A stretch of 64,000 nt of DNA from Vulcanimicrobiota bacterium (GCA_003168375.1 PMSI01000007.1:1-64000), one strand, 5' to 3'. Shown: positions 1 to 64,000, counted from the first letter of the stretch. The notes: generated by a model from the letters alone, not told the origin. Made by a program: numbers and translations.

Positions 1-4
1 GGCA

Positions 5-22
5 TGATAATTCTCAGTTATC
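5..22. promoter_or_regulatory. Palindromic AT-rich site, Fur-box-like
   Basis: An AT-rich interrupted palindrome (TGATAAT, then GTTATC) sits at the left edge, downstream of livF. The left half equals the 7-mer half-site of the Fur consensus; the right half matches less well. It could serve a minus-strand gene lying outside the window. This rests on similarity to a consensus only. Confidence 0.22.
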
Positions 23-114
23 GCTGCGCATCATTGCGCGCCGGCCGGCACCCCATTCACCCGTCATGTCGTGGGACGTTTGCCGTTTGGGCCCGGTTAC
101 CTTGCCGCGGTGAC

Positions 115-849
115 CTAGACGTGAAGGTACCGCCGCCGGAGGTCCTCGTCGGTGCGGACCTGGGCGGGGGTGCCTTCGAACTTGATCTCGCCCTGGTCGA
201 TGATGTAGCAGCGGTCGGCGACGGCCAGGGCCGAGTAGAGGTTCTGCTCGACCAGCAGCGTCGTGATCCCGGAGGCTTTGATCTCGCGGATCACGTTCTC
301 GACCTCGCGCACGATCAGTGGGGCGAGACCCTCGGTGGGCTCGTCGAGCAGCAGCACCTTCACGTCCTGGACGAGGGCGCGCGCGATGGCGAGCATCTGC
401 TTCTCGCCGCCGCTGATCTCGTCGCCCTTGTGGGTGAGGCGTTCGCGGAGTCGCGGGAACTTCTCGTAGACGTGGTCGAGCGTCCAACCCGGCTTCTGGG
501 CCGTCACCTGGGCCAGCTTCAGGTTCTCCGCCACCGTCAGGTTGGTGAAGATTCGGCGCTCTTCGGGGACCAGCGAGATCCCCTTTCGCGCGATCGCCAT
601 CATCTCGCAACCGACCAGCTCCTCACCATCGAGCGTCACGCTGCCGGTGCGCGGCTTGAGCCAGCCGACGATGCTCTTGAGCGTCGTCGTCTTGCCGACG
701 CCGTTGCGGCCGAGCAGCGCGACGGTCTCGCCGGCGCCGATGTGCAGCGAGACGTCGCGCAGCACGTGGCTGTCGCCGTAGTAAGTGTTGATCCCATCGA
801 CGCGCAGTCGCGTCTGCGCCGCGGTAGGCGTCACGGCCGGTGCGGTCAT
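115..849 (-). CDS. livF: Branched-chain amino acid ABC transporter ATPase, LivF type
   Basis: This is a 244-aa cytoplasmic ATPase, one of the two nucleotide-binding subunits of a HAAT-family importer. Walker A is GRNGVGKT at residues 47-54. The signature SGGEKQMLAIARAL lies near residue 145 and Walker B LLLDEP shortly after. The length is normal for LivF. It is the last gene of livK-livH-livMG-livF and overlaps livMG by 4 nt. The substrate need not be Leu/Ile/Val, since HAAT systems also import urea, amides and aromatic acids. The next operon is an IclR-controlled 2-oxoacid dehydrogenase, so a related acid or amino acid is a reasonable guess. Confidence 0.9.
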   Translation of the reverse strand: MTAPAVTPTAAQTRLRVDGINTYYGDSHVLRDVSLHIGAGETVALLGRNGVGKTTTLKSIVGWLKPRTGSVTLDGEELVGCEMMAIARKGISLVPEERRIFTNLTVAENLKLAQVTAQKPGWTLDHVYEKFPRLRERLTHKGDEISGGEKQMLAIARALVQDVKVLLLDEPTEGLAPLIVREVENVIREIKASGITTLLVEQNLYSALAVADRCYIIDQGEIKFEGTPAQVRTDEDLRRRYLHV

Positions 850-2756
850 CCGTGTGTGAGCTCCGCCTCGGAGTGGCCGCCCAGGTACGCTTCGATGACG
901 CGCGGGTTGTCCCGAATCTCCGCCGGGGTGCCGGTTGCGAGGACCGTCCCTTGGTGCAGGACGGTGATCGAATCGGAGATGCCCATGACCATCTCCATGT
1001 CGTGCTCAATGACCAGCACCGTCATCTCGGTGGACAGCTTGCGGATCAGCGCCTCGGTCTTGCGCGCCTCGTCCTTCGACATCCCGGCGACCGGCTCGTC
1101 GAGGAGCAGAATCTGCGGCTGCGTCGCGAGCGCGATCGCGATGTCGAGCCGCTTCTTGTCGCCGTGCGAGAGGTCGCCGGCGCGCGTATCGGCGACGCCG
1201 GTCAGCTCGAGGCGGCTCATCGCCCGCTCGGCGAGGTTGTCGACGTCGTCCAATCGCATCGAGCGGCGGAAGACCTGCAGCGCGAAGGAGCCCTGCACGC
1301 GTGCCAGCGCGGCAAGCCGGCAGTTTTGCCGCACCGTCTGGTCGGGATAGAGGCTCGCGGTCTGGAACGCCTTTGCGATGCCGAGGTGGACGCGAGCGGT
1401 ACCGCTGGTGCGACTCACGTCGCGCCCCTTGTAATTGACCGTCCCCGAGCTCGGCGCGATCGTGCCGGAGAGAAGGTTGAAGAAGGTCGTCTTCCCGGCG
1501 CCGTTGGGCCCGATGACCGCGCGCAGCTCGCCGGGGTCCACGCGGAAATCGACGTCGCGAACGGCGGCAAAACGGCCGAAGAGCTTGCCGAGCTTGAACG
1601 TCTCGATGATGCTCATCGGTCCGCCCTTGTGGCCCTCGCCGCTGGGCTTGAGCAGCGGGTCCGGCTCCTCTGTCGAAAGCCGCAGCGAGCGGACGAACAG
1701 GCCGCGAGGACTCTTGTCGCGCTGCTGCTTGAGGACCGTCGAAAGTCCGCGCGGCAAGAAGACGATGACGCCCACGAAGATCAGCCCTTCGATCAGCCGC
1801 CAGGCCGGCGTCCGCGCCGACAGCACGTTTTCGAGGAACATGATGACGGCCGTGCCGGCGACCGGACCGAACAGCGTTTGCACGCCGCCGACGATGGTGT
1901 AGATCACGAACGAGCCGCTGCGGTCGATGCTGAGCGAATCGACCGGGACGCTGCCGTCGAACATGCCGCGCAAGGCTCCCGAGAACCCCGTGAGCGCGCC
2001 GGAGATCGCGAACGCCGCGAGGCGGTATGCCGATGCGTTGAAGCCGATCAGCGTGCTGCGCTGCTCGTTCTCGCGGATCGCGCCGAGCACTTCACCGAAC
2101 TGCGAACGCGTGAGCATGCGGGACAGCATCAGGACCAGCAGCAGACAGATCCCCGCGAAGATGTACCACAGCCGCAGCTCGCCGAGGTTTCCGAACGGAC
2201 CGAGGTCGATCGACGGCAGGTGGGTCGTGAGGTCGATGTTCCACGGGCCCATCGGAAGCAGCGCGTTCGGCAGCGCCTGCAAGCCGTCGTCCCCGTTGGT
2301 CCAGTCCTTCGCCTGCTCGACGATGAAGTAGACCATCTGCGCGAACGCCAGGGTCAACAGCGCGAAGTAGATGCCGTAGAGCCGCACGGTGACCGCGCCG
2401 ACCACGATCGCCAGGATCGCGGCCCCAACCGTCGCGCCGATGACGCATAGCCACAGATTCGGGTGCTGCGGCGAGACGCGCAGCAGCAGGATCGCGGCGA
2501 GGTATCCACCCCCGCCGTAGAACATCGCGTGGCCGTACGAGAGCGACCCCGCATAGCCGAGCAGCAGGTTGAAGCCGATCGACGCGATGCTGACGATGGC
2601 GATCTGCGTCGCGAGGGTCGAGTATCCGCCGAGCGGATGCAGCAGAAACGGGAAGACCGCGATGCCGAGCGCGCAGAGCACGGCGAACCGCGCGTCCGCC
2701 GCGAGCAGCCCGGGCCGCGCGGGAGCGACCGGAGCAGTCTCGCTCGAGGTCGTCAC
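846..2756 (-). CDS. Fused LivM permease-LivG ATPase
   Basis: A 636-aa fusion. Residues 1 to about 350 form the hydrophobic LivM permease, with several membrane helices and the family pattern GYAGSLSYGHAMFYGGGGY. After a hydrophilic linker, an ATPase domain begins at Met381, codon at 1616, with Walker A GPNGAGKT, signature LSHGDKKRLDIAIAL and Walker B LLLDEP. LivM and LivG are usually separate; this joined form is known in several phyla. Internal initiation at 1616 could also yield free LivG, although the upstream ribosome-binding site there is weak. It overlaps livF and livH by 4 nt each, consistent with fixed subunit ratios. Confidence 0.9.
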   Translation of the reverse strand: MTTSSETAPVAPARPGLLAADARFAVLCALGIAVFPFLLHPLGGYSTLATQIAIVSIASIGFNLLLGYAGSLSYGHAMFYGGGGYLAAILLLRVSPQHPNLWLCVIGATVGAAILAIVVGAVTVRLYGIYFALLTLAFAQMVYFIVEQAKDWTNGDDGLQALPNALLPMGPWNIDLTTHLPSIDLGPFGNLGELRLWYIFAGICLLLVLMLSRMLTRSQFGEVLGAIRENEQRSTLIGFNASAYRLAAFAISGALTGFSGALRGMFDGSVPVDSLSIDRSGSFVIYTIVGGVQTLFGPVAGTAVIMFLENVLSARTPAWRLIEGLIFVGVIVFLPRGLSTVLKQQRDKSPRGLFVRSLRLSTEEPDPLLKPSGEGHKGGPMSIIETFKLGKLFGRFAAVRDVDFRVDPGELRAVIGPNGAGKTTFFNLLSGTIAPSSGTVNYKGRDVSRTSGTARVHLGIAKAFQTASLYPDQTVRQNCRLAALARVQGSFALQVFRRSMRLDDVDNLAERAMSRLELTGVADTRAGDLSHGDKKRLDIAIALATQPQILLLDEPVAGMSKDEARKTEALIRKLSTEMTVLVIEHDMEMVMGISDSITVLHQGTVLATGTPAEIRDNPRVIEAYLGGHSEAELTHG

Positions 2757-3622
2757 TGGCGGATGACCTCGCTCTCACCGAGCAGCCCCTGCGGACGGAG
2801 CAGCAGCACCAGCGCCATGCACAAGTAGATGACGACATTGGACGCCGGCGCGTACGCGAGGTTGGTGAGGCTCTGCAGCTCGCCGATCAGCAGCCCCCCG
2901 AGGACCGCGCCCCAGAAGCTTCCGAGCCCGCCGACGACCACGACGACGAACGAGGGGACCAGGAACGCGAAGCCGGTCGCCGGATCGATGCTGTAGATCG
3001 GTGTCGCGGCCGCGCCGACGAGCCCCGCGATCGCGGCGCCCAGTGCGAAGACGATCGTCGAGGCCTGGCGGATGTTTCCGCCGAGCAGCTGCACCATGAT
3101 CCGGTCGCGAATCCCGGCCCGCACGATCAAGCCGTAGTTCGTGCGCTCGATGAACAGCCAGACCAGCGCGAGCATGACGATGACACCCGCGGCGAACAGC
3201 AGGCGGTACGCGGGGTAGGTGATCGGGCCGAGGGTGACCGAGCCTTGCAGCGCCTCCGGCATCCTGTACTGCTGCGTGGTCGCGCCGAAGATCAGGCGCA
3301 GCGTCTCTTCGACGACCAGCGCGATCCCGAAGGTGACGAGCAGCTGCGCCGTCGGCTCCTTATCGTAGAAGGAGCGCAGCACGAGGCGGTCCAGCAGGAC
3401 CGCGAAGAGTGCGACGGCGATCGGCGCGGCCACGAATGCCCAGCCTACGCCGATGTGCTGGGCGATCACCAAACCGACGTACGCGCCGATCGCATAGAAC
3501 GCGCCGTGCGCGAAATTCACCAGGCGCAGCGTTCCGAAAATGATCGTCAGGCCGACGGCGATCGCGACGTAGATCAGGCCGAGGACGAGACCACCGAGCA
3601 TTGCTTGGAAGAGCGCTTCCAC
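2753..3622 (-). CDS. livH: Branched-chain amino acid ABC permease, LivH type
   Basis: A 289-aa inner-membrane permease with about eight hydrophobic segments. The N-terminal pattern GLVLGLIYVAIAVGLTIIFG and a following NFAHGAFYAIGAY are typical of LivH. The start is GTG at 3622, with GAGGAG four bases upstream. It forms the membrane channel with the LivM half of the next gene. It is separated from livK by a strong hairpin at 3651-3680, so permease transcript may be lower than binding-protein transcript. Confidence 0.92.
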   Translation of the reverse strand: MEALFQAMLGGLVLGLIYVAIAVGLTIIFGTLRLVNFAHGAFYAIGAYVGLVIAQHIGVGWAFVAAPIAVALFAVLLDRLVLRSFYDKEPTAQLLVTFGIALVVEETLRLIFGATTQQYRMPEALQGSVTLGPITYPAYRLLFAAGVIVMLALVWLFIERTNYGLIVRAGIRDRIMVQLLGGNIRQASTIVFALGAAIAGLVGAAATPIYSIDPATGFAFLVPSFVVVVVGGLGSFWGAVLGGLLIGELQSLTNLAYAPASNVVIYLCMALVLLLRPQGLLGESEVIRQ

Positions 3623-3650
3623 GTGACTCCTCGAACGCGAGATAAGGAAA

Positions 3651-3680
3651 CGGGCCGGCGCGCCAGAGGGCGCCGGCCCG
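3651..3680 (-). terminator. Intra-operon hairpin between livK and livH
   Basis: A perfect 11-bp stem (CGGGCCGGCGC with GCGCCGGCCCG) and an 8-nt loop lie between the livK stop and the livH start. On the minus-strand RNA it is followed by UUUCCUU, an imperfect U tract. This fits a partial terminator or 3' mRNA stabiliser that favours the binding protein over the membrane subunits. Confidence 0.55.
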
Positions 3681-3704
3681 CGTCGGATTCGACGGGAGGT
3701 CGGC

Positions 3705-4952
3705 TTACGCCGTCTCCATCTTGCAGGCGAGGCCTGCGATCGGCGCGACGACCGCCGGTCCGTCGTGCACCTCGAGCACCTTTGCGTACTCGAAACCGCC
3801 CGGGCCGCGCTGGCTCTCGGGAATGCCTTCGACGACCAGGCACGAGTTCACGCCCTGGTGATCCTCTTTCCGGTACCATTCCTGTTCCTTGGTGAACTGG
3901 AACTTGGTGCCTTCGAGGACGGAGATCACCTTCGCGGCGTCGGTCGAGCCGGCTTTTTCGACGGCCATCTTGTAGATGTAGATGTCGGCGTATGCCGTCT
4001 CGGCACCGTTCGAAGGCGGGAAGCCGTACTTTGCGCGGAACGCGTCGACGAACTTCTTCGCGCCGGGATACTTGGTCTGGTGATACGCCCAGTAGAACGG
4101 TGCGGTGGACACGACGTTGTCGAAGTTGTCCTTCGTGCCCTTGGCCATATACTCGTCGACTAGCGGAACGAGGATCTTCGTCGACTTGGTGAGCCCGAAC
4201 TGGGCCGCCTGGTTGAGGCAGAGCACCATGTCGGCACCGAACTCGGTGATCACCAGCACGTCAGGCTTTGCCGCCTGCGCCTGCTGGAGCATCGGCGAGA
4301 AGTCCTTCGTACCGGGGAACGGCGTCAGGACGTTCTTGATCGTCTTCGCGCCCTTGGGCTCGACGACCGCGGTGATGTTGTCGTAGACCGAGTGGCCCCA
4401 CGCATAGTCGGCGGTGATGTGGAACCACTTGCCGGTGCCGTACTTCGTCACCAGCGTCTTCGCCAGCGACTGGGCGCTCATGTACGCGTCGTTGTAACGG
4501 CGGAACGTGTGCTTGTGGCAGTTCTGGTTCGTCGTCTCGTCGCCGTGGGTGAGCGTCGCCATGAAGATGACGCCCTTCTGCTGGCACAGGCCCGAGACCG
4601 CGACCGCGGTGCCCGTCGAGGAACCGCCGGTGATCATGATCGCGCCGTCACGCTCGATCATGCGCTGGGCGTTCTCCGTCGCCACGCCGGCCTTCGTCTG
4701 GTCGTCGCCTTCCGTGGCCTTGATCTTCATGCCCATGATCCCGCCCTTGGCGTTGATCTCGTCGATCGCGAGATGATAGGCGCGAAGCTGGTCGGTGCCC
4801 TGTTCGGCGTACGGACCGGACTGAGGGACGTTGAGACCGATGACGATCTCCTTCGTGGGTGCCGCGATGACGTACGGCCCTCCCCCGAAGGTGAGTGCGG
4901 CCGCGCCGGCAGTGCCGGCTACGAAACGGCCACGCGAAAGAGATTGCTTCAC
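3705..4952 (-). CDS. livK: Periplasmic branched-chain amino acid-type binding protein
   Basis: A 415-aa type I periplasmic binding protein (Peripla_BP_6). The start is GTG at 4952, with AGGGAG eight bases upstream. The N-terminus has SRGRF followed by a hydrophobic stretch. This resembles a Tat signal with one Arg displaced, and the TRAP binding protein at 10574 begins with the same SRGRFVA. The mature start EIVIGLNVPQSGPYAEQG is typical of the family. It is the first gene of the importer operon and is divergent from the IclR regulator gene. Confidence 0.88.
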   Translation of the reverse strand: MKQSLSRGRFVAGTAGAAALTFGGGPYVIAAPTKEIVIGLNVPQSGPYAEQGTDQLRAYHLAIDEINAKGGIMGMKIKATEGDDQTKAGVATENAQRMIERDGAIMITGGSSTGTAVAVSGLCQQKGVIFMATLTHGDETTNQNCHKHTFRRYNDAYMSAQSLAKTLVTKYGTGKWFHITADYAWGHSVYDNITAVVEPKGAKTIKNVLTPFPGTKDFSPMLQQAQAAKPDVLVITEFGADMVLCLNQAAQFGLTKSTKILVPLVDEYMAKGTKDNFDNVVSTAPFYWAYHQTKYPGAKKFVDAFRAKYGFPPSNGAETAYADIYIYKMAVEKAGSTDAAKVISVLEGTKFQFTKEQEWYRKEDHQGVNSCLVVEGIPESQRGPGGFEYAKVLEVHDGPAVVAPIAGLACKMETA

Positions 4953-5057
4953 GAGCAGAACTCCCTAGGAAAGCGGCGTTATTGATTGGTGGACGAGCGA
5001 CTTAGGATATTCTCAGGAAACTTCCCTCCGTCGGCCGCGCGATTCGACGCAATCCTC

Positions 5058-5086
5058 TTGACAGCGGCAGGCCGCCGGGGTATCGT
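5058..5086 (+). promoter_or_regulatory. Sigma70-type promoter of the IclR gene
   Basis: TTGACA at 5058-5063 and TATCGT at 5081-5086 are separated by exactly 17 bp. Transcription should start near 5093, inside the longer reading frame that opens at 4986. This supports translation from the ATG at 5133. Confidence 0.65.
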
Positions 5087-5132
5087 CTCGGCACCGTGTT
5101 CGACCATCTCGAACGGTTTTTCAAATACTGAA

Positions 5133-5912
5133 ATGGCGGAACTGCTCGGAACGGTCCGCCGCGCGTTGCGCGTGCTCGACTACCTCGCTGACGCCGAAGA
5201 GCCCGTCCCCATCAAGCGGCTCGCGGCGGAGCTCGGCCTCAACATCTCGAGCGCGTACCACGTAGTGAACACGCTCGTCGTCGACGGCTACGTCGCGCGC
5301 GACGAGCGGTCCGGCGCGTACGGTGTGGGCGCGAAGGCGGCGCGGCTCGGCGATGCCTACGGGCGGGCTTGGCCGGTCGAGCCCGAGCTGCGTGCGATCG
5401 TCGGGGCACTGGGCGCCCGGACCGGCGAGAACGCCTACCTTGCGATGCTGCACGGCAAGGACGTCGTCATCACCGATATCGTCGAGTCGCGCCAGAGGGT
5501 CCGCGTCCACGCGCTGCACCGCGGCTACTCCGGCGATCTGCATGCCCGCGCGCTCGGCAAGGCGGTCCTCGCCCACCGCGACGCGAGCGCGGTCCGCGAG
5601 CACTTCGCCAAGAACCCGCCGCGGCGGATCACGCCGCGTACCCTGGTGACGATGACGGCGATCGAGTCCGAACTCGACCGCGTCCGCCGCCGCGGGTACG
5701 GTGAGGACCTCGAAGAGTTCTGCGAGGGCGTGTGCTGTGTCGGCGCCGCGTTCTTCGCCCGCGACGGGAGCCCGGCCGGGTCGGTCTCCGTCTCGGTCCC
5801 CTCGTTCCGCTACCGCGCGGTGCGCAGCGCGGTGCGAGATGCCGTCCTCGATGCCGCTCGCGCAGCCACTACCGCGCTCGACGCTGCTCAACGGAGATTC
5901 TCGCGTGGCTAA
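5133..5912 (+). CDS. IclR-family transcriptional regulator
   Basis: A 259-aa regulator with an N-terminal winged helix (about residues 1-65; LLGTVRRALRVLDYLA and NISSAYHVVNTLV) and a C-terminal effector-binding domain that keeps the family pattern ending in CCVGAAFFA. The ATG at 5133 is chosen over the upstream GTG at 4986 because a consensus promoter at 5058-5086 lies between them and homology begins at 5133. Its last 8 nt overlap the E1alpha gene, so regulator and dehydrogenase are co-transcribed. It probably senses an intermediate of the same pathway and may also control the divergent liv operon. Confidence 0.85.
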   Translation: MAELLGTVRRALRVLDYLADAEEPVPIKRLAAELGLNISSAYHVVNTLVVDGYVARDERSGAYGVGAKAARLGDAYGRAWPVEPELRAIVGALGARTGENAYLAMLHGKDVVITDIVESRQRVRVHALHRGYSGDLHARALGKAVLAHRDASAVREHFAKNPPRRITPRTLVTMTAIESELDRVRRRGYGEDLEEFCEGVCCVGAAFFARDGSPAGSVSVSVPSFRYRAVRSAVRDAVLDAARAATTALDAAQRRFSRG

Positions 5913-6993
5913 GACCCTCGCCGCACCGGCCGGCGCGCGGCGCGATCTCGGGATCGCGCTGCTGCGCATGATGATCCGCATCCGCGTGCTCGAGGAAGGG
6001 ATCGAAAAGCACTTCCTGGGCGGCGAGATCCCGGGCTTCGCGCACCTCTCGATCGGCCAGGAAGCCGTCGCGGCGGGGACCTGCGCGAACCTGCGGCGCG
6101 ATGACGCGATCGCCTCGACGCACCGCGGTCACGGCCACACCCTCGCCAAAGGGACCTCGATGCGCGGGATGGTCGCCGAGCTGTTCGCGCGCGCCACCGG
6201 GATCTGCAAGGGCAAGGGCGGGTCGATGCACATCGCCGACTTTTCGGTGGGGATGCTCGGCGCGAACGGCGTCGTCGGGGGCGGTTTCGGGCTGGTCGCC
6301 GGCGCCGCGCTGAGCGCGGTGCAGCGCAAGACCGATCAGGTCGCGGTCTGCTTCTTCGGCGACGGCGCGACCAACCGCGGCCCCTTCCACGAGAATCTCA
6401 ACCTGTGCGCGGTCTGGAACCTGCCCGCGATCTTCGTCCTCGAAAACAACCGCTACGCGTCGACCACGTCGACCGCCGAGACGATGAAGATCGAGAACGT
6501 CGCGATGCGTGCCGCCGGATACGGGATGCCGTCCGCGATCGTCGACGGGTTCGACGGCTTCGCGGTGTACGATGCGGTCGGCGACGCGGTCGAACGCGCG
6601 CGTTCCGGCGGCGGCCCGACGTTCGTCGAGTGCAAGACGTATCGCGCGCGCGGTCACTACATCGGCGATCCCGAGCGCTACCGGCAGAAAACCGAGGTCG
6701 CGGACGTCATGACGGCCTCGGACCCCATCGTGCGGATGCAGGCCCTGCTCGGCGAGGCGCTCTCGCTGGGCGAGTTCGAACGGGTCTGGGCCGAGGCGCG
6801 CGAGGAGTTCGCCGACGCGGTCGCGTTCGCGCGCAGCTCGCCGGCGCCCGAGAAAGACGAGGCCTTCTTCGGCGCGTACACCGGCGACCGCGAGCCCGGC
6901 AATCCGGTGCACGACTTCGAAGCCCGGGAGCGCGACGAGTTCCTCCCCTTCGCCCCCAACGTCGGCACCGGCTCGCAAGGCAGCGGCCACTAA
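5905..6993 (+). CDS. 2-oxoacid dehydrogenase E1 alpha, pyruvate/acetoin type
   Basis: A 362-aa thiamine-diphosphate subunit. The cofactor motif GDGATNRG followed by NLN is near residue 151, and SIGQEAVAAG and HRGHGH are typical of AcoA and PdhA. The start is GTG at 5905, with GGAG eight bases upstream; it overlaps iclR by 8 nt. With the next two genes it forms E1alpha-E1beta-E2. Pyruvate dehydrogenase and acetoin dehydrogenase cannot be told apart from sequence alone, but an IclR partner and an isolated operon suggest a catabolic role. Confidence 0.88.
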   Translation: MAKTLAAPAGARRDLGIALLRMMIRIRVLEEGIEKHFLGGEIPGFAHLSIGQEAVAAGTCANLRRDDAIASTHRGHGHTLAKGTSMRGMVAELFARATGICKGKGGSMHIADFSVGMLGANGVVGGGFGLVAGAALSAVQRKTDQVAVCFFGDGATNRGPFHENLNLCAVWNLPAIFVLENNRYASTTSTAETMKIENVAMRAAGYGMPSAIVDGFDGFAVYDAVGDAVERARSGGGPTFVECKTYRARGHYIGDPERYRQKTEVADVMTASDPIVRMQALLGEALSLGEFERVWAEAREEFADAVAFARSSPAPEKDEAFFGAYTGDREPGNPVHDFEARERDEFLPFAPNVGTGSQGSGH

Positions 6994-6994
6994 T

Positions 6995-7981
6995 ATGCGC
7001 ACCATCAGCTTCACCGAGGCGACACTCGAGGCGATGCAAGAGGAGATGCGCCGCGACGCGACCGTCTTTTTGATGGGCGAGGACATCGCCAAACAAGGCG
7101 GGATCTTCGGCCAGTTCAAAGGGCTGCCGCAAGAGTTCGGCCTCGAGCGGGTGCGCGACACGCCGATCTCCGAGGCGGCGCTGGTCGGCGCTGGCGTCGG
7201 CGCCGCGCTGACCGGCTGCCGTCCCGTCGTCGACATGCACTTCGCCGACTTCATCACCTGCGCGATGGACGAGCTGGTGAACCAAGCCGCGAAGCTGCGC
7301 TACATGTTCGGCGAGCAGTGCGTCGTGCCGATGACGCTGCGCGCGCCCGACGGGATCACCAAGTCGGCCGGCTCGCAGCACTCGCAGGCGCTCGAGGGGT
7401 GGTTCATGCACACGCCGGGCCTCGAGGTCGTCGTCCCGGCCGACGCCGAGGACGCGAAAGGGCTGCTCAAGGCGGCGATCCGCAGCGACAACCCGACCCT
7501 GTACTTCGAGCACAAAATGCTGTTCCCGCGGAAGGGGCCGGTCCCGGACGACGACGACTTCGTCGTGCCGATCGGCAAGGCGAAGACGATGCGCGACGGA
7601 AGCGACGTCGCCATCGTTACGTACGGCATCACGGTGGGCCGCGCGATAGAGGCGGCGGCGCTGCTCGAAGCCGACGGCATCGATGCGATGGTGATCAACC
7701 TGCGCACCGTGTGGCCGCTCGACTACGGCGCGATCGCGGACGCCGTCGCGCGGACCCATCGGGTCGTCGTCGCGCATGAAGCGGTGCGCGTCGGCGGGGT
7801 CGGCGCGGAGATCGCCGCCTTCATCGGCGAGAAGTGCTTCGACGAGCTCGACGCCCCGGTCGTCCGGCTCGGCGCCGCGCACGTCCCCGTCCCGTTCGCG
7901 CCCGTGCTCCAGGAAGCGATGTATCCGAAGGCGCCGATGATCGCCGACGCCGCCCGCCGCCTGGTCCGAAAGACGTTGTAG
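6995..7981 (+). CDS. 2-oxoacid dehydrogenase E1 beta
   Basis: A 328-aa transketolase-like subunit that completes the E1 heterotetramer. GEDIAKQGGIFGQFKGL near the N-terminus, DTPISEAALVGAGVGAAL and the C-terminal HEAVRVGGVGAEIAAF are family hallmarks. It begins one base after the E1alpha stop and shares one base with the E2 start, indicating one operon with coupled translation. Confidence 0.9.
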   Translation: MRTISFTEATLEAMQEEMRRDATVFLMGEDIAKQGGIFGQFKGLPQEFGLERVRDTPISEAALVGAGVGAALTGCRPVVDMHFADFITCAMDELVNQAAKLRYMFGEQCVVPMTLRAPDGITKSAGSQHSQALEGWFMHTPGLEVVVPADAEDAKGLLKAAIRSDNPTLYFEHKMLFPRKGPVPDDDDFVVPIGKAKTMRDGSDVAIVTYGITVGRAIEAAALLEADGIDAMVINLRTVWPLDYGAIADAVARTHRVVVAHEAVRVGGVGAEIAAFIGEKCFDELDAPVVRLGAAHVPVPFAPVLQEAMYPKAPMIADAARRLVRKTL

Positions 7982-9180
7982 TGCCGGTTCAGGTCGTCAT
8001 GCCGAAGTTGGGGCTGACGATGGCCAGCGGGACGATCGCGCGCTGGATGAAGCGGCCCGGCGAAGCAGTGCGCGAGGGCGAGCCGCTGCTCGAAGTGTCG
8101 ACGGACAAGATCAGCTACGAAGTCGAGTCGCCCGCGAGCGGTACCCTTGCGCGCACCGTCGGGAACGACGGCGACGAGTTCGCCTGCGGCGAGGTCATCG
8201 GCTTGATCGCGATCGCCGGCGAGTCCGAAACCGCCGGAGCGGGAACGGCCCCGTCAGCGCCGACAGCAGCAGCCGTATCCGCGTCACCGCCGCCGGCGGC
8301 CTTCGTCGAGGCGCCGCGCAGGACGGTCGCAGCGGGGAACGGGACGCGACTCCTCGCGTCCCCCGCCGCCCGCCGCCTCGCGCGCGAGCGCGGCGTATCG
8401 CTGGCATCTCTTCACGGAAGCGGCCCGCGGGGCCGCATCACGCTCAGCGATATCACGCTCCAGCCACCACCCCTCGACGTCACCCGTCGCGATGCCACCC
8501 ACCCCGATGTCACCCTGAGCCTGTCGAAGGGTGAACTCCCGCCGCGCCTACCGCCGTCGCGACGTGCGATCTACCGCAAGATGACCGAGGTCGGCTTGCT
8601 CCCCGTGCCGCAGGTCGAGACCGTCGCCCGCGTCGATGCCGTTCACGCGCTGATCGCGCGGCGCGGCGATTTCGGGTGGTCCGCGTTCGCGGTGTACGCC
8701 GCCGCGCGGCTGTTGCGCGAGCACGCCGAGATCCGGACCGATGCGTCGACCGGCGCGCCGTTCGAGCGCATCGACATCGGGATCGCCGCCGACACGCCGC
8801 ACGGCCTGGTCGTGCCGGTCGTGCGCGGAGCCGACGCGCTCTCGCTCGCCGAGATTCAGCGCGAGATCGTGCGGCTCGCGGCGCTCGCCCGAGACGGCGC
8901 GCTCGGCGCGCACGACGTCGGCGGCGCGTCGTTCTCGATCTCGAACGTCGGACCGCAAGGCGTCGAACGCGTCGCGCCGCTCCCCGACCCGCCGCAGACC
9001 GCGATTCTCGGAATCGGCGCAGCGACACAGCGTCCCGCGGTCGTCGAGGGCGCGCTGCAGGCGGCATGGATGCTCACCTGCGTCCTCGCCTTCGACCACC
9101 GTTTTATCGACGGCGCCCCGGCCGCGCGATTCCTCGCCGCCTTCGCCCGCGCATGCACCGACCCAGGACTGCTGCTATGA
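7981..9180 (+). CDS. Dihydrolipoamide acyltransferase E2 with repeat-derived linker
   Basis: A 399-aa acyltransferase core subunit. The lipoyl domain spans residues 1-80 with the lipoylated Lys43 in STDKISYE. An E1/E3-binding domain spans about 122-157 (LLASPAARRLARERG). The catalytic domain has the active-site pattern DHRFIDG near residue 373. The start is GTG at 7981, overlapping the E1beta stop by one base. The linker before the catalytic domain contains a palindromic repeat (8511-8533) translated as LSLSKGE, so the repeat has entered a flexible region without breaking the frame. No E3 (lipoamide dehydrogenase) gene is nearby. Confidence 0.87.
   Translation: MPVQVVMPKLGLTMASGTIARWMKRPGEAVREGEPLLEVSTDKISYEVESPASGTLARTVGNDGDEFACGEVIGLIAIAGESETAGAGTAPSAPTAAAVSASPPPAAFVEAPRRTVAAGNGTRLLASPAARRLARERGVSLASLHGSGPRGRITLSDITLQPPPLDVTRRDATHPDVTLSLSKGELPPRLPPSRRAIYRKMTEVGLLPVPQVETVARVDAVHALIARRGDFGWSAFAVYAAARLLREHAEIRTDASTGAPFERIDIGIAADTPHGLVVPVVRGADALSLAEIQREIVRLAALARDGALGAHDVGGASFSISNVGPQGVERVAPLPDPPQTAILGIGAATQRPAVVEGALQAAWMLTCVLAFDHRFIDGAPAARFLAAFARACTDPGLLL
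8511..8533. repeat. Palindromic repeat copy inside the E2 gene
   Basis: A copy of the dispersed repeat whose core is CCTGAGCCTGTCGAAGG, with outer arms CACCCT and AGGGTG. It is read in frame as LSLSKGE in the E2 linker. Related copies occur at 9748, 15923, 20794, 23750, 26381, 49566 and 51246. Confidence 0.8.
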
Positions 9181-9725
9181 AGCGCGCTGCAGTGGCGCTC
9201 ATCATGATGGCCCTTCTGAGCGTCGCAAGCGCGAGCGCGCAAACAGTGCCGCCGAGTCCGCAACCATCGCCAACGCCAGGCGGCGGTTTCTCCTGCACTC
9301 CGAAAGGCGCGGATTTCGCTCATCCGAGGCAGGTCAAGTACTCCGACGCCGCACTCGCCGGGCTGATCCGGAGCTACCGTGCCTCGGAGGTCGTCGGGCT
9401 GAGGGCAGCCCTGAATAGCGTTATTGACGGCACGACCGATGCTGAATCGAAGCGAACGATGACGGATGTTTCATCGACGGTCATCACAAATCGGTTCGTG
9501 CTGCTCGCTGATGACCCCGGCATGTTCGGTGGCTACTGGCTGCAGATCCAATTTCGGAACGCTCCCGAGGCGATGTATCGGATCTGGATATATGGTCATG
9601 GAGAGACGAGCCGAAATGGACCGTTCTCGATACGATCTTGGGATCGCGCGGAATGTTCGCCGCGGCAGCAGCACTGGTTGGAGGCCGAATACGGAGACTT
9701 GTATCAGAGGATGCCCGGTGGCTGA
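9177..9725 (+). CDS. Secreted protein of unknown function
   Basis: A 182-aa protein with a clear N-terminal signal peptide (hydrophobic segment ending ASASAQ) followed by a short Pro-rich stretch. The mature part has two Cys, near residues 40 and 163, that could form a disulfide. No domain is recognised. The start ATG at 9177 overlaps the E2 stop (ATGA), so it is translated with the dehydrogenase operon. Base composition after about 9440 is less GC-biased than its neighbours, suggesting a weakly constrained or recently acquired gene. Confidence 0.65.
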   Translation: MKRAAVALIMMALLSVASASAQTVPPSPQPSPTPGGGFSCTPKGADFAHPRQVKYSDAALAGLIRSYRASEVVGLRAALNSVIDGTTDAESKRTMTDVSSTVITNRFVLLADDPGMFGGYWLQIQFRNAPEAMYRIWIYGHGETSRNGPFSIRSWDRAECSPRQQHWLEAEYGDLYQRMPGG

Positions 9726-9747
9726 TCCCCGGTATCGTCGCTGCCGA

Positions 9748-9788
9748 CCCTTCGGCAGGCTCAGCTCTGACCTCGAGTCAGGGGTGAC
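9748..9788. repeat. Degenerate palindromic repeat copy
   Basis: The intergenic stretch after the secreted-protein gene contains CCCTTCGGCAGGCTCAG, followed by a partial second half. It is a decayed copy of the dispersed repeat family. Nothing else is seen in this 71-bp gap. Confidence 0.55.
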
Positions 9789-9796
9789 ATAACGCT

Positions 9797-10543
9797 ATGG
9801 AGTGGTTTGGGGAACATCCGCCTACGGCGATCGTGACGGGCGGTGCCAGCGGCATCGGACGTGCGGTGTGCGAGTTGCTCGCGCGCGACGGCTATCGTGT
9901 TGCGGTCGCCGATCGCGACAAAGCGGGTGCGGACGAGGTTGCGCACCAAATCGACGGGCACGCGTTCGAAGTCGACGTCGCGGATGAGGCGTCGGTCGTC
10001 GCGATGTTCGAGGCGGCACTGGCAGTGTTCGGCGGCACGCTCGACGCGCTGGCGACGCCCGCCGGGATCGCCGATACGACGCCGTTCATGGACCTCACCG
10101 TCGAGACGTTCCGGAGGGTCAATGAGATCAACGTCGTCGGAACGTTCTTGTGCATCCGCGAGGCGGCGAAGCGAATGCGATCCGGCGGACGCATCTGCAC
10201 CGTCGCGAGCGTCGCGGGAAAACGCGGCGGCGGCCTGTCGGGGACGGCGGCGTACGCGGCCAGCAAGGGCGGAGTGCTCGCGCTCAGCCGCAGCGCGGCA
10301 CGTGCGCTCGCGCCGCAGGGGATCGCCGTCAACTGCGTCGCGCCCGGGCCGACGCTGACGCCGATGCTCGACGAACCGTTCAAGAATCCCGGGCAGCGCG
10401 AGCGCGTCGAAGCGATGACGCTGCTCGGGCGTTCCGGCGAGCCGCGCGAAATCGCCGAGGCGATCGTATGGCTTCTTTCACCGCGATCGTCGTTCGTCGA
10501 CGGGGAGACGATGACGGTCGACGGCGGCCTCATGCTCGACTGA
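9797..10543 (+). CDS. Short-chain dehydrogenase/reductase, FabG-like
   Basis: A 248-aa classical SDR. The nucleotide-binding motif TGGASGIG is at residues 14-21, the catalytic Tyr153 and Lys157 are in YAASKGG, and the NAD-binding proline motif is VAPGPTLTPM. An Asp in VAVADRDKAG after beta-2 suggests preference for NAD over NADP. The substrate is unknown. It follows the dehydrogenase operon on the same strand and precedes a TRAP binding protein, so oxidation of a hydroxy acid or alcohol made available by those systems is plausible. Confidence 0.85.
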   Translation: MEWFGEHPPTAIVTGGASGIGRAVCELLARDGYRVAVADRDKAGADEVAHQIDGHAFEVDVADEASVVAMFEAALAVFGGTLDALATPAGIADTTPFMDLTVETFRRVNEINVVGTFLCIREAAKRMRSGGRICTVASVAGKRGGGLSGTAAYAASKGGVLALSRSAARALAPQGIAVNCVAPGPTLTPMLDEPFKNPGQRERVEAMTLLGRSGEPREIAEAIVWLLSPRSSFVDGETMTVDGGLMLD

Positions 10544-10573
10544 CTCAGGATCTCGGAAAGGAACCCAGGACCA

Positions 10574-11590
10574 ATGACCGACCGAATCTCACGCGGACGT
10601 TTCGTCGCCGCCGGCACCGCGGCGCTCGCGTCGATCGCCGTGATCGACGCCCCGGCGCGCGCAGCGCAGTGGACGTACAAGTACGCCAGCAACGTCTCCC
10701 TCGACCATCCGCTCAACGTGCGGATGCGCGAGTGTTGGACCGCCGTGACCAAGGAGACCGGCGGGCGGCTCGAGGTCCAGATCTTCCCCAACAACCAGCT
10801 CGGCGGCGACACGCAGGCGCTGCAGCAACTGCGGTCCGGCGCGCTGCAGTTCTTCACGCTCGACGGCGGCATCTTGCAGTCGGTCGTCCCGCTCGCGGCG
10901 ATCCAAGGCGTCGGCTTCGCGTTCAAGGACTCGCAGGAAGCGTTTCGCGCGATGGACGGCGCGCTCGGCGACGAGGTGCGTACTGCGATCCGCGGCGCCA
11001 ACCTCTACGTCCATCCCAAAATGTGGGAGAACGGGATGCGGCAGATCACCTCGTCGAACAAGCCGATTCGCAGCGCGGCCGACCTGGCCGGGTTCAAGAT
11101 CCGCACGCCGCCCGGCGAGCTGTGGGTCGACCTGTTCAAGTCGCTCGGCGCCGCGCCGGCACCGCTGAACTTCAGCGAGGTCTACACGGCGCTTCAGACG
11201 CGCGTCTTCGACGGCCAGGAGAACCCGTACGCGATCATCGACGTCGCGCGCCTCTACGAAGTGCAGAAGTACCTCAGCGTCACCAACCACATGTGGTCGG
11301 CGTTTCACTTCCTCGGCAATCAGGACGCGTGGAACGCGCTCCCGCACGACGTGCAGGCCGTCGTCGAGCGCAACCTCGCCAAGTACGCGCTGCTGCAGCG
11401 GCGCGATACGCAGCTCCGGAACGACTCCCTCTCGGAGAAGCTGGCGCGGCGCGGCCTCACGATCAACAAGGCCGACACGAGCGGCTTCCGCGCGAAGCTC
11501 ACCAGCGCCGGGTTCTACACGAAGTGGCGCGACAAGTTCGGCGCGCCGGCCTGGGCGCTGTTGGAGAAGACGTCCGGCAAGCTGGCCTGA
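10574..11590 (+). CDS. Orphan TRAP transporter binding protein, DctP family
   Basis: A 338-aa periplasmic binding protein that starts SRGRFVAAGTAALASIA, a Tat-like signal similar to that of LivK. Typical DctP features are visible: GGDTQALQQLRSGALQFF and GFKIRTPPGELWVDLFKSLG, where the conserved Arg binds the carboxylate. DctP proteins capture C4-dicarboxylates, 2-oxoacids or sugar acids for a DctQ/DctM pump, but neither pump gene is in the window. Its 3' end overlaps a convergent gene by 76 bp. Confidence 0.85.
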   Translation: MTDRISRGRFVAAGTAALASIAVIDAPARAAQWTYKYASNVSLDHPLNVRMRECWTAVTKETGGRLEVQIFPNNQLGGDTQALQQLRSGALQFFTLDGGILQSVVPLAAIQGVGFAFKDSQEAFRAMDGALGDEVRTAIRGANLYVHPKMWENGMRQITSSNKPIRSAADLAGFKIRTPPGELWVDLFKSLGAAPAPLNFSEVYTALQTRVFDGQENPYAIIDVARLYEVQKYLSVTNHMWSAFHFLGNQDAWNALPHDVQAVVERNLAKYALLQRRDTQLRNDSLSEKLARRGLTINKADTSGFRAKLTSAGFYTKWRDKFGAPAWALLEKTSGKLA

Positions 11591-12003
11591 TCGCGCGGGT
11601 CCGGTGCGAGTGCGGACGAGATGTTCAGGCCGTCCGGCGTGTATTCACCGAACCCGCCGTATCCGTCATTGCACCGGACCGTGATCTGATCGTGCGGCGG
11701 GCCGCCATGCAGCCGGCCCGATCGGTAGCGGTGACCGGCGTACACGATCCTCACGCCCGATTCGTCGAGGCCGCGGTGATTCGAACAGATCGCCGCGGCC
11801 GCGCTGCGGATCTTTTCGGCGTAGACCAGCGGCCACGCGACGAAGATCCAGGCCGCGAGCGCCACGTACACCACCGGCGTCAAAGCGAAGCCGATGTGTC
11901 CGAGCAGCGAGCGAGGGACGTGACCGCCGCTGACTTCCTCCCACTCGAGGACCGCGATCAGCGCGACCGCGATCGCGAAAAAGGTCCAGTACGGCTGCGG
12001 CAT
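11515..12003 (-). CDS. Small membrane protein of unknown function
   Basis: A 162-aa predicted protein with two N-terminal hydrophobic helices (about residues 5-22 and 33-62) and a soluble C-terminal part containing two Cys (SNHRG and VRCNDGYGG regions). The topology is convincing, but no family is recognised. The last 76 bp run antisense into the TRAP binding-protein gene, which is unusual, and a shorter real protein cannot be excluded. Confidence 0.5.
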   Translation of the reverse strand: MPQPYWTFFAIAVALIAVLEWEEVSGGHVPRSLLGHIGFALTPVVYVALAAWIFVAWPLVYAEKIRSAAAAICSNHRGLDESGVRIVYAGHRYRSGRLHGGPPHDQITVRCNDGYGGFGEYTPDGLNISSALAPDPRDQASLPDVFSNSAQAGAPNLSRHFV

Positions 12004-12077
12004 ACTCCAGAGCAGCCTACCACGCCGGCCGGTTGCGCGGCCAGGGTGCGCCCTCCGCGCTCCGGAAGCTGGCGCCC

Positions 12078-12548
12078 GTGAACCCCTCGCGTTTCTTTCC
12101 GCTCGCGCTGCTCGCCGTCTCGGCTTGCGCGCCCTCGGTGCCGCGGCTGCACCTTCCGATTCGCACCGAGGCGAACTGCGAGAGCAAGTCGGTGAAGCAG
12201 ACGGCGATCGATTCGATCGTCGCCTCGACCGACGACACGGTGCGCGAGGGCCGCTATCCCGGCGATGCAGCTCTGCGGACGGCGATCAAGAACGGGGGCG
12301 GCGTGATCGCCTATTGGGAGAGCCAGCCGCTGCGCGCGCCCGATACGGCGAAGGCGCTGGGCCTCTCGGGCGACCTCGACCTGAGGCGCGCTGTGATCAC
12401 CAACCAGATCCAAGGCTCGGAGCAAGATCGGGTCGGCCAATATCGTCTCGTGTGGCTCACCTTCGGGACGCCGCAGGGCGACGCCACGGTTCTGGAGCGC
12501 GCCTACGACATCCAGAACGTGTGCATCGAGGGACGGCGCCAGGCTTAG
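12078..12548 (+). CDS. Putative lipoprotein of unknown function
   Basis: A 156-aa protein starting at GTG 12078 with GGAAG upstream. The N-terminus is a short lipoprotein signal with lipobox VSAC, so the mature protein should be anchored by lipid. Two further Cys (TEANCESK and near the C-terminus in NVCIEGR) may form a disulfide. No domain is recognised. It converges with the following membrane-protein gene, with a 4-bp overlap. Confidence 0.6.
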   Translation: MNPSRFFPLALLAVSACAPSVPRLHLPIRTEANCESKSVKQTAIDSIVASTDDTVREGRYPGDAALRTAIKNGGGVIAYWESQPLRAPDTAKALGLSGDLDLRRAVITNQIQGSEQDRVGQYRLVWLTFGTPQGDATVLERAYDIQNVCIEGRRQA

Positions 12549-12871
12549 GCCGGCGGCCGCAGACGTCGCCGCAAATCGGGCCCGACCAGATTCTCGACCA
12601 GTAGCGCGGCGATCAGCATCCCGGTCTCGATCAGCATGAACGTGCGCAGCGTCGGCATCGCGGGTCGCGCGATCGTGGCGGCGAGGAACAGCAGCGCGAC
12701 GCCGAGCGCGAACCGGATGAGACCGCGTACGAGCAGCGTGGGGCTCCGCACGCCGCGCGCGAGGTCGCGCGCGAGTTGCGTCGGCGGGCGCGTCCCGACG
12801 TCCCAGACGGTGAACGCCAGCGCATCGAACACGATCGCGGCCGCGAAGCGGAGAGCGACGACGGCGATCAC
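12545..12871 (-). CDS. Small integral membrane protein
   Basis: A 108-aa protein with about three hydrophobic segments and a basic C-terminus (RRRLRPPA). The start is GTG at 12871. No family is recognised. It lies 10 bp downstream of sufU on the same strand and could be transcribed with the SUF genes, although nothing in its sequence suggests a role in Fe-S assembly. Confidence 0.55.
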   Translation of the reverse strand: MIAVVALRFAAAIVFDALAFTVWDVGTRPPTQLARDLARGVRSPTLLVRGLIRFALGVALLFLAATIARPAMPTLRTFMLIETGMLIAALLVENLVGPDLRRRLRPPA

Positions 12872-12881
12872 GCCGCGGACG

Positions 12882-13277
12882 CTATGACGCGGCGTCCGGC
12901 CAGGACGCGATCTCGCCGAGCGCCGCGCTCTTGAGGACCTTGAGTCCGAGCATCGCGCACTTCATCCGCGTCGGGCTGATCCCGATCCCGACGTTCTCCA
13001 GGACCGACTCCTGCGAGAGCCGCGCGACGTCCTCGAGCTTCATACCCTTGATCGATTCGGTCAGCATCGAGGCTGACGCCTGCGAGATGGCGCATCCCTT
13101 GCCGCTGAACTTCACGTCCTCGACACGCCCGTCCCCGTCCAGCGCGAGCTCGATTCGAATCGTGTCGCCGCACAGCGGGTTCAGATCCTCGGCCGTGACA
13201 TCGACGCGGTCCAAGTGTCCGAAGTTCCGTGGATTGCGATAGTGGTCGAGAATGTACTCTTTATAGAAATCGTCCAT
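12882..13277 (-). CDS. sufU: Fe-S scaffold/sulfur acceptor, SufU/IscU type
   Basis: A 131-aa U-type protein with all three ligand cysteines: C36 in NPLCGD (with Asp38), C62 in GKGCAIS and C107 in RMKCAMLG. The R-x-K-C-A motif is SufU-like. However, the C62 to C107 spacing lacks the insertion of roughly 20 residues found in Bacillus SufU and equals IscU spacing. It accepts persulfide sulfur from SufS, whose gene ends 3 bp upstream. The N-terminus YKEYILDHYRNPRNFG is typical of both families. Confidence 0.88.
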   Translation of the reverse strand: MDDFYKEYILDHYRNPRNFGHLDRVDVTAEDLNPLCGDTIRIELALDGDGRVEDVKFSGKGCAISQASASMLTESIKGMKLEDVARLSQESVLENVGIGISPTRMKCAMLGLKVLKSAALGEIASWPDAAS

Positions 13278-13280
13278 GGT

Positions 13281-14531
13281 CTACGCTAGCCGAAACACGT
13301 CGGCGGCCTTTTCGAGTCCGGCGACCAAGGCGTCGACGTCTTCTTCGGTGTTGTAGAGGTAGAACGAGGCGCGGGCGGTGGCGGGCCAGCCCATCTTTTC
13401 CATGAGCGGCATCGTGCAGTGGTGGCCGGCGCGCACGCAGACACCTTCGACGTCGAGGATCGACGCGAGATCGTGCGCGTGGATGTCGCCGAGGTTGAAC
13501 GAGATCACGCCGGCACGGTCTTCGGCGCGCGGCGGACCGTAGACCGCCAGACCGCGCGCTTCGAGCGTCCGCAGCCGCTCGAGCGCGTACGACGTGAGGA
13601 CGAGCTCGTGGGCGCGGATCCAGTCCATTCCCACGGCGCTCAGGTAGTCGACGGCGGTGCCGAGCGCGATCGCGTCGGCGATGTTCGAGGTGCCGGCTTC
13701 GAACTTCCACGGCAGTTCGTTGAACGACGTCGTCTCGTACGAGACCCGCTTGATCATGTCGCCGCCGGTCAAGAACGGCGGCATCGCGTCGAGCAGGGCG
13801 CGCTTGCCGTACAGAAAGCCGATCCCGGTCGGACCGCACATCTTGTGCCCGCTGGCGGCGAGGAAGTCGACGTCGAGCGCCTGCACGTCGACCGGCATGT
13901 GCGGGACCGACTGCGCGGCGTCGACCAGCACGACGGCGCCGGCGGCGTGCGCGCGCGGGACGATCGTGGCGAGCGGCGCAATCGAGCCGATCGTGTTGGA
14001 GACGTGCGTCATCGCGACCAGCTTCACGCCGTCGAGCAGATCGTCCAGCTCGTCGAGCACGAGCACGCCGTTCGCGTCGGCCGGGATGAAGCGAAGCACG
14101 GCGCCGGTCTTCGCGGCGAGCAACTGCCAGGGCACCAGATTCGAGTGGTGCTCGAGCTGCGTCGTCAGGATCGCATCGCCTGGCCCTAGATTCGCAAGGC
14201 CCCACGAGAACGAGACGAGGTTGATCGCCTCGGTCGTGTTCCGCGTCCAGACGATCTCTTCGGTATGCGCCGCGTTGACGAAGCGCGCAACCTTCGCGCG
14301 TGCGGCCTCGAACTGCTCGGTCGCGCGCGCCGCCAATTCGTAGACGCCGCGGTGGATGTTCGCGTTGTCGTTCTCGTAGTAGTGGACCAGCGCGTCGATC
14401 ACGACGCGCGGCTTCTGCGACGAGGCCGCCGAATCGAGGTAGACGAGACGTTTTCCGCGTGACGTCGGCTTGGCCAGAATCGGGAAGTCGGCGACGATGC
14501 GCGCCTGTTTGGGATCGGCCGCTGCGATCAC
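13281..14531 (-). CDS. sufS: Cysteine desulfurase SufS
   Basis: A 416-aa PLP enzyme that takes sulfur from cysteine for Fe-S assembly. The PLP Lys is K230 in SGHKMCGPTG, and the persulfide-forming Cys is C372 in RAGHHCTMPLM, the class II (SufS) form with a short active loop. The start is GTG at 14531 within GTGA, overlapping the sufD stop by 4 nt; a longer frame upstream is antisense-like sequence over sufD. Neighbours are sufD and sufU. Confidence 0.92.
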   Translation of the reverse strand: MIAAADPKQARIVADFPILAKPTSRGKRLVYLDSAASSQKPRVVIDALVHYYENDNANIHRGVYELAARATEQFEAARAKVARFVNAAHTEEIVWTRNTTEAINLVSFSWGLANLGPGDAILTTQLEHHSNLVPWQLLAAKTGAVLRFIPADANGVLVLDELDDLLDGVKLVAMTHVSNTIGSIAPLATIVPRAHAAGAVVLVDAAQSVPHMPVDVQALDVDFLAASGHKMCGPTGIGFLYGKRALLDAMPPFLTGGDMIKRVSYETTSFNELPWKFEAGTSNIADAIALGTAVDYLSAVGMDWIRAHELVLTSYALERLRTLEARGLAVYGPPRAEDRAGVISFNLGDIHAHDLASILDVEGVCVRAGHHCTMPLMEKMGWPATARASFYLYNTEEDVDALVAGLEKAADVFRLA

Positions 14532-15910
14532 AGGTCGATCTCCGTCGCTTCGTCGATCTTCCCGTCGAGCGCGGTACGGATCTCGTCGCGCAGGGCCGCG
14601 CCCGGGAAACGGGCGATGACCGGTTCGAAGAAGCCGAGCGTGATCAAGCGCAGCGCCTCGCCGCGCGCGATCCCGCGGCTGCCGGCGTAGAACAGCGCAT
14701 CCTCGTCGAGCGAGCCGACGGTCGCGCCGTGGAACGCCTTGACGTCGTTCGCCGCGATCTCGAGCGCCGGGATCGAATCGATGTGCGCGTGCTTCGACAG
14801 CAGCAAAGCGTCGTCGCGCAGCGAGGCGTCGCTGCCGTGCGCCTTCGGGCGGATCACGATGTTGCCGACGTAGCGGCCCTGGCCGCGATCGGTCGCAGCG
14901 CTGCGCACCACGGTGTCGGAGGTCGTGGGCCCGACGGTGTGATCGACGCCCGAGGTCAGGTCGACGTGCTGCATCCCGGTGTTGAAGAAGAGCGCCGATG
15001 CTTCGGCCCGCGCGCCCGGCGCGGCGAGTTTCGCGCTTAACACGGTGCGAGCCAGTGCGCCGCCCAGCTCGGCGAGATACCAGCGAACCTGCGCGTCGCG
15101 CTCGCAGCGCGCTCCGCGCGAGAAGAAGACGCGCGCCGCGTCGCCGGTCTGCTGCACGACGGCGTAATCGAGCTCGGCGCCCTCGCCGGCGTGCACCTCG
15201 ACGATCCCGCACGTGAACGGGTCACCGTCGCCGACGTGCCGCTCGAGCACCGTGGCGCGGGCGCCCTTGCCGAGGATCACGACGACGTGCGGGAAGACCG
15301 CCTCGTCGTCGGGCGCGCTCGCGAAGACGATCTGGATCGGCGTCTCGAGCTGGACGCCGTCCGGGACGCGGACGTAGGCGCCGCAGTTCTCGAACGCGGT
15401 CGCCAGCGCCGCGAACTTGTCGGCGCGCCAGTCGACGATCTCGTGCAGCGTGCCCGCGAGGCTCGCCGCGAGGTCGTGCTTGCCGCTCTCGGTGAGCGGC
15501 AGTACGGTGATTCGCGAATCGACGTTGCTCGGCGCGTCGATACGGGTCGCGCCGACGAAGAACAACCCGCCGGCGTTCTCGGTCGCGAGGGCCGGGCGAT
15601 CGAGATCGCCGGCCTCCTCGGGCCGGGGCTTCGGTGCGGGGCGTGAAGGGATCGCCGCCATTTCGATGCGACCCGACGTCCAGCGCAGCTCGTCGAACTT
15701 GAGCGCCGCGTAATCGTACTTCCAGCCGCGGTTCGGACGCGCGCCCGGCGCAGGCAGCGCTTCGTAGCGCGCGAGCGCTTCGCGTCGCAGCGCGGCGTCG
15801 CTCGCGGTGCCGTCGTCCTGGTCGTCGAGAAACGTGAGGACCCGGTCGAGCGTCGCCGCAGTCGGCGTGAAGTCGAGCGCGGGGAGCGTCTCGGAGACGC
15901 CGCTAGGCAC
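14528..15910 (-). CDS. sufD: Fe-S assembly protein SufD
   Basis: A 460-aa SufB/SufD-family beta-helix protein. The region NDVKAFHGATVGSLDEDALFY matches SufD, including the His of the SHGAT motif, rather than SufB, which has E-H-E-A at this place. The Cys common just before that His in other SufD proteins is Ala here. SufD works in SufBC2D, yet no sufB gene is present in the locus. It overlaps sufC by 8 nt and sufS by 4 nt. Confidence 0.88.
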   Translation of the reverse strand: MPSGVSETLPALDFTPTAATLDRVLTFLDDQDDGTASDAALRREALARYEALPAPGARPNRGWKYDYAALKFDELRWTSGRIEMAAIPSRPAPKPRPEEAGDLDRPALATENAGGLFFVGATRIDAPSNVDSRITVLPLTESGKHDLAASLAGTLHEIVDWRADKFAALATAFENCGAYVRVPDGVQLETPIQIVFASAPDDEAVFPHVVVILGKGARATVLERHVGDGDPFTCGIVEVHAGEGAELDYAVVQQTGDAARVFFSRGARCERDAQVRWYLAELGGALARTVLSAKLAAPGARAEASALFFNTGMQHVDLTSGVDHTVGPTTSDTVVRSAATDRGQGRYVGNIVIRPKAHGSDASLRDDALLLSKHAHIDSIPALEIAANDVKAFHGATVGSLDEDALFYAGSRGIARGEALRLITLGFFEPVIARFPGAALRDEIRTALDGKIDEATEIDL

Positions 15911-16700
15911 GGGCCGCCGCGGCCTCAGCCTGTGCTGAGCTCGTCGAAGCGCGCACGCCGTCGTAGCCGTCGCGTTCGATTTCGTTTGCGAGCTCCGGGC
16001 CGCCGGTCTTCACGATCCGCCCGTCGATGAGGATGTGCACGACGTCCGCCGGGACGTACTTGAGGATGCGCGGATAGTGCGTGATGAGGAGGAAGCCGAT
16101 GTCCTTCCCCTCGTCGCTCTCACGCAGCGCGTTGACGCTTCGGCCGACGGACTGCAGCGCATCGACGTCGAGCCCCGAGTCGGTCTCGTCGAGGACGGCG
16201 TACTTGGGTGCCAGGATCGCCATCTGGAGCATCTCGAGGCGCTTTTTTTCACCACCCGAGAAGCCGTCGTTGACGTAACGGCCCAGAAACGCGGGATCCA
16301 TGTCGAGCGTGTCGAGTTTGTCGAAGACGAGCTTGCGGAACTTGGCGGGGTTCAAGTCCTCCGGGCGCACCGCCATCCGCGCGGTGCGCAGAAAGTTGGC
16401 GACGGAGACGCCCGGGATCGCGGCCGGATACTGGAACGAGAGGAACAGACCGGCTTTCGCACGCTTGTCGGGCGGGAGCCCCAGCAGATCCTCGCCGTCG
16501 AGGGTCGCCGACCCGCTCAGAACCTGGTAGCCGGGATGGCCGGCCAGGGTGAACGCCAGCGTCGATTTGCCGCTCCCGTTCGGACCCATGAGCGCGTGAA
16601 CGCGCCCGGGCTCGACGGTGAGGTCGATTCCCTTGAGGATTTCCTTGTTCTCGACGGCGACCCTGAGGTCGCGCGCGACGAGCCCGCGCGTGATAGACAT
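15903..16700 (-). CDS. sufC: Fe-S assembly ATPase SufC
   Basis: A 265-aa ABC-type ATPase of the SUF complex. Walker A is GPNGSGKS, the signature is FSGGEKKRLEMLQM and Walker B is AVLDETDSGLD, where the DETDSGLD form is diagnostic for SufC. The C-terminal tail STSSAQAEAAAARA contains a repeat-derived peptide (15923-15950). The ATG at 16700 lies only 8 nt after a consensus -10 box, so the mRNA is probably leaderless. It is the first gene of the minus-strand suf operon. Confidence 0.93.
   Translation of the reverse strand: MSITRGLVARDLRVAVENKEILKGIDLTVEPGRVHALMGPNGSGKSTLAFTLAGHPGYQVLSGSATLDGEDLLGLPPDKRAKAGLFLSFQYPAAIPGVSVANFLRTARMAVRPEDLNPAKFRKLVFDKLDTLDMDPAFLGRYVNDGFSGGEKKRLEMLQMAILAPKYAVLDETDSGLDVDALQSVGRSVNALRESDEGKDIGFLLITHYPRILKYVPADVVHILIDGRIVKTGGPELANEIERDGYDGVRASTSSAQAEAAAARA
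15923..15950. repeat. Repeat variant encoding the SufC tail
   Basis: A variant of the dispersed palindrome, with CAGCCTGTGCTGAGC followed by TCGTCGAAGC. Read on the minus strand it gives STSSAQ in the dispensable SufC C-terminus. Confidence 0.65.
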
Positions 16701-16708
16701 GCCACGGT

Positions 16709-16737
16709 ATCGTAAAGCCGAGGGCCGAGAAAGTCAA
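16709..16737 (-). promoter_or_regulatory. suf operon promoter, apparently leaderless
   Basis: On the minus strand TTGACT (16737-16732), a 17-bp spacer and TACGAT (16714-16709) form a good sigma70 promoter. The predicted start point is within 1-2 nt of the sufC ATG at 16700. The 72-bp divergent region also carries CCACGG (16702-16707) and CCGTGG (16763-16768), a possible operator for the divergent SufR. Confidence 0.65.
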
Positions 16738-16772
16738 GGAAAGTCTGGACTATCTATGGCGTCCGTGGTACG

Positions 16773-17447
16773 GTGAGGCTGGAAATGCACGACCGTTTCT
16801 TCGACTCGACACGAGGAAAGATTGTCGGCGCCCTCCGCGAGCGGCGTTCCGCGTCGGCATTCGACCTCGCCGGCCAGTTCGGTCTCTCGCCGAACGCGAT
16901 CCGCCAGCAGCTGGTCATCCTCGAACGCGACGGGCTGATCGCCGGACGCAGCGTGCGGCGCGGCAAGACCAAACCGACGGTCGAGTACTCGCTCACCCCG
17001 GCCGCCGACCGCTACTTTCCGCAGCGCTACGACAAGATGCTCAACGCCGTGCTGCGCGAGATCCGCAGCGCCGGCGGCGACGACGCCGTCAAAGCGGTCT
17101 TCGAACGGATCGGCAAGCGCTCCGCCGACCGGCTCGGCGCGGTGACCGAGGCGCACCCTGCCGAAGAGCACCTAGCCAAGGTCGTCGCGGCGCTGCGAGC
17201 GTCCGGTGTCAACGCCGAGCTGCAGAAGACCGAGCGCGGCACGATGCTGCTGCACGAGCACGCCTGCCCCTACGCGTCGGTCGTCGCCGAAAACCCCGAG
17301 GCGTGCAGCGCGATCCACACGATCCTCGAGAGCGTCGCGCCCGGCCGGGCTCACCAAGTGGAGAGCCTCGCAACCGGCGGGACCGAATGCCGATTCGAGA
17401 TAGATATAGACCCCGCGCCAACGAGAGAGACCGCCGCAACAGCATGA
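16773..17447 (+). CDS. sufR: SufR-like Fe-S-sensing repressor
   Basis: A 224-aa regulator divergent from sufC. The N-terminal winged helix (about residues 8-70; DLAGQFGLSPNAIRQQLVIL) is of the DeoR/ArsR type seen in SufR. Three C-terminal cysteines, C165, C178 and C206 (C-X12-C-X27-C), can bind an Fe-S cluster; one Cys of the cyanobacterial four-Cys set seems to be missing. The start is GTG at 16773, or ATG at 16785. It probably represses suf when clusters are sufficient. It overlaps the next scaffold gene in ATGA. Confidence 0.82.
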   Translation: MRLEMHDRFFDSTRGKIVGALRERRSASAFDLAGQFGLSPNAIRQQLVILERDGLIAGRSVRRGKTKPTVEYSLTPAADRYFPQRYDKMLNAVLREIRSAGGDDAVKAVFERIGKRSADRLGAVTEAHPAEEHLAKVVAALRASGVNAELQKTERGTMLLHEHACPYASVVAENPEACSAIHTILESVAPGRAHQVESLATGGTECRFEIDIDPAPTRETAATA

Positions 17448-17974
17448 ATTTCGCAAAGTTCCAAGCGCTCGTCGAGCACCGCACCGGGTTCCGCACGATG
17501 GAGAATCCGACCGCCAGCGGCGAGTACTTCAGCGACTCGTGCGGCGACCTCTACACGTTCTTCCTCAAGGTCGGACCGGGCGACGTGATCGAGGACGTCT
17601 CATATTTCACGACCGGCTGCGGTTTCGGTACGGCGACGTGCTCGCTGCTGGTCGAGCTGACCAGGGGCAAGACGATCGACGAGGCGCTGGCGATCACCGA
17701 CGCCGATATCGAGGCCGCGCTCGACGGCTATCCGGAGAAGAAGAAAGACTATCCCGAGCGGTCGCGGTTCGCGCTGCAGGCCGCGGTCGAAGACTATCGC
17801 GCCAAGCGCGCCGCCGGACAGATCACGGACGGGATGCTCGAGGAAGCGCGCGCGACCGTCGCCGCCGCGGCGGCGGCCGCGAGCCGCCCAGGGAACGGGA
17901 CCACCGAAGAGGACGCCAAGGCCGGTCCGAAGGTCCTCGAGGACGCCGGCGTCCTCACCATCAAACTGCACTGA
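17444..17974 (+). CDS. Second U-type Fe-S scaffold (NifU N-domain-like)
   Basis: A 176-aa protein starting at ATG 17444, translationally coupled to sufR. C33 and Asp35 (DSCGD) and C59 (TGCGFGTATC) align with IscU C37, D39 and C63. The third ligand Cys is replaced in YPERSRFALQAAVEDY, and an extra Cys66 appears in TATC. An acidic, Ala-rich C-terminal extension of about 60 residues follows. It may be a cluster carrier or a dedicated partner of SufR rather than a standard scaffold. Confidence 0.75.
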   Translation: MNFAKFQALVEHRTGFRTMENPTASGEYFSDSCGDLYTFFLKVGPGDVIEDVSYFTTGCGFGTATCSLLVELTRGKTIDEALAITDADIEAALDGYPEKKKDYPERSRFALQAAVEDYRAKRAAGQITDGMLEEARATVAAAAAAASRPGNGTTEEDAKAGPKVLEDAGVLTIKLH

Positions 17975-17982
17975 GGGCGATC

Positions 17983-18309
17983 ATGGTGATCGAGAAGCGT
18001 ACGTTTCTTGCGCCGCTGGCCGCGGCCGCGCTGCTCGCCGCCGCACCGGTGCCGAGTCCGGCGCCGGCCGCGACGCTCAGCGTCGTTTGCCGGCAGACGC
18101 CGCTCTACGTCTTTCTGACCGGCACCGACCGTCCGGTCCGCGCGCGCACGCCGGACGCGACGCAGGGCCAGCGATTCGGCCTGGTGAGCGGGCCGCGCAC
18201 GACGCTTCAGAGCTTTCAGTTCTACGAGACCGACATCATCGTCGTGGAGCCCGGATACGCTCCGAACGCACACTACTGGATCAGCCGCGACTGCGCGATC
18301 CCGACCTGA
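17983..18309 (+). CDS. Small secreted protein, unknown function
   Basis: A 108-aa protein with a signal peptide ending in the Pro/Ala-rich stretch SPAPAATLS. It has two Cys, near residues 36 and 104 (VVCRQT and RDCAIPT), that could join the ends of a small beta-rich domain. No family is recognised. It starts 8 bp after the U-type scaffold gene on the same strand. Confidence 0.6.
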   Translation: MVIEKRTFLAPLAAAALLAAAPVPSPAPAATLSVVCRQTPLYVFLTGTDRPVRARTPDATQGQRFGLVSGPRTTLQSFQFYETDIIVVEPGYAPNAHYWISRDCAIPT

Positions 18310-18340
18310 ACGCCCACACCTCGATAGGTAGGCGCGCCGC

Positions 18341-18913
18341 TTACTTCGAGACGATCTCGACGTTGAGGTCGATGGTGATTTCGTAGCCGGCGATCAGCGC
18401 TCCGGCCGGCGACGTCTTGCCCCAGTTGAGGCCCCAGTCACGACGGTCGAGGGTGGCCGAAGCGCTGTAGCCGACATGCGTGCGGTTGCGCGCGTCCGTC
18501 ATCTTGCCGAGCTCTTTCGCGGTGAGCGTCACCGGCTTTGTTACGCCGTGCATCGTCAGGTCGCCGGTGATGCTGAAGGCCTGCGGGCTGCCGGTGATCG
18601 TCTTGGAGACGAACGTCATCGTCGGAAATTTTTCGACGTCGAACCAATCGGCCAAGCGCAGGTCCTTGTCGCGATCGGCGCTCTGCGTGTCGATATCCTT
18701 CGCGCTGAGCGTCACGCTGATCGCCGTCGGGATGTCGGTTGACCCGAGCGTGACGCTGCCGGCCGCAACCGGTACCTTGCCGGTTACGCGGGAGATCGCA
18801 AGGTGCGTTACGGTGAACGTCGCCTGCGTGTGGTTCGAGTCGACCGCATAATCGGCGGCAAGTGCCGGGACGGCGAGCCCTGCGACGAGCGCGGCGGCGA
18901 GGAGCGGACGCAA
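18341..18913 (-). CDS. YceI-family periplasmic protein
   Basis: A lipocalin-like YceI protein of about 190 aa, thought to bind isoprenoid lipids in the periplasm. YAVDSNHTQATFTVTHL, the ITGDLTMHGVTKPVTL region and DRRDWGLNWG are family hallmarks. The upstream GTG at 18952 gives an atypical N-terminus. A TTG at 18913 (or 18916) follows GGGAGG by 8 (or 5) nt and opens directly into the signal peptide, so a TTG start is preferred. Confidence 0.85.
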   Translation of the reverse strand: MRPLLAAALVAGLAVPALAADYAVDSNHTQATFTVTHLAISRVTGKVPVAAGSVTLGSTDIPTAISVTLSAKDIDTQSADRDKDLRLADWFDVEKFPTMTFVSKTITGSPQAFSITGDLTMHGVTKPVTLTAKELGKMTDARNRTHVGYSASATLDRRDWGLNWGKTSPAGALIAGYEITIDLNVEIVSK

Positions 18914-19028
18914 CAAGGCTGCCTCCCAGGCAAGACGGCGTACGGCGACCACCGTACGCCACGATCATGAAAGAACTCTGATCCGAAAACGGCGAGGACC
19001 GAGAAACGTCTCGCGGAAGGCGCCCGGG

Positions 19029-20789
19029 ATGCTTCCCAATGTTCGATTCTGCGCCCTCGTCGTACTCGCGGCGCTGCTCGGTGCCGCTCCCGTTCCGACC
19101 GCACAGCCGAGCGGGCGCCCGGCCGCGCAAGCGGCCGACGATCGCTACTCCGCCGTTGCGAAGGCGTATTTCGACGAGACGTTCCGCGCGAATCCGGTCT
19201 CCGCGACCGCGGCCGGGATCCATCGCTACGATCGGCTGCTCGGCTCCTACTCGGCGGGTGACTATGCCGAGCAACTGGCGCGCGACCACCGCTATCTCGA
19301 TCGGATCGGTGCGATCGATCCCGCCGCGATGTCGCCGCGCGGAGCGCTCGACCACCGGATGCTGGAGAACTCGCTGCGGGATGACCTGCTGCTGAACGAG
19401 GCGATGCAGCTGTGGAAGCATCAGCCCGACGGGTACGTGCAGACTGCGAGCGGCGCGGTCTTTCTGCTGATATCGCGCAAGTTCGCCGCGCCCGACGTGC
19501 GGCTGCGCGACGCGATCGCGCGCGAGGAGCAGATCCCGCTGCTGTTCGCGCAGGCTCGCGAGAACCTGACCGCCGTCGACGGGGACACCGCTGCGATCGC
19601 GATCGACGACGCCGCCGGGAGCGTGCAACTGTTCGCGAAGACGGTGCCGCAGGCGTTCGCCGGCGTCGGTGACGCCGCCCTACGCGCGCGCTTCCGCCGC
19701 TCGACCGCGACCGCGGTCGCCGCCACGAAGGACTTCGCCGGCTACCTCACGCGGCGCTGGAAGGCCCATCCCTCGGGGACGTACGCGATCGGTGCGGACA
19801 ACTACAGCGCGCGGCTGAAGTACGAAGAGGGGATCGAGATGCCGCTCGACCGGTATCTCGCGATCGGCGAGAGGGCGCTGGCGCAGACGCACGCCGAGAT
19901 GGTCGCGACCGCGAAGCGGATCGACCCGAACGCGACGACGGAGCAGGTGCTGGCGCGGCTCTACAAGATCCATCCGACCTCCGCGCGCCTGCTGGCCGCG
20001 GCGCAAGGCGATCTCGTGAAGCTGCGCGCGTTCGTCGTCGCGCACCACATCATCGACCTTCCGCCCGACGCCGACATCTCGGTGACCGTGACGCCGGAGT
20101 TCTTGCGCGCGACCACCGAGGCCTCGATGGACGCGCCGGGTCCGCTCGAGCGCGTTGCGACGCACGCGTACTACAACGTCACGCCGGTCGATCCACGGGA
20201 TCCCCCGAGGATCCAGGAGCAATATCTGGAGGCGTTCAACGACTTCGAGCGCCCGATCATTTCAGCACACGAAGTCTATCCGGGACACTTCGTCAACTTC
20301 ACGATCGACAAGCACTTGCCGCTCACGCTCACCGAGAAGCTGCTCACGGCGAACTCGTTCGTCGAAGGCTGGGCGCACTACGACGAGCAGATGATGGTGG
20401 ATCAGGGCTGGGGTGACGGAGATCCTCGCGTCCGGCTGATGCAGTTGCGCGAAGCGATCTGGCGCAACGCGCGCTACGTCGCCGGGGTGAAGATGCACAC
20501 GCAAGGGATGACGGTCGCGCAGGCGCAGCGGCTCTTCCAGACGCAGGCGTTCCTCGACCCGGCCAGCGCGCGCGCAGAGGCCCGCCGCGGCACGCAGGAC
20601 GCGACCTACGGCTACTACACCTTCGGCAAGCTCGCGATCCTCAAACTGCGCGCCGACTACAAGAAAAAGATGGGCAGCGCGTACACCCTGGCGCGCTTCC
20701 ATCACGATCTCTTGCAGTACGGCGATCCCGCGATCCCGCTGCTCCGTCCGCTCCTCCTCGGAGCGGACGACGACGGGAAGATCCTCTAG
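19029..20789 (+). CDS. DUF885-family secreted metallohydrolase-like protein
   Basis: A 586-aa protein with a signal peptide (about residues 1-26). The motif SAHEVYPGHF near residue 415 is the HEVYPGH signature of DUF885, a family related to zinc metallopeptidases. The repeated YFDETFRANPVSATAAGIHRYD N-terminus is also typical. It probably acts on peptides or esters outside the inner membrane. It stands alone on the plus strand and is followed by a copy of the dispersed repeat. Confidence 0.82.
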   Translation: MLPNVRFCALVVLAALLGAAPVPTAQPSGRPAAQAADDRYSAVAKAYFDETFRANPVSATAAGIHRYDRLLGSYSAGDYAEQLARDHRYLDRIGAIDPAAMSPRGALDHRMLENSLRDDLLLNEAMQLWKHQPDGYVQTASGAVFLLISRKFAAPDVRLRDAIAREEQIPLLFAQARENLTAVDGDTAAIAIDDAAGSVQLFAKTVPQAFAGVGDAALRARFRRSTATAVAATKDFAGYLTRRWKAHPSGTYAIGADNYSARLKYEEGIEMPLDRYLAIGERALAQTHAEMVATAKRIDPNATTEQVLARLYKIHPTSARLLAAAQGDLVKLRAFVVAHHIIDLPPDADISVTVTPEFLRATTEASMDAPGPLERVATHAYYNVTPVDPRDPPRIQEQYLEAFNDFERPIISAHEVYPGHFVNFTIDKHLPLTLTEKLLTANSFVEGWAHYDEQMMVDQGWGDGDPRVRLMQLREAIWRNARYVAGVKMHTQGMTVAQAQRLFQTQAFLDPASARAEARRGTQDATYGYYTFGKLAILKLRADYKKKMGSAYTLARFHHDLLQYGDPAIPLLRPLLLGADDDGKIL

Positions 20790-20793
20790 GCTT

Positions 20794-20816
20794 CCCCTGA
20801 GCCTGTCGAAGGGTCA
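20794..20816. repeat. Intergenic palindromic repeat copy
   Basis: CCTGAGCCTGTCGAAGGG lies in the 39-bp space between two convergent genes (DUF885 and a lipoprotein). As RNA from either strand it folds weakly and could contribute to 3' end formation. Confidence 0.75.
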
Positions 20817-20828
20817 GCCTGACATTGT

Positions 20829-21791
20829 TTACTGGATGAACACGGTGAGCACGGCTTGGGTCGCGCCGACCGATGACGTGAAGACGATCGAGCACGACAG
20901 CCCCGAGGTCCCCGCCGTCCCGAAGGGCGTGACGGTGATGTCTTGAGGCAGCGTGGCCGGCTGTCCCGGCGGCACGTTGGTCAGCGTGAAGAACGCGATC
21001 CTGGGCCGGCCGTTGGTGCCGTCGCAGTCGGTCTCGTTGAAGCTGACCGCACCGACGTTGCCGGTGAAGTTCAGCGTCGTGTGCTGGGCGCTCGCGCTGG
21101 GCGAGGCAAAGGTCAGCGTCGACGGCGTGATCGTCAGCGCGTTCGGACCGCCGGGGTTCGCACTGACGGTGATCGCCGCATTCGTCGAACTGGCACCGTC
21201 GGCGATCACGAGCGTACACGTCCCCGGCGCAACGCCGGCGATCGTGAAGGTCTGCGGCGACGCACCGCCCGAGCCGCCGACCGCGGCGATCCCGGAGCAG
21301 GAGGTCGCGTCGGCGGTCAGCGTTCCGCTCGAGGCGCTGACGGTCACCGATCCGGCGGTCCCGCCGACGAAGACCGAGACCGGCGAGATCGGACCCAGGG
21401 TCGGGCTCGATGCGCCGCCGACGGTGATCCCGAGCGAGGAGGATTGGTGGGCGATCGTCATCACGACCGTACAGCTGCCGTTCCCCTGCGGGGTCACCGT
21501 ATAGGTCGCCGGCAAGGTCGTCGAGGTGGTCGCGAGGCTGGCAACGGGCGCGCATCCGAGCAGATCGATCGTCGGAACGGGAACGTTTCCGAGCGAGCTG
21601 CTCACCGTGAAGGTCTGTGCTCCCGAGCCGGCTCCGCCGAACACCAGCGAGGCGGGCGAGATCGTTACCGTCGGCGAGCCGGGCGGCGGAGGTGGGGGGC
21701 TAAAGCTCGAACCGCCCCCGCCGCCGCAAGCGCTAAGCGAAACGGCGAGCACGAGAGCTGCCAAGGCCGAGAGAGACCGATGACTAGACAT
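20829..21791 (-). CDS. Repetitive beta-rich lipoprotein
   Basis: A 320-aa protein starting at ATG 21791 with GGAGGA upstream. It has the lipoprotein signal LAVSLSAC, then a Gly/Ser/Pro linker and several beta-sandwich-like repeats of about 90 residues, each with the pattern (I/L)SP-x(10-20)-FTVSS. Several Cys pairs fit disulfides within repeats. It is likely a surface or periplasmic lipoprotein. The reading frame continues upstream without a stop, but that part is antisense to the hairpin region and is not coding. Confidence 0.65.
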   Translation of the reverse strand: MSSHRSLSALAALVLAVSLSACGGGGGSSFSPPPPPPGSPTVTISPASLVFGGAGSGAQTFTVSSSLGNVPVPTIDLLGCAPVASLATTSTTLPATYTVTPQGNGSCTVVMTIAHQSSSLGITVGGASSPTLGPISPVSVFVGGTAGSVTVSASSGTLTADATSCSGIAAVGGSGGASPQTFTIAGVAPGTCTLVIADGASSTNAAITVSANPGGPNALTITPSTLTFASPSASAQHTTLNFTGNVGAVSFNETDCDGTNGRPRIAFFTLTNVPPGQPATLPQDITVTPFGTAGTSGLSCSIVFTSSVGATQAVLTVFIQ

Positions 21792-21812
21792 CGAGCGGGT
21801 TCCTCCTGATCC

Positions 21813-21870
21813 ACGTTCGGACAGGTGAAGGGCTACCCAACGAAGCGGGGTAGCCCCCTGGAGCGAACGT
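21813..21870 (-). ncRNA. Long imperfect hairpin between two lipoprotein genes
   Basis: Three nested stems are perfectly complementary: ACGTTCG (21813-21819) with CGAACGT (21864-21870), CAGG (21822-21825) with CCTG (21857-21860), and GGGCTACCC (21830-21838) with GGGTAGCCC (21848-21856). A 9-nt loop closes them. No U tract follows on either strand. On the minus strand it lies in the 5' leader of the downstream lipoprotein gene, so it may be a regulatory leader, an mRNA-processing site or a weak terminator. Confidence 0.55.
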
Positions 21871-21910
21871 CGCGACGCAGGTAGGACCAAGGTCCCGCGG
21901 CGCGACGATG

Positions 21911-23029
21911 TTAGTAGCCGATCAAGCCGGCCGCGATCGATTCGGTCGTGCCGTCGGCGTAGCTCAGCACGCCGGTGCCCGCCACGTCGATGGTCGCAGT
22001 GGCGATCGGTGTGTCGACCGTGACGATGCCGTTCGGGTTCTCGACGATCGTCAGCGAAAGGCCGGTCGCCGAGAGGGTCGCGGTCTCGGTGTACGTGTAG
22101 AGCACGTCCTTGAGGGTCAGCGTGCCGGAGCCCGACGGACCGGTCGTCGTATAGCCGAACGATCCCGTCCCCGAGTTGAACGCGGTGGCCCCGGTCACCG
22201 TCCAGGTCGTCGATCCGGTGGCCTGTGCGACCCCGAGCGCCGTCCCGGCGTAGAACGAGATCGCGAGCGTCGCGTTCGCATTTCCGCCCGACGTGCCGGC
22301 CGTCGCTCCCGTCCCGATCGCCTCGCCCGTCACCGTACCCGTGGAGGCGCTGCCCGTGCTGGTTCCCCAGTGCGCGACGCTGCACGTCACCGTCGCCGAC
22401 GGCGGCGTGCCGGTGCAGGTCGCGCCGAGCGCGCTCGTCGTCGTTCCGGTCGCCGTGGACGCCGCCGTACCGGTCATCGTGAGCGTCTCTTCACCTTGGG
22501 ACGTTCCCGTATTGAGAATCAGCTTCTCGACGACGCGCACGCCACCGCTGTGGTCGTAGCTCGTGATCGTTCCGGACCCGTCGGTGTTCCCCGGCGTCGC
22601 CGGCGTGACCAGGCTGATCGTCTCTTCGACTTCGAGCGTTGCGCACGTCGCCTCGTAGTAGTAGTCCGTCGTGGTCGTCCGCGAACCGTCGGAGTTCGTC
22701 ACCGCACTCGACTTCACGCCGTTGCTGCAGGCGCCGGTCGAGGTGCCGGTCGCGAGCGCAGCGCGGCCGCGATGGATCATCCCGAATACGCGGCGTGCGA
22801 TCGACGCAGGCGTCGGTCCGCCGGGGAGCGCGATGCCGTTCGTCGTGTCGGCGACGAGAATCGCCGCCTGAACGCCGCTGCGGGCCGTGTCGCGCCCACC
22901 GGACGTGTTCAGCGCCGCCGTGTGGGTGACGGTCGCGTTCGACGAATAACTGCCGCAACTGGCCAGGCCGAGCGAACCGAGCAGAAGCACGGCGGCGGCG
23001 GAGGCGGCGTGCGGGGTCCTGTAGAGCAT
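21911..23029 (-). CDS. Thr/Ser/Gly-rich lipoprotein
   Basis: A 372-aa predicted lipoprotein (lipobox LASC, residues about 22-25) with a low-complexity Thr/Gly/Ala-rich body. Three Cys-containing segments (TGACSNG, EATCATL, ATCTG to VTCSV) may form disulfides. A beta-rich C-terminal half is suggested by alternating hydrophobic residues. No family is recognised. It precedes the other lipoprotein gene on the same strand, separated by the hairpin region, so both may contribute to the cell surface. Confidence 0.6.
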   Translation of the reverse strand: MLYRTPHAASAAAVLLLGSLGLASCGSYSSNATVTHTAALNTSGGRDTARSGVQAAILVADTTNGIALPGGPTPASIARRVFGMIHRGRAALATGTSTGACSNGVKSSAVTNSDGSRTTTTDYYYEATCATLEVEETISLVTPATPGNTDGSGTITSYDHSGGVRVVEKLILNTGTSQGEETLTMTGTAASTATGTTTSALGATCTGTPPSATVTCSVAHWGTSTGSASTGTVTGEAIGTGATAGTSGGNANATLAISFYAGTALGVAQATGSTTWTVTGATAFNSGTGSFGYTTTGPSGSGTLTLKDVLYTYTETATLSATGLSLTIVENPNGIVTVDTPIATATIDVAGTGVLSYADGTTESIAAGLIGY

Positions 23030-23072
23030 CGTTGCGGCGTACGGGCGTTCGCCGCGCTTCCCCTGCGCTGAA

Positions 23073-23708
23073 CTAGCTCAAAAACGGATTCTCCCGGCGC
23101 TCTTCGCCGATCGTCGTGGCCGGTCCGTGGCCCGGGACGACCAGGCACCCGTCGTCGTATACCAGCAGCTTGCGGCGGATCGAGGCGACGATGTCGGCGA
23201 GCGAGGTGCCGCCCAGATCCCATCGTCCGACGGCGCCTCGAAACAGCGTATCGCCGGTGAACAGGATCGTCGCGCCGCCCGTGTCGAGCGCAAACGAGGT
23301 CGAGCCGGGCGTGTGTCCCGGCGTGTGGAGGCAGCCCAGCGCGATCGATCCCGCGGTCAGCACGTCACCGTCGCTCAGGTTCCCGTCGAGCGGCACGACC
23401 TCCGGCGCGGTCAGCATGCCGATCCATATGGCCTGCTGCGCCAGCGTCGCGTACAGCGGCAGATCGGCGTGATGCAGCAAGCCCTCGCCACCGACGCGCT
23501 CGCGCAGCGGTCCCAGCGCGCCGATGTGATCGATGTGCGCGTGCGTGTGCACGAGGTAGCGAGCGCGCAGCCCGTGCGCGTCGAGACGCCGTGCGATCTC
23601 CGGCACCTCGTCACCACCGTCGATGACGATCGCTTCGCCGCTCTCCGGGTCGCCCACGATCGTGCAGTTGCACCCCAGCGCGCCGACCGGGAAGGTCTCG
23701 AGGATCAT
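23073..23708 (-). CDS. Metallo-beta-lactamase-fold hydrolase, glyoxalase II-like
   Basis: A 211-aa cytosolic hydrolase. The metal ligands are visible: HTHAHIDH (residues about 54-61), His in HTPGHTPGS, Asp in FTGDTLF and the final His in VPGHGP. This set matches small bacterial GloB-like or persulfide-processing MBL enzymes. Thioester hydrolysis is likely, but the substrate is undetermined. It is the last gene of a minus-strand group with a flavin reductase and an O-methyltransferase. Confidence 0.85.
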   Translation of the reverse strand: MILETFPVGALGCNCTIVGDPESGEAIVIDGGDEVPEIARRLDAHGLRARYLVHTHAHIDHIGALGPLRERVGGEGLLHHADLPLYATLAQQAIWIGMLTAPEVVPLDGNLSDGDVLTAGSIALGCLHTPGHTPGSTSFALDTGGATILFTGDTLFRGAVGRWDLGGTSLADIVASIRRKLLVYDDGCLVVPGHGPATTIGEERRENPFLS

Positions 23709-23739
23709 CCGTTGTCACCGTGAGGTCGGGGGTCGACCA

Positions 23740-24252
23740 TCACCACTCGTCATCCTGAGCTTGTCGAAGGGCGCGGTATTCGCGGTTGAAATAGCCGAGC
23801 GGCGGCGCGTCGCGCGAACCGGCATCGAGAACCTCGCCCAGAAAGATCGTGTGTGTCGACGCGGTCAGCTCCTCGGTCACACGGCAGTCGACGTGGGCGA
23901 CCGTCCCCTCCAGGATCGGCGACCCGCTCGGGCCGATCCGATACGCGACGCCTTCGAAGCGCGAGCGTGGTTCGCCGCCGGCGAAGCGCTCGGCGAGCCG
24001 GCGCTGATCGAGCGCCAGAACGTTTACGCAGAAGCGCTGCGAGGCGGCGATCAGCGGATGCGCGGTCGCGATGCGGTTGACGCAGATCAGCACGGTCGGC
24101 GGTGCGGCCGAGACGCTCGCGAACGCGTTGACGGTGAAGCCGTGGATCCGTCCCTCGAGCGACGTCGTCACGATCGCGACGCCGGTCGCGAAGCGCCGCA
24201 TCGCCGCGCGGAACTCGTCAGTCGACGCGGGCACCGATACCGATCCCGTCAC
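23740..24252 (-). CDS. Flavin reductase-like FMN-binding protein
   Basis: A 170-aa protein of the flavin reductase split-barrel family. MRRFATGVAIVTT, GFTVNAFASVSAAPPTVLIC and the C-terminal PLGYFNREYR are typical. It probably supplies reduced FMN to a monooxygenase or acts as an oxidoreductase itself. The C-terminal ALRQAQDDEW comes from a palindromic repeat copy. The start is GTG at 24252, or a GTG at 24234; the longer form overlaps the methyltransferase gene by 35 nt. Confidence 0.85.
   Translation of the reverse strand: MTGSVSVPASTDEFRAAMRRFATGVAIVTTSLEGRIHGFTVNAFASVSAAPPTVLICVNRIATAHPLIAASQRFCVNVLALDQRRLAERFAGGEPRSRFEGVAYRIGPSGSPILEGTVAHVDCRVTEELTASTHTIFLGEVLDAGSRDAPPLGYFNREYRALRQAQDDEW
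23750..23772. repeat. Repeat copy at the flavin reductase C-terminus
   Basis: CATCCTGAGCTTGTCGAAGG. On the minus strand it encodes LRQAQDD, immediately before the stop codon of the flavin reductase. It appears to have extended the protein end. Confidence 0.78.
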
Positions 24253-24844
24253 CGATCGGGACGATCGTGGCGTCGAGCTCGGGGTGGTTCAGGAACGCCT
24301 TGTTGAACGCGCGGATCGCCAACGTTTTCGCGTCGTCGGACGGCTTCGGAACGGCCGCCGCCCGGCCCGACCACAGCAGGTTGTCGATGACGACGATCCC
24401 CGAGCGCTTGAGCATCGGCACGACGACGGCAAGATAGTCCTCGTACTCCGTCTTGACCGCGTCGATGAAGACGATGTCGAGGTTGCGCTGCGGGAACGAT
24501 CCGAGCACCTCGAGCGCCGGCTGGTTGATGATCTCGATCCGCTCCTCGACGCCGGCTCGGCGGAAGTACGACGCGGCGATCTCGGTGCGTTCCATGTCGG
24601 GGTCGATCGTCCATATGCGGCCCGCCGGAGGGAGCGCGAGCGCCATCCAGAGGGTCGAGTACCCGTACGCGGTCCCCAGCTCTAGGACGCGGTTCGCCTG
24701 CATGCTGTGGACCAACAGCGAAAGGAAGCGCCCCGCGGCTCGGTCGACGATCGGTATCCCGTCGCGCAGCCCGTGCTGCTCGAGTTCGAGGAGCAGCGGT
24801 GACGGCTCCGGATGGAGCCGCTTGAGGTAGGCCAGGTCGCGCAC
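24218..24844 (-). CDS. SAM-dependent O-methyltransferase
   Basis: A 208-aa class I methyltransferase of the caffeoyl-CoA/catechol O-methyltransferase family. The SAM motif is VLELGTAYGYSTLWMA, the acidic ribose-binding region is IDPDMERTEIA, and the metal-site region is VFIDAVKTEYEDY with DNLLWSG. It probably methylates a catechol-like or small phenolic hydroxyl group using a divalent metal. It begins the minus-strand group that continues with the flavin reductase and the MBL hydrolase. Confidence 0.88.
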   Translation of the reverse strand: MRDLAYLKRLHPEPSPLLLELEQHGLRDGIPIVDRAAGRFLSLLVHSMQANRVLELGTAYGYSTLWMALALPPAGRIWTIDPDMERTEIAASYFRRAGVEERIEIINQPALEVLGSFPQRNLDIVFIDAVKTEYEDYLAVVVPMLKRSGIVVIDNLLWSGRAAAVPKPSDDAKTLAIRAFNKAFLNHPELDATIVPIGDGIGIGARVD

Positions 24845-24916
24845 GATGCTGGTTTGTGCCGCCCACCGCGAGCGGGAACCTGCACGGTCCGTTACCGCTC
24901 GGTCCCCGCTGTCCGA

Positions 24917-25420
24917 TCAGAGCCCGAAGATGGCTTTGTGCGAGAACCCGAACGCCATGAAGAAGAGCATCGGAATCGAGAGCATCGTGTTCGTCCGCGA
25001 GGCCAGGAATGCGATCCGGCGGGCCTTGGCTTTCTCTTCGTCCGTCGCCGGGACTTTGCCCAGGATCTTCATTTGGTTCGGGTAGATCAGCACCCACACG
25101 TTGAACAGCATGATCGTACCGAGCCATGCGCCGACGCCGATCCCCGCATACGGCGGATGCAGCGTGAACGCGCCGACGAATCCGTTCGGAAACGTTCCCA
25201 GAATCGCCGCGCCCATGAGCCACGTCACGAGAGCGGACCAGCGAAAGAACTGCAACGCGCGCGGCGCGACGAACTTCGTGATGCCGGCCGCTTCTTGGGT
25301 CTTGTTGGCTTCGGCGAGCGCCTGGACTTGCACGAAGTTGAAGTAGTACAGGAGTCCGATCCACATGACGCCGGCCAGGTAGTGGAACCAGCGCGCGAGA
25401 CCTCCCACCCAATCGATCAT
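24917..25420 (-). CDS. Urate_ox_N/PuuD-like membrane protein
   Basis: A 167-aa protein with four hydrophobic helices. The first has the pattern WVGGLARWFHYLAGVMWIG, resembling the membrane domain of urate hydroxylase PuuD (Urate_ox_N). Conserved His residues in helices 1 and 3 could ligate heme. The cytochrome c domain of full PuuD is absent, so a function in urate oxidation is not established. It starts one base after the stop of a 35-aa membrane ORF (25422-25529), indicating coupled translation. Confidence 0.6.
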   Translation of the reverse strand: MIDWVGGLARWFHYLAGVMWIGLLYYFNFVQVQALAEANKTQEAAGITKFVAPRALQFFRWSALVTWLMGAAILGTFPNGFVGAFTLHPPYAGIGVGAWLGTIMLFNVWVLIYPNQMKILGKVPATDEEKAKARRIAFLASRTNTMLSIPMLFFMAFGFSHKAIFGL

Positions 25421-25421
25421 G

Positions 25422-25529
25422 TCAGGCGGCTCCCACCGGCTGCAGCGCCTTGACGACGAAGTAGAGGACGATCGTCAGGATGGCGCCGGAAATGACGGTG
25501 CCGTAGATAGAGTCCAGAGGATTCTTCAA
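25422..25529 (-). CDS. 35-aa single-pass membrane peptide coupled to the PuuD-like gene
   Basis: A short frame that starts at TTG 25529 preceded by AGGGAG four bases upstream, and ends TGA-C-ATG against the next gene. It encodes KNPLDSIYGTVISGAIL, then a hydrophobic run to FVVKALQPVGAA: a short soluble N-terminus, one membrane helix and a small basic/Pro tail. The good ribosome-binding site, clean membrane topology and 1-nt spacing argue for a real gene. It may be a small subunit of the PuuD-like protein, as CydX is for cytochrome bd. Confidence 0.6.
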   Translation of the reverse strand: MKNPLDSIYGTVISGAILTIVLYFVVKALQPVGAA

Positions 25530-25651
25530 GAGTCTCCCTTTCTGCCGACGGACGATGAGGCAACGGTCCGCTGTCCTGGTACGGAACTCCTTGGCACCGT
25601 GGGGTTTTCGCCGGCTTCCGCGCGCCGGACCCGGATAGGGGACCAGTGGGG

Positions 25652-25679
25652 TTGACCACGCGGCTTGATGGGGAATACG
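25652..25679 (+). promoter_or_regulatory. Possible promoter of the superoxide dismutase gene
   Basis: TTGACC at 25652-25657 and AATACG at 25674-25679 (16-bp spacer) are the best promoter match in this 217-bp gap. The -10 is weak. The rest of the gap shows no gene. Confidence 0.3.
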
Positions 25680-25705
25680 GGGGCATCGCTCGCGTCGTCG
25701 AAATC

Positions 25706-25727
25706 CCGGTACCGATCCTCGTACCGG
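25706..25727 (+). other. Leader hairpin before superoxide dismutase
   Basis: CCGGTAC and GTACCGG form a 7-bp stem around loop CGATCCTC, ending 7 nt before the AGGAGG ribosome-binding site (25735-25740). The loop CCTC could pair with GAGG of that site, so it may modulate translation. Confidence 0.35.
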
Positions 25728-25746
25728 TCATCGTAGGAGGCCCATC

Positions 25747-26361
25747 GTGGCAACGATCACCCAACAGTCATACACGCCGAAGAAGTTCGATCTCTCGGGG
25801 TTGCAAGGCATCTCGGACAACACGCTCGAGGTCCACTTCGGCCTGTACGAGGGCTACGTCAAGAACGTGAACCTGCTCAACGAACAGCTCGCCGAGCAGC
25901 TCAAGAACGGCCAGGCGTCCGGCGCGAACCCGCACTACGCGGAGCTCACGCGGCGCCTGGGCTTCGAGTACAACGGCATGGTCTTGCACGAGTACTACTT
26001 CGGCAACATGACCAAGACTGCAGGCAGCCGGCCCGCGGCGGCGCTCGACGAGGCGCTCGGCGCCGTTCACGGCGACTTCGAGTCATGGAAGAAGGACTTC
26101 AGCGCGATCGGGGGGATGCGCGGCGTCGGCTGGGCCATCGCGTACTACAACCCGCAGGCGCACCGCATCTCCAACCACTGGATCACGCTGCACGAAGACG
26201 GCAACGTCGCGGGCTTCGTCCCGCTGCTCGTCATGGACATGTGGGAGCATGCATACCTGCTCGACTTCAAGCCCGCGGAACACTTGAAATACATCGACGC
26301 GTTCTTCGCCAACGTCGACTGGAACGTGGTGCAGCAGCGTCTCGAAGCCGCCGGCGGCTGA
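25747..26361 (+). CDS. Fe/Mn superoxide dismutase
   Basis: A 204-aa dismutase converting superoxide to oxygen and hydrogen peroxide. Ligands are visible as His in LEVHFGLYEGYVKN, His in VLHEYYFGNM, and Asp and His in DMWEHAYLLDF. The first helix is HFGLYEGY, one residue shorter than the HHxKHHxxY form of E. coli, as in a separate clade of the family. The start is GTG at 25747, six bases after a perfect AGGAGG. Whether Fe or Mn is used cannot be read from sequence. Confidence 0.9.
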   Translation: MATITQQSYTPKKFDLSGLQGISDNTLEVHFGLYEGYVKNVNLLNEQLAEQLKNGQASGANPHYAELTRRLGFEYNGMVLHEYYFGNMTKTAGSRPAAALDEALGAVHGDFESWKKDFSAIGGMRGVGWAIAYYNPQAHRISNHWITLHEDGNVAGFVPLLVMDMWEHAYLLDFKPAEHLKYIDAFFANVDWNVVQQRLEAAGG

Positions 26362-26380
26362 GCCGATGTCGGAGACGGGT

Positions 26381-26428
26381 CCTTCGACAGGCCCTTCGAC
26401 AAGCTCAGGATGACAACCTCAGGATGAC
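26381..26428. repeat. Composite repeat supplying the start of the LON-N gene
   Basis: Two partial left halves (CCTTCGACAGG, CCCTTCGACAAGCTCAGG) and a duplicated end CTCAGGATGAC at 26404 and 26418. The second duplicate contains the ATG (26424) of the next gene, and its CAGG is the only ribosome-binding-site-like sequence. Confidence 0.75.
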
Positions 26429-27143
26429 CAGGCTGCGCCTGTTCCCGCTCAACACCGTGCTCTTTCCGGGCGCGGTGCTGAACCTCCATGTCTTCGAGGA
26501 ACGCTACCGCCGGATGATCGCCGAATGCCTCGATTCCAACGAGGCGTTCGGCGTCGTGCTGATCCGTGACGGTCAAGAGGCCGGCGATCCCGATGTCACG
26601 CCCTACGAGGTCGGGACGACCGCGGAGATCTCCGAGGTGACGCCGCTCCCGGCCGGCCGTTACTACATCAGCACGACCGGCGGACAGCGTTTTCGCATCG
26701 AGCGGATCGTCAGCCGCGATCCGTACATCATGGCGGAGGTCGAGTTCCTCGACGATGCGGACGACGACGCCGATGCGCGCGCCGCTGAGCTGACGCACCG
26801 CGTGCTGCGCGAGTTCCGCGAGTACGCGCGCCTGCTGGTCGCGTTCAGCGGACACGAGAGCGAGGTCGAGGTTCCGCACGACCCGGTCGACGCGAGCTAC
26901 GTCGTCGGCGACGCGCTGCAGGTCGCCGACGCGCTCAAACAGCGGCTGCTCGAGCTGCGCACCGCCGAAGCGCGGCTAGCCGCCGAGCTCGGTTTCCTGC
27001 GGCGACTGCTGCCGCAGCTGCGCTCGCTGCTCGAACGGAAAAGAAAACAAGAAAAGCCCGAGGTCCTCCGCGACGATGCGCCCGGCGGCGAGTTCAGGAC
27101 GCATCAGGAGCGCTTCTTCGGCAAACACTTCAGCCTGAACTAG
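26424..27143 (+). CDS. LON peptidase N-terminal substrate-binding domain protein
   Basis: A 239-aa protein containing only the LON_substr_bdg domain, without protease or ATPase parts. RLFPLNTVLFPGAVLNLHVF at the start and GTTAEISEVTPLPAGRYYI are typical. The C-terminal third is a helical, charged segment ending FGKHFSLN. Such proteins are widespread and little studied; a role in binding unfolded proteins is inferred from Lon. The ATG at 26424 is embedded in a dispersed repeat. It converges with folD with a 4-nt overlap. Confidence 0.82.
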   Translation: MTRLRLFPLNTVLFPGAVLNLHVFEERYRRMIAECLDSNEAFGVVLIRDGQEAGDPDVTPYEVGTTAEISEVTPLPAGRYYISTTGGQRFRIERIVSRDPYIMAEVEFLDDADDDADARAAELTHRVLREFREYARLLVAFSGHESEVEVPHDPVDASYVVGDALQVADALKQRLLELRTAEARLAAELGFLRRLLPQLRSLLERKRKQEKPEVLRDDAPGGEFRTHQERFFGKHFSLN

Positions 27144-27997
27144 CTCGTCGCCTGACGCTCGGCTGCCAGGACGACGTTCTGCATCAGCGCGATGTTGGTC
27201 ACCGGGCCGACGCCGCCGGGGACCGGCGTGATCTCTCCCGCGACGGCGGCGACCTCGTCATAGGCGACGTCGCCGACGAGCTTGCCGTCGATGAACGTCG
27301 TGCCGACATCGATCACGGTCGCACCGGGGGCGACGTGTTCGGCGCGGATCAGACCCGGTACGCCGGCCGCCGCGACCAGCACCTCGGCGTCGCGCGTGTG
27401 GTGCGCGAGATCCCGCGTTCCGCGGTGCACGAGCGTGACGGTCGCGTCGCGTGCCGTCAACAGCAGCGCGACGGGGAGTCCGACGACATTGGAGCGGCCG
27501 ACGACGCAGGCGCGCGCGCCGCGCAGCGGCCAGCGCTTGCTGCGCCCGAGCAGCAGCAGGCACGCCATCGGCGTCGCGGGGACGAACTCCGTCCCGCTCG
27601 CGAACGCGAGGCGCCCGAGGTTGATCGGGTTCGCGCCGTCGACGTCCTTGTGCGGCGGCATCGCTTCGGCGAGTCGCCGAATCGCCAGGTGCGGCGGCAG
27701 CGGCTGTTGGAGGATGATCCCGTGAACCCGTGGATCGTCGCCGAGCGTGCGCAGCAAGGCGCGAAGCGTGTCCTCGCCGGCCGTCGCGGGGAGAGCCGAG
27801 ACGCGCACGTCGACGCCGGTGCTCGCGCCGGCGCGCTCGATGCTGCGCACGTATCCGACGCTCGCGGCGTCCTCGCCCACGATCGCGACCGTCAGGCACG
27901 GTACGGTTCCGCCGGCGCGCAGTCGCTGCGCGCGCGCGGCGATCTCCTCTCGCAGGTCGGCTGCGAGCGCGCGTCCGTCCAATATCTCGGCGGGCAT
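27140..27997 (-). CDS. folD: FolD-like protein lacking the catalytic lysine
   Basis: A 285-aa protein of the methylene-THF dehydrogenase/cyclohydrolase family. HKDVDGANPINLGRL, VVGRSNVVGLPVALLL and ITPVPGGVGPVT are intact. In the catalytic motif Y-x-x-x-K-x-K the Tyr49 is present, but the Lys is Ile53 (codon ATC at 27841-27839) and the second Lys is Arg55. PCTPxG is PATPMA. In human and E. coli enzymes that Lys is needed for cyclohydrolase activity, so this protein may be only a dehydrogenase or have another role. Confidence 0.82.
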   Translation of the reverse strand: MPAEILDGRALAADLREEIAARAQRLRAGGTVPCLTVAIVGEDAASVGYVRSIERAGASTGVDVRVSALPATAGEDTLRALLRTLGDDPRVHGIILQQPLPPHLAIRRLAEAMPPHKDVDGANPINLGRLAFASGTEFVPATPMACLLLLGRSKRWPLRGARACVVGRSNVVGLPVALLLTARDATVTLVHRGTRDLAHHTRDAEVLVAAAGVPGLIRAEHVAPGATVIDVGTTFIDGKLVGDVAYDEVAAVAGEITPVPGGVGPVTNIALMQNVVLAAERQATS

Positions 27998-28031
27998 CGC
28001 GCTCGCGCTTCGGGCGGCTAGGGGCGGAGCC

Positions 28032-28316
28032 CTGGAACGCGTTCGATGGACCGTCTCGCTCGGTGCCGGATTCGACGAAGAGGCGCTGGAACGCGCGTTC
28101 GCCGGATTCCGGCGGCTCTACAACGTCGCGCCGGAACGTGTGCTGTGCGCGCCCGACGTGCTCGGCCGCCTCGCCGCGCTCACGGCGCGCTCGGCGGACG
28201 ACGCGATGAGCCGCGACTTGCGCTACGAAGGGATCACGGTCGCTTCAGCGATCCTCGCCCCCGGCACGATCGTCTTCGAAGGCGAGGTCGACGAGGAAAG
28301 AATGGGAGATTGGTGA
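28032..28316 (+). CDS. Small conserved-looking protein, start unclear
   Basis: An open frame ending at 28316 encodes an acidic protein of up to 94 aa with APERVLCAPDVLGRLAAL and GITVASAILAPGTIVFEGEV, a compact alpha/beta pattern resembling a small capsid-like or cupin-like fold, with no family assigned. In frame there is no ATG, GTG or TTG between 27840 and 28140. The best start after the divergent folD is CTG at 28032, near GGGGCGGAG. The upstream ATGs lie antisense inside folD. Confidence 0.45.
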   Translation: MERVRWTVSLGAGFDEEALERAFAGFRRLYNVAPERVLCAPDVLGRLAALTARSADDAMSRDLRYEGITVASAILAPGTIVFEGEVDEERMGDW

Positions 28317-28331
28317 TTCGGCAAGAGAGGT

Positions 28332-29192
28332 TTACGGGGCGAGGAAAACGTTCAACGCGGCGGCGAGTTCGTGCGGTTGTTCGATCATGGGGAGGTGGGC
28401 GCTGCGGTCGAGCAGGAGCGTCGTGGCGCGCGGGTAGACGCGGATCACGTCGCGCAGTGAGCTCGCGTTGATGTAGCGGTCGTGTGTGCCCCAGGCGCAG
28501 AAGACGGGACCGGTGTAGCGCGCGAAGTCTGCGTGCAGCGCCTTGCGGTGCGCAAACGTTGTGACGGCCGCGGCGTAGACGCTTCCGAACGCTCTGCGCA
28601 GCGCGCGATCGCGGGCGAGCTCGACGGCGAGTTCGATCTGCGCCGGGTCGATCGAGCCCTGATCGAAGACGGCGTTGCGCAGCGTTCCGGCGACGAATTG
28701 CCGCGACGGGCGGGCGTTGAAGAGCAGGCGTCCCGGGCCGCTCGCGAGCAGCGCGAAGATCAGGTGGCGCGGCGTGCGCGAGAAAGCCGCCGGCGCGATC
28801 AGCGCGAGGTGTGTGACGCGGTCCGGGTGCGCACCAGCCCAGTCGGCGGCGACGAGCCCGCCGAGGGAGTGTCCGATCAGCGCGCAGCGCCCGATCCCGA
28901 TCGCTTCGACCGCCGCATCGAGAATGCGGCGGAAGAACACGGGGTCGTAGCGCACGTCGGGCTTCTCGCTCGCGCCGAAGCCCGGCAGGTCGATTGCGAC
29001 GCAGCGCAGTCTGGGATCGAGCAGGGGGACGAGTCGTCCCCATGCGCCGTCGGTCCAGTGTCCGAGGCCGTGCAGCAGCAGCACAGCCGGCGCGTCGCCC
29101 GCGTCGCTCCCCGCCTCGTACGTCGCGAGCGTGACGCCGGCGGCGCGCACGCGACCCGTTCGCCACGCGGACGGAACGGCCGCATTCACCAC
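28332..29192 (-). CDS. Alpha/beta hydrolase
   Basis: A 286-aa hydrolase. The oxyanion region is LLLHGLGHWTDGAW, the nucleophile elbow GHSLGG, the acid WGTHDRYI and the catalytic His is in RSAHLPMIEQP. Most similar in layout to carboxylesterase/C-C hydrolase members; the substrate is unknown. The start is GTG at 29192, seven bases after GGGGA. The frame continues upstream but is antisense to the thioredoxin-like gene. Its start codon is only 12 bp from that of the divergent gene. Confidence 0.85.
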   Translation of the reverse strand: MVNAAVPSAWRTGRVRAAGVTLATYEAGSDAGDAPAVLLLHGLGHWTDGAWGRLVPLLDPRLRCVAIDLPGFGASEKPDVRYDPVFFRRILDAAVEAIGIGRCALIGHSLGGLVAADWAGAHPDRVTHLALIAPAAFSRTPRHLIFALLASGPGRLLFNARPSRQFVAGTLRNAVFDQGSIDPAQIELAVELARDRALRRAFGSVYAAAVTTFAHRKALHADFARYTGPVFCAWGTHDRYINASSLRDVIRVYPRATTLLLDRSAHLPMIEQPHELAAALNVFLAP

Positions 29193-29204
29193 GAAGAGGT
29201 CCCC

Positions 29205-29753
29205 GTGCGCATGGTGCTGGTCATCGCGTCGGTGTTGTTCCTGAGCGCCTGCTACAACGCCCCCGATCCCGGCAAGGTCGCCGGCGGCGGCGGTCCCGGC
29301 GCGCTCGCGGGAGCCCCCGCGCAATCGTTCGAGATCCTTCGTACGGACGGCCGCACCGACTCGCTGGCGCGCCATCGTGGCCAGGTCGTGCTGCTGAACC
29401 TGTGGGCGACGTGGTGTCCGCCGTGCCAGCAAGAGATGCCCGCGCTGGAGCGCTTCGCGCGCGAGAACGCCGGGAAGGTGATCGTGCTCGGCGTCGACCA
29501 GGGCGAGTCGGCGTCGGCTGCGGCGCAATTCGGGCGCGAGCACGGCGTCACGTTTCCGATCCTGGTCGACGAGCAGCAGCAGTACGGGCGGGCCTACCAA
29601 GGGATCGGCTTGCCGACCAGCGTCATCATTGCTCGCGACGGGCACGTCGTGCGCGGAATCGACGGCGCGATGACGATCGAGCAGATGCGCGAAGCCGTCG
29701 CTCCGGCGCTGCGCGTGTCCGCACCGCAGCGAAGACGAGGAGCGGAAATGTGA
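29205..29753 (+). CDS. TlpA-like thioredoxin-fold lipoprotein
   Basis: A 182-aa membrane-anchored thiol-disulfide oxidoreductase. The lipobox is LSAC (Cys near residue 16). A Gly-rich linker leads to a TlpA/ResA domain with the active site WCPPC (Cys71 and Cys74) and the cis-Pro region GLPTSVII. It probably keeps cytochrome c haem-binding cysteines or other periplasmic thiols reduced. The start is GTG at 29205 after GAGG, or ATG at 29211. It is coupled by GTGA to a membrane-protein gene. Confidence 0.88.
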   Translation: MRMVLVIASVLFLSACYNAPDPGKVAGGGGPGALAGAPAQSFEILRTDGRTDSLARHRGQVVLLNLWATWCPPCQQEMPALERFARENAGKVIVLGVDQGESASAAAQFGREHGVTFPILVDEQQQYGRAYQGIGLPTSVIIARDGHVVRGIDGAMTIEQMREAVAPALRVSAPQRRRGAEM

Positions 29754-30715
29754 CGGCGCGCGCCGCAACGCTCGCCGTCGCGCTGCTCGCGATCGCGCTG
29801 GTCGTTGCGCAGGATCTCTATCCGGTCAGCGCGCTGTACCACACCTGGCAGTACGCCGCGGCGCTAGCGCTGGCGCTGGTCGTACTGATCGCGTACGCGA
29901 ACGGCGTGCGGCGCGGTGAAGACGGTGCGCTCGGGCGACGTTTGCTGGTCGCGATCGCGGGCGCCGCGATCGTCGACATCGCGGGGCTGGCGTCCGGGCT
30001 GCTCGGGCCCGACACCGCCGACGTCATCGGCACACCCGGGACCGTCACGCCGGTCCCGGCGCTGGGCGCGGCGGCATTCTTCGGCGCGGCCGATCCCGCG
30101 GCGCTCGCACGTGAATCAGGCGTCGTGACGCTGCGGCGGCGCGGCGCACCCGAGATCGTGCTCGAAGGCGGCGGCCGGCGTTTCGCCGGCGAGTCGCTGC
30201 TCTATCTCGATCCTCGCCCGGCCGCGTTCGTCGAGGCGTTCGACGACCGCGGCGCGCATCTCACGGTCACGCAGCCGACGAACGCGTCGTTCCTCTCGCC
30301 GGTATTGCTCTTCCGCCAGCAGCAGCGCGTCGGCAGGTTCGACCTGCCGTTCGACACCTTCGCGACGCCGGCGCGGCAGCGCGTCCTGCGCGCGCTCTAC
30401 TTCACCCCGCAGCAGCTCCAGGAGTTCGCACACGCCGGCCTCACCGACACGACACGTCCGGGGCTCGTCCTTACCGCGTCGGACGACGTCGGCCGACCGC
30501 TCGGGATCACGCTCGCCTCGTCGGGACAAACCGTCTCGGTCGGAGGACTGCGCGTGCGGGTGACGCTCGGAACGTATCCGGCGCTCGCGATCGCGTCCGC
30601 CCCTCCGGCCTGGGCGCTCGTGCTCGGGATCGTGCTCTTTCTCACCGGCCTCGGCTGGAGCGCGCTGCGTCCGCGTGGCGACGCGCGCTCCGGCGTTCAG
30701 ACTCAAGGGGCCTGA
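29750..30715 (+). CDS. Membrane protein following TlpA-like gene
   Basis: A 321-aa protein with three N-terminal helices (to about residue 85), a soluble periplasmic-type region of about 190 residues and one C-terminal helix. The soluble part ending in RVTLGTYPALAIASAPPAWA recalls ResB of system II cytochrome c maturation, but the similarity is weak. Co-translation with the TlpA-like protein supports a thiol-redox or cytochrome maturation function. The start is GTG 29750 with GAGGAG upstream. Confidence 0.65.
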   Translation: MTARAATLAVALLAIALVVAQDLYPVSALYHTWQYAAALALALVVLIAYANGVRRGEDGALGRRLLVAIAGAAIVDIAGLASGLLGPDTADVIGTPGTVTPVPALGAAAFFGAADPAALARESGVVTLRRRGAPEIVLEGGGRRFAGESLLYLDPRPAAFVEAFDDRGAHLTVTQPTNASFLSPVLLFRQQQRVGRFDLPFDTFATPARQRVLRALYFTPQQLQEFAHAGLTDTTRPGLVLTASDDVGRPLGITLASSGQTVSVGGLRVRVTLGTYPALAIASAPPAWALVLGIVLFLTGLGWSALRPRGDARSGVQTQGA

Positions 30716-32907
30716 ACGCCGCTTGCCGGACTCCCGGCGATGCTCGCGGTGCAGTCGTGGACGCCGATCGTGCCGGCCGCCGCGACCGGCGGGTTCGCGA
30801 GCGAGCCGACGACGTAGAAATTGCGCACGGCGATCGGCGGCGCGAGCGAGTGCGGGATCGCGACGGTGAGGCGACGCGTCGCCGCAAAGTCGACGCTCCG
30901 GGTGAACGTCGCGACCTGACGATCGCCGTAGCGGTCGACGAACGTCGCGCGCAGCGCCGCTCCGTGCCCATCGCCGTCGATCGCGCACGAGAGCGCGAGC
31001 GGCTCGCCGAGCGGGATCTCGTTGACGGCGTACGCCGCGCGTTCGCCGCTCGTGAAGTCGTAGTCGATGCGCAGCCGTTCGCCGTCGAACGCGAGCGCGC
31101 CGGGACCGTTCGCCGGCGTCGTCACGAACTTCCAGCCCGCCCGATGCGCAACGTCGAACAGGTTCAGCGCGGCGGCGCGGCGTCCGACCGGGATCGTCAC
31201 CGTCGCGCTGGCGCCGCCGGCGCTCGCCGTGACGACCGCGTCGCGGTCGCCCGCGACAAGCCGTCCGTGCGGATCGACGATCGCGTCCTTCGCGCTCCAC
31301 CGGACGAGCCCGTCGATCGCGACGGGCCGATCGCGTGCGTCGAACGCCTCGGCCGTCAGCGCGACCGCGCCGTGAGGATCGGGGTTCGGTCGGGCGGGCC
31401 CGATCACGATGCGCGCGACGTTCGCGACGACGTCGATCGGCAGCACGGTGCCGATCGCGCCGCGCGCGATCGCGACGTTCGCGCTGCCGGTTCGTTCGCC
31501 GGCGTGCAGCACGTCGTCGTCGCCGATCGCCGCAACGAGCGGCGTCGGTGCCAAGCGCCACGGACCACGCGCCTCGCCGAGACCGTGATCGCTCGCGTCG
31601 ACGACGCGCGCGCGCAGCGGGACGCGTGCGCCGGGGAGTGCGACGATTCGCGACGGCCGCACGACCAGGCGCGCGGGCGGACCCGGCGGCGCGTCGCTGT
31701 AGACGAACAGACCGTCGGCGACCGCGCGTTCGACGCCGTCGGACGGTTCGTTCACGACGCTGGCCTCGGCGTCGCCGAGAACGCGCGCGACCAGCGTCGC
31801 CGAACCGCCGCCGTCGAGCAGCAGCGCGTCGGTGGCGCCGAGGGCGCGCAGCAGCGCGCACAGCTCAGCGCGGTTCACGCCGACCGACGTCGCCGGATGC
31901 CGCCCGTCGACCACCACGAGCGCGAGCGTGCCGTCGGGGAACCGCGCTGCCGCCGACGCGGGGATGCGCCGATAGCGGTCGGCGTAGTTCGGCGAGCTCG
32001 GATCGTCGACCGGCGTGCCGGCCTGCAGCAATAACGGCCCGCCGCCGACCGCTGCGCTCACCTCGGCCAGCGGCGGATCGGTGTCGTACGCGAGCACGAC
32101 CACGTCGCCGACGTCCGGCAGCGGCCCCGCGTTCTGGGCCGCCGGTCCGTAGGCGAGGCGCAGCCCGGCCGCCGCCGGCCAGGGCGGAGCGCTCGTCACC
32201 GCAGCGACGCGATACCGCTTCACACCGGCCGGGGCGGCGAGCGGCTGCAGATCGAGCAGCGTGACGCCGGCGCCGCCTTGCGGGATCGCGCCGAACGCCG
32301 CCGTCAGCAGCGCGGCGCCCGCCTCGGGGGGCCATTCGTTCAGCGCCGTGATCGGGACGGTCGTCGCGCCGCTGGTCGCGGTGCCGGCGAAGCGATAGGT
32401 CTCGAAGCGGATCGCACGATCGCGGGTGACGGTGAGCGCGGGCCGCGCGCTCGGCGTACGTTCGAGCGCGCCCGCGCGGATCACGATCCCGACCGGCGCG
32501 CCGGTCGCGTTGATGTCGAAGTAGTCGCCGTTGATCCCCGCCACCGCGCCGGTGCGCCGCGCCATCGACGAGGTGGTCTCGTCCTTCGAGACGACCGTGT
32601 CGTGCGCGAGCACCGACCCGAGCCGCACCGTCGGCTCCTTCGGGTCGACCGTCACGACCGAGACGACCAACGGTCCGTCGGCGGTCAGGAGGCGGTACGT
32701 CGCGCGCGCGACTCCGGGGGCGACCGCTTCGCGCTCCACGCTCGATCCGGTGACGAGTGGGAACGGCGCAGGCGGCATCAGGACGGCGGGGAGTATCGCC
32801 GCGGCGGCGCCGGCTGCACCGCCGAGCCAGAGCAGCGGGACGAGAGCGTAAAGCGATCTGTACGCGCGATGCGAGCCGTACTTGCGGGATGATGTGTTAG
32901 AAGTCAC
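30703..32907 (-). CDS. NAGPA-type phosphodiester glycosidase-family protein
   Basis: A 734-aa protein with an N-terminal signal anchor (about residues 18-45), a NAGPA/DUF2233 domain (GAVAGINGDYFD near residue 125, LLLDGGGSATL near 375), Ig-like beta regions and a C-terminal beta-sandwich. NAGPA enzymes cleave sugar-phosphodiester bonds; bacterial relatives modify cell-wall glycans, so an envelope polysaccharide target is likely. The start is GTG at 32907, 2 bp from the ATG of the divergent gene, with no recognisable ribosome-binding site. Confidence 0.78.
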   Translation of the reverse strand: MTSNTSSRKYGSHRAYRSLYALVPLLWLGGAAGAAAAILPAVLMPPAPFPLVTGSSVEREAVAPGVARATYRLLTADGPLVVSVVTVDPKEPTVRLGSVLAHDTVVSKDETTSSMARRTGAVAGINGDYFDINATGAPVGIVIRAGALERTPSARPALTVTRDRAIRFETYRFAGTATSGATTVPITALNEWPPEAGAALLTAAFGAIPQGGAGVTLLDLQPLAAPAGVKRYRVAAVTSAPPWPAAAGLRLAYGPAAQNAGPLPDVGDVVVLAYDTDPPLAEVSAAVGGGPLLLQAGTPVDDPSSPNYADRYRRIPASAAARFPDGTLALVVVDGRHPATSVGVNRAELCALLRALGATDALLLDGGGSATLVARVLGDAEASVVNEPSDGVERAVADGLFVYSDAPPGPPARLVVRPSRIVALPGARVPLRARVVDASDHGLGEARGPWRLAPTPLVAAIGDDDVLHAGERTGSANVAIARGAIGTVLPIDVVANVARIVIGPARPNPDPHGAVALTAEAFDARDRPVAIDGLVRWSAKDAIVDPHGRLVAGDRDAVVTASAGGASATVTIPVGRRAAALNLFDVAHRAGWKFVTTPANGPGALAFDGERLRIDYDFTSGERAAYAVNEIPLGEPLALSCAIDGDGHGAALRATFVDRYGDRQVATFTRSVDFAATRRLTVAIPHSLAPPIAVRNFYVVGSLANPPVAAAGTIGVHDCTASIAGSPASGVQAP

Positions 32908-32909
32908 CG

Positions 32910-33572
32910 ATGCGTCGTCTGCTCGTCGCTGTCCTCATGGTGCTGTTCGCGTCGCTCGGCGCGGCCGCGCCGCTGCGTGCGCAGGACGAGGCCGCCGCGA
33001 TCCTCACGACGCTCGCCGGGGCCGATCCCGACTTGAGAACGTACCGCGCCGACGTCGCCTTCGACGTCGGGCTGCGAACCTTTCCGTACTTGCGCAAGAC
33101 GCTGCACGGCAACGCGTATTTCAAGCGCCCGGCCCGGATGGAGCTCGTCTTCACCGACTTGCCGCCGATCGCGCGCGCTTGGTCGAACTTGTACGTCGGT
33201 CTCGGCACGCCGAGCGACTGGGAGAAGAAGTTCACGATCACGTCGGCCGCGGACGCGAGCGGTTCGCACGAACGGCATTTGGTGCTGACGCCCCGGGTCC
33301 CCGACCGGCGCCTGCGCGACGTCGAGGTCTACGTCGACCACGCCGCCGCGCTCCCGGAGCGTATCGTGTGGCGGTACCGCGACGGACGGATCGACATGCT
33401 GCAGCGCTTCGCGCGCGTCGACGGCCACGATTTGATCGTCGCGCAAGACGCCGACATCCGGCTTCCGGCAGTCCATGCGTACATCCACACGCGGATCAGC
33501 AACTACGCGCTCAACGTCGACGTCGACGATTCCGTCTTCACGCCGAAGCAACGGGAAACGGCGGCGCGGTAG
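32910..33572 (+). CDS. LolA-like outer-membrane lipoprotein carrier protein
   Basis: A 220-aa periplasmic protein with a signal peptide ending PLRAQ. YRADVAFDVGLRTFPYLRKT and GNAYFKRPARMELVF match the half-barrel of LolA/LolB-type proteins that carry lipids or lipoproteins. It is head-to-head with the NAGPA-type gene (2 bp apart) and converges with the DUF4337 gene. Being single and not next to a LolCDE transporter, its cargo is unknown. Confidence 0.65.
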   Translation: MRRLLVAVLMVLFASLGAAAPLRAQDEAAAILTTLAGADPDLRTYRADVAFDVGLRTFPYLRKTLHGNAYFKRPARMELVFTDLPPIARAWSNLYVGLGTPSDWEKKFTITSAADASGSHERHLVLTPRVPDRRLRDVEVYVDHAAALPERIVWRYRDGRIDMLQRFARVDGHDLIVAQDADIRLPAVHAYIHTRISNYALNVDVDDSVFTPKQRETAAR

Positions 33573-33574
33573 GG

Positions 33575-34138
33575 CTACCGCGTCAGGCCGACGAGGAAGA
33601 ACCCCATCCCGAGCACCGCTGCGATTCCGGCGGTAACGGGAAGGAGGCGCGATCCGACAAGCGCCGTGATCGACACGAGGACGATCGCTACCTCGAACAG
33701 CGTTGCGGCGACCTCGATCGTCTCGTGCTGGTCGAGCAGCCGGCCCGAGCGCTCGTTCTGGCGCGTGGCCTCGTCTTCGAACGCCGTCGCCTTCTTGAGC
33801 AGCGGCGGGCCCTTCGCGGCCTCGTGCTCGGCGGTGGACTTCAGCTTCGCGCGATCGCCGCCGGCGTTCACGCCTTGGTCGAGCGCGGTCTGCGCGAGGT
33901 AGAACTTCACTCGCCCGGACTGATACTGCGAATAGGTGTCCGAGGCGTGCGTCGTCGCGACGATCGCATCGTTCTTCGCGATGAGGGCCTGCGTCGAGCG
34001 GAGGTTCCCGAAGTAGCCGGAGATCGCCGCGAGCACCGCGAGGGTTGCGGCGGCGATCGGGACCCAGCGCGGTCCTTCGTGACCGTGCTGGTGGCGTTCG
34101 TGTGCCGCTTCGAACGACTTCGCCGGGTTCTCGTTCAC
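33575..34138 (-). CDS. DUF4337-family membrane protein
   Basis: A 187-aa protein with one helix near residue 27-45, a long alpha-helical soluble region rich in charged residues (about 50-140; likely coiled coil) and two closely spaced C-terminal helices. This layout and TYSQYQSGRVKFYLAQT fit DUF4337, a family of unknown function. It starts at GTG 34138 and shares GTGA with the nitrilase stop, so the two are translated together. Confidence 0.72.
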   Translation of the reverse strand: MNENPAKSFEAAHERHQHGHEGPRWVPIAAATLAVLAAISGYFGNLRSTQALIAKNDAIVATTHASDTYSQYQSGRVKFYLAQTALDQGVNAGGDRAKLKSTAEHEAAKGPPLLKKATAFEDEATRQNERSGRLLDQHETIEVAATLFEVAIVLVSITALVGSRLLPVTAGIAAVLGMGFFLVGLTR

Positions 34139-35439
34139 GTCGCCGCCGCGACGTCCGGTTTCGCCGGAACGTGAGATGAGAGATTGGCGACTCGCACGAG
34201 GGCCTCTCGTACGTCGGTCGCCGGTGCAACCCTCCACGCTTCGGTGCGCGAGCGGTCGAAAGTGAACGCCGTGAGCTCGAACGCTCCGAACGTTCCGCAG
34301 ACGACGGCGCCGTCGGGGTCGACGGCGAACGCGCGCCGCCGCGGCGTGTCGAACACCACGACGTAGGCGCGCAGCTCGGCCGCGCGCGTCCGCGCGAACG
34401 GGACGACCCACGCCGCTTCGATCGACGAGCGCCACACGAAGAGCCGCACGCCGTCGAGGCGCGGCGCGACGAGCGCGCGCGGGTCGAGTACTGCCTCGTC
34501 GTCGACGAACGCAACCTCACTGCTGGCCGGCTGTGCGTGCGGATCGATGACGAGATCGGCATCGGCGACCGCGGCGAGCGCGTGAAGTGCCGGGTCGGCG
34601 CGGCTCGCAACCGCGACGCGCTGCAGCGCCGGCAACGGCGGCCCGGCCGCCCGCTGCACGTGCGGCGGCTCCGGCGCGAGGTTCACGATCGGCGGGCCGA
34701 TCGCGATGCTGCCGTGGACGATCGTCTCCTCGTCTTGCGAGGCGAGGGCGACGACGCTCCCGTCGGCCGCGACGATCTGGCTCTTCCCGCAGTACGCCAC
34801 GCTGCGCGCCTCGACGCCCACTTTGTTCGCGGCGACGAGCGGAACGCCGTTCTCGCGAGCGCGCACCGCGATAATCAGGTCGGCTTGGAGGTTTTCGAGC
34901 GCGCGCGGGTCGCGGCCGCTGGTCACCCAGGCGGTCGGGACGGCGAGCACCTCGGCACCTTTTGCGACCAGCGTCGCGGCGATGGTCGGGATGCGGCCGT
35001 CGGCGCAGATGAAGACGCCGAGCCTGCCGGCCGGCGTGTCGACCGGCTCGAGCGCGGTCCCCGCGGTGAACCAGCGGCGGTCGAAATGCCAGAGAAAGCA
35101 CTTGTCGGCGAACCCCGCGATCCCGCTCGGCGTCACCACGTACGCGCTGTTCGCCAGGCCGTGCTCGCCGGTCCGCGCGCTGCCGTAGACGATCGTCGCG
35201 CCGGTGCGAGATGCAACCGCGATCACGTCTCGCGCGGCGTCCTCGAGCTGCTGCGGATCGACCGGATCCGTGCCGATGACATAGGCGGGGACGGTCCCTT
35301 CGGGGACGACGACCAGCCGCGCACCGGCCTCCGCGGCAGCGGCGATCCGCGCGAGCAGCGCGGGCCACCGCTCCACAAAGCCGGCACGATCGTGGGCACG
35401 CGTCTGCACGGCGGCGACGGGTGTCGGACGAGCACTCAC
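34135..35439 (-). CDS. Carbon-nitrogen hydrolase with degenerate second nitrilase domain
   Basis: A 434-aa protein. Residues 1 to about 265 form a nitrilase-superfamily domain with the full triad: Glu in VVPEGTVP, Lys in FADKCFLWHF and Cys in GVFICADGRIP. It likely hydrolyses amides or nitriles. The remaining 165 residues look like a second, truncated nitrilase domain (RAYVVVFDTPRRRAFAVDPD recalls the family's ENRVYVV-x-IVDPDG region) without Glu, Lys or Cys. Nitrilases are usually about 270 aa and form dimers, so the second half may act as an internal partner. Confidence 0.78.
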   Translation of the reverse strand: MSARPTPVAAVQTRAHDRAGFVERWPALLARIAAAAEAGARLVVVPEGTVPAYVIGTDPVDPQQLEDAARDVIAVASRTGATIVYGSARTGEHGLANSAYVVTPSGIAGFADKCFLWHFDRRWFTAGTALEPVDTPAGRLGVFICADGRIPTIAATLVAKGAEVLAVPTAWVTSGRDPRALENLQADLIIAVRARENGVPLVAANKVGVEARSVAYCGKSQIVAADGSVVALASQDEETIVHGSIAIGPPIVNLAPEPPHVQRAAGPPLPALQRVAVASRADPALHALAAVADADLVIDPHAQPASSEVAFVDDEAVLDPRALVAPRLDGVRLFVWRSSIEAAWVVPFARTRAAELRAYVVVFDTPRRRAFAVDPDGAVVCGTFGAFELTAFTFDRSRTEAWRVAPATDVREALVRVANLSSHVPAKPDVAAAT

Positions 35440-35521
35440 CTAACTAGCTCTCCCAGCACGAGGGCGGACGGATCTGCGCTCGCGAGATTTGCACATCACG
35501 GCCAGCCACGAGGACGCTTGA

Positions 35522-36163
35522 GTGAAACGACTGATCGCATGTGTTTCGCTCGTCGCCGCCGCCACCACTGCGGCGGTGCCGTCGACATCCCGGCCTCCGG
35601 CCGCCTCGCATGCGGCCGCGGCGAAAACGCCAGCCAAGCCGGCGAAGAGCGTGGCGAAAGCGCCGAAGTGCAGGATAGCGCCTGCCGACGAGTACTTCGG
35701 TAAGCTCAAGTTGAGCATTCTGGGCATTCGCAACACGATCAAGGACCAGGGGCTCAAGATCGATTACGATCCGCAGAAGGCGCCCTCGACGCTCGGCGCG
35801 ATCGGGCTGACCGAGGACGCGATCCACGATTGGCAGCGCAAATATCCCTGCGACACTTGGCTCCCGGGGACGCTGTACGCGCTCGAGCATTTCTACTTGA
35901 AGATCCACACCGACGACGGCGTGAAGCGCGTCCACGCGACCTTCGCCTGGCTGCGCCGGGACTACCCGAAGAGCAAGTTCGTCCAGATCGCCCGGCGCGA
36001 GGACGGCGAGGCGAGCGCGGTCGCGGCGGGGCCGGCGACCGCATTGGTCGAGCCGGGCGCCGGCGCGGCGACGCCGGTTCCGGGGACGGCACCGCAAAGC
36101 GTGATCAACGCCCAGAACGCGATGGGCGCCAGTCCGGCTCCGACCACCGCGCCCCATCACTGA
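35522..36163 (+). CDS. Secreted protein with Ala/Pro-rich ends
   Basis: A 213-aa protein starting at GTG 35522, with a signal peptide and a Lys/Pro/Ala-rich spacer. The central domain (about residues 48-155) has two Cys (KCRIAPAD and YPCDTW) and a helical pattern including GTLYALEHFYLKI. The C-terminal 50 residues are low-complexity Ala/Pro. No family is recognised. It is closed by a strong bidirectional terminator. Confidence 0.62.
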   Translation: MKRLIACVSLVAAATTAAVPSTSRPPAASHAAAAKTPAKPAKSVAKAPKCRIAPADEYFGKLKLSILGIRNTIKDQGLKIDYDPQKAPSTLGAIGLTEDAIHDWQRKYPCDTWLPGTLYALEHFYLKIHTDDGVKRVHATFAWLRRDYPKSKFVQIARREDGEASAVAAGPATALVEPGAGAATPVPGTAPQSVINAQNAMGASPAPTTAPHH

Positions 36164-36202
36164 AAAAAAAAGCCCCCGGCGTGAGCCGGGGGCTTTTTTT
36201 TC
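36163..36202. terminator. Bidirectional rho-independent terminator
   Basis: An A tract, a 10-bp perfect stem AGCCCCCGGC/GCCGGGGGCT with loop GTGA, and a T tract of eight. It serves both the plus-strand secreted protein and the minus-strand beta-barrel gene. It is the clearest intrinsic terminator in the window. Confidence 0.92.
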
Positions 36203-36219
36203 GTTCTGCGCCGTAGCGC

Positions 36220-37632
36220 TTAGAACTTGATACCGAGGCCGACGTAGCCGCCCGCGTGCGACGCGTCGCCCGGCGAGAGGTTCTTGCCGCGGATCGTGTC
36301 GCCCAGGAAGCCGGCATCGAGGAAGAGCCCGGAGTTACCGAGGTTCAGGGTGCCGCCGATCTGGTACTTGAGGAAGCGCTGCTGGAACTTGTCCGTCGTT
36401 CCGGCGATCGCCGCTGGAGCGAGCGGCACGTTCGGGAAGGTGAAGTCGCCCGAGATGCTCGGGTAGTACCAGACGCTACCGTAGACCGAGAACGACTGGT
36501 CGAGATCCGGGAGCTTCTCGGCGCCGAAGCCGAAGCCGTTCTGCTTCGGATAGCCGTAGTTCTCCTCACGGTGCAGGTAGCCGACACCGATGTAGATGCG
36601 CGGTTCGGCGATCTTGAGGCCGAGGCGCCCGTCGAAGTCGCTATCCCGCGCGTTGAACGACGGGACGCCGGTCTGGCCGTAGGCACCGATGACGGTGACG
36701 CAGCCCTGATCGCCGTGTGCGGGTCCGCCGCCCGCACCTTGGCACGGGTTCACGCCGGCCGCGAAGAAGGCCGGGTTAATCCCGCTGTTGTGCGGATAGC
36801 TGTACGAGCGGTAGTCGCCCTCGAGCATCCACGGGAGCCCGAAGAGCGGGAACTCGACCGCACCGCGGACCGAGTACGAGCCACCCTTGCCGGAGTTACC
36901 GGGCGAGAACTCGTTGTAGACCTTCGGGTTGAAGATATAGTCGCCGACGATGAAGTGCTCGTACGGATTTCTGGCGACCGGGGTCGGCGTCGGAACCGGG
37001 GTCGGAACCGGCGTGGCGACCGGTCTCGGCGTCGGCGCAGACGTCGGAACAGGGGTCGGCGGCGGCGTCGGGATCGGCGCCGGGATGTAGCGGACCACCA
37101 CGATGCGGCGATCCGGGACCCATTGGACGTAGGCGCCCATGCCCTCGGAGATCACGCGGACCGGTACGACGACCGCGCCCTTGTAGATTTCCGGAGGAAC
37201 GTCGAGCGGACGGCTCTCGCCGTTGATGACGACTTCCGGACGACCGACGGTCACTTTGACGTCCGAGCCGGGCTTGGAGACGTCAACCGTCTTCGAGGCC
37301 GGATCGTACGAGACCGTCGCGCCCATCTGCTCGAACATCGAGCGGAGCGGGATCAAAATGGTATTGCCGCGCACCAGCGCAGCGAGGACGCGGTTCGCCT
37401 TCAGGCGATCCGGCTTCGAATAGACATGCCGGTCGTTGAAGAGGATCGGGACCTCGCCGGAAGGCGGCGTGCCGAAGTCAGCGGGCGGCGCGGCCGGGCC
37501 GGCTTGAGCGATCTGCGTGTGCGCGTAGGGTCCGATGTTGCCTTGCGCGGCAGGGCTCTGGGCCGAGACCGACGTCGTACCGATTCCAACCGCGACTAGC
37601 GCGGCTAGAAGCCCGGTGCTCAGTCGTTTCAC
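36220..37632 (-). CDS. Copper-amine-oxidase-N domain plus outer-membrane beta-barrel
   Basis: A 470-aa secreted protein. After the signal peptide (cleavage near VSAQ, residue 25), residues about 55-190 contain two CuAO_N-like units (ILIPLRSMFEQMGATVSYD and VVVPVRVISEGMGAYVQW). A Pro-Thr linker (about 190-225) follows. The last 245 residues form amphipathic beta-strands ending GGYVGLGIKF, the C-terminal Phe expected of outer-membrane barrels. CuAO_N domains in other bacteria bind cell-wall material, so this may tie the outer membrane to the wall. The start is GTG 37632, after AGGGAG. Confidence 0.72.
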   Translation of the reverse strand: MKRLSTGLLAALVAVGIGTTSVSAQSPAAQGNIGPYAHTQIAQAGPAAPPADFGTPPSGEVPILFNDRHVYSKPDRLKANRVLAALVRGNTILIPLRSMFEQMGATVSYDPASKTVDVSKPGSDVKVTVGRPEVVINGESRPLDVPPEIYKGAVVVPVRVISEGMGAYVQWVPDRRIVVVRYIPAPIPTPPPTPVPTSAPTPRPVATPVPTPVPTPTPVARNPYEHFIVGDYIFNPKVYNEFSPGNSGKGGSYSVRGAVEFPLFGLPWMLEGDYRSYSYPHNSGINPAFFAAGVNPCQGAGGGPAHGDQGCVTVIGAYGQTGVPSFNARDSDFDGRLGLKIAEPRIYIGVGYLHREENYGYPKQNGFGFGAEKLPDLDQSFSVYGSVWYYPSISGDFTFPNVPLAPAAIAGTTDKFQQRFLKYQIGGTLNLGNSGLFLDAGFLGDTIRGKNLSPGDASHAGGYVGLGIKF

Positions 37633-37907
37633 GTAATACTCCCTAGCTAAGGTGTTGTGTCGAGAAGGGCGTGGCGCCGGCGTGGCCGGCCCGGTGAACG
37701 GGAGCGCACGAGAGTCCTCGCTTGCTCAGCCATTCCGGACCTACCCACGTCACCGGCGCGCTAATCACGAGGCGGAGCACCGCCCCGCTTCTGGTCCTCA
37801 CAACGCCGCTCGGCTACTCTGGGTTCGGTTCTTGGAAGCCGAGCGGCCGATGCGGGGACCGTTCCCGTAACGGCACCTTTACACGCCGGGGTTCCCAGGT
37901 CCTTATA
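37633..37907 (-). promoter_or_regulatory. Long structured leader of the barrel gene
   Basis: A 275-nt minus-strand leader without any gene. A TATAAG at 37907-37902 could be the -10 box. The RNA contains an 11-bp perfect hairpin (37837-37847 with 37805-37815, 21-nt loop), a hairpin GGCGG/CCGCC with 4-nt loop near 37775-37790, and other GC-rich inverted repeats. No known riboswitch consensus could be matched with confidence. Confidence 0.42.
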
Positions 37908-37931
37908 TGGCCGTCGGAAACTCGTGGCTAC

Positions 37932-38327
37932 TTAGCCGAGCTTCTCTTCCAGCCGCTCGCGGAACTTGTCGCGGGAGGCGACATACCGCTCGTGAGTGCC
38001 CTCGGCGATCTTCTCGCGCTCGTCGAACGCGGTGAAGGCGTACTCGATCCGCCGGCCATCGACTTTGAGGATCTCGACCTCGGTCCGGACGATCAGCCCG
38101 ACCGGGGTGGACGCCAGGTGCGTCAGGTCGACATGGGTGCCGAGGCTGATCTCGTCGGCGTCCAGGAGGGGCGCGACGCACTGCATCGCCGCTTCCTCGA
38201 CCAGCTGGAACAGCATGGGCGTGGAGAGAACGGGTACGCCTTTGTTGCCGGCTTTCTCGGCCGTCATCCATTCCTCGACCCGGGTCTGGCTCTGGTAGGT
38301 CCTCCCAACCTCGATCTTCCCGTGCAT
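37932..38327 (-). CDS. Hotdog-fold thioesterase, FlK-like
   Basis: A 131-aa protein. VLSTPMLFQLVEEAA carries the Thr and Glu, and GTHVDLTHLASTPVG the His, of the fluoroacetyl-CoA thioesterase (FlK) catalytic set. Most relatives hydrolyse ordinary acyl-CoAs rather than fluoroacetyl-CoA. The start is ATG 38327. It faces away from the MFP adaptor gene. Confidence 0.8.
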   Translation of the reverse strand: MHGKIEVGRTYQSQTRVEEWMTAEKAGNKGVPVLSTPMLFQLVEEAAMQCVAPLLDADEISLGTHVDLTHLASTPVGLIVRTEVEILKVDGRRIEYAFTAFDEREKIAEGTHERYVASRDKFRERLEEKLG

Positions 38328-38456
38328 CCCGGGGGCACCTTACGACCGGCAACCGGACGAATCATTTTCACGTTCCACGCGGTAGTACCGGCGAAGGTCG
38401 CGGTATAGGACGCCGATCCGAGTCCGTTCGCAGCAAGTAGAAGTAGAAGGAGTACC

Positions 38457-39953
38457 ATGAGACCGAGTCAGCGCACGTTGCTGGCCGCGGCGATCGTCGC
38501 CTTGGCGGCGACCGCGTGCGGTAAGGGGGGAGGCGCCGCCGCCGGCGGCGCTCGCACGCCGCTCGTCGTCGACGTCGCGCAGGCGCAGCGACAGAACATC
38601 GCGACGTTCGTCACGCTCGACGGGCAGATCGCGCCGATTCAGGAGTCGACGCTCAGCTCGCAGCAGTCCGGCAACGTCGCGGCGGTCTACGTCACCGAGG
38701 GCCAGCACGTCCGAAGCGGCCAGATCGTGGCCAAGCTCGACGACTCGACGCTGCGCGCCTCGCTCGTGCAGCAGCAGGCGATCGTGCAGCAGCAATCCGC
38801 CCAGCTCGGTTCGGCGACGCTTCAGGCCCCCGTCACCGTGGCACAGGCGTCGAACACCGTCGTCACGGCGCAGCAGCAGCTTGCCGCGGCCCGCAACGGC
38901 GTGCAGATCGCGCAAGCCGGGTATGACAGCGCGCTTTCGACGTACAACGCGGACAAGCAGCTCCTCGCACAAGGCTACGTCGCCCAGACGCAATACGAAC
39001 AGGCGCGCGCGCAGTACGTGCAAGCCCAGCAGGGTCTGAACAACGCTCGTGAGAGCGAACGCCAGGCGGTTACCGCGCTGCACTACGCGCAGACGCAGGG
39101 CGCGAACATGATGCCGATCCAGGGCCAGCAGATCGCGGTGAACCGCGGGCAGCTCGCAGCGGCGCAGGCGCAGGCACGCCTGCTCGAAACGGAGATCGCA
39201 CAGACCAGCATCACCGCGCCGTTCAACGGCGTCGTCACGCAGCGGCTGCTCGATCCCGGCGCGTTCGCGAGCCCAAACCAGCCCGTCGTGCGCGTCTCGC
39301 AGATCGACACGGTCTACGTGAACGTGAACGTCCCCGACGACGATCTCACCTACGTGCACACCGGAACGCCGGTCACGTTCACCACCTCGAGTCTCGCCAA
39401 CGCGACGTACAAGGCCGCGGTGATGGACGTCAACGCGACACCGACCGCGGGCACGCTCTCGTATCGGGCGCGCGTGCGCGTCCCGAATCCCAACGACCGC
39501 CTGCGAGGCGGGATGCTGGTAAGCGTCAGCGTCCGCAAGGAGTTCCATCCGAACGCGGTCGTGGTTCCACGCACCGCCGTCTTCCAGACCGAGAGCGGCG
39601 CGAACGTCTACACGGTCGCGGCCCTTCCGTCGCCGTCGCCCGGACCGGGCGGTCCTCCCGCCGCGGCGCCCCAAGCAAGCGGAGGAAACGGCGTCGCGAA
39701 AGCGGGCGGCGGCCGGCGCGGCGGCGCCGGAGCTGCGGGCGGGCCGGGCGGGCCCGCGGGGCCGCCGATGACGGTGATGCAAGCAAAACAGGTGCCGGTC
39801 CAGATCGGGCTTCAAACCGACACGCTCACCGAGATTCGCAGCGCGCAGATCCAGCCGGGGACCACGGTGATCACGACCCGGCCCGACGCCCTCCAGGACA
39901 AGAGCCCGGTGGCGTTCGCACCGGCGGCCGGCGGACGGCGCGGGCCGCAATGA
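38457..39953 (+). CDS. Periplasmic adaptor (MFP/HlyD) lipoprotein
   Basis: A 498-aa adaptor that links an inner-membrane pump to TolC. The signal ends in TAC-G (lipobox, Cys near residue 21). The biotinyl-lipoyl halves are visible (LDGQIAPIQESTLSSQQSG and TAPFNGVVTQRLLDPGAF), flanking a Gln/Ala-rich alpha-hairpin (about residues 100-245); a beta-barrel domain and a Gly/Pro-rich insertion near 390-430 follow. AAGGAG precedes the ATG at 38457. No RND, MFS or ABC pump gene is adjacent. It overlaps the TolC gene by 4 nt. Confidence 0.88.
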   Translation: MRPSQRTLLAAAIVALAATACGKGGGAAAGGARTPLVVDVAQAQRQNIATFVTLDGQIAPIQESTLSSQQSGNVAAVYVTEGQHVRSGQIVAKLDDSTLRASLVQQQAIVQQQSAQLGSATLQAPVTVAQASNTVVTAQQQLAAARNGVQIAQAGYDSALSTYNADKQLLAQGYVAQTQYEQARAQYVQAQQGLNNARESERQAVTALHYAQTQGANMMPIQGQQIAVNRGQLAAAQAQARLLETEIAQTSITAPFNGVVTQRLLDPGAFASPNQPVVRVSQIDTVYVNVNVPDDDLTYVHTGTPVTFTTSSLANATYKAAVMDVNATPTAGTLSYRARVRVPNPNDRLRGGMLVSVSVRKEFHPNAVVVPRTAVFQTESGANVYTVAALPSPSPGPGGPPAAAPQASGGNGVAKAGGGRRGGAGAAGGPGGPAGPPMTVMQAKQVPVQIGLQTDTLTEIRSAQIQPGTTVITTRPDALQDKSPVAFAPAAGGRRGPQ

Positions 39954-41557
39954 CGGGTCCGATCGCGACCGCGCGCGCGCTCGCCGGCGTCGCGCTGGCG
40001 GCGCTCGCTCTCGCCGCGTCCCCTGCGTTTGCGCAGGCTCCGACGCCGGCGGCAACCCCGGCACCCGTCCCAACCGTCAAACCGGCGGCCGCGCCGCAAC
40101 CGGGCGCGTCGCCGGCGTCGACCCAGGCCCCCTCCGGCGGCCCGGGGGCGATCAACGCGAACACGATCCCGACCCTCGAGCCGGCCGACCAGCGCTCGCC
40201 GCTGCCGTTTCCGGCGTACGGAACTCCGGCCCCGGTCACGCAGGTGCGTGCCGCGGCCGGCGTCCCGCAAGTCATCACGCTGCAGCAAGCGACGCTCATC
40301 GCGTACGCGCGCTCGCCGCTGCTCGCGGCGGCGCGCGCAAGCGTCGAGATCGCGAGCGCGCCGGTCGGGCTGGCGCAGAGCGCGCTCTTCCCGTCCGTCA
40401 CCGGCGACGTGTCGACCACGCGCTCGCACCGCCAGCCGGGAGGGTCGAACAACAGCACGACCACCGGGACCGGCACCGGTACGACGACGACGCTGAACCC
40501 GAACACGACGAGTAACAGCCTCTCGGTGCAGGTTCAGCAGCTGATCTTTGACGGCGGGCGGGTCGCGGCGCAGATTCGCGGCGCACGCGCGACGCAGTCG
40601 GCGTCGATCGCGACCTACCAGCGGCAACTGCAGACGGTCGCGTTCAACGTCGCGACGGCCTTCTACAACACGCTCTCCGCGCAGCGGCTGACGCAGGTCG
40701 ATCTGACGACGGTGGTGCTCGACCAGGTTCAGGAGAACTTGGTCAGCGCGCAGATTCGCGCCGGCACCACCGCACGCTCCGATCTCGCGACGGCGCAGCT
40801 CCCGACCGCCCAGGCGCGTGTCGCGGTCGTGCACGCGCAAGCGGCGGAACAGATCGCGCTCGCGACCTTCGCAAACACGCTGGGGCTCGACGCCGATATC
40901 GCCGTGCAGCCGAAGGACGACATCGGCCCGCTCAACGCGACGACCGGTACGCTGGCGGTCAACCCGGCGTTCCCGACACCGTCGTACGACCAAGCCGTGA
41001 CGCGCGCGATAGCGCTGCGTCCCGACCTGACGGCGCAGCAGCAGAACATCATCTCGCTCAGGGAGAACCTGCGCGCCGCCAAACTCGGCAGCTTCCCGAA
41101 CCTCAGCGGGACCGGGAGCTACGGGACCTCGTCGACGGATCCCGGCGGCGGGACGTTCCGGAACGCCGGCTCGATCGGTGTCGCGCTCTCGATTCCGATC
41201 TACGACCGCGGCGTCACGCGGGCGCAGACGGCGCAGGCGCAGGGGCAGCTCGACAATGGGGTCGCGCAGTTGCAGATCGCGCAGCAAGGGATTCAGCTGA
41301 ACGTGCGACAGGCACTGGTCAATCTGGTCGCGGCGTACGCGGCGCTCGACCAGACCAACGCCGAGCTCAGCAAAGCGCAGCAGGTGCTGCAGTCGACGCA
41401 GGCCCAGTACCGGGCCGGCGTGACGACCCTGCCGCTGCTGCTCAACGCGCAGGTCGGGATCACCCAGGCGCTGACCGACGAGGTCACGGCGGTGTACACC
41501 GTCCGGCAGGCGGAGCAGGCGCTCTTGTTCGCGGAGGGCGTGAACGCCGCCGGGTGA
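39950..41557 (+). CDS. TolC-family outer-membrane efflux protein
   Basis: A 535-aa outer-membrane channel with a signal peptide ending PAFAQ, then a Pro/Ala-rich region of about 75 residues. The body shows the internal duplication of TolC: two OEP repeats, the first near residues 100-310, the second about 325-535. NLVAAYAALDQTNAELSKAQQ and QYRAGVTTLPLLLNAQ are typical. The product of the preceding gene should dock on it. It ends in GTGA overlapping the next gene. Confidence 0.88.
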   Translation: MTGPIATARALAGVALAALALAASPAFAQAPTPAATPAPVPTVKPAAAPQPGASPASTQAPSGGPGAINANTIPTLEPADQRSPLPFPAYGTPAPVTQVRAAAGVPQVITLQQATLIAYARSPLLAAARASVEIASAPVGLAQSALFPSVTGDVSTTRSHRQPGGSNNSTTTGTGTGTTTTLNPNTTSNSLSVQVQQLIFDGGRVAAQIRGARATQSASIATYQRQLQTVAFNVATAFYNTLSAQRLTQVDLTTVVLDQVQENLVSAQIRAGTTARSDLATAQLPTAQARVAVVHAQAAEQIALATFANTLGLDADIAVQPKDDIGPLNATTGTLAVNPAFPTPSYDQAVTRAIALRPDLTAQQQNIISLRENLRAAKLGSFPNLSGTGSYGTSSTDPGGGTFRNAGSIGVALSIPIYDRGVTRAQTAQAQGQLDNGVAQLQIAQQGIQLNVRQALVNLVAAYAALDQTNAELSKAQQVLQSTQAQYRAGVTTLPLLLNAQVGITQALTDEVTAVYTVRQAEQALLFAEGVNAAG

Positions 41558-42702
41558 AGTCCCCGGCGATGACCTCCACGGCCCCGGTCTGGATCGACGA
41601 TCCCACCAACGCGGCGATCCTCGCGGTGAGCGAGGATCGTCTGCAGGGCTTCCAGCTCGATCCTTTCGGCGAGATCGCCGAGCGGAGCGGCATCGACGTC
41701 GCGACGGTTCTGGAGCGAATTGTCGCGATGGTGCGCTCGGGGACGATCCGTCGCGTGCGCCAAACGCTGATGGCGACGAACCTCGCCGCCGGAGCGCTGT
41801 GCGCGTGGCAGGTACCGCCCGAGCAGCTGAACGACGCGTTCGAGTGGCTGTTCCGCGAGGATCCGTTCTCGGGGCACGTCGTGCTCCGGACGACCGATGC
41901 CGCGACGCCGGGCTCCAACTATCGGCTGTGGACGACGCTCAAGGTGCCGCAGGGATTCTCGATCGACAAGCACGCGGCGTTTCTCGCGCGCACGATCGGC
42001 GCCGGTGCGTACCGGCTGATGCCGGCCAGGGCGCTGTTCGCGCTCGGCGTGGGGCACGTTCGGCGGCGAGGTATCGAACCGGGCGCACGCGCCGAGGTGC
42101 TGGCCGAGGTGCAGGATACCCTGATCGTCGATCTCGATGCGCTGGAGTGGCGCGTGCTCACGGCGATCAAGCGCGAACTCGCCGCTGGCGAGATCGTGCG
42201 CGACGTGTGGGCAGGGCGCGCGCGAGAAGCCGGCGTCTCGCTCGAGGAGTTCGCGCGGATCGGCGGCGCGCTGAGCGCGAAAGGCGTCATCGGCCGTTTC
42301 TCGACGTTCCTCGAGCACGTCAAGGCGAGTGCCGGTTCCGGCGGCAAGAGCGTCACGCGCTACAACGCGCTGTTCCATTGGAAGGTCCCGGCGGGACGCG
42401 AGATCGACGCGGGTCGCGAGCTCGGGCGGCACTACATCATGACCCACGCGTACTGGCGTGAAGGCGGTCCCGAGTTCCGCGGCGTCAACATCATGGGCGT
42501 TGCGCACGGTACCGAGAAGGAGACGCTGCTCGCCCACAAGGCCGCGATCGACGAGCATCTGCGCGCAGCCGGGATCGGGTTCGACTACACGAACGTGTTC
42601 TGGGGCGGCCGCAGCGAGATCAAGCCGTCGGAGATCGCACCCGCCGCGTACACGGAGTTCTGCGCGGCGCACCAGCTCGATCCGGAGGCGATGCGTTCAT
42701 GA
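41554..42702 (+). CDS. Fused Lrp/AsnC-type siroheme decarboxylase-like protein
   Basis: A 382-aa protein made of two AhbA/AhbB (NirDL)-like halves. Each half has a winged helix and an AsnC ligand domain. Half one: DPFGEIAERSGIDVATVLERI and GSNYRLWTTL with His in FSGHVVLR. Half two: RYNALFHWKVP, MTHAYWREGG and NIMGVAHG, matching the SHCYxR...N-x-MIHG region. In haem b and d1 pathways such proteins decarboxylate siroheme to didecarboxysiroheme. A plain Lrp regulator is the alternative, but regulators lack the W-T-L/H pairs. It is coupled to TolC and to the first SBP gene. Confidence 0.62.
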   Translation: MKSPAMTSTAPVWIDDPTNAAILAVSEDRLQGFQLDPFGEIAERSGIDVATVLERIVAMVRSGTIRRVRQTLMATNLAAGALCAWQVPPEQLNDAFEWLFREDPFSGHVVLRTTDAATPGSNYRLWTTLKVPQGFSIDKHAAFLARTIGAGAYRLMPARALFALGVGHVRRRGIEPGARAEVLAEVQDTLIVDLDALEWRVLTAIKRELAAGEIVRDVWAGRAREAGVSLEEFARIGGALSAKGVIGRFSTFLEHVKASAGSGGKSVTRYNALFHWKVPAGREIDAGRELGRHYIMTHAYWREGGPEFRGVNIMGVAHGTEKETLLAHKAAIDEHLRAAGIGFDYTNVFWGGRSEIKPSEIAPAAYTEFCAAHQLDPEAMRS

Positions 42703-44369
42703 TTCGTCGCTTTCTCGCAGCGAGCGCCGCTCTCGCGCTCGCGCTCTGCGCATGCACCAAGGTCGGCGACACCGTCGCCTCGTCGGGCGGCGCCGGCGCC
42801 AACAACGGGCAGTCCGGGCCTCATCCGAACCGGCTCGTGATGTCGACCGCGTCGGATCCGCGCAACCTCAACCCGGCGTTCGCCTCGGCGTCGCCGGTGC
42901 TGGAGCTCTCCGCGTTCATCTTCTCGTACACGGTCCGGTACGACGACAAGGCGCATCCGGTCCCCGATGCGGTGAGCGAGATACCGACGGTCGAGAACGG
43001 CGACGTCAGCAAAGACGGCCTGACGATCAAGTACAAGCTGCGCCACGACATCAAGTGGCACGACGGTGCGGATCTGACGTGCCGCGACCTGCGCTTCACC
43101 TGGCAAGTGATGATGAACCCCAAGAACACCGTCATCACGACCGACGGCTGGAACAAGATCAAGGACGTCGACTGCAGCGATCCCTACGTCGCCGTCGTCC
43201 ACATGAAGCAGATCTACGCCCCGTTTCTGCAGCAACTGTGGAGCCTGAACGGAAACGGCCCGATCATGCCCGAGCATCTGCTCGCCAAGGTCAACGACGA
43301 CAAGGGCAGCATGAACACGGCGCCCTACAACTCGGCTCCGGTCGGGAGCGGCCCGTACAAGTTCGTCTCGTGGGACCGCGGGAGCCAGGTTCGCCTCGAG
43401 GCGTTCCCGGCCTATTTCGGCGGGAAGCCGGCGATCCGCGAAGTCGTCTACAAGATCATTCCGGATCAGAATACGCTGGCCACGCAGCTGCAGACGCACG
43501 AGCTCGACCTGGGCTGGAACCTCGCCGCGTCGTCGTACGGCCGCGTGAAGAGCTCGCCGGGAAACACGGTGATCACGCCCGTCATCTACACTTTCGACCA
43601 TCTCGACTTCAACTTGAAGCGCCCGATGTTCCAGGACGTGCGGGTCCGGCGCGCGCTGACCTATGCGATCGACCGCGCGTCGATGCTTGAGAAGGTGCGG
43701 CACGGTTTGGGCGAGCTGAGCGACACGATGCTCGATCCCTCGCTCTTCCCGGACGCTCAGGATCCCGCGATCATAAAGTATCCGTATGACGTCGCGAAAG
43801 CGAAGGCGCTGCTCGACGAGGCAGGCTGGATCCCCGGACGCGACGGGATCCGCGTGAAGAACGGGCAGCGGCTCGAGTTTCAGCTCTCGACGCAGACCGA
43901 GTCGATCGCCGGGCTCGCGAACGAGCAGCAGGTTCAGACGTATTGGCATGACGTCGGCGCGAACGCGATCGTGAAGAACTACCCGAGCTCACTCTTCTTC
44001 GACAATACCGCGAACGGCACTCTCCAAGGCGGCAAATACGATACCGCGCTGTTCGCCTGGGTCGCCGCCGCGGACATCGATCAGGGCGCCATCTACTCCG
44101 GTCACTACTTGGCGCCCAAAGGCCAGAACGCGCTGTTTTGGGACAACCCAGTGGCGACGAAAGCGATGGACGACGCGAACGGAACGGTCGATCAAAAGAA
44201 GCGCATCGAACTCTACAAGATCGTGCAAGAAGAGTTCGCGAAGGACGATCCTTCGATCATATTGTGGTTCCGCAAGGACCTCGAGGTCTACAACTCGGCG
44301 CTCAAAGGTTTCACGCCGACCCCGGTGATCACGACGCCGTTCTGGAACACGTGGCAGCTCCACTACTGA
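42699..44369 (+). CDS. Family-5 substrate-binding lipoprotein, copy 1
   Basis: A 556-aa SBP_bac_5 (DppA/OppA-type) protein with a lipoprotein signal ending LCAC-TKVGD. RRALTYAIDRASMLEKV, SAPVGSGPYKF and YKIIPDQNTLATQLQTHELDL are family hallmarks. Family-5 SBPs bind peptides, nickel chelates, sugars or haem. It starts with ATGA overlap from the decarboxylase-like gene and is the most divergent of four tandem copies. No permease or ATPase follows. Confidence 0.88.
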   Translation: MIRRFLAASAALALALCACTKVGDTVASSGGAGANNGQSGPHPNRLVMSTASDPRNLNPAFASASPVLELSAFIFSYTVRYDDKAHPVPDAVSEIPTVENGDVSKDGLTIKYKLRHDIKWHDGADLTCRDLRFTWQVMMNPKNTVITTDGWNKIKDVDCSDPYVAVVHMKQIYAPFLQQLWSLNGNGPIMPEHLLAKVNDDKGSMNTAPYNSAPVGSGPYKFVSWDRGSQVRLEAFPAYFGGKPAIREVVYKIIPDQNTLATQLQTHELDLGWNLAASSYGRVKSSPGNTVITPVIYTFDHLDFNLKRPMFQDVRVRRALTYAIDRASMLEKVRHGLGELSDTMLDPSLFPDAQDPAIIKYPYDVAKAKALLDEAGWIPGRDGIRVKNGQRLEFQLSTQTESIAGLANEQQVQTYWHDVGANAIVKNYPSSLFFDNTANGTLQGGKYDTALFAWVAAADIDQGAIYSGHYLAPKGQNALFWDNPVATKAMDDANGTVDQKKRIELYKIVQEEFAKDDPSIILWFRKDLEVYNSALKGFTPTPVITTPFWNTWQLHY

Positions 44370-45985
44370 GGCGCCGCGCCTTCGCGCTCGTGCTCGCGGC
44401 GTGCGCTGCGATCGTCCCCGGGACGTCGGGCGCGCAGGGCACCCGGCATCCGTACACGACCCCGCACGTTCTGCGCTACGCAACCGGCGAGGACATCGTC
44501 GGGCTCAACCCGCACCTCGTCCAGCAGCTGACGGTGTCGTTCATGAGTCAGATGACGATGGCGTGGCTGCTGCGCTACGACAAGCGCAACCACCCCGTCC
44601 CCGAGCTTGCGACCGCGGTACCGTCAAAGACGAACGGGGGGATCTCCCCCGACGGCAAGACGATCACGTACCACCTGCGGCGCGACGCGAAGTGGTCCGA
44701 CGGTGTGCCGTTCACTGCCGACGATGTCCGCTTCTCGGTCGACGTCGTGCGAAATCCGGCCAACAACGAGGGGACGCATCTCGGTTTCGACCAGATCGAC
44801 CGCGTCGACACGCCCGATCCGTACACGGTCGTCTTCCGGATGCTGCGGCCGTACAGCGGCTTCTACGTCAACTTCTTCAGCTCGGGCGGCGCGAACCCGT
44901 GCGTCCTACCGAAGCACGTGCTGGACAAGCTGCCGAACATCAACGATGCACCCTACAATGCGCTGCCGGTCGGGATCGGGCCGTTCAAGTACGCGTCGTG
45001 GAAGCGCGCCGACAGCGTCGAGATGGTACCCGATCCGCTCTACTTCGGGCGCAAGCCCAAGCTGCAGCGCGTGATCTTCAAGATCATTCCCGACCGCAAC
45101 ACGACCCTGACGCAGCTGACGACGCACGAGATCGATCTGTGGGGGGCCGTGCCGGCCGCGTTCTACGACCGTGCGCGTGCTTTGCCGGGCGTCACGACGA
45201 TCCGGCAGGCGTCGTACGGTTTCAACCACGTCGACTTCAACCTTGAGCACGGCGCGTTACGCGATCCGGTCGTGCGGCAGGCGCTGCGCCTGGCGATCGA
45301 CCGCGCGATCATCCGCGAGAAGATCCGCCACGGCGTCGGGATCCTTCAGGAAACGCCGTTCGCGCCGGGTCATCCGTTCCACGTCGACCTGCCGCGCGTG
45401 CCGTTCGACATCGCCGCGGCGAACCGGCTGCTCGACGCTGCCGGCTGGAAGCGCGGCGCGGACGGCGTTCGCGCGAAGAACGGTGAGCGACTCGAATTCA
45501 ACGTCGCGATCGGTGTCGGACTCCCGGACACCGACGCGATCCTCGAGATCATGCGGCCGTCGTGGGCGGAGATCGGCGCCCACTTCGACGTGCGGCATTA
45601 TCCCTCTCCGCTCTACTTCGCGCCGGCCCAAACCGGCGGGATACTCTACTCCGGGAAGTACGACGTCTCGCTGTACGCCTGGTTCACCAATCCCAACGGC
45701 GACCTCACCAATCTCTATGCCTGCGACCGCATACCGCCGAAGGGTCAGAACGTGCCGCGCTACTGCAATCGGACCGTCGATGCGGCGATGCGGCGTTTCA
45801 TCGCGACCTACGATCTTGCGGAGCAGCGCGCTGCGTCGCGGGTCATGCAGGAGGCGCTCGTCCGCGACGTTCCGACGATCGTCCTCGACGCGCGCGAGGA
45901 CGTCTACGCCTTCAACGACGACTTGCACGACTTCCACCCCAACCAAGTGACCGCATTCGACGACCTCGTCGAGGCCGACATCTGA
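44351..45985 (+). CDS. Family-5 substrate-binding protein, copy 2
   Basis: A 544-aa SBP starting at GTG 44351, overlapping copy 1 by 19 nt. The N-terminus (FALVLAACAAIVPG) allows either a lipobox (LAAC) or signal peptidase I cleavage after SGAQ. The mature protein begins HPYTTPHVLRYATGEDIVGLNPHLVQQ, nearly as in copy 3. GGANPCVLPKHVLDKLPNIN is shared with copies 3 and 4, marking them as recent paralogs. Confidence 0.88.
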   Translation: MAAPLLRRRAFALVLAACAAIVPGTSGAQGTRHPYTTPHVLRYATGEDIVGLNPHLVQQLTVSFMSQMTMAWLLRYDKRNHPVPELATAVPSKTNGGISPDGKTITYHLRRDAKWSDGVPFTADDVRFSVDVVRNPANNEGTHLGFDQIDRVDTPDPYTVVFRMLRPYSGFYVNFFSSGGANPCVLPKHVLDKLPNINDAPYNALPVGIGPFKYASWKRADSVEMVPDPLYFGRKPKLQRVIFKIIPDRNTTLTQLTTHEIDLWGAVPAAFYDRARALPGVTTIRQASYGFNHVDFNLEHGALRDPVVRQALRLAIDRAIIREKIRHGVGILQETPFAPGHPFHVDLPRVPFDIAAANRLLDAAGWKRGADGVRAKNGERLEFNVAIGVGLPDTDAILEIMRPSWAEIGAHFDVRHYPSPLYFAPAQTGGILYSGKYDVSLYAWFTNPNGDLTNLYACDRIPPKGQNVPRYCNRTVDAAMRRFIATYDLAEQRAASRVMQEALVRDVPTIVLDAREDVYAFNDDLHDFHPNQVTAFDDLVEADI

Positions 45986-45992
45986 GGTGCCC

Positions 45993-47642
45993 GTGAAAAG
46001 ACTCCTTGCAACCGCCCTCGTCGCGCTGCTGACGGCAGGCTGCACGAAGGTCGCCACCGTCGGCTCAGCGGCGGCGACACCCGGGCCGAACGGTGCCCGG
46101 AACGCGTACACCGTTCCGCATGTGCTGCGCTACGCGACCGCCGAAGACATCGTCGGGCTGAACCCGCACCTGACGCAGCAGACGGTGCTCAGCTACATGG
46201 CCTCGCTGACGATGGCGTGGCTGGTCAAGTTCGATCACGAGAACCGCGCGATTCCGGAACTGGCGACCGAAGTTCCGACGCAGGCGAACGGCGGGATCAG
46301 CAAAGACGGGCTCACGATCACGTATCACTTGCGGAAGGACGCGAAGTGGTCGGACGGCGTGCCGTTCACCGCCGACGACGTCGTGTTTTCGACGAAGGTC
46401 GTGCTGAACCCGAAAAACAACGAGGTCGGCCGCGACGGCTGGGACCTGATCGCAAAGATCGATGAACCCGACAAGTACACGGTCGTCTATCACCTGAAGA
46501 AGCCGTACGCGACGTACGTGTCGACGTTCTTCAGCTCCGGTGGGGCCAACCCGTGTATCCTGCCGGAGCACCTGCTCCGCGGGCTGCCGGACATCAACAA
46601 CGCGCCCTACAATGCGCTTCCGGTCGGGATCGGGCCGTTCAAGTACCAGAGCTGGAAGCGCAGCGACTCGGTCACGATCGTGCCGAACCCGAGCTACTTT
46701 CGCGGCTTGCCGAAGCTGCAGAAGATCGTCTTCAGGATCGTCCCCGACCGCAATACGGTGCTGACGCAGTTGCAGACGCACGAGATCGATCTTTGGACAC
46801 CGGTCCCGCCGGCGTTCTACGATCGCACCAAGGCGATCCCGGGGCTGGTGGTCGACCGCTACCCGAGCTACTACTTCGGCCACATCGACTTCCAGAACCA
46901 GCATCCCGGCCTCGACGATCCGCGCGTACGCCGCGCGCTGCGGATGGCGATCGACCGTGACGAGATCAAGCAGAAGATCCGCCACGGGATCGGGATCGTT
47001 CAGGACGACCCCATCTCGCCTGCGCATCCGACCTTCGACAAGGCCGTGCCCACCGCCAAGTTCGATCTCGACGCGGCCGGGAAACTGCTCGACGAAGCGG
47101 GCTGGGCGCCCGGTCCGGACGGGATCCGCGCGAAGAACGGCCACTCGCTCAACCTGAACTTCGCCACCTCGACCGGGACGCCGGACGCCGATCAGCAGAT
47201 CGAGCTGATCCGCGCGAACTGGAAGAAGATCGGCGTCGCGATCAGCGTCCGGCGCTATCCTGCGCAGCTGATGTTCGCGCCGTATGCCGACAACGGGATC
47301 GTTTACGGCGGCAAGTGGGATCTGATCGTCTTCAATTGGGGCGGCGACCCGATCGGCGACCTCTCGACCCTGTATTCGTGCGATTCGATCCCGCCGAAGG
47401 GGCAGAACGATCCCCGGTACTGCGATCACAGCGTCTCCGAGGCGATGGACAAGTTCAAGGGCGAGTACGACGAGTCGAAGCGGCAGAAGTATTCCGACCT
47501 GATCCAGGAAGGCATCGCGAAGGACGCCCCGATCGTAGTGCTCGACATCCTGGAAGACATCTACGCGCACAACAGCGACCTAAGAGGTTTCAAGCCGAAT
47601 CAAGTCTCGCAGTTCGACGATTTCATGAACGTCGATATCTGA
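45993..47642 (+). CDS. Family-5 substrate-binding lipoprotein, copy 3
   Basis: A 549-aa SBP. The GTG at 45993 is chosen over 45987 because GAGG lies five bases upstream of it. The signal ends LTAGC-TKVATV, so it is lipid-anchored like copy 1. The segment VGRDGWDLIAKIDEPDKYTV is almost identical in copy 4. It begins 7 bp after copy 2. Differences among the copies lie mainly in the central ligand-contact regions, so they may bind related but distinct ligands. Confidence 0.88.
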   Translation: MKRLLATALVALLTAGCTKVATVGSAAATPGPNGARNAYTVPHVLRYATAEDIVGLNPHLTQQTVLSYMASLTMAWLVKFDHENRAIPELATEVPTQANGGISKDGLTITYHLRKDAKWSDGVPFTADDVVFSTKVVLNPKNNEVGRDGWDLIAKIDEPDKYTVVYHLKKPYATYVSTFFSSGGANPCILPEHLLRGLPDINNAPYNALPVGIGPFKYQSWKRSDSVTIVPNPSYFRGLPKLQKIVFRIVPDRNTVLTQLQTHEIDLWTPVPPAFYDRTKAIPGLVVDRYPSYYFGHIDFQNQHPGLDDPRVRRALRMAIDRDEIKQKIRHGIGIVQDDPISPAHPTFDKAVPTAKFDLDAAGKLLDEAGWAPGPDGIRAKNGHSLNLNFATSTGTPDADQQIELIRANWKKIGVAISVRRYPAQLMFAPYADNGIVYGGKWDLIVFNWGGDPIGDLSTLYSCDSIPPKGQNDPRYCDHSVSEAMDKFKGEYDESKRQKYSDLIQEGIAKDAPIVVLDILEDIYAHNSDLRGFKPNQVSQFDDFMNVDI

Positions 47643-47644
47643 CG

Positions 47645-49276
47645 GTGAGCGAAAGCTCAGTGAAGAAGACTCTTGCCGTCGCGCTGTCGGCGACCCTGCT
47701 CACCGGTTTCGCCAACGCGGGTGCCGCGGCGCGAGACCGGGTGAACCCGTTCACGATTCCGCATGTGCTGCGCGTCGGCGACACGCAAGACTTCGACACC
47801 CTGAACCCGCATCTCGCGACCGCGATCACGCTGGGCAACCTTTCGCAGCTCACGATGGCATATCTCGTGCGCTACGGCCGTGACAACAGACCTGTTCCCG
47901 AGCTCGCGACGGTGGTTCCGACGCAGGCAAACGGCGGGATCAGCCGGGACGGCCGCACGATCACCTGGCACCTCCGCCGGAATGTGAAGTGGTCCGACGG
48001 CGCGCCGTTCGACGCCGACGACGTGGTGTGGTCGACGAATGCGGTCAACAATCCGGCGAACAACGAGGTCGGGCGCGACGGCTGGGACCTGATCGCGAGA
48101 ATCGACGAGCCCGACAAGTACACGGTCGTTTTCCATTTGAAAAAGCCGTACTCGGGCTATCTGCCGACCTTCTTCGGCTCGGCCGGCGCGAACCCGTGCA
48201 TTCTTCCGAAGCACGTCCTCGCCTCGTTGCCGAACATCAACAACGCGCCGTACAACAGCAAGCCGGTCGGTATCGGGCCGTTCCGCTACGTCGAGTGGGT
48301 TCGTGCCGACCACGTTACGCTCGAAGCCAATCCCTACTACTGGCGCGGCAAGCCGGCGTTGGAGAAGGTAGTCTACAAGATCATCCCCGATCGCAACACA
48401 CTGCTCACGCAGCTCGAGACGGGCGAAGTCGATCTGTGGGCGTACGTTCCGCCGGCGTTCGCCGGCCGCGCGATGGCGCTCAAGACCGTGGCGTATGTTC
48501 GCGCGCCGGGCGCGCTCTACCAGCATCTCGACTTCAACACGACGCATCCCGCGCTGCGCGACCGCGCGGTGCGGGCGGCGCTGCGCCTCGCGCTCGACCG
48601 GCCGGCGATGCAGCAGAAGATCAGCCACGGAATCGGAATCGTGCAAGAGAGTTCGATCTCGCCGGCGCTGCCGCTCGCGACGACGCTGCCCTTCGTCGGC
48701 TTCGATCTCGCCAAGGCGAACCGCATGCTCGACGACGCCGGCTGGAAGCGCGGTGCGGACGGGATCCGCGCGAAAAACGGCGTCCGCCTGAGCCTCGAGT
48801 GGGCGACCGTGTCGGGGAGCCCGGACGCCGACTCGCGGATCGAGCTGATCCGCAGCATGTGGGAGCAAGCCGGGGTCGCGTTCGACGTGAAGCACTACAA
48901 CGTGGCGCTGTTCTTCCAACTCCGCGGCGGGATCGCGTACGACGGCAAGTTCGACGTGACGGCGTTCGGCTGGCAGATGACGCCCGACGCCGACCTCAAC
49001 CCGTTCAACTCGTGCACCCTTATGCCGCCGCAGGGACAGAACATAACGCGGCTCTGCGATCCGCGGCTGGAGAAGCTGCTACAGGAGCAAAAAGTCACCT
49101 ACGACGAGCAGAAGCGCAAGGCGATCGCCGCCCAGGCGCTCAAGATCATCGACGACGAGGTTCCGTACGTCGTGCTGTTCATCCAGGAGAACGTGCACGT
49201 CTACAACCGCGATCTCACCGCCTGGCACCCCAACACCGCGACGCCGTTCGACAACTTCATGAACGTCGATATTTAA
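47645..49276 (+). CDS. Family-5 substrate-binding protein, copy 4
   Basis: A 543-aa SBP with a type I signal (LLTGFANAGAA) and no lipobox, so it should be free in the periplasm. It starts at GTG 47645 (or 47660) two bases after copy 3. It keeps PNINNAPYNSKPVGIGPFRY and the family beta-strand pattern. Its stop overlaps the stop of the convergent glycosyltransferase gene (TTAA). It closes the seven-gene unit that starts at 38457. Confidence 0.88.
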   Translation: MSESSVKKTLAVALSATLLTGFANAGAAARDRVNPFTIPHVLRVGDTQDFDTLNPHLATAITLGNLSQLTMAYLVRYGRDNRPVPELATVVPTQANGGISRDGRTITWHLRRNVKWSDGAPFDADDVVWSTNAVNNPANNEVGRDGWDLIARIDEPDKYTVVFHLKKPYSGYLPTFFGSAGANPCILPKHVLASLPNINNAPYNSKPVGIGPFRYVEWVRADHVTLEANPYYWRGKPALEKVVYKIIPDRNTLLTQLETGEVDLWAYVPPAFAGRAMALKTVAYVRAPGALYQHLDFNTTHPALRDRAVRAALRLALDRPAMQQKISHGIGIVQESSISPALPLATTLPFVGFDLAKANRMLDDAGWKRGADGIRAKNGVRLSLEWATVSGSPDADSRIELIRSMWEQAGVAFDVKHYNVALFFQLRGGIAYDGKFDVTAFGWQMTPDADLNPFNSCTLMPPQGQNITRLCDPRLEKLLQEQKVTYDEQKRKAIAAQALKIIDDEVPYVVLFIQENVHVYNRDLTAWHPNTATPFDNFMNVDI

Positions 49277-50703
49277 CCCGCGGTGCGGCGGCGTCCGGAG
49301 CGGACGACGGCGATGCCGAGCACGATGCAGCCCGCGAGGGGGAGCGCACGCAGCGCGCCCCACACGGGCTGCCGCGTTTCGAGACCCGCGATGCGCTGCT
49401 CGTCGGCCCACACGGCGCTGGCGTCCGCGTGCGCCGGTGCGCGGTAGCCGGCGGGCAGCCCGTCGGGCCAGACGGGCGCCGGATGGGCATGGCCGAGCGG
49501 GACGGCGACGCACGCCAGCGCGATGACGGCGGCGAACGGCAGGAGGTCTGCGCGCGTCAAGCGCGTGTCATCCTGAGCTTGTCGAAGGGCCGGCCCGAGC
49601 AGCACGTAGCCGCACGCGGCCGCCAGGCCCAGCGCGACCGTCTGTGCGGCGGCCTCGGGCCGCTGGGCGAGGTTGAGCCAGTTCACGCAGATCAGCGCCG
49701 CGGCGAGCGCGGTCAATACCGGCGCCGCACCGCGGCCGCGGATCGCGAGCACGGTTAGGGGCAGCAGCTCGACGACGAAGTCGTGCTCGTGGAAGAACGG
49801 AACTGCGAGCGGGAGCGCGGCGAGCGCGAGCAGCGTTCCGTCGAGCGTGTCGAGCTGCGCGCGGACGGTCGCCGCGATCGTGATCGCGATGACCGCAAGC
49901 GCGCACAGCGTTTCGGCGATCAGCGCGAGGTCGCCGGGTGCGCCGAACGCCCAGGCGATCGCGGCCGGCGTGTGCTGGATCGCGACGAACCTCTCCGCGG
50001 CACCGTGCTCCGCCAGCCGGTGCAGGTACGCGCGAACCCCGGGTACGCCGCCGCCGGCGGCCAGCGTGAGCGCTGCGAACGCGAGCGCGGCGAGCGAAGC
50101 GCCGGCGAGCGCCGAGCGGTCGCGCAGGCGCGCGATCAGGGCGATGGCAAGGTTCGGCTGCAGCGCCGCCACCAGCGTGGCGACCGCGCCGGCCGCGAGC
50201 GCACGTCGCTCGAACGCGAGGAGCGCGCACGCGATCGCCGCTGCGGCGATCAGCGCGACCTGTCCGAGCGCGATCGCGCTCGTCTCCGGCCCGCTCGCGA
50301 TCCCGAGCAGCAGCGCTCCCGCGAGCGCGGTCCAACGGCGCGTGCGCGCCAGCCCGAGCGCCGCGAGGACGAACGCGCATGCCGAAGCGATGAGCAGCGC
50401 GGTCCACACGCGCACCGCGACCACGTGCGGCAGCCGCGCGAGCGCGCCGTACAGCGGGAGCGCGGCGGCCGGGCCGACGTACGGCAGCAGCTCCTCGCGC
50501 GATGCGTCGACTCCGTCGATCGTGCGTTCGACCTTCCAGACCTCACGCGACCACGGGTCGCCGCCGGCGTTCCACGTCGCGCCCGCCGCGTAGTACGCCT
50601 CGAAGTCGCGCGCGAACGGTCCTTGGGTCGGGGGCGGGCGAAAGAGCGTGAACGCCGCTGCGAGCGCGATCAGCGCGCCCGCGAGCGCGAGCTCACGTCG
50701 CAG
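49273..50703 (-). CDS. GT-C-type glycosyltransferase (GT87-like), probable CTG start
   Basis: A polytopic membrane glycosyltransferase of about 476 aa. The conventional start GTG 50424 would omit 93 in-frame codons that encode a signal anchor (RRELALAGALIALAAAF) and RDFEAYYAAGATWNAGG, the acidic catalytic loop of GT-C enzymes. No ATG, GTG or TTG exists upstream before the stop; CTG at 50703 with GGGA seven bases before it fits best. It probably transfers a sugar from a polyprenyl carrier. A repeat copy (49566-49590) adds LRQAQDD in a cytoplasmic or periplasmic loop. Confidence 0.75.
   Translation of the reverse strand: MRRELALAGALIALAAAFTLFRPPPTQGPFARDFEAYYAAGATWNAGGDPWSREVWKVERTIDGVDASREELLPYVGPAAALPLYGALARLPHVVAVRVWTALLIASACAFVLAALGLARTRRWTALAGALLLGIASGPETSAIALGQVALIAAAAIACALLAFERRALAAGAVATLVAALQPNLAIALIARLRDRSALAGASLAALAFAALTLAAGGGVPGVRAYLHRLAEHGAAERFVAIQHTPAAIAWAFGAPGDLALIAETLCALAVIAITIAATVRAQLDTLDGTLLALAALPLAVPFFHEHDFVVELLPLTVLAIRGRGAAPVLTALAAALICVNWLNLAQRPEAAAQTVALGLAAACGYVLLGPALRQAQDDTRLTRADLLPFAAVIALACVAVPLGHAHPAPVWPDGLPAGYRAPAHADASAVWADEQRIAGLETRQPVWGALRALPLAGCIVLGIAVVRSGRRRTAG
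49566..49590. repeat. Repeat copy inside the glycosyltransferase gene
   Basis: TCATCCTGAGCTTGTCGAAG, identical in core to the copy at 23750. On the minus strand it reads LRQAQDD between two predicted membrane segments. Confidence 0.8.
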
Positions 50704-51271
50704 CGTAGAGTCCCAAACGTTCGATCCGTCCGGCGTTGCCCATCACGTACGCGACGCCGCCCGGGAAGCGCGCTTCGTACGCCTCGGCGTACACGATCGG
50801 TGCGGGACCGCCGACGGCGACGACGTACCGCGGGTCGAGCGAGCCGGTCGTCGCGCCGAGCGCGACGTCTCCGGGGGAGAGCCGCAGTGCGCCGTAGTCG
50901 CGCGCGGCGAGCCCCGGCGCGCGATCGGCTTTGGGCACGTAGTATTCGAGCGCGACCAGCGTGCCGTCGGCGTAGAACAGCGAGAGAAAGTTCCGCCCCC
51001 CGTCCTCTCGAGCGGCGTACGTGTGCCAGCCGCGCATCGGGTACGAGAACGCGACCCCGAAGGCGCGCTCCACCTCCGCTCGGGTCGTCGTTCCGAGCGC
51101 GAACACGAGCCGTTCGGTCGTGAGGACCACCGGCCGGTCGAGCGGTGCGGGCGGGACGTTGCGCCGCGCGCGGTTCTGCTCGTAGATCGACGCCAGGATC
51201 TCGACCGCGCGGCGCATCGCGAAGTCGGGAGCGTCGTCATCGGCCTGTCCTGAGCCTGTCGAGGGGCTCAT
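50693..51271 (-). CDS. Conserved-looking protein of unknown function
   Basis: A 192-aa soluble protein starting at ATG 51271 within ATGA of the M50 gene. The N-terminus SPSTGSGQADDD derives from a dispersed repeat; the folded part probably starts at MRRAVEILASIY. It has an alpha/beta pattern with GWHTYAAREDGGRNFLSLFY and GDVALGATTGSLDPRYV, recalling small-protein-assembly (BamE/SmpA-like) repeats, but this is weak. It lies between the M50 protease and the glycosyltransferase on the same strand. Confidence 0.6.
   Translation of the reverse strand: MSPSTGSGQADDDAPDFAMRRAVEILASIYEQNRARRNVPPAPLDRPVVLTTERLVFALGTTTRAEVERAFGVAFSYPMRGWHTYAAREDGGRNFLSLFYADGTLVALEYYVPKADRAPGLAARDYGALRLSPGDVALGATTGSLDPRYVVAVGGPAPIVYAEAYEARFPGGVAYVMGNAGRIERLGLYAAT
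51246..51270. repeat. Repeat copy at the start of an unknown gene
   Basis: CCTGAGCCTGTCGAGGGG. On the minus strand it immediately follows the start codon and encodes PSTGSGQAD. Confidence 0.75.
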
Positions 51272-52134
51272 CCGGCCGCACGCTGCGATACCGTCGCCGC
51301 GGCCCCGGCGACCGCGATCGCGATCAGCCCGAAGTATCCGATCGCCATCAGCACGCGCTGCATCGGCGCGGCGATGTGCTCGCGCGGATCGACCTGGCCG
51401 CGCCACGCCGCAATCCCGCGCGGGATCGACGAGATCAGCACGAACGCCACGATCAGCAGCATGAACGGGCTGAAGTTGTGTGTCAGCACGACGAAGCCGA
51501 CCAGCAGTGCCGCGCCGACCAGCCAGATCCGCCCGTCGATCGCGCCCGCGACGCGCCCGCCGTCGAACGGGTACGCCGGGATCAGGTTGAAGAGGTTCAG
51601 GAAGAAGCCGACGTAGGCCGCGGCGATCCAGAACGGCTCGCCGGTGAAGAGTCCGTAGCCCCAGCACACCGTCGCCGCACCGACCCCGAAGATCGGACCC
51701 ATTAACGCCGCAACCGCGTTACGCGCCGGGTCTTCGGTCATCGGCGAGCTGACGAACGCGCCGAGGCCCGGGATGAACATCGGCAGCGAGACCGGGACCC
51801 CGTAGTTGCGGAAGGTCAGATAGTGGCCCATCTCGTGGACGAGGATCTGCAGGACGAAGACGACGCCGAACTTCCAGCCGAACAAGATCGCGTAGAACCA
51901 GAGAGAAACAAAGATCGACCCGAAGCTGAGCAGGAGCTTCGGCGCCAGCAGCAGCCACTTGAGGCCGAAGAGAACGCCGAGCACCAGCTTGATTTTTGTC
52001 CAGAACAGGGCCAGAGCGACGAGGAATCCGCCGGCGGCTGAAGCTCCGCGCTTCATCGGGTTCGGTTGCTGCTGCACCGGCAGCTGCGGCTCCGCCGGCA
52101 CCCCCGGGTGCTCGGGCCGGTCGTCGTCATGCAT
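51268..52134 (-). CDS. M50-family site-2-type membrane metallopeptidase
   Basis: A 288-aa intramembrane zinc protease. HEMGH near residue 101 supplies the zinc His and catalytic Glu, and NLIPAYPFDGGRV near 180 the third ligand (NPxxPxDGG type). About six hydrophobic segments follow a Pro-rich cytoplasmic N-terminus. Such proteins cleave membrane-bound regulators or have housekeeping roles. Its ATG (52134) and the ATG of the divergent amidase form the hexamer ATGCAT. Confidence 0.85.
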   Translation of the reverse strand: MHDDDRPEHPGVPAEPQLPVQQQPNPMKRGASAAGGFLVALALFWTKIKLVLGVLFGLKWLLLAPKLLLSFGSIFVSLWFYAILFGWKFGVVFVLQILVHEMGHYLTFRNYGVPVSLPMFIPGLGAFVSSPMTEDPARNAVAALMGPIFGVGAATVCWGYGLFTGEPFWIAAAYVGFFLNLFNLIPAYPFDGGRVAGAIDGRIWLVGAALLVGFVVLTHNFSPFMLLIVAFVLISSIPRGIAAWRGQVDPREHIAAPMQRVLMAIGYFGLIAIAVAGAAATVSQRAAG

Positions 52135-52710
52135 CAGCCGCTAGTTCTCGCTCCACCCGTCCCGCTCCGTGGATGGCGGCCGGTTTTGCCGGACGGGGAG
52201 GTTCGCTCGATCTACCTCCACTGGACGGCGTACGGCTACGACGAGGTCTTTGCGGCCTATCACTTCTGCATCGCCCGCCCGGACGACGTGGTCGTCCACC
52301 ACACCCACGACCTGCGCGAGAACATGCGCGACGTCCGCCGCGATCCGGCGCTCCCGTACGCCGCGCATACGAGCGGGCGCAACTCGTGGGCGCTCGGGAT
52401 CTCGATCGCGGCGATGCGCGGTGCGACGCCGTCGGACTTCGGCCCGAGTCCGCTCACCGTCGCGCAGCTCGACGGGATGTGCGAGGTCGCCGCGACGCTG
52501 GCCGCGTTCTACGGGATCGACGCCGCCGCGATCCGCACCCACGCGGAAGCCGCGCTCGCCGACGGCTACTTCGGTGCCGGACCGGGTCACCAGCGCTGGG
52601 ACATCGCCCGGCTGCGCCCGTCGCCCGCGCCGCTCGAACCGGCGGAGGCGACGCGCGCCGGCGACTGGTTCCGCGAGCGCATCGCCGCGCTGATCGTGCG
52701 CCCACGCTGA
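52129..52710 (+). CDS. N-acetylmuramoyl-L-alanine amidase-like protein
   Basis: A 193-aa protein of the amidase_2/PGRP fold without a signal peptide. SIYLHWTAYGYDEV, YHFCIARPDDVVVHH, GRNSWALGISIAAM and RTHAEAALADGYFG follow the family, with His ligands in LHW and THAE. It would cut the amide bond between muramic acid and peptide, perhaps in cell lysis or wall recycling. The start is ATG 52129, directly overlapping the divergent M50 start. Confidence 0.75.
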   Translation: MHQPLVLAPPVPLRGWRPVLPDGEVRSIYLHWTAYGYDEVFAAYHFCIARPDDVVVHHTHDLRENMRDVRRDPALPYAAHTSGRNSWALGISIAAMRGATPSDFGPSPLTVAQLDGMCEVAATLAAFYGIDAAAIRTHAEAALADGYFGAGPGHQRWDIARLRPSPAPLEPAEATRAGDWFRERIAALIVRPR

Positions 52711-53681
52711 CCGAGGCGGATGCGCTCGCGGTGGCGGCGAGCTTCGGGGTCGACATCGCGGGCGCGCACGCGTTCGCGCTCGAGGGCGGCTACTCGAACG
52801 AGACGATGCGCGTCGACGCGGCGTCCGGCACGTTTGTCGTGCGCCGGTACGGGCGACTGCATGTGACTGCCGCTGAGATCGCGTTCGAACACGCGGTCGC
52901 GACCCACGCCGCGGCCCGGATGGACGAGATCGTCGCGCCGCTGCGCGATGGCGAGGGCCGCACGCTCGCGATCGCCCCCGGCGGCGGGATCGCCGCGGTC
53001 TTCCCGTTCGTCGACGGGGTTACCGGGCGCAGGGATCCGGCGACGGCGCGTGCGGCGGCACGTGTGCTTGCGCGCTTTCACCGCGCCGTGCGCGACGTCC
53101 ACGTCGCGGGCGGGATGCGGAGCCTGCGTTTCGTCGGCAGCTTCTCGGCGCTTCGCGAGCGGTTCGTGCGGCTCGCCGCCGATCCGCTCGTCGGCCGCGC
53201 ACTCGATTGGAGCGCGCTCGTCGCTGCGACGACCGCGGCGACCGCGCGCGCCGCACCGCTCGCCGGCGGGCTTCCCCACGTCATCGTGCACGGCGATGTG
53301 AACCCGGGAAACGTCGTGACCGCCGGCGCCGGCGAGGTCCGCGGCTTGATCGACTTCGACTTCGCCCACGAGACGGAGCGCGTCTACGATCTCGGCACGC
53401 TGCTCGACGAGTTCGCGCGCGAGCACGACGACGCGTCGCTCGATGTCGCGCGCATCGCGGAACTCGTCGCGGCCTACGCCGCCGAAGCCCCGCTCGCGGA
53501 CGCCGAGCGCGAGCTCGTGCCGGAAGCGATGCTGCGCCGCGCCGCCTCGCTGGTGTGGCTGGTCGTGACGCGCCACGGCGAGCGCGTCCCCGGCGACGTC
53601 GGCGGCGCGCCGCGCTACGCCGCGCGCGTCGTGGAGATCGCGGCGGCCGCGGCGTCGATCCGGGAGGCGGCGCGTGGCTAG
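52707..53681 (+). CDS. APH-type phosphotransferase (homoserine kinase II-like)
   Basis: A 324-aa kinase of the aminoglycoside phosphotransferase fold. GGYSNETMRV forms the nucleotide loop region, HGDVNPGNVV the catalytic loop (catalytic Asp) and LIDFDFAHETERVYDLG the metal loop. Substrates in this family include homoserine, choline and hydroxylysine. Homology seems to begin at LTEADALAVAASFG, where CTG 52707 overlaps the amidase stop as CTGA. The next usual start is GTG 52731. The 3' end overlaps the 37-aa ORF. Confidence 0.78.
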   Translation: MTEADALAVAASFGVDIAGAHAFALEGGYSNETMRVDAASGTFVVRRYGRLHVTAAEIAFEHAVATHAAARMDEIVAPLRDGEGRTLAIAPGGGIAAVFPFVDGVTGRRDPATARAAARVLARFHRAVRDVHVAGGMRSLRFVGSFSALRERFVRLAADPLVGRALDWSALVAATTAATARAAPLAGGLPHVIVHGDVNPGNVVTAGAGEVRGLIDFDFAHETERVYDLGTLLDEFAREHDDASLDVARIAELVAAYAAEAPLADAERELVPEAMLRRAASLVWLVVTRHGERVPGDVGGAPRYAARVVEIAAAAASIREAARG

Positions 53682-53787
53682 GCTCGCGAACGCGGCCCTC
53701 TGGCTGCTGCTCGTGCTCGCCGTCGCGCTGGTCGTTGCGATGACGTGGCATCCGTGGGTAACGCCGTGGACGGGAGTGCGACATTGA
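53674..53787 (+). CDS. 37-aa single-pass membrane peptide coupled to NDH-2
   Basis: A short frame: GTG at 53674 lies six bases after GGGAGG (53662-53667) and overlaps the kinase stop. It encodes ARLANAALW, a hydrophobic run of 17 residues, and MTWHPWVTPWTGVRH. Its stop overlaps the NDH-2 start as TTGA. The perfect ribosome-binding site and tight coupling on both sides support expression. A role in membrane placement or stability of NDH-2 is a testable inference. Confidence 0.62.
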   Translation: MARLANAALWLLLVLAVALVVAMTWHPWVTPWTGVRH

Positions 53788-55145
53788 CCAAGATCGTGGT
53801 CCTGGGCGGCGGCTTCGCCGGCGTTGCGGTCGCCCGGCGGCTGGAGAAGAAGCTGCGCCGCGACGAAGCCGAGATCGCGCTCGTCAGCCGCGACAACTTC
53901 ACGCTGTTCACGCCGATGCTCCCCGAGGTTAGCTCCGGCGGGCTCGAGCCGCGCCACGTGGCCACGCCGGTCCGCACGCAGCTGCGCCGCACGACGTTCG
54001 TGCTGGGTGAGATCGCGAGCCTCGACCTCGCATCGCGCGCCGTCGAGGCGCGGCATCCGCTCACCGACGACGTGACGCGATTGGAGTACGACCAGCTCGT
54101 GCTCGCCCTCGGCTCGGTCACATCGACGTTCGGGATCCCGGGCGTCGCCGAGCACACGCTGCCGCTCAAGACGCTCGAGGACGCGGAGACGCTGCGCAAT
54201 CGGATCATCGCCGCGCTCGAGCAGGCCGTCGTCACGCCGCCCGGACCCGGCCGCGAGCGGCTGCTCACCTTCGCGGTCGTCGGCGGTGGATACACCGGTT
54301 GCGAGTGCGCCGGCGAGCTGGTCGACTTCTTCCATTCGATCGTGAGGTTCTACCGGCCGCTGCGGCTCGACGACGTTCGGATGATTTTGATCGAAGCCGG
54401 AACGTCGCTGCTCGCCGATCTGCCGGAGGCGATGGGGCGGTACACGACGCGCAACCTCGTGCGCCGCAAGGTGGAGCTGATCATCGGCGACGGTGTGACG
54501 CGCATCGACGAGCATGGGATCGCGCTGCAGTCGGGGACGATCATCCCGAGCTCGACGGTCGTGTGGAGCGCCGGCGTTCGTCCCTCGCCGGTGCTGCGCG
54601 AGCTCGCCGGTGTTGCGCACGCGCGCAACGGCGGGATTCTGGTGAACCCCGATATGTCGGCGATCGGCGCGCCGGGCGTGTGGGCGCTCGGCGATTGCGC
54701 TTGGATTCCGGCCAAACCGGGCGGCGACCAGAACGACAAGTCCGCCTGGTATCCGCCGACGGCGCAGCATGCGATCCGCGAAGGCCCGGCGCTCGCCGAC
54801 AACGTCGTGGCGACGCTGCGCGGGAGACCGACGAAACCGTTCCGCTACAGCTCGCTCGGAACGATGGCCTCGCTCGGCGCCCGCCGCGGCGTCGCGCAAC
54901 TTCCCGGCGGCTTCGTGCTGACCGGCTTCATCGCGTGGTTCCTGTGGCGATCCTACTACCTGGCGCGGCTGCCGGGGCGCGACCGCCAGGTGCGGGTCGC
55001 GTTCGACTGGACGATCGGGCTGATCTTTCCGCGCGACATCGCGGAGCTGCGGCTCTACACGGAGCGCGGCCAGCACCAGTCCGAGCACGATGCCGGCTTC
55101 GACCCGCCGGCGCCGCCGCTTGACAGTCCGCCGGAAGAGGCGTAG
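53784..55145 (+). CDS. ndh: Type II NADH dehydrogenase (NDH-2)
   Basis: A 453-aa monotopic flavoenzyme that passes electrons from NADH to quinone without proton pumping. The FAD motif is GGGFAGVAVARRL at residues 7-19, the NAD motif VVGGGYTGCECAGEL near 170, and ALGDCAWIP near 310 is the second FAD contact. The amphipathic C-terminus (GFIAWFLWRSYYLARLPG) is the membrane anchor. It starts at TTG 53784, seven bases after GGGAG, inside the stop of the 37-aa ORF. Confidence 0.9.
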   Translation: MTKIVVLGGGFAGVAVARRLEKKLRRDEAEIALVSRDNFTLFTPMLPEVSSGGLEPRHVATPVRTQLRRTTFVLGEIASLDLASRAVEARHPLTDDVTRLEYDQLVLALGSVTSTFGIPGVAEHTLPLKTLEDAETLRNRIIAALEQAVVTPPGPGRERLLTFAVVGGGYTGCECAGELVDFFHSIVRFYRPLRLDDVRMILIEAGTSLLADLPEAMGRYTTRNLVRRKVELIIGDGVTRIDEHGIALQSGTIIPSSTVVWSAGVRPSPVLRELAGVAHARNGGILVNPDMSAIGAPGVWALGDCAWIPAKPGGDQNDKSAWYPPTAQHAIREGPALADNVVATLRGRPTKPFRYSSLGTMASLGARRGVAQLPGGFVLTGFIAWFLWRSYYLARLPGRDRQVRVAFDWTIGLIFPRDIAELRLYTERGQHQSEHDAGFDPPAPPLDSPPEEA

Positions 55146-55148
55146 CGT
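55120..55148 (+). promoter_or_regulatory. Leaderless promoter of the DUF4097 gene
   Basis: TTGACA (55120-55125), a 17-bp spacer and TAGCGT (55143-55148) lie in the end of ndh. The A of the start codon (55155) is the seventh base after the -10 box, where transcription should begin, and no ribosome-binding site exists. Leaderless translation is therefore expected. Confidence 0.6.
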
Positions 55149-55154
55149 ATAACT

Positions 55155-55865
55155 ATGTTTTTAGTTTTGGCGCTCGCCTCCGTCCCGTTCGCGTACGACG
55201 GAGCCCTCCGGCCCGGGCAGACGCTGACGATCCGCGACGTCAACGGCGAGGTGCGCGTGCGCACCGGCGATCGGCTCGCGATTCACGCCACCAAGCACGC
55301 CGAGCGCAGCGATCCGAACGAGGTCGCGATCAAGGTCGAGAACCGTCCCGACGGGATCGTCGTGTGCGTGCGGTATCCGCCGGAGGCGAACCGCGGCTGC
55401 GACGAACGGCGCACGTCGGAGAGCAATAGCCGCAGCGACACGGCCGTCGATTTCGACATCACCGTTCCGCACGGCGCGACGGTAGACGCGCGGACGGTGA
55501 ACGGCTCGGTCGACGTGACGAACGACGGGATGACGGAAGCCGGCACGGTCAACGGAAGCGTTCGCGTCGAGGGCCGCGACGTGCGCGCTGCGCGGACGGT
55601 GAACGGCTCCGTCCACGTGCGCATCTTGGACGGGCGCGGCACGCTGACCGCGAAGACGGTGAACGGCTCGATCGACGTCTCCCTGCCGCGCGGCACCGGC
55701 GTCGAGCTCGCCGCGCGCACCCTGACCGGCAGCATCAACGCCGAAGGCGTCGACGTGCAGCGTCCTCGCTACGGACCCGGCGCCCGGGCGAACGCGACGC
55801 TCGGCGACGGCGCCCGCAAGCTCGCCCTCGAAACGGTAAACGGCTCGATCACGCTGACCCGCTGA
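55155..55865 (+). CDS. DUF4097 beta-helix-like secreted protein
   Basis: A 236-aa protein with a short signal peptide (cleavage near VPFA) and DUF4097 repeats. DVNGEVRVR, RTVNGSV (several copies), KTVNGSIDVS, RTLTGSI and ETVNGSITL repeat at about 20-25-residue intervals, as in a parallel beta-helix. Function is unknown; relatives are often found with anti-sigma factors or envelope-stress genes. Three Cys (VCVRY to GCDERR) could pair. A consensus promoter directly precedes the ATG. Confidence 0.72.
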   Translation: MFLVLALASVPFAYDGALRPGQTLTIRDVNGEVRVRTGDRLAIHATKHAERSDPNEVAIKVENRPDGIVVCVRYPPEANRGCDERRTSESNSRSDTAVDFDITVPHGATVDARTVNGSVDVTNDGMTEAGTVNGSVRVEGRDVRAARTVNGSVHVRILDGRGTLTAKTVNGSIDVSLPRGTGVELAARTLTGSINAEGVDVQRPRYGPGARANATLGDGARKLALETVNGSITLTR

Positions 55866-56011
55866 CTACGCGGCGAGCGCTTCGAGCAAGGCGATTCGCT
55901 GCGGCAGGGGCAACTGCGCCGCGCGGCGTTCGAGGACGCCGCGCGTGCGCTCGTTGATCGTGCGCAGCTCCGAGGGCGACCCGGAACGGCGGAACGCTCA
56001 GCATGCCGCCA
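55866..56011 (-). pseudogene. Possible small or decayed ORF
   Basis: On the minus strand a 42-codon frame without a normal start encodes SELRTINERTRGVLERRAA and LPQRIALLEALAA, an amphipathic helical pattern typical of real short proteins. A TGA interrupts the frame after ATG ATG GCG GCA TGC at its 5' end. It could be a remnant, or it may use an unusual start. The 229-bp gap contains nothing else visible. Confidence 0.22.
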
Positions 56012-56094
56012 TCATACCATGCGACGGACGCGGTCTTCCCGGATGGCTTGGCGCGGTCCCTGACGAACTGGGCCGGTCAGAACGGGGATTACGA

Positions 56095-56562
56095 ATGCAG
56101 GTCATCGTCGGAGTAGCGGCAGCCTCGATTGCGGCGGCAGCGCTCGCCCTGGCGAGCGTCGTGTTGGCCGTCGGTTACGCGCGATTGCCGCGGCGAATGG
56201 CGCTGCAAATCGGGTCGGACGGCGCGCTCATCGGTCCCGGGCCTCGGCGAAATCTCTGGTTCATGCCGGCCGTGTTGGCCATTGCGATGATATCGCCGAT
56301 GCTGACGACGTTGTCCGCCGCTCGAACGAACCGTCCCCTGTCTCCCCTGATCGTGGAGTTGAGTGTCGGGGCGCTCGTCTTCCTCGCGTTCGTGAGCATT
56401 CTCACCGCCGCGAACATCGTGGTCGTGGTCCGCGCCGCGGTAACGGGCCGTCAGCCGTCCGCGGGACGGCTTGCATGGGCGTACCGGCTCACCGTGGCGC
56501 TGGCATTCGCCGCCATCGCATTTCTGGTCTGGACGGTATACCAGGTGGCCCACCCGTCATGA
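56095..56562 (+). CDS. Four-helix membrane protein with DUF1648-like start
   Basis: A 155-aa protein with about four membrane helices. The segment YARLPRRMALQIGSDG after helix 1 resembles the DUF1648 motif (LPxxxPxHWNxxG), found in sensors and in SdpI-like immunity proteins, but is only partial. ATG 56095 is preferred over GTG/ATG 55945 because GGGGA lies six bases upstream and the extra N-terminus is not protein-like. Confidence 0.6.
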   Translation: MQVIVGVAAASIAAAALALASVVLAVGYARLPRRMALQIGSDGALIGPGPRRNLWFMPAVLAIAMISPMLTTLSAARTNRPLSPLIVELSVGALVFLAFVSILTAANIVVVVRAAVTGRQPSAGRLAWAYRLTVALAFAAIAFLVWTVYQVAHPS

Positions 56563-56616
56563 CGCGATCGGTCGCGTATGCAGCAAGGATAACCGCAAGC
56601 CCACGCTGATCCGGCG

Positions 56617-57627
56617 TCACACCCAGGCGTCGTCGGGGCCGGCGTAGGTGTTGCCGTAGAGCGACTTCGCGTCGGGGTACGGTTCGGCTTCGACTTCGTC
56701 GGTCGTGCGGTTCACCAGGTCGGTGATCTCGCGTCTGATCGCCTTCACGTCGTCGTCGGTGAGTGCGCCGCGCTCCAGCAGATAGCGCTCGAACTTGGGC
56801 ACCGGGTCGTCCGGCCGGTGTCCGGTGACCTCGTCGCGCGTGCGATAGGTGCGGTCGTCGTCGTCGGTCGTGTGCGAGAGGAAGCGGTAGCACTTCGACT
56901 CGACCAGGACCGGGCCGTGTCCCGCCGCCGCGTGGGCGCGCGCTTCGCTCACCGCCGTGTAGACCGCGATCGGATCGAAACCGTCGACGGTCACGCCGCG
57001 GATCCCGTATGCCGCGGCGCGCGTCGCGATGGTGGGGACGCGCATCTGCTTGCTGATGTGCGTCGAGATCGCCCACTCGTTGTTCTCGCACAGGAAGATC
57101 ACCGGCAGCGTGTGGACGGCGGCGAAGTTCAGCGCTTCGTGCCACTCGCCTTGCGAGGTCGCGCCCTCACCGAATTGGCAGAACACGACGCGGTCGCGTT
57201 CGTTGCGGTACTTGAGCTTCCAGGCTGCGCCGACGGCGTGCGTGCACTGCGCGGCGATGATCGAGGAGATCGTCGCGATCCCGAGCGCCTTCGCGGTGAC
57301 GTGGTTGATGATCGAGCGGCCGCCGGAGGTGTCCTGCGCGCGGGCGAGCTGCGAGCGGAACACGTCGACCAGCGGTAAGCCGCAGGCGAGCACGATGCCG
57401 GTGTTGCGATAGTACGGGTAGAGCAGATCCTTGCCGCGCTCGAAGGCGAGCCCGGCCCCCGCCTGGGCCGCCTCGTGCCCTTCCGAGCCCATCGCGATCC
57501 CGATCTTGCCCTGGCGGTTGAGCTGGAAGCCGCGCGTATCGACCGCGCGCTGCGTGAGCATGTCGCGGTAGAGCTTGAGCAGCTGGTCGCGAGAGAGCTC
57601 GTTTCCGGCCGAGGTGCTGAGCGCCAT
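56617..57627 (-). CDS. Branched-chain 2-oxoacid dehydrogenase E1 alpha
   Basis: A 336-aa thiamine-diphosphate subunit. GEGATSQGEWHEALNFA is the cofactor motif in its branched-chain form. SHTTDDDDRTYR near residue 255 (Ser followed by TTDD) matches BCKDH, which is the phosphorylation-loop region in eukaryotes. It should decarboxylate 2-oxoisovalerate-type acids. No E1 beta, E2 or E3 gene is next to it, and it is clearly different from the E1 alpha at 5905. Confidence 0.85.
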   Translation of the reverse strand: MALSTSAGNELSRDQLLKLYRDMLTQRAVDTRGFQLNRQGKIGIAMGSEGHEAAQAGAGLAFERGKDLLYPYYRNTGIVLACGLPLVDVFRSQLARAQDTSGGRSIINHVTAKALGIATISSIIAAQCTHAVGAAWKLKYRNERDRVVFCQFGEGATSQGEWHEALNFAAVHTLPVIFLCENNEWAISTHISKQMRVPTIATRAAAYGIRGVTVDGFDPIAVYTAVSEARAHAAAGHGPVLVESKCYRFLSHTTDDDDRTYRTRDEVTGHRPDDPVPKFERYLLERGALTDDDVKAIRREITDLVNRTTDEVEAEPYPDAKSLYGNTYAGPDDAWV

Positions 57628-57713
57628 CGCGGGCAGGCTTCCGGCGGCTGCGAGCCCGCCCCTACCGCGCGGTCGGGCGGGGAACGGTGCCGTGGGCTCG
57701 GAAGAGCGCCGCG

Positions 57714-60700
57714 ATGCGTGCCGGCTCTTGCGTCGCCGCCGCCGTGCTGGCTGCGGCGCTTTCGTCTTCGGTCGCCGCGTACGCGGCGCCGGTCCCGGGG
57801 ACGCCCGCTTCGCCCCGCAAGCCGGGGCCGAAGCCGGCGATCACCCCGTCACCCGGCCCCGACACCGACGGCGTGAAGTTTCGCGCGATCGGCCCGGCGA
57901 CGTCGGGCGGACGCGTCGCGGCGGTCGCGGGCAGCGACCGCGATCCGGCGCTGTACTACGCCGGCGGCGCCGGCGGCGGCGTGTTCAAGTCGACCGACGG
58001 CGGCGCGTCGTTTCAATCGGTGTGGGACGCGGCGTCGAAATTCGGCGCGATCGGCGCGATCTCGATCGCACCGAGCGACGACAAGACGGTGTGGGTCGGC
58101 ACCGGTGAAGCGAATCCGCGCAACGACGTCTCGTATGGTGACGGCGTGTGGCTCACCCGCGACGGTGCGAAGCACTGGACGCATGCCGGTTTGGCCGATA
58201 CCGCGCTGATTTCGAAGATTCTGGTCGATCCGAAGAACCCCAAGCGCGCGATCGTCGCGGCACTCGGCGACCCCTGGAAGGACAGCACGTCGCGCGGCGT
58301 CTACGTCACCGACGACGGTGGCCGCAACTGGGCGAAGACGCTCTACGTCGGACCGTCGAGCGGCGCCGCCGATTTGGCGTGGAGTCCGAGGCAGCCGCAG
58401 ACGATTTTCGCGGCGATCTGGCAGTTCCGGCGACAGCCGTGGATCGCGACCAGCGGCGGTGCCGCCGACGGATTGTACCGTTCGCGCGACGGTGGCCGGA
58501 GCTGGGCGAAGATCCAAGGTCACGGCTTCCCGACCGATACGCTCGGACGTATCGGCGTCGCGGTCGCGCCGCGCGATCCGCAGCGCGTCTACGCGGTCGT
58601 GCAGTCGAAACAGGGGACGATTTGGCGTTCCGACGACGGCGGCGACACCTGGCGCCGCGTCTCGAGCGACACGACACCCGAACAGCGTCCGTTCTACTTC
58701 AGTCACCTCGCCGTCGATCCGCGGAACGAGAAGCGCATCATCGCCGTCTCGATGTACCTGACGCTCTCGAAAGACGGTGGCCGGACCTGGAAGCACCTCA
58801 CCGGCTCCGTGCACGTCGACAACCACGCGCTGTGGTGGTCGGCCGACGGGACGCGGATCCTCGAGGGCAACGACGGCGGCGTGATCCTCAGCCGCAACGG
58901 CGGCGACTCGTGGGCGTTCCTCGACCGCATCCCGCTCGCGGAGATCTACCACGTCGGATTCTCCGATGAGAAGCCGTATTTGATCTGCGGCGGCCTGCAG
59001 GACAACAGCTCGTGGTGCGCGCCGACGACCGCGCGCAACGGGATCGGTCTGATGAACCGCGACTGGTTCGCGATCGCGGGCGGCGACGGCATGTATGCGA
59101 TCCCCGATCCGTCGGATCCGAACTTCGTCTGGACGAACACCCAGGACGGCGTGCTCGGCATCTACGACCGGACCGCGCGCCAGAGCGTCGACGTCTCGCC
59201 GTATCCGCGCGACGTGTTCACGTCGTCGGCCTCGCTCGCGGAGTCGCCGTACCGCTTCAACTGGAACGCGCCGCTCGCGTTCTCCCCGCAGGACGGGCAC
59301 GTCGCCTATTTCGGCGGCAACGTCGTGTTCATGACCACCGACCGCGGCCGGCACTGGGCGCCGATCAGCCCCGATCTGACGCGCAACGAGAAACAGCACC
59401 AACGCGCGTCGGGCGGGACGATCAACCTCGACGTCTCGGGCGCCGAGTACTACGATACGACGCTCGCGATCGCGCCCTCTCCGAAGGACGCGAACGTGAT
59501 CTGGGTCGGCACCGACGACGGGCTCGTGCACGTCACCCGCGACGGGGGCGCGCACTGGACCGGCGTCACGCCGCGCGGCTGGCCGAAGTACGGCCGCGTC
59601 GAGGTGATCGAGGCCGGCCCGCATGCGGCCGGGACGGCGTTCACGCTGCTCGACCGCCACGATCTCGGCGACTTCCGGCCGTACGCGTTCGTCACCGACG
59701 ATTACGGAGCGACGTGGCGCTCGATCTCCGCCAATCTGCCCGCGAACGCGCCGGTCCGCGTGATCCGGCAGGATCCCCGCGAGCCGAACCTGCTCTACGC
59801 GGGCACCGAGAACGCGCTGTGGATCTCGTACGACCGCGGCGGACGCTGGGAGCGGCTGCGGGCCGGCTTCCCGGTCGTTCCGGTCTACGACATCCACGTG
59901 CATCCGGCGGCGAACGACCTGCTGATCGCGACGCACGGGCGCGGGTTCTACGTCCTCGACGATCTCGCAGCGCTGCAGCAACTCGCCGCGGCGCGCCGCG
60001 CCGGCGTGCAGTTCTTCCCGGTTCGCGAGGCGACGCTCTGGGCGGCTTGGCCGTCGGTCGAAACCGGCGACGGCAACTCGCTGCCAGCCAACCAGTTCTC
60101 CGGGCCCAATGCGCCGAGCGGCGCCGTGCTGACGTTCTACCAGCGCACGAAGGCGACGGCGCGGCCGTGGTTCGAGATCGTCGACGCGAACGGCAAGGTG
60201 GTGCGCACCCTGCGAGGCGGCGTGCCGTTCGATCCCGCCGATCCGCCGAAAGACCCGCGCGCGAAGTTCTTCGTCAGCAACGACCGCGGGCTCAACCGGA
60301 TCACCTGGAGCGGTAATGAGAACGGTCCCACCCGCTGGCTCGGTACCTCGTTCCAGAACGCCGGTCCCACCGAGGGCGCCGAGGCGCTGCCGGGACGCTA
60401 CACCGCGCGCCTCCACGCCGGTGCGAACGTCTACGAGCAGCAGTTCGCGCTCGTCGACGATCCGTTCAGCCCGTTCACCCCGGAGCAGCGCGTGGCGCGG
60501 CACGCCTACCTCGCGACGCTGTACGGCTGGATCGACGGGATCGACAAAGCGCTCAACGAGATCGACCGCCGGTTGAAGCACCACCCGGCGCCCGGCGAGC
60601 GTGCCGCGCTCACCGCGCTGCGCGACGAGCTCTCGTCGAACTCGCTCCACGACGAGGACTCGATCGGCCGCCCCGACCGGATTCGCGAGCGCGTCTTCGG

Positions 60701-60902
60701 GCTGACGGGCCCGTTCGGCGGCAACCTGCAGCCGCCGTTCGAACAGCACCAGGCCGCACTCGACGCGCTGAAACCGGACGTCGGCGCGGCGTACGCGCGC
60801 ATCTCGGCGGTCTTGGGCACGGCGTTCAGCAGGACGATCGGGATGCGCAGGCTCGATCTGCCGGCACATGCAATCATCGTCGCACCGACGCCGTCGCCGT
60901 GA
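57714..60902 (+). CDS. BNR/VPS10-type beta-propeller protein
   Basis: A 1062-aa secreted protein. The signal peptide ends in AAYAAP, and a Pro-rich spacer follows. Then come two sets of BNR/Asp-box repeats with S-x-D-x-G-x-x-W (STDGGASFQ, TDDGGRNWAK, SRDGGRSWAK, SDDGGDTWRR, SKDGGRTWKH, TRDGGAHWTG). This fits a sortilin-like double beta-propeller. The C-terminal 250 residues contain a beta-sandwich and a helical part. ATG 57714 follows GGAAGAG. Function is unknown; peptide or glycan binding is possible. It ends in GTGA with the TetR gene. Confidence 0.8.
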   Translation: MRAGSCVAAAVLAAALSSSVAAYAAPVPGTPASPRKPGPKPAITPSPGPDTDGVKFRAIGPATSGGRVAAVAGSDRDPALYYAGGAGGGVFKSTDGGASFQSVWDAASKFGAIGAISIAPSDDKTVWVGTGEANPRNDVSYGDGVWLTRDGAKHWTHAGLADTALISKILVDPKNPKRAIVAALGDPWKDSTSRGVYVTDDGGRNWAKTLYVGPSSGAADLAWSPRQPQTIFAAIWQFRRQPWIATSGGAADGLYRSRDGGRSWAKIQGHGFPTDTLGRIGVAVAPRDPQRVYAVVQSKQGTIWRSDDGGDTWRRVSSDTTPEQRPFYFSHLAVDPRNEKRIIAVSMYLTLSKDGGRTWKHLTGSVHVDNHALWWSADGTRILEGNDGGVILSRNGGDSWAFLDRIPLAEIYHVGFSDEKPYLICGGLQDNSSWCAPTTARNGIGLMNRDWFAIAGGDGMYAIPDPSDPNFVWTNTQDGVLGIYDRTARQSVDVSPYPRDVFTSSASLAESPYRFNWNAPLAFSPQDGHVAYFGGNVVFMTTDRGRHWAPISPDLTRNEKQHQRASGGTINLDVSGAEYYDTTLAIAPSPKDANVIWVGTDDGLVHVTRDGGAHWTGVTPRGWPKYGRVEVIEAGPHAAGTAFTLLDRHDLGDFRPYAFVTDDYGATWRSISANLPANAPVRVIRQDPREPNLLYAGTENALWISYDRGGRWERLRAGFPVVPVYDIHVHPAANDLLIATHGRGFYVLDDLAALQQLAAARRAGVQFFPVREATLWAAWPSVETGDGNSLPANQFSGPNAPSGAVLTFYQRTKATARPWFEIVDANGKVVRTLRGGVPFDPADPPKDPRAKFFVSNDRGLNRITWSGNENGPTRWLGTSFQNAGPTEGAEALPGRYTARLHAGANVYEQQFALVDDPFSPFTPEQRVARHAYLATLYGWIDGIDKALNEIDRRLKHHPAPGERAALTALRDELSSNSLHDEDSIGRPDRIRERVFGLTGPFGGNLQPPFEQHQAALDALKPDVGAAYARISAVLGTAFSRTIGMRRLDLPAHAIIVAPTPSP

Positions 60903-61486
60903 TCGTTGCGATGGAACCGCGCAAGCCGTACGACATCGACTCGCTGACCGACGTCGCCCTGCGCGTCTTCGCTGAGCGCGGCTACGACGGCGCGTCGATG
61001 GACGATGTCGCGCGCGCGGCGGGGATCACCAAAGCGTCGATCTACCACCACGTTAGCGGAAAGGAAGCGCTGCTCGAACGCGGGCTCGGCCGCGCGCTCG
61101 ACGCGCTGTTCGCGATCCTCGACGAGCCGGCCGCGCGCGAAGGGACGGCCGCCAGCCGGCTGCGGCACATCGTCGAGCGCGTCGCCGACACCACCCTGCA
61201 CCTGCTCCCGGAACTGACGGTGCTGTTCCGCATTCACGGTACGTCGAAGAGCGAGCGCAACGCCGTCGACCGCCGGCGCGCGTTCGACCGCGTCGTAACC
61301 GAGATCATCACCCAGGCGCAGCGCGACGGCGACGTGCGCGGCGACATTGACCCTCGCCTGACCGCGCGGCTCATCTTCGGAATGTCGAATTCCGTCGTCG
61401 AGTGGTACCGCAGCGGAAACCTGACGCGCGGCGCGATCGCGCGCGCGGTGGTGGCGATCGCGTTCGACGGGATCACCTCGCGCTGA
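60899..61486 (+). CDS. TetR/AcrR-family regulator
   Basis: A 195-aa repressor with an N-terminal TetR helix-turn-helix (residues about 13-60; GYDGASMDDVARAAGITKAS and IYHHVSGKEALL) and an all-helical ligand domain. The start is GTG 60899 (GTGA with the propeller gene) or ATG 60911. The coupling suggests co-expression with the BNR protein. The ligand is unknown. Confidence 0.87.
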   Translation: MIVAMEPRKPYDIDSLTDVALRVFAERGYDGASMDDVARAAGITKASIYHHVSGKEALLERGLGRALDALFAILDEPAAREGTAASRLRHIVERVADTTLHLLPELTVLFRIHGTSKSERNAVDRRRAFDRVVTEIITQAQRDGDVRGDIDPRLTARLIFGMSNSVVEWYRSGNLTRGAIARAVVAIAFDGITSR

Positions 61487-61493
61487 GCGACGG

Positions 61494-61826
61494 CTACGAC
61501 CCGCGGGCGCGTTCGCCGATCAGCAGCGAGATGCGGTCTTCCAGCGCGCGGACGCGCAGCGCGATGGCGTCGGGGCCGGTCTGTGGTTCGGCATCGTCGG
61601 GCACGCCGTTGGCGAGGTGCCACGCACCGGTCCCGAGCTCTTTCGCGAGGCGCAGCCCGATGACGAAGCTCGCCATCTTCGTCTGACCGCTCTCCATCTG
61701 CCGGATCGCGCCTTCCGTCACGCCGACCCGATGCGCGAGCTGCGCGCAGCTGACGCCGCGCGCGACGCGCAGTCGGCGCAGCCGTTCGCCGAAGCTTTCC
61801 ACGCGCAGCACGGTGCTCGCAAGCAT
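61494..61826 (-). CDS. XRE-family helix-turn-helix protein
   Basis: A 110-aa protein. Residues about 12-62 form a lambda-repressor-type domain (RLRRLRVARGVSCAQLAHRV, TEGAIRQMESGQTKM). The C-terminal helix (ALRVRALEDRISLLIGE) may form a dimer. It lies 6 bp after a 64-aa gene on the same strand. Confidence 0.78.
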   Translation of the reverse strand: MLASTVLRVESFGERLRRLRVARGVSCAQLAHRVGVTEGAIRQMESGQTKMASFVIGLRLAKELGTGAWHLANGVPDDAEPQTGPDAIALRVRALEDRISLLIGERARGS

Positions 61827-61832
61827 CCGGCG

Positions 61833-62027
61833 TCACGGCCTGCACGGCGCGTCGGCCGGCTGGACGACGCCGGTCGAACGATAGCCGCGCACGTCGTAGC
61901 GGGCGAGGATCCACGGGCGCAGCATCGCCCGGTCCTCGCGATCCAGGCGTTCGATCTGGCGCTGCACCTCGTGGAGGCTCGGCGGGACGGTGGCCGGGTC
62001 AGGGCGGAAGCGTTCGTGCGGTTCCAT
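61833..62027 (-). CDS. Small 64-aa protein paired with the XRE gene
   Basis: HEVQRQIERLDREDRAMLRP followed by WILARYDVRGY resembles short helical proteins common in bacterial genomes, some of which act as antitoxins or adaptors. ATG 62027. The close spacing to the XRE gene suggests a two-gene unit; a toxin-antitoxin function is possible, but no toxin fold is visible. Confidence 0.48.
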   Translation of the reverse strand: MEPHERFRPDPATVPPSLHEVQRQIERLDREDRAMLRPWILARYDVRGYRSTGVVQPADAPCRP

Positions 62028-62078
62028 CGGACGCGCGGTCTTCGACTGCCGTAATCGAACACCTGTTCGATTCGACCG

Positions 62079-62738
62079 CTACTTCTGGCAGAGTGCCTGC
62101 AGCGCGGGGAGCGACCCGTTGAACACGTCGAGGTCGACGCCGCCGTCGATGCCGGCGACCACGCCGCTCTGGCTGTACTGCCAGAAGGTCCACGTGCTCC
62201 AGGCGGTGATCTGCGGCGGAGGCGGCTGCATGATCGGTGGTGTGTTGCCCTGCGGCGGGGGCGCCGTCACCCCGCCGAGGTACGAGGGCGCCCAGAACGG
62301 ATGCCCCGAGAAATCCGTCGTCGCGCCGAGCGTCCCCGACCAGCAACCGTCGTTGACGTAGAGCACGCACCGCACCCCGGTCTCGCGCTCGACCGCGTGC
62401 AGAAAGGTCGCCACGTTGGCGACGTTTTCGTTTGCGGCCGGCACGCCGCTCGTCGTCTCGAGATCGAGCATCGGGGGGAGCGCCCCCTTCGTGGGCGGGC
62501 AGACCGCGAGAAAGTACTGTGCCTGCTGCGCCGGGTCGGCGTTGAAATCGAAGAAGTGGTAGCCCCCGCGCAGCATCCCGGCCGCCGCCGCGCCCTGCCA
62601 CTGGCTCGCGAACACGGCCGACGTGTAGTTCGTCGATTCGGTTGCCTTGACGTAGACGAACGAGTACCCGGCGTCGTGGACCTGGCTGAAATTGACGTTC
62701 GGCTGGTACGCGGAGACGTCGATCCCGTTGACCATCAT
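62079..62738 (-). CDS. GH25-type lysozyme-like hydrolase
   Basis: A 219-aa TIM-barrel glycoside hydrolase. NGIDVSAYQPNVNFSQV at the start, PPMLDLETT (catalytic Asp/Glu), FWAPSY and WQYSQSGVVAGIDGGVDLD match GH25 (muramidases). No signal peptide is visible, so release might need lysis or another route. A Pro-rich loop (APPPQGNTPP to QPPPPQ) interrupts the barrel near residue 165. It probably cleaves peptidoglycan. Confidence 0.82.
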   Translation of the reverse strand: MMVNGIDVSAYQPNVNFSQVHDAGYSFVYVKATESTNYTSAVFASQWQGAAAAGMLRGGYHFFDFNADPAQQAQYFLAVCPPTKGALPPMLDLETTSGVPAANENVANVATFLHAVERETGVRCVLYVNDGCWSGTLGATTDFSGHPFWAPSYLGGVTAPPPQGNTPPIMQPPPPQITAWSTWTFWQYSQSGVVAGIDGGVDLDVFNGSLPALQALCQK

Positions 62739-62800
62739 GCATCCCTTCGAGCGGCTGCCTGCCTCGCCCGGCGTTCCGTCAGAATCCCGCGATCTCCCGG

Positions 62801-62829
62801 TTGTTCCGGAGGCCCCGGCGGGGTATACT
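62801..62829 (+). promoter_or_regulatory. Promoter of the R2-like gene
   Basis: TTGTTC (62801-62806), a 17-bp spacer and TATACT (62824-62829). Transcription is expected near 62836, followed by AGGGAGAGG (62851-62859) and the ATG at 62871. The -10 is one of the strongest in the window. Confidence 0.62.
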
Positions 62830-62870
62830 CACGCAAACCGACCATTTGGTAGGGAGAGGATCGCACGCAG

Positions 62871-63914
62871 ATGGCCATGACCGCGCCGAACCAGAACCGG
62901 CTCGTCGTCCCGACCGAAGGGTTCACACCGTATCCGGAAGTCCCGCAGCCCAACATCTTTCCGATGGAGTGGCGCGTCGAGACGCCGAAGCTCGCCGAGC
63001 TTTACGAGCGCTCGAAGCGGCACGTCTGGAACCCGTCCGACTTTCTGTGGGACGAACTGCGCGCCGAGGACTTCACCGAAGAGCAGCGGCTCGGGATCAT
63101 GTACTGGTACGCGGTGCTCGCGAACTTCGACGGCTCGGGTCCGGCCGTGTTCGCGAAGGCGACGATCCACGCGTTCGAGACGCATCAGGAGGATCCGATC
63201 CGCAAGTGCTTCTTCTCGATCACGCACGATGAGATGAACCACGAGGAAGTCTGCCAGCGCGCGATTCAGAAGCTGGTGCCGGGCGGGCCGCTGGACTTCG
63301 CGGCCACCAGCGATCTCGCGAAAGCCGCGCAGAACAACATCGGCTGGCTCTATCACAACGGCGGCCGGTATTGGTCTGGCTACAGCGCCTCGCTCGCGAA
63401 GTATCCGCTGAGCGTTCTGTTCACCTCGTTCATGATGGGCGAGGTCGCGTCGTCGACGCTCTTTTTCGGGATGTCGAAGAAAGCGACGCACCCGCTCTTC
63501 AAGGAGATCTTCAAGAAGGTCGGACAGGACGAAGCGCGCCACCTCGCGATCTGCCTGACCGTGCTCGAGCGCGACTGGCCCGGACTCTCCGACGAGTACA
63601 AGACGATGATCACGAAGCAGCTGCGCGCGGGCTTCGTGTTCCTCAGCATGATCCTGTGGGAGCCGCCGAACCAGTTCTGGGATATCCCGGACTATTTTCT
63701 CCCGAACCATCGCGTGCTCGTGCAGCACGCGCGCGACGCGGGACTCGGCGTGCTGACCTACGACGAGCAGGCGGAAAACTGGAAGACGGCGCTGGCGCGC
63801 GTGCGCGCGATCGTCGGTGAGTGGGGGATCGAGTTCCCCGCGATCCCCGAGCTCGACCTCGACGGCGTCGACGTCGGCCACATCGGCCCCGAAGACATCA
63901 TCCCCGTGTTCTGA
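62871..63914 (+). CDS. Ribonucleotide-reductase R2-like ferritin-fold diiron protein
   Basis: A 347-aa ferritin-like protein. Candidate diiron ligands are Glu in IHAFETHQED, Glu and His in THDEMNHEE, Glu in MMGEVASS, and Glu and His in GQDEARHL. The sequence WNPSDFLWDELRAEDF before the core recalls R2 proteins. The family includes oxidases and N-oxygenases as well as R2; no radical Tyr position can be assigned by eye, and no R1 gene is near. The start is ATG 62871 (an alternative ATG is 62877). Confidence 0.75.
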   Translation: MAMTAPNQNRLVVPTEGFTPYPEVPQPNIFPMEWRVETPKLAELYERSKRHVWNPSDFLWDELRAEDFTEEQRLGIMYWYAVLANFDGSGPAVFAKATIHAFETHQEDPIRKCFFSITHDEMNHEEVCQRAIQKLVPGGPLDFAATSDLAKAAQNNIGWLYHNGGRYWSGYSASLAKYPLSVLFTSFMMGEVASSTLFFGMSKKATHPLFKEIFKKVGQDEARHLAICLTVLERDWPGLSDEYKTMITKQLRAGFVFLSMILWEPPNQFWDIPDYFLPNHRVLVQHARDAGLGVLTYDEQAENWKTALARVRAIVGEWGIEFPAIPELDLDGVDVGHIGPEDIIPVF

Positions 63915-63919
63915 AGGGC

Positions 63920-64000
63920 TCAGAGCCGAACGGCGAGGACCAAGACGACCGCGACGGTGATGAGGATCGGCAGCGTCGCGCGCCACGTGCGGGCGGGCGC
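63920..64000 (-). CDS. Membrane protein, C-terminal fragment at window edge
   Basis: The last 26 codons of a minus-strand gene that enters from the right edge. They encode a basic segment (PARTWRATL) and a hydrophobic helix ending VLVLAVRL before the stop. It converges with the R2-like gene, 5 bp apart. The rest of the gene lies outside the window. Confidence 0.5.
   Translation of the reverse strand, partial: APARTWRATLPILITVAVVLVLAVRL

Follow-up and report, generated by a model that had tools for sequence, protein, structure and literature searches.

A fused putative siroheme decarboxylase of a probable hybrid haem route lies beside a separable MFP-TolC-binding protein module in Eremiobacterota

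A seven-gene unit in a genome of the Eremiobacterota (Vulcanimicrobiota; 4.43 Mb, seven contigs) places a periplasmic adaptor (MFP), a TolC-family channel, a protein resembling siroheme decarboxylases (AHB) and four family-5 binding proteins (SBP1-SBP4) one after another on the same strand, raising the question of whether AHB works together with the envelope proteins that surround it. The original prediction, made from the window (the whole analysed stretch of 64,000 nucleotides), took these proteins jointly for a system that captures and exports a tetrapyrrole, or else a porphyrin precursor or peptide. The best reading of the data presented here is, on the contrary, that two unrelated things share one stretch of DNA, namely an exporter/SBP set and a fused siroheme decarboxylase. 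We consider it about 80% probable that the unit contains the AHB of a hybrid siroheme-ChdC haem route beside a functionally separable MFP-TolC-SBP module.

ORF coordinates and Pfam/NCBIfam assignments agree with the seven genes and domains originally described (Table 1), and the tight junctions reported for them were also found in the source genome, as 4-nt overlaps (ATGA or GTGA), a 19-nt overlap between SBP1 and SBP2, and 1-7 nt at the others. As had equally been claimed, ORF and domain searches detected no permease, ATPase or pump gene within the unit; the SBPs are thus not accompanied there by the permease and ATPase of Dpp/Opp/Nik importers, and no inner-membrane pump gene lies between the genes of the family loci, so that the gene set of a tripartite efflux system is incomplete in them. 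Translation of AHB may start at GTG 41554 or ATG 41569, the relatives pointing to the ATG. Regarding localization, the lipoprotein signals of SBP1 and SBP3 and the soluble appearance of SBP4 stood as described, while a plausible lipobox in SBP2 when read from its GTG start (..RRRAFALVLAAC..) had been overlooked; SBP1, SBP3 and possibly SBP2 may be lipid-anchored, and SBP4 looks soluble. Scanning for promoters and terminators gave matches at chance level only.

Table 1. Features of the locus, with positions counted from the first nucleotide of the window.
Feature	Coordinates	Strand	Supporting match
FlK-type (fluoroacetyl-CoA-specific) thioesterase, divergent	37932..38327	-	Pfam PF22636, 107 bits
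RND-type periplasmic adaptor (MFP) lipoprotein, gene 1 of the unit	38457..39953	+	TIGR01730, 173.7 bits
TolC-family outer-membrane channel	39950..41557	+	PF02321 (OEP), 180 bits
AHB, fused AhbA-AhbB/NirDL-type putative siroheme decarboxylase	41554..42702	+	NirDL 4CH7 match, both halves
SBP1, family-5 binding protein, lipoprotein signal (..LALCAC..)	42699..44369	+	SBP_bac_5, 267 bits
SBP2, family-5 binding protein, GTG start, possible lipobox LAAC	44351..45985	+	SBP_bac_5, 265 bits
SBP3, family-5 binding protein, lipobox LTAGC	45987..47642	+	SBP_bac_5, 307 bits
SBP4, family-5 binding protein, apparent soluble secreted protein	47639..49276	+	SBP_bac_5, 286 bits

The Pfam and NCBIfam models matched in AHB comprise AsnC_trans_reg2 (twice), a NirDL-like HTH, and AhbB and AhbA, the last two below their NCBIfam equivalog cut-offs (70.1 bits against 125 for AhbB, 40.9 against 140 for AhbA), which indicates that AHB forms a distinct subfamily. 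When a profile built from 19 AHB proteins was run with hmmsearch against the PDB, the best match was the bacterial siroheme decarboxylase fusion NirDL (4CH7, E=8e-14, residues 27-326, covering both halves), followed by AhbA/AhbB and, far behind, by the Lrp/AsnC regulators. The AlphaFold model of AHB, of moderate quality (pLDDT 65.7), matches NirDL as well (Foldseek E=5.7e-15 to 4CH7; VIA Z 13.6 to 4CZC), so that the AhbA/AhbB-like character originally proposed for this protein is supported by sequence and by fold. AHB is 62-84% identical to 18 relatives across phyla, and its residues H108, R112, H298, Y300, R302 and H318 are invariant and align with H93/R97 and H261/Y263/R265/H280 of NirDL; its A-half lacks the tyrosine of the NirDL SHNYER motif. 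NirDL likewise carries two HTH-RAM halves in a single chain and the aligned histidines and arginines are kept, but it shares only about 20% identity with AHB, which has extra residues in both loops after the conserved histidines, and it serves haem d1, whereas AHB tracks haem b genes. AhbA/AhbB (4CZD, 4UN1) belong to the same family and feed haem b via siroheme, but they are two separate subunits accompanied by AhbC and AhbD, whereas AHB is one fused chain in genomes where ChdC is present and AhbC often undetected. The proposed action of AHB on siroheme is well supported, but as that of an enzyme of haem synthesis. Another PF17805 match in the source genome (contig 7, position 215558), considered as a decarboxylase, was discarded, being a stand-alone RAM protein of 92 amino acids.

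The distribution of AHB was then compared with that of haem genes across the 99 genomes of the family, showing that the presence of AHB varies together with the haem pathway and not with its neighbour genes. AHB is present in 86 of them and ferrochelatase HemH (PF00762) in 12, and the two are anticorrelated: HemH occurs in 3/86 AHB-positive and 9/13 AHB-negative genomes (Fisher p=8e-8) or, when only good-quality genomes are counted, in 3/51 and 3/4, respectively (p=0.003). Absence of HemE from AHB-positive genomes was set as a prediction and then held in all 29 AHB-positive, HemH-negative genomes tested, while HemE is present in each of the 12 HemH-positive ones. Coproheme decarboxylase ChdC, with a conserved FYPM.K.R motif, was found in 32/32 tested AHB-positive Eremiobacterota genomes and in 10/10 AHB-positive genomes labelled as Verrucomicrobia or Armatimonadota. 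Genomes without AHB mostly have both HemE and HemH, and HemE-positive genomes display hemE-hemF-hemH-hemY or hemE-hemH-hemY operons, in some cases with an AhbD-like radical-SAM gene near hemE-hemH-hemY. In a tree built from the FlK, MFP and TolC proteins of this locus, the AHB-negative genomes are isolated, scattered tips, which indicates that the switch happened many times and that the association does not reflect one inherited event. Exceptions are three genomes with both AHB and HemH/HemE, two (G047 and G048) with neither, and two Verrucomicrobial genomes carrying AHB and HemE. Among the control genomes, those of Deinobacterium chartae and Sulfolobus acidocaldarius likewise contain PF17805 and ChdC proteins and lack HemE and HemH.

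Both HemE and HemH are absent from the source genome, which encodes a hemA-hemL-hemB cluster with SirC-HemC (CysG_N/SirC-HemC) and CobA-HemD fusions, an AhbC/NirJ1-like gene that scores about 485 bits against a cut-off of 650 and adjoins an AhbD-like (TIGR04053) radical-SAM gene, and, elsewhere, ChdC. From this gene content and homology we infer the AHB reaction itself and a flux from siroheme to coproheme. The HemA/L/B, SirC-HemC and CobA-HemD cluster would feed siroheme, and AHB would commit siroheme to haem synthesis by decarboxylating its ring C and D acetates, yielding 12,18-didecarboxysiroheme; AhbC would convert this product to coproheme in about a third of the genomes, the source genome included, and ChdC would complete haem b. 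AHB has mostly been lost from lineages carrying HemE-HemH genes. AhbC-like genes were detected (E 1e-50) in 28/99 family genomes, all of them AHB-positive, so that most AHB-positive genomes have no recognised enzyme for turning didecarboxysiroheme into coproheme. Conserved neighbours of ChdC (PanE-like, dUTPase and ATP-cone proteins) yielded no candidate for an AhbC replacement, and the HemW encoded beside AHB in some Verrucomicrobia was discarded as the missing enzyme, being an ordinary HemW also found in Vulcanimicrobium alpinum.

To our knowledge, few oxygen-breathing bacteria have been seen to make haem through siroheme. This route has been described for archaea and sulfate reducers (PMC10991733, PMC7242693), Chloroflexota are reported to have mixed haem pathway genes (PMC10991733), and an Ahb-type front end paired with ChdC is already known from haloarchaea (PMC5746218, PMC8305020). 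Haloferax volcanii in particular possesses, as here, fused AhbA/B proteins (NirDL/NirGH) and no HemE-HemH route, and also uses ChdC aerobically for the last step, with AhbD present (PMC5746218, PMC8305020); Haloferax has AhbC, however, while most AHB-positive Eremiobacterota have none detected, and the lineages considered here are bacterial. Our literature search turned up no description of such a pairing of ChdC and Ahb-type enzymes in Eremiobacterota or Verrucomicrobia, nor any siroheme decarboxylase linked to Verrucomicrobia.

The gene order of relatives, proposed as a check with the original prediction, does recur: FlK followed by MFP-TolC-AHB and 1-5 SBPs is found in about 50 loci of the family, and because of this conservation the arrangement is not due to chance. 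The conserved synteny also takes in divergently transcribed neighbours (CuAO-N, FlK, GT87 and M50), FlK lying to the left of MFP in almost every family locus whether AHB is there or not, and the junctions vary among relatives (from -4 to 269 nt between TolC and AHB, and from -8 to 291 nt between AHB and the SBPs). Adjacency alone is thus weak evidence for a shared function. AHB is moreover conserved at about 66-95% in the family, markedly above MFP, TolC and the SBPs (about 34-84% in family loci outside the nearest relatives).

In all 12 AHB-negative genomes with a TolC match, FlK, MFP, TolC and the SBPs are kept at the same locus, where 12-236 nt separate TolC from the first SBP and no AHB remnant was found. 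The SBP tree, likewise suggested as a check, shows that the four SBPs of the unit fall in a clade private to the locus, with SBP1 representing an old orthologous lineage of its own and SBP2-SBP4 being lineage-specific duplicates; SBPs from four AHB-negative genomes did not form clades of their own but fell among those of AHB-positive genomes. As a rule, no permease adjoins the SBPs of the source genome, which has 19 family-5 SBPs, most standing alone; among the SBP loci read in it, only a trio on contig 5 adjoins Dpp-type permeases, and this trio is distant in the tree from the SBPs of the unit. Conversely, AHB homologues of Verrucomicrobia have no MFP, TolC or SBP neighbours in any locus read, where they adjoin HemW, MsrP or unrelated genes. 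We take MFP, TolC and 1-5 tandem family-5 SBPs for an envelope module that is maintained on its own and has no need of AHB; it probably combines the adaptor and channel of a pump whose gene lies at another place with SBPs that are orphans. Its nearest counterparts are other adaptor/channel pairs that lack a pump and other family-5 SBPs that lack a permease, such as those elsewhere in the source genome; it differs from them in that 1-5 tandem SBPs of a locus-specific clade are fixed beside MFP-TolC throughout the family.

These observations bear directly on whether AHB, MFP, TolC and the SBPs jointly capture and export tetrapyrroles, porphyrin precursors or peptides. Some family-5 SBPs, such as DppA and HbpA, bind haem, and this, together with the family-wide adjacency and the tight junctions in the source genome, speaks for such a system. 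Considering that (i) the MFP-TolC-SBP genes persist without AHB wherever an AHB-negative genome retains the locus, (ii) the presence or absence of AHB makes no difference to the clades in which the SBPs fall, (iii) AHB occurs elsewhere without such neighbours, (iv) the conserved synteny reaches genes on the other strand, and (v) orphan SBPs are general in the source genome, we regard it as very improbable. The original prediction of a capture and export system is thus not supported: AHB follows the haem pathway while the module stays, and the Verrucomicrobial loci, as well as permease-less SBPs being normal in the source genome, speak against a partnership of AHB with MFP, TolC and the SBPs.

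Other roles for AHB itself appear no more convincing. Its closest structure being NirDL, AHB might produce didecarboxysiroheme for the haem d1 of cytochrome cd1 nitrite reductase, the more so as the radical-SAM partner in the source genome scores equally with the NirJ1 and AhbC models. AHB is, however, nearly family-wide while the NirJ/AhbC-like gene is confined to the 28 genomes mentioned above, and it tracks the absence of HemE/HemH and the presence of ChdC, which haem d1 would not require, making this role slightly less probable still than joint capture and export. Least probable of all is that AHB regulates transcription of the operon or of haem genes as a protein of the Lrp/AsnC type with double HTH and RAM domains, as its AsnC_trans_reg2 annotation, weak HTH matches and a fold resembling Lrp/AsnC proteins could suggest: NirDL and AhbA/B surpass every such regulator by sequence, and NirDL also by fold, AHB presence follows the haem enzymes with the neighbours kept after its loss, and high identity across phyla is accompanied by invariant putative active-site residues.

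The hybrid siroheme-ChdC route, which we favour, meets a particular difficulty in a relative of the same genus as the source (G087), which we take to be the cultured Vulcanimicrobium alpinum WC8-2. Bacteriochlorophyll a synthesis starts from metal-free protoporphyrin IX, so that iron insertion at siroheme leaves the bacteriochlorophyll of this organism unexplained. V. alpinum does make bacteriochlorophyll a (PMC9758169), and no HemE, HemH, HemN, AhbC or AhbD was found in its complete genome. Its 13 radical-SAM proteins are MoaA, MiaB, RimO, LipA, HemW, MqnC/E, HpnH, RlmN, QueE, KamA-like and ApyD-like proteins and one unnamed protein (MiaB, RimO, LipA and RlmN being named by eye from their sequences), with no AhbC, AhbD, NirJ or HemN among them and HemW as the only HemN-family member. 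Direct reading of 400 kb, outside which the photosynthesis cluster lies, revealed no HemE/F/H/Y or AhbC/D either. The searches may have missed a diverged enzyme; otherwise, protoporphyrin IX would be formed by a reaction not yet described. A broader proposal, which we put forward tentatively and at less than even odds, is that aerobic Eremiobacterota, V. alpinum included, derive all their porphyrins from siroheme via AHB, a novel AhbC replacement and ChdC, and that V. alpinum in addition dispenses with uroporphyrinogen decarboxylase in making metal-free protoporphyrin IX, using some step new to biochemistry, for instance the removal of iron from haem or from coproheme, or a metal-free counterpart of the siroheme branch.

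If the hybrid route is correct, siroheme would be the main way to haem in a large, mostly aerobic bacterial family and in some Verrucomicrobia, and its replacement by HemE-HemH, seen between sister species, would have occurred repeatedly. The route also exposes two gaps, AhbC being undetected in most genomes and a bacteriochlorophyll a producer having no detectable HemE, both of which can be tested in the deposited V. alpinum strain. Finally, the locus illustrates that a gene can keep a fixed position among tightly packed neighbours without sharing their function, since here the operon stays while AHB goes.

TIGR04053 radical-SAM genes lie near the hemE-hemH genes of two genomes (G025 and G080; loci L217 and L218), and their copies adjoin AhbC in genomes carrying the predicted fused siroheme decarboxylase (AHB), two placements which together suggest that TIGR04053 is an AhbD-like coproheme decarboxylase. 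Operons of hemE-hemF-hemH-hemY were found in four genomes (G057, G077, G029 and G096; loci L213-L215 and L226), AHB being absent from each; the classical haem pathway looks to have been repeatedly acquired or retained in AHB-lacking genomes. HemE, HemN and ferrochelatase were all undetectable in G087 (loci L069, L166-L178, L188 and L256-L275), taken as Vulcanimicrobium alpinum WC8-2, which is cultured and produces bacteriochlorophyll a. In several Verrucomicrobia (L058, L062 and L066), AHB follows the gene for MsrP, a methionine sulfoxide reductase.

The adaptor gene of the seven-gene unit is adjoined by that of a thioesterase (FlK), an adjacency kept family-wide, with or without AHB. Elsewhere in the window's genome (G000), a small ORF precedes a radical-SAM maturase gene, together forming a possible RiPP locus. 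This genome also encodes 19 family-5 binding proteins, most of them solitary and without permease genes, and its orphan binding lipoproteins are a lineage-specific expansion.

Coordinates of features in the window and its genome
Feature	Location	Remark
FlK, fluoroacetyl-CoA-type thioesterase	window 37932-38327 (-)	
GDL-motif-peptide radical-SAM maturase	L150:3611-5355 (G000:C4)	TIGR03913, slightly below cut-off
Family-5 SBP loci	G000:C5:129473-133708	besides this stretch, orphan SBP loci L107-L117
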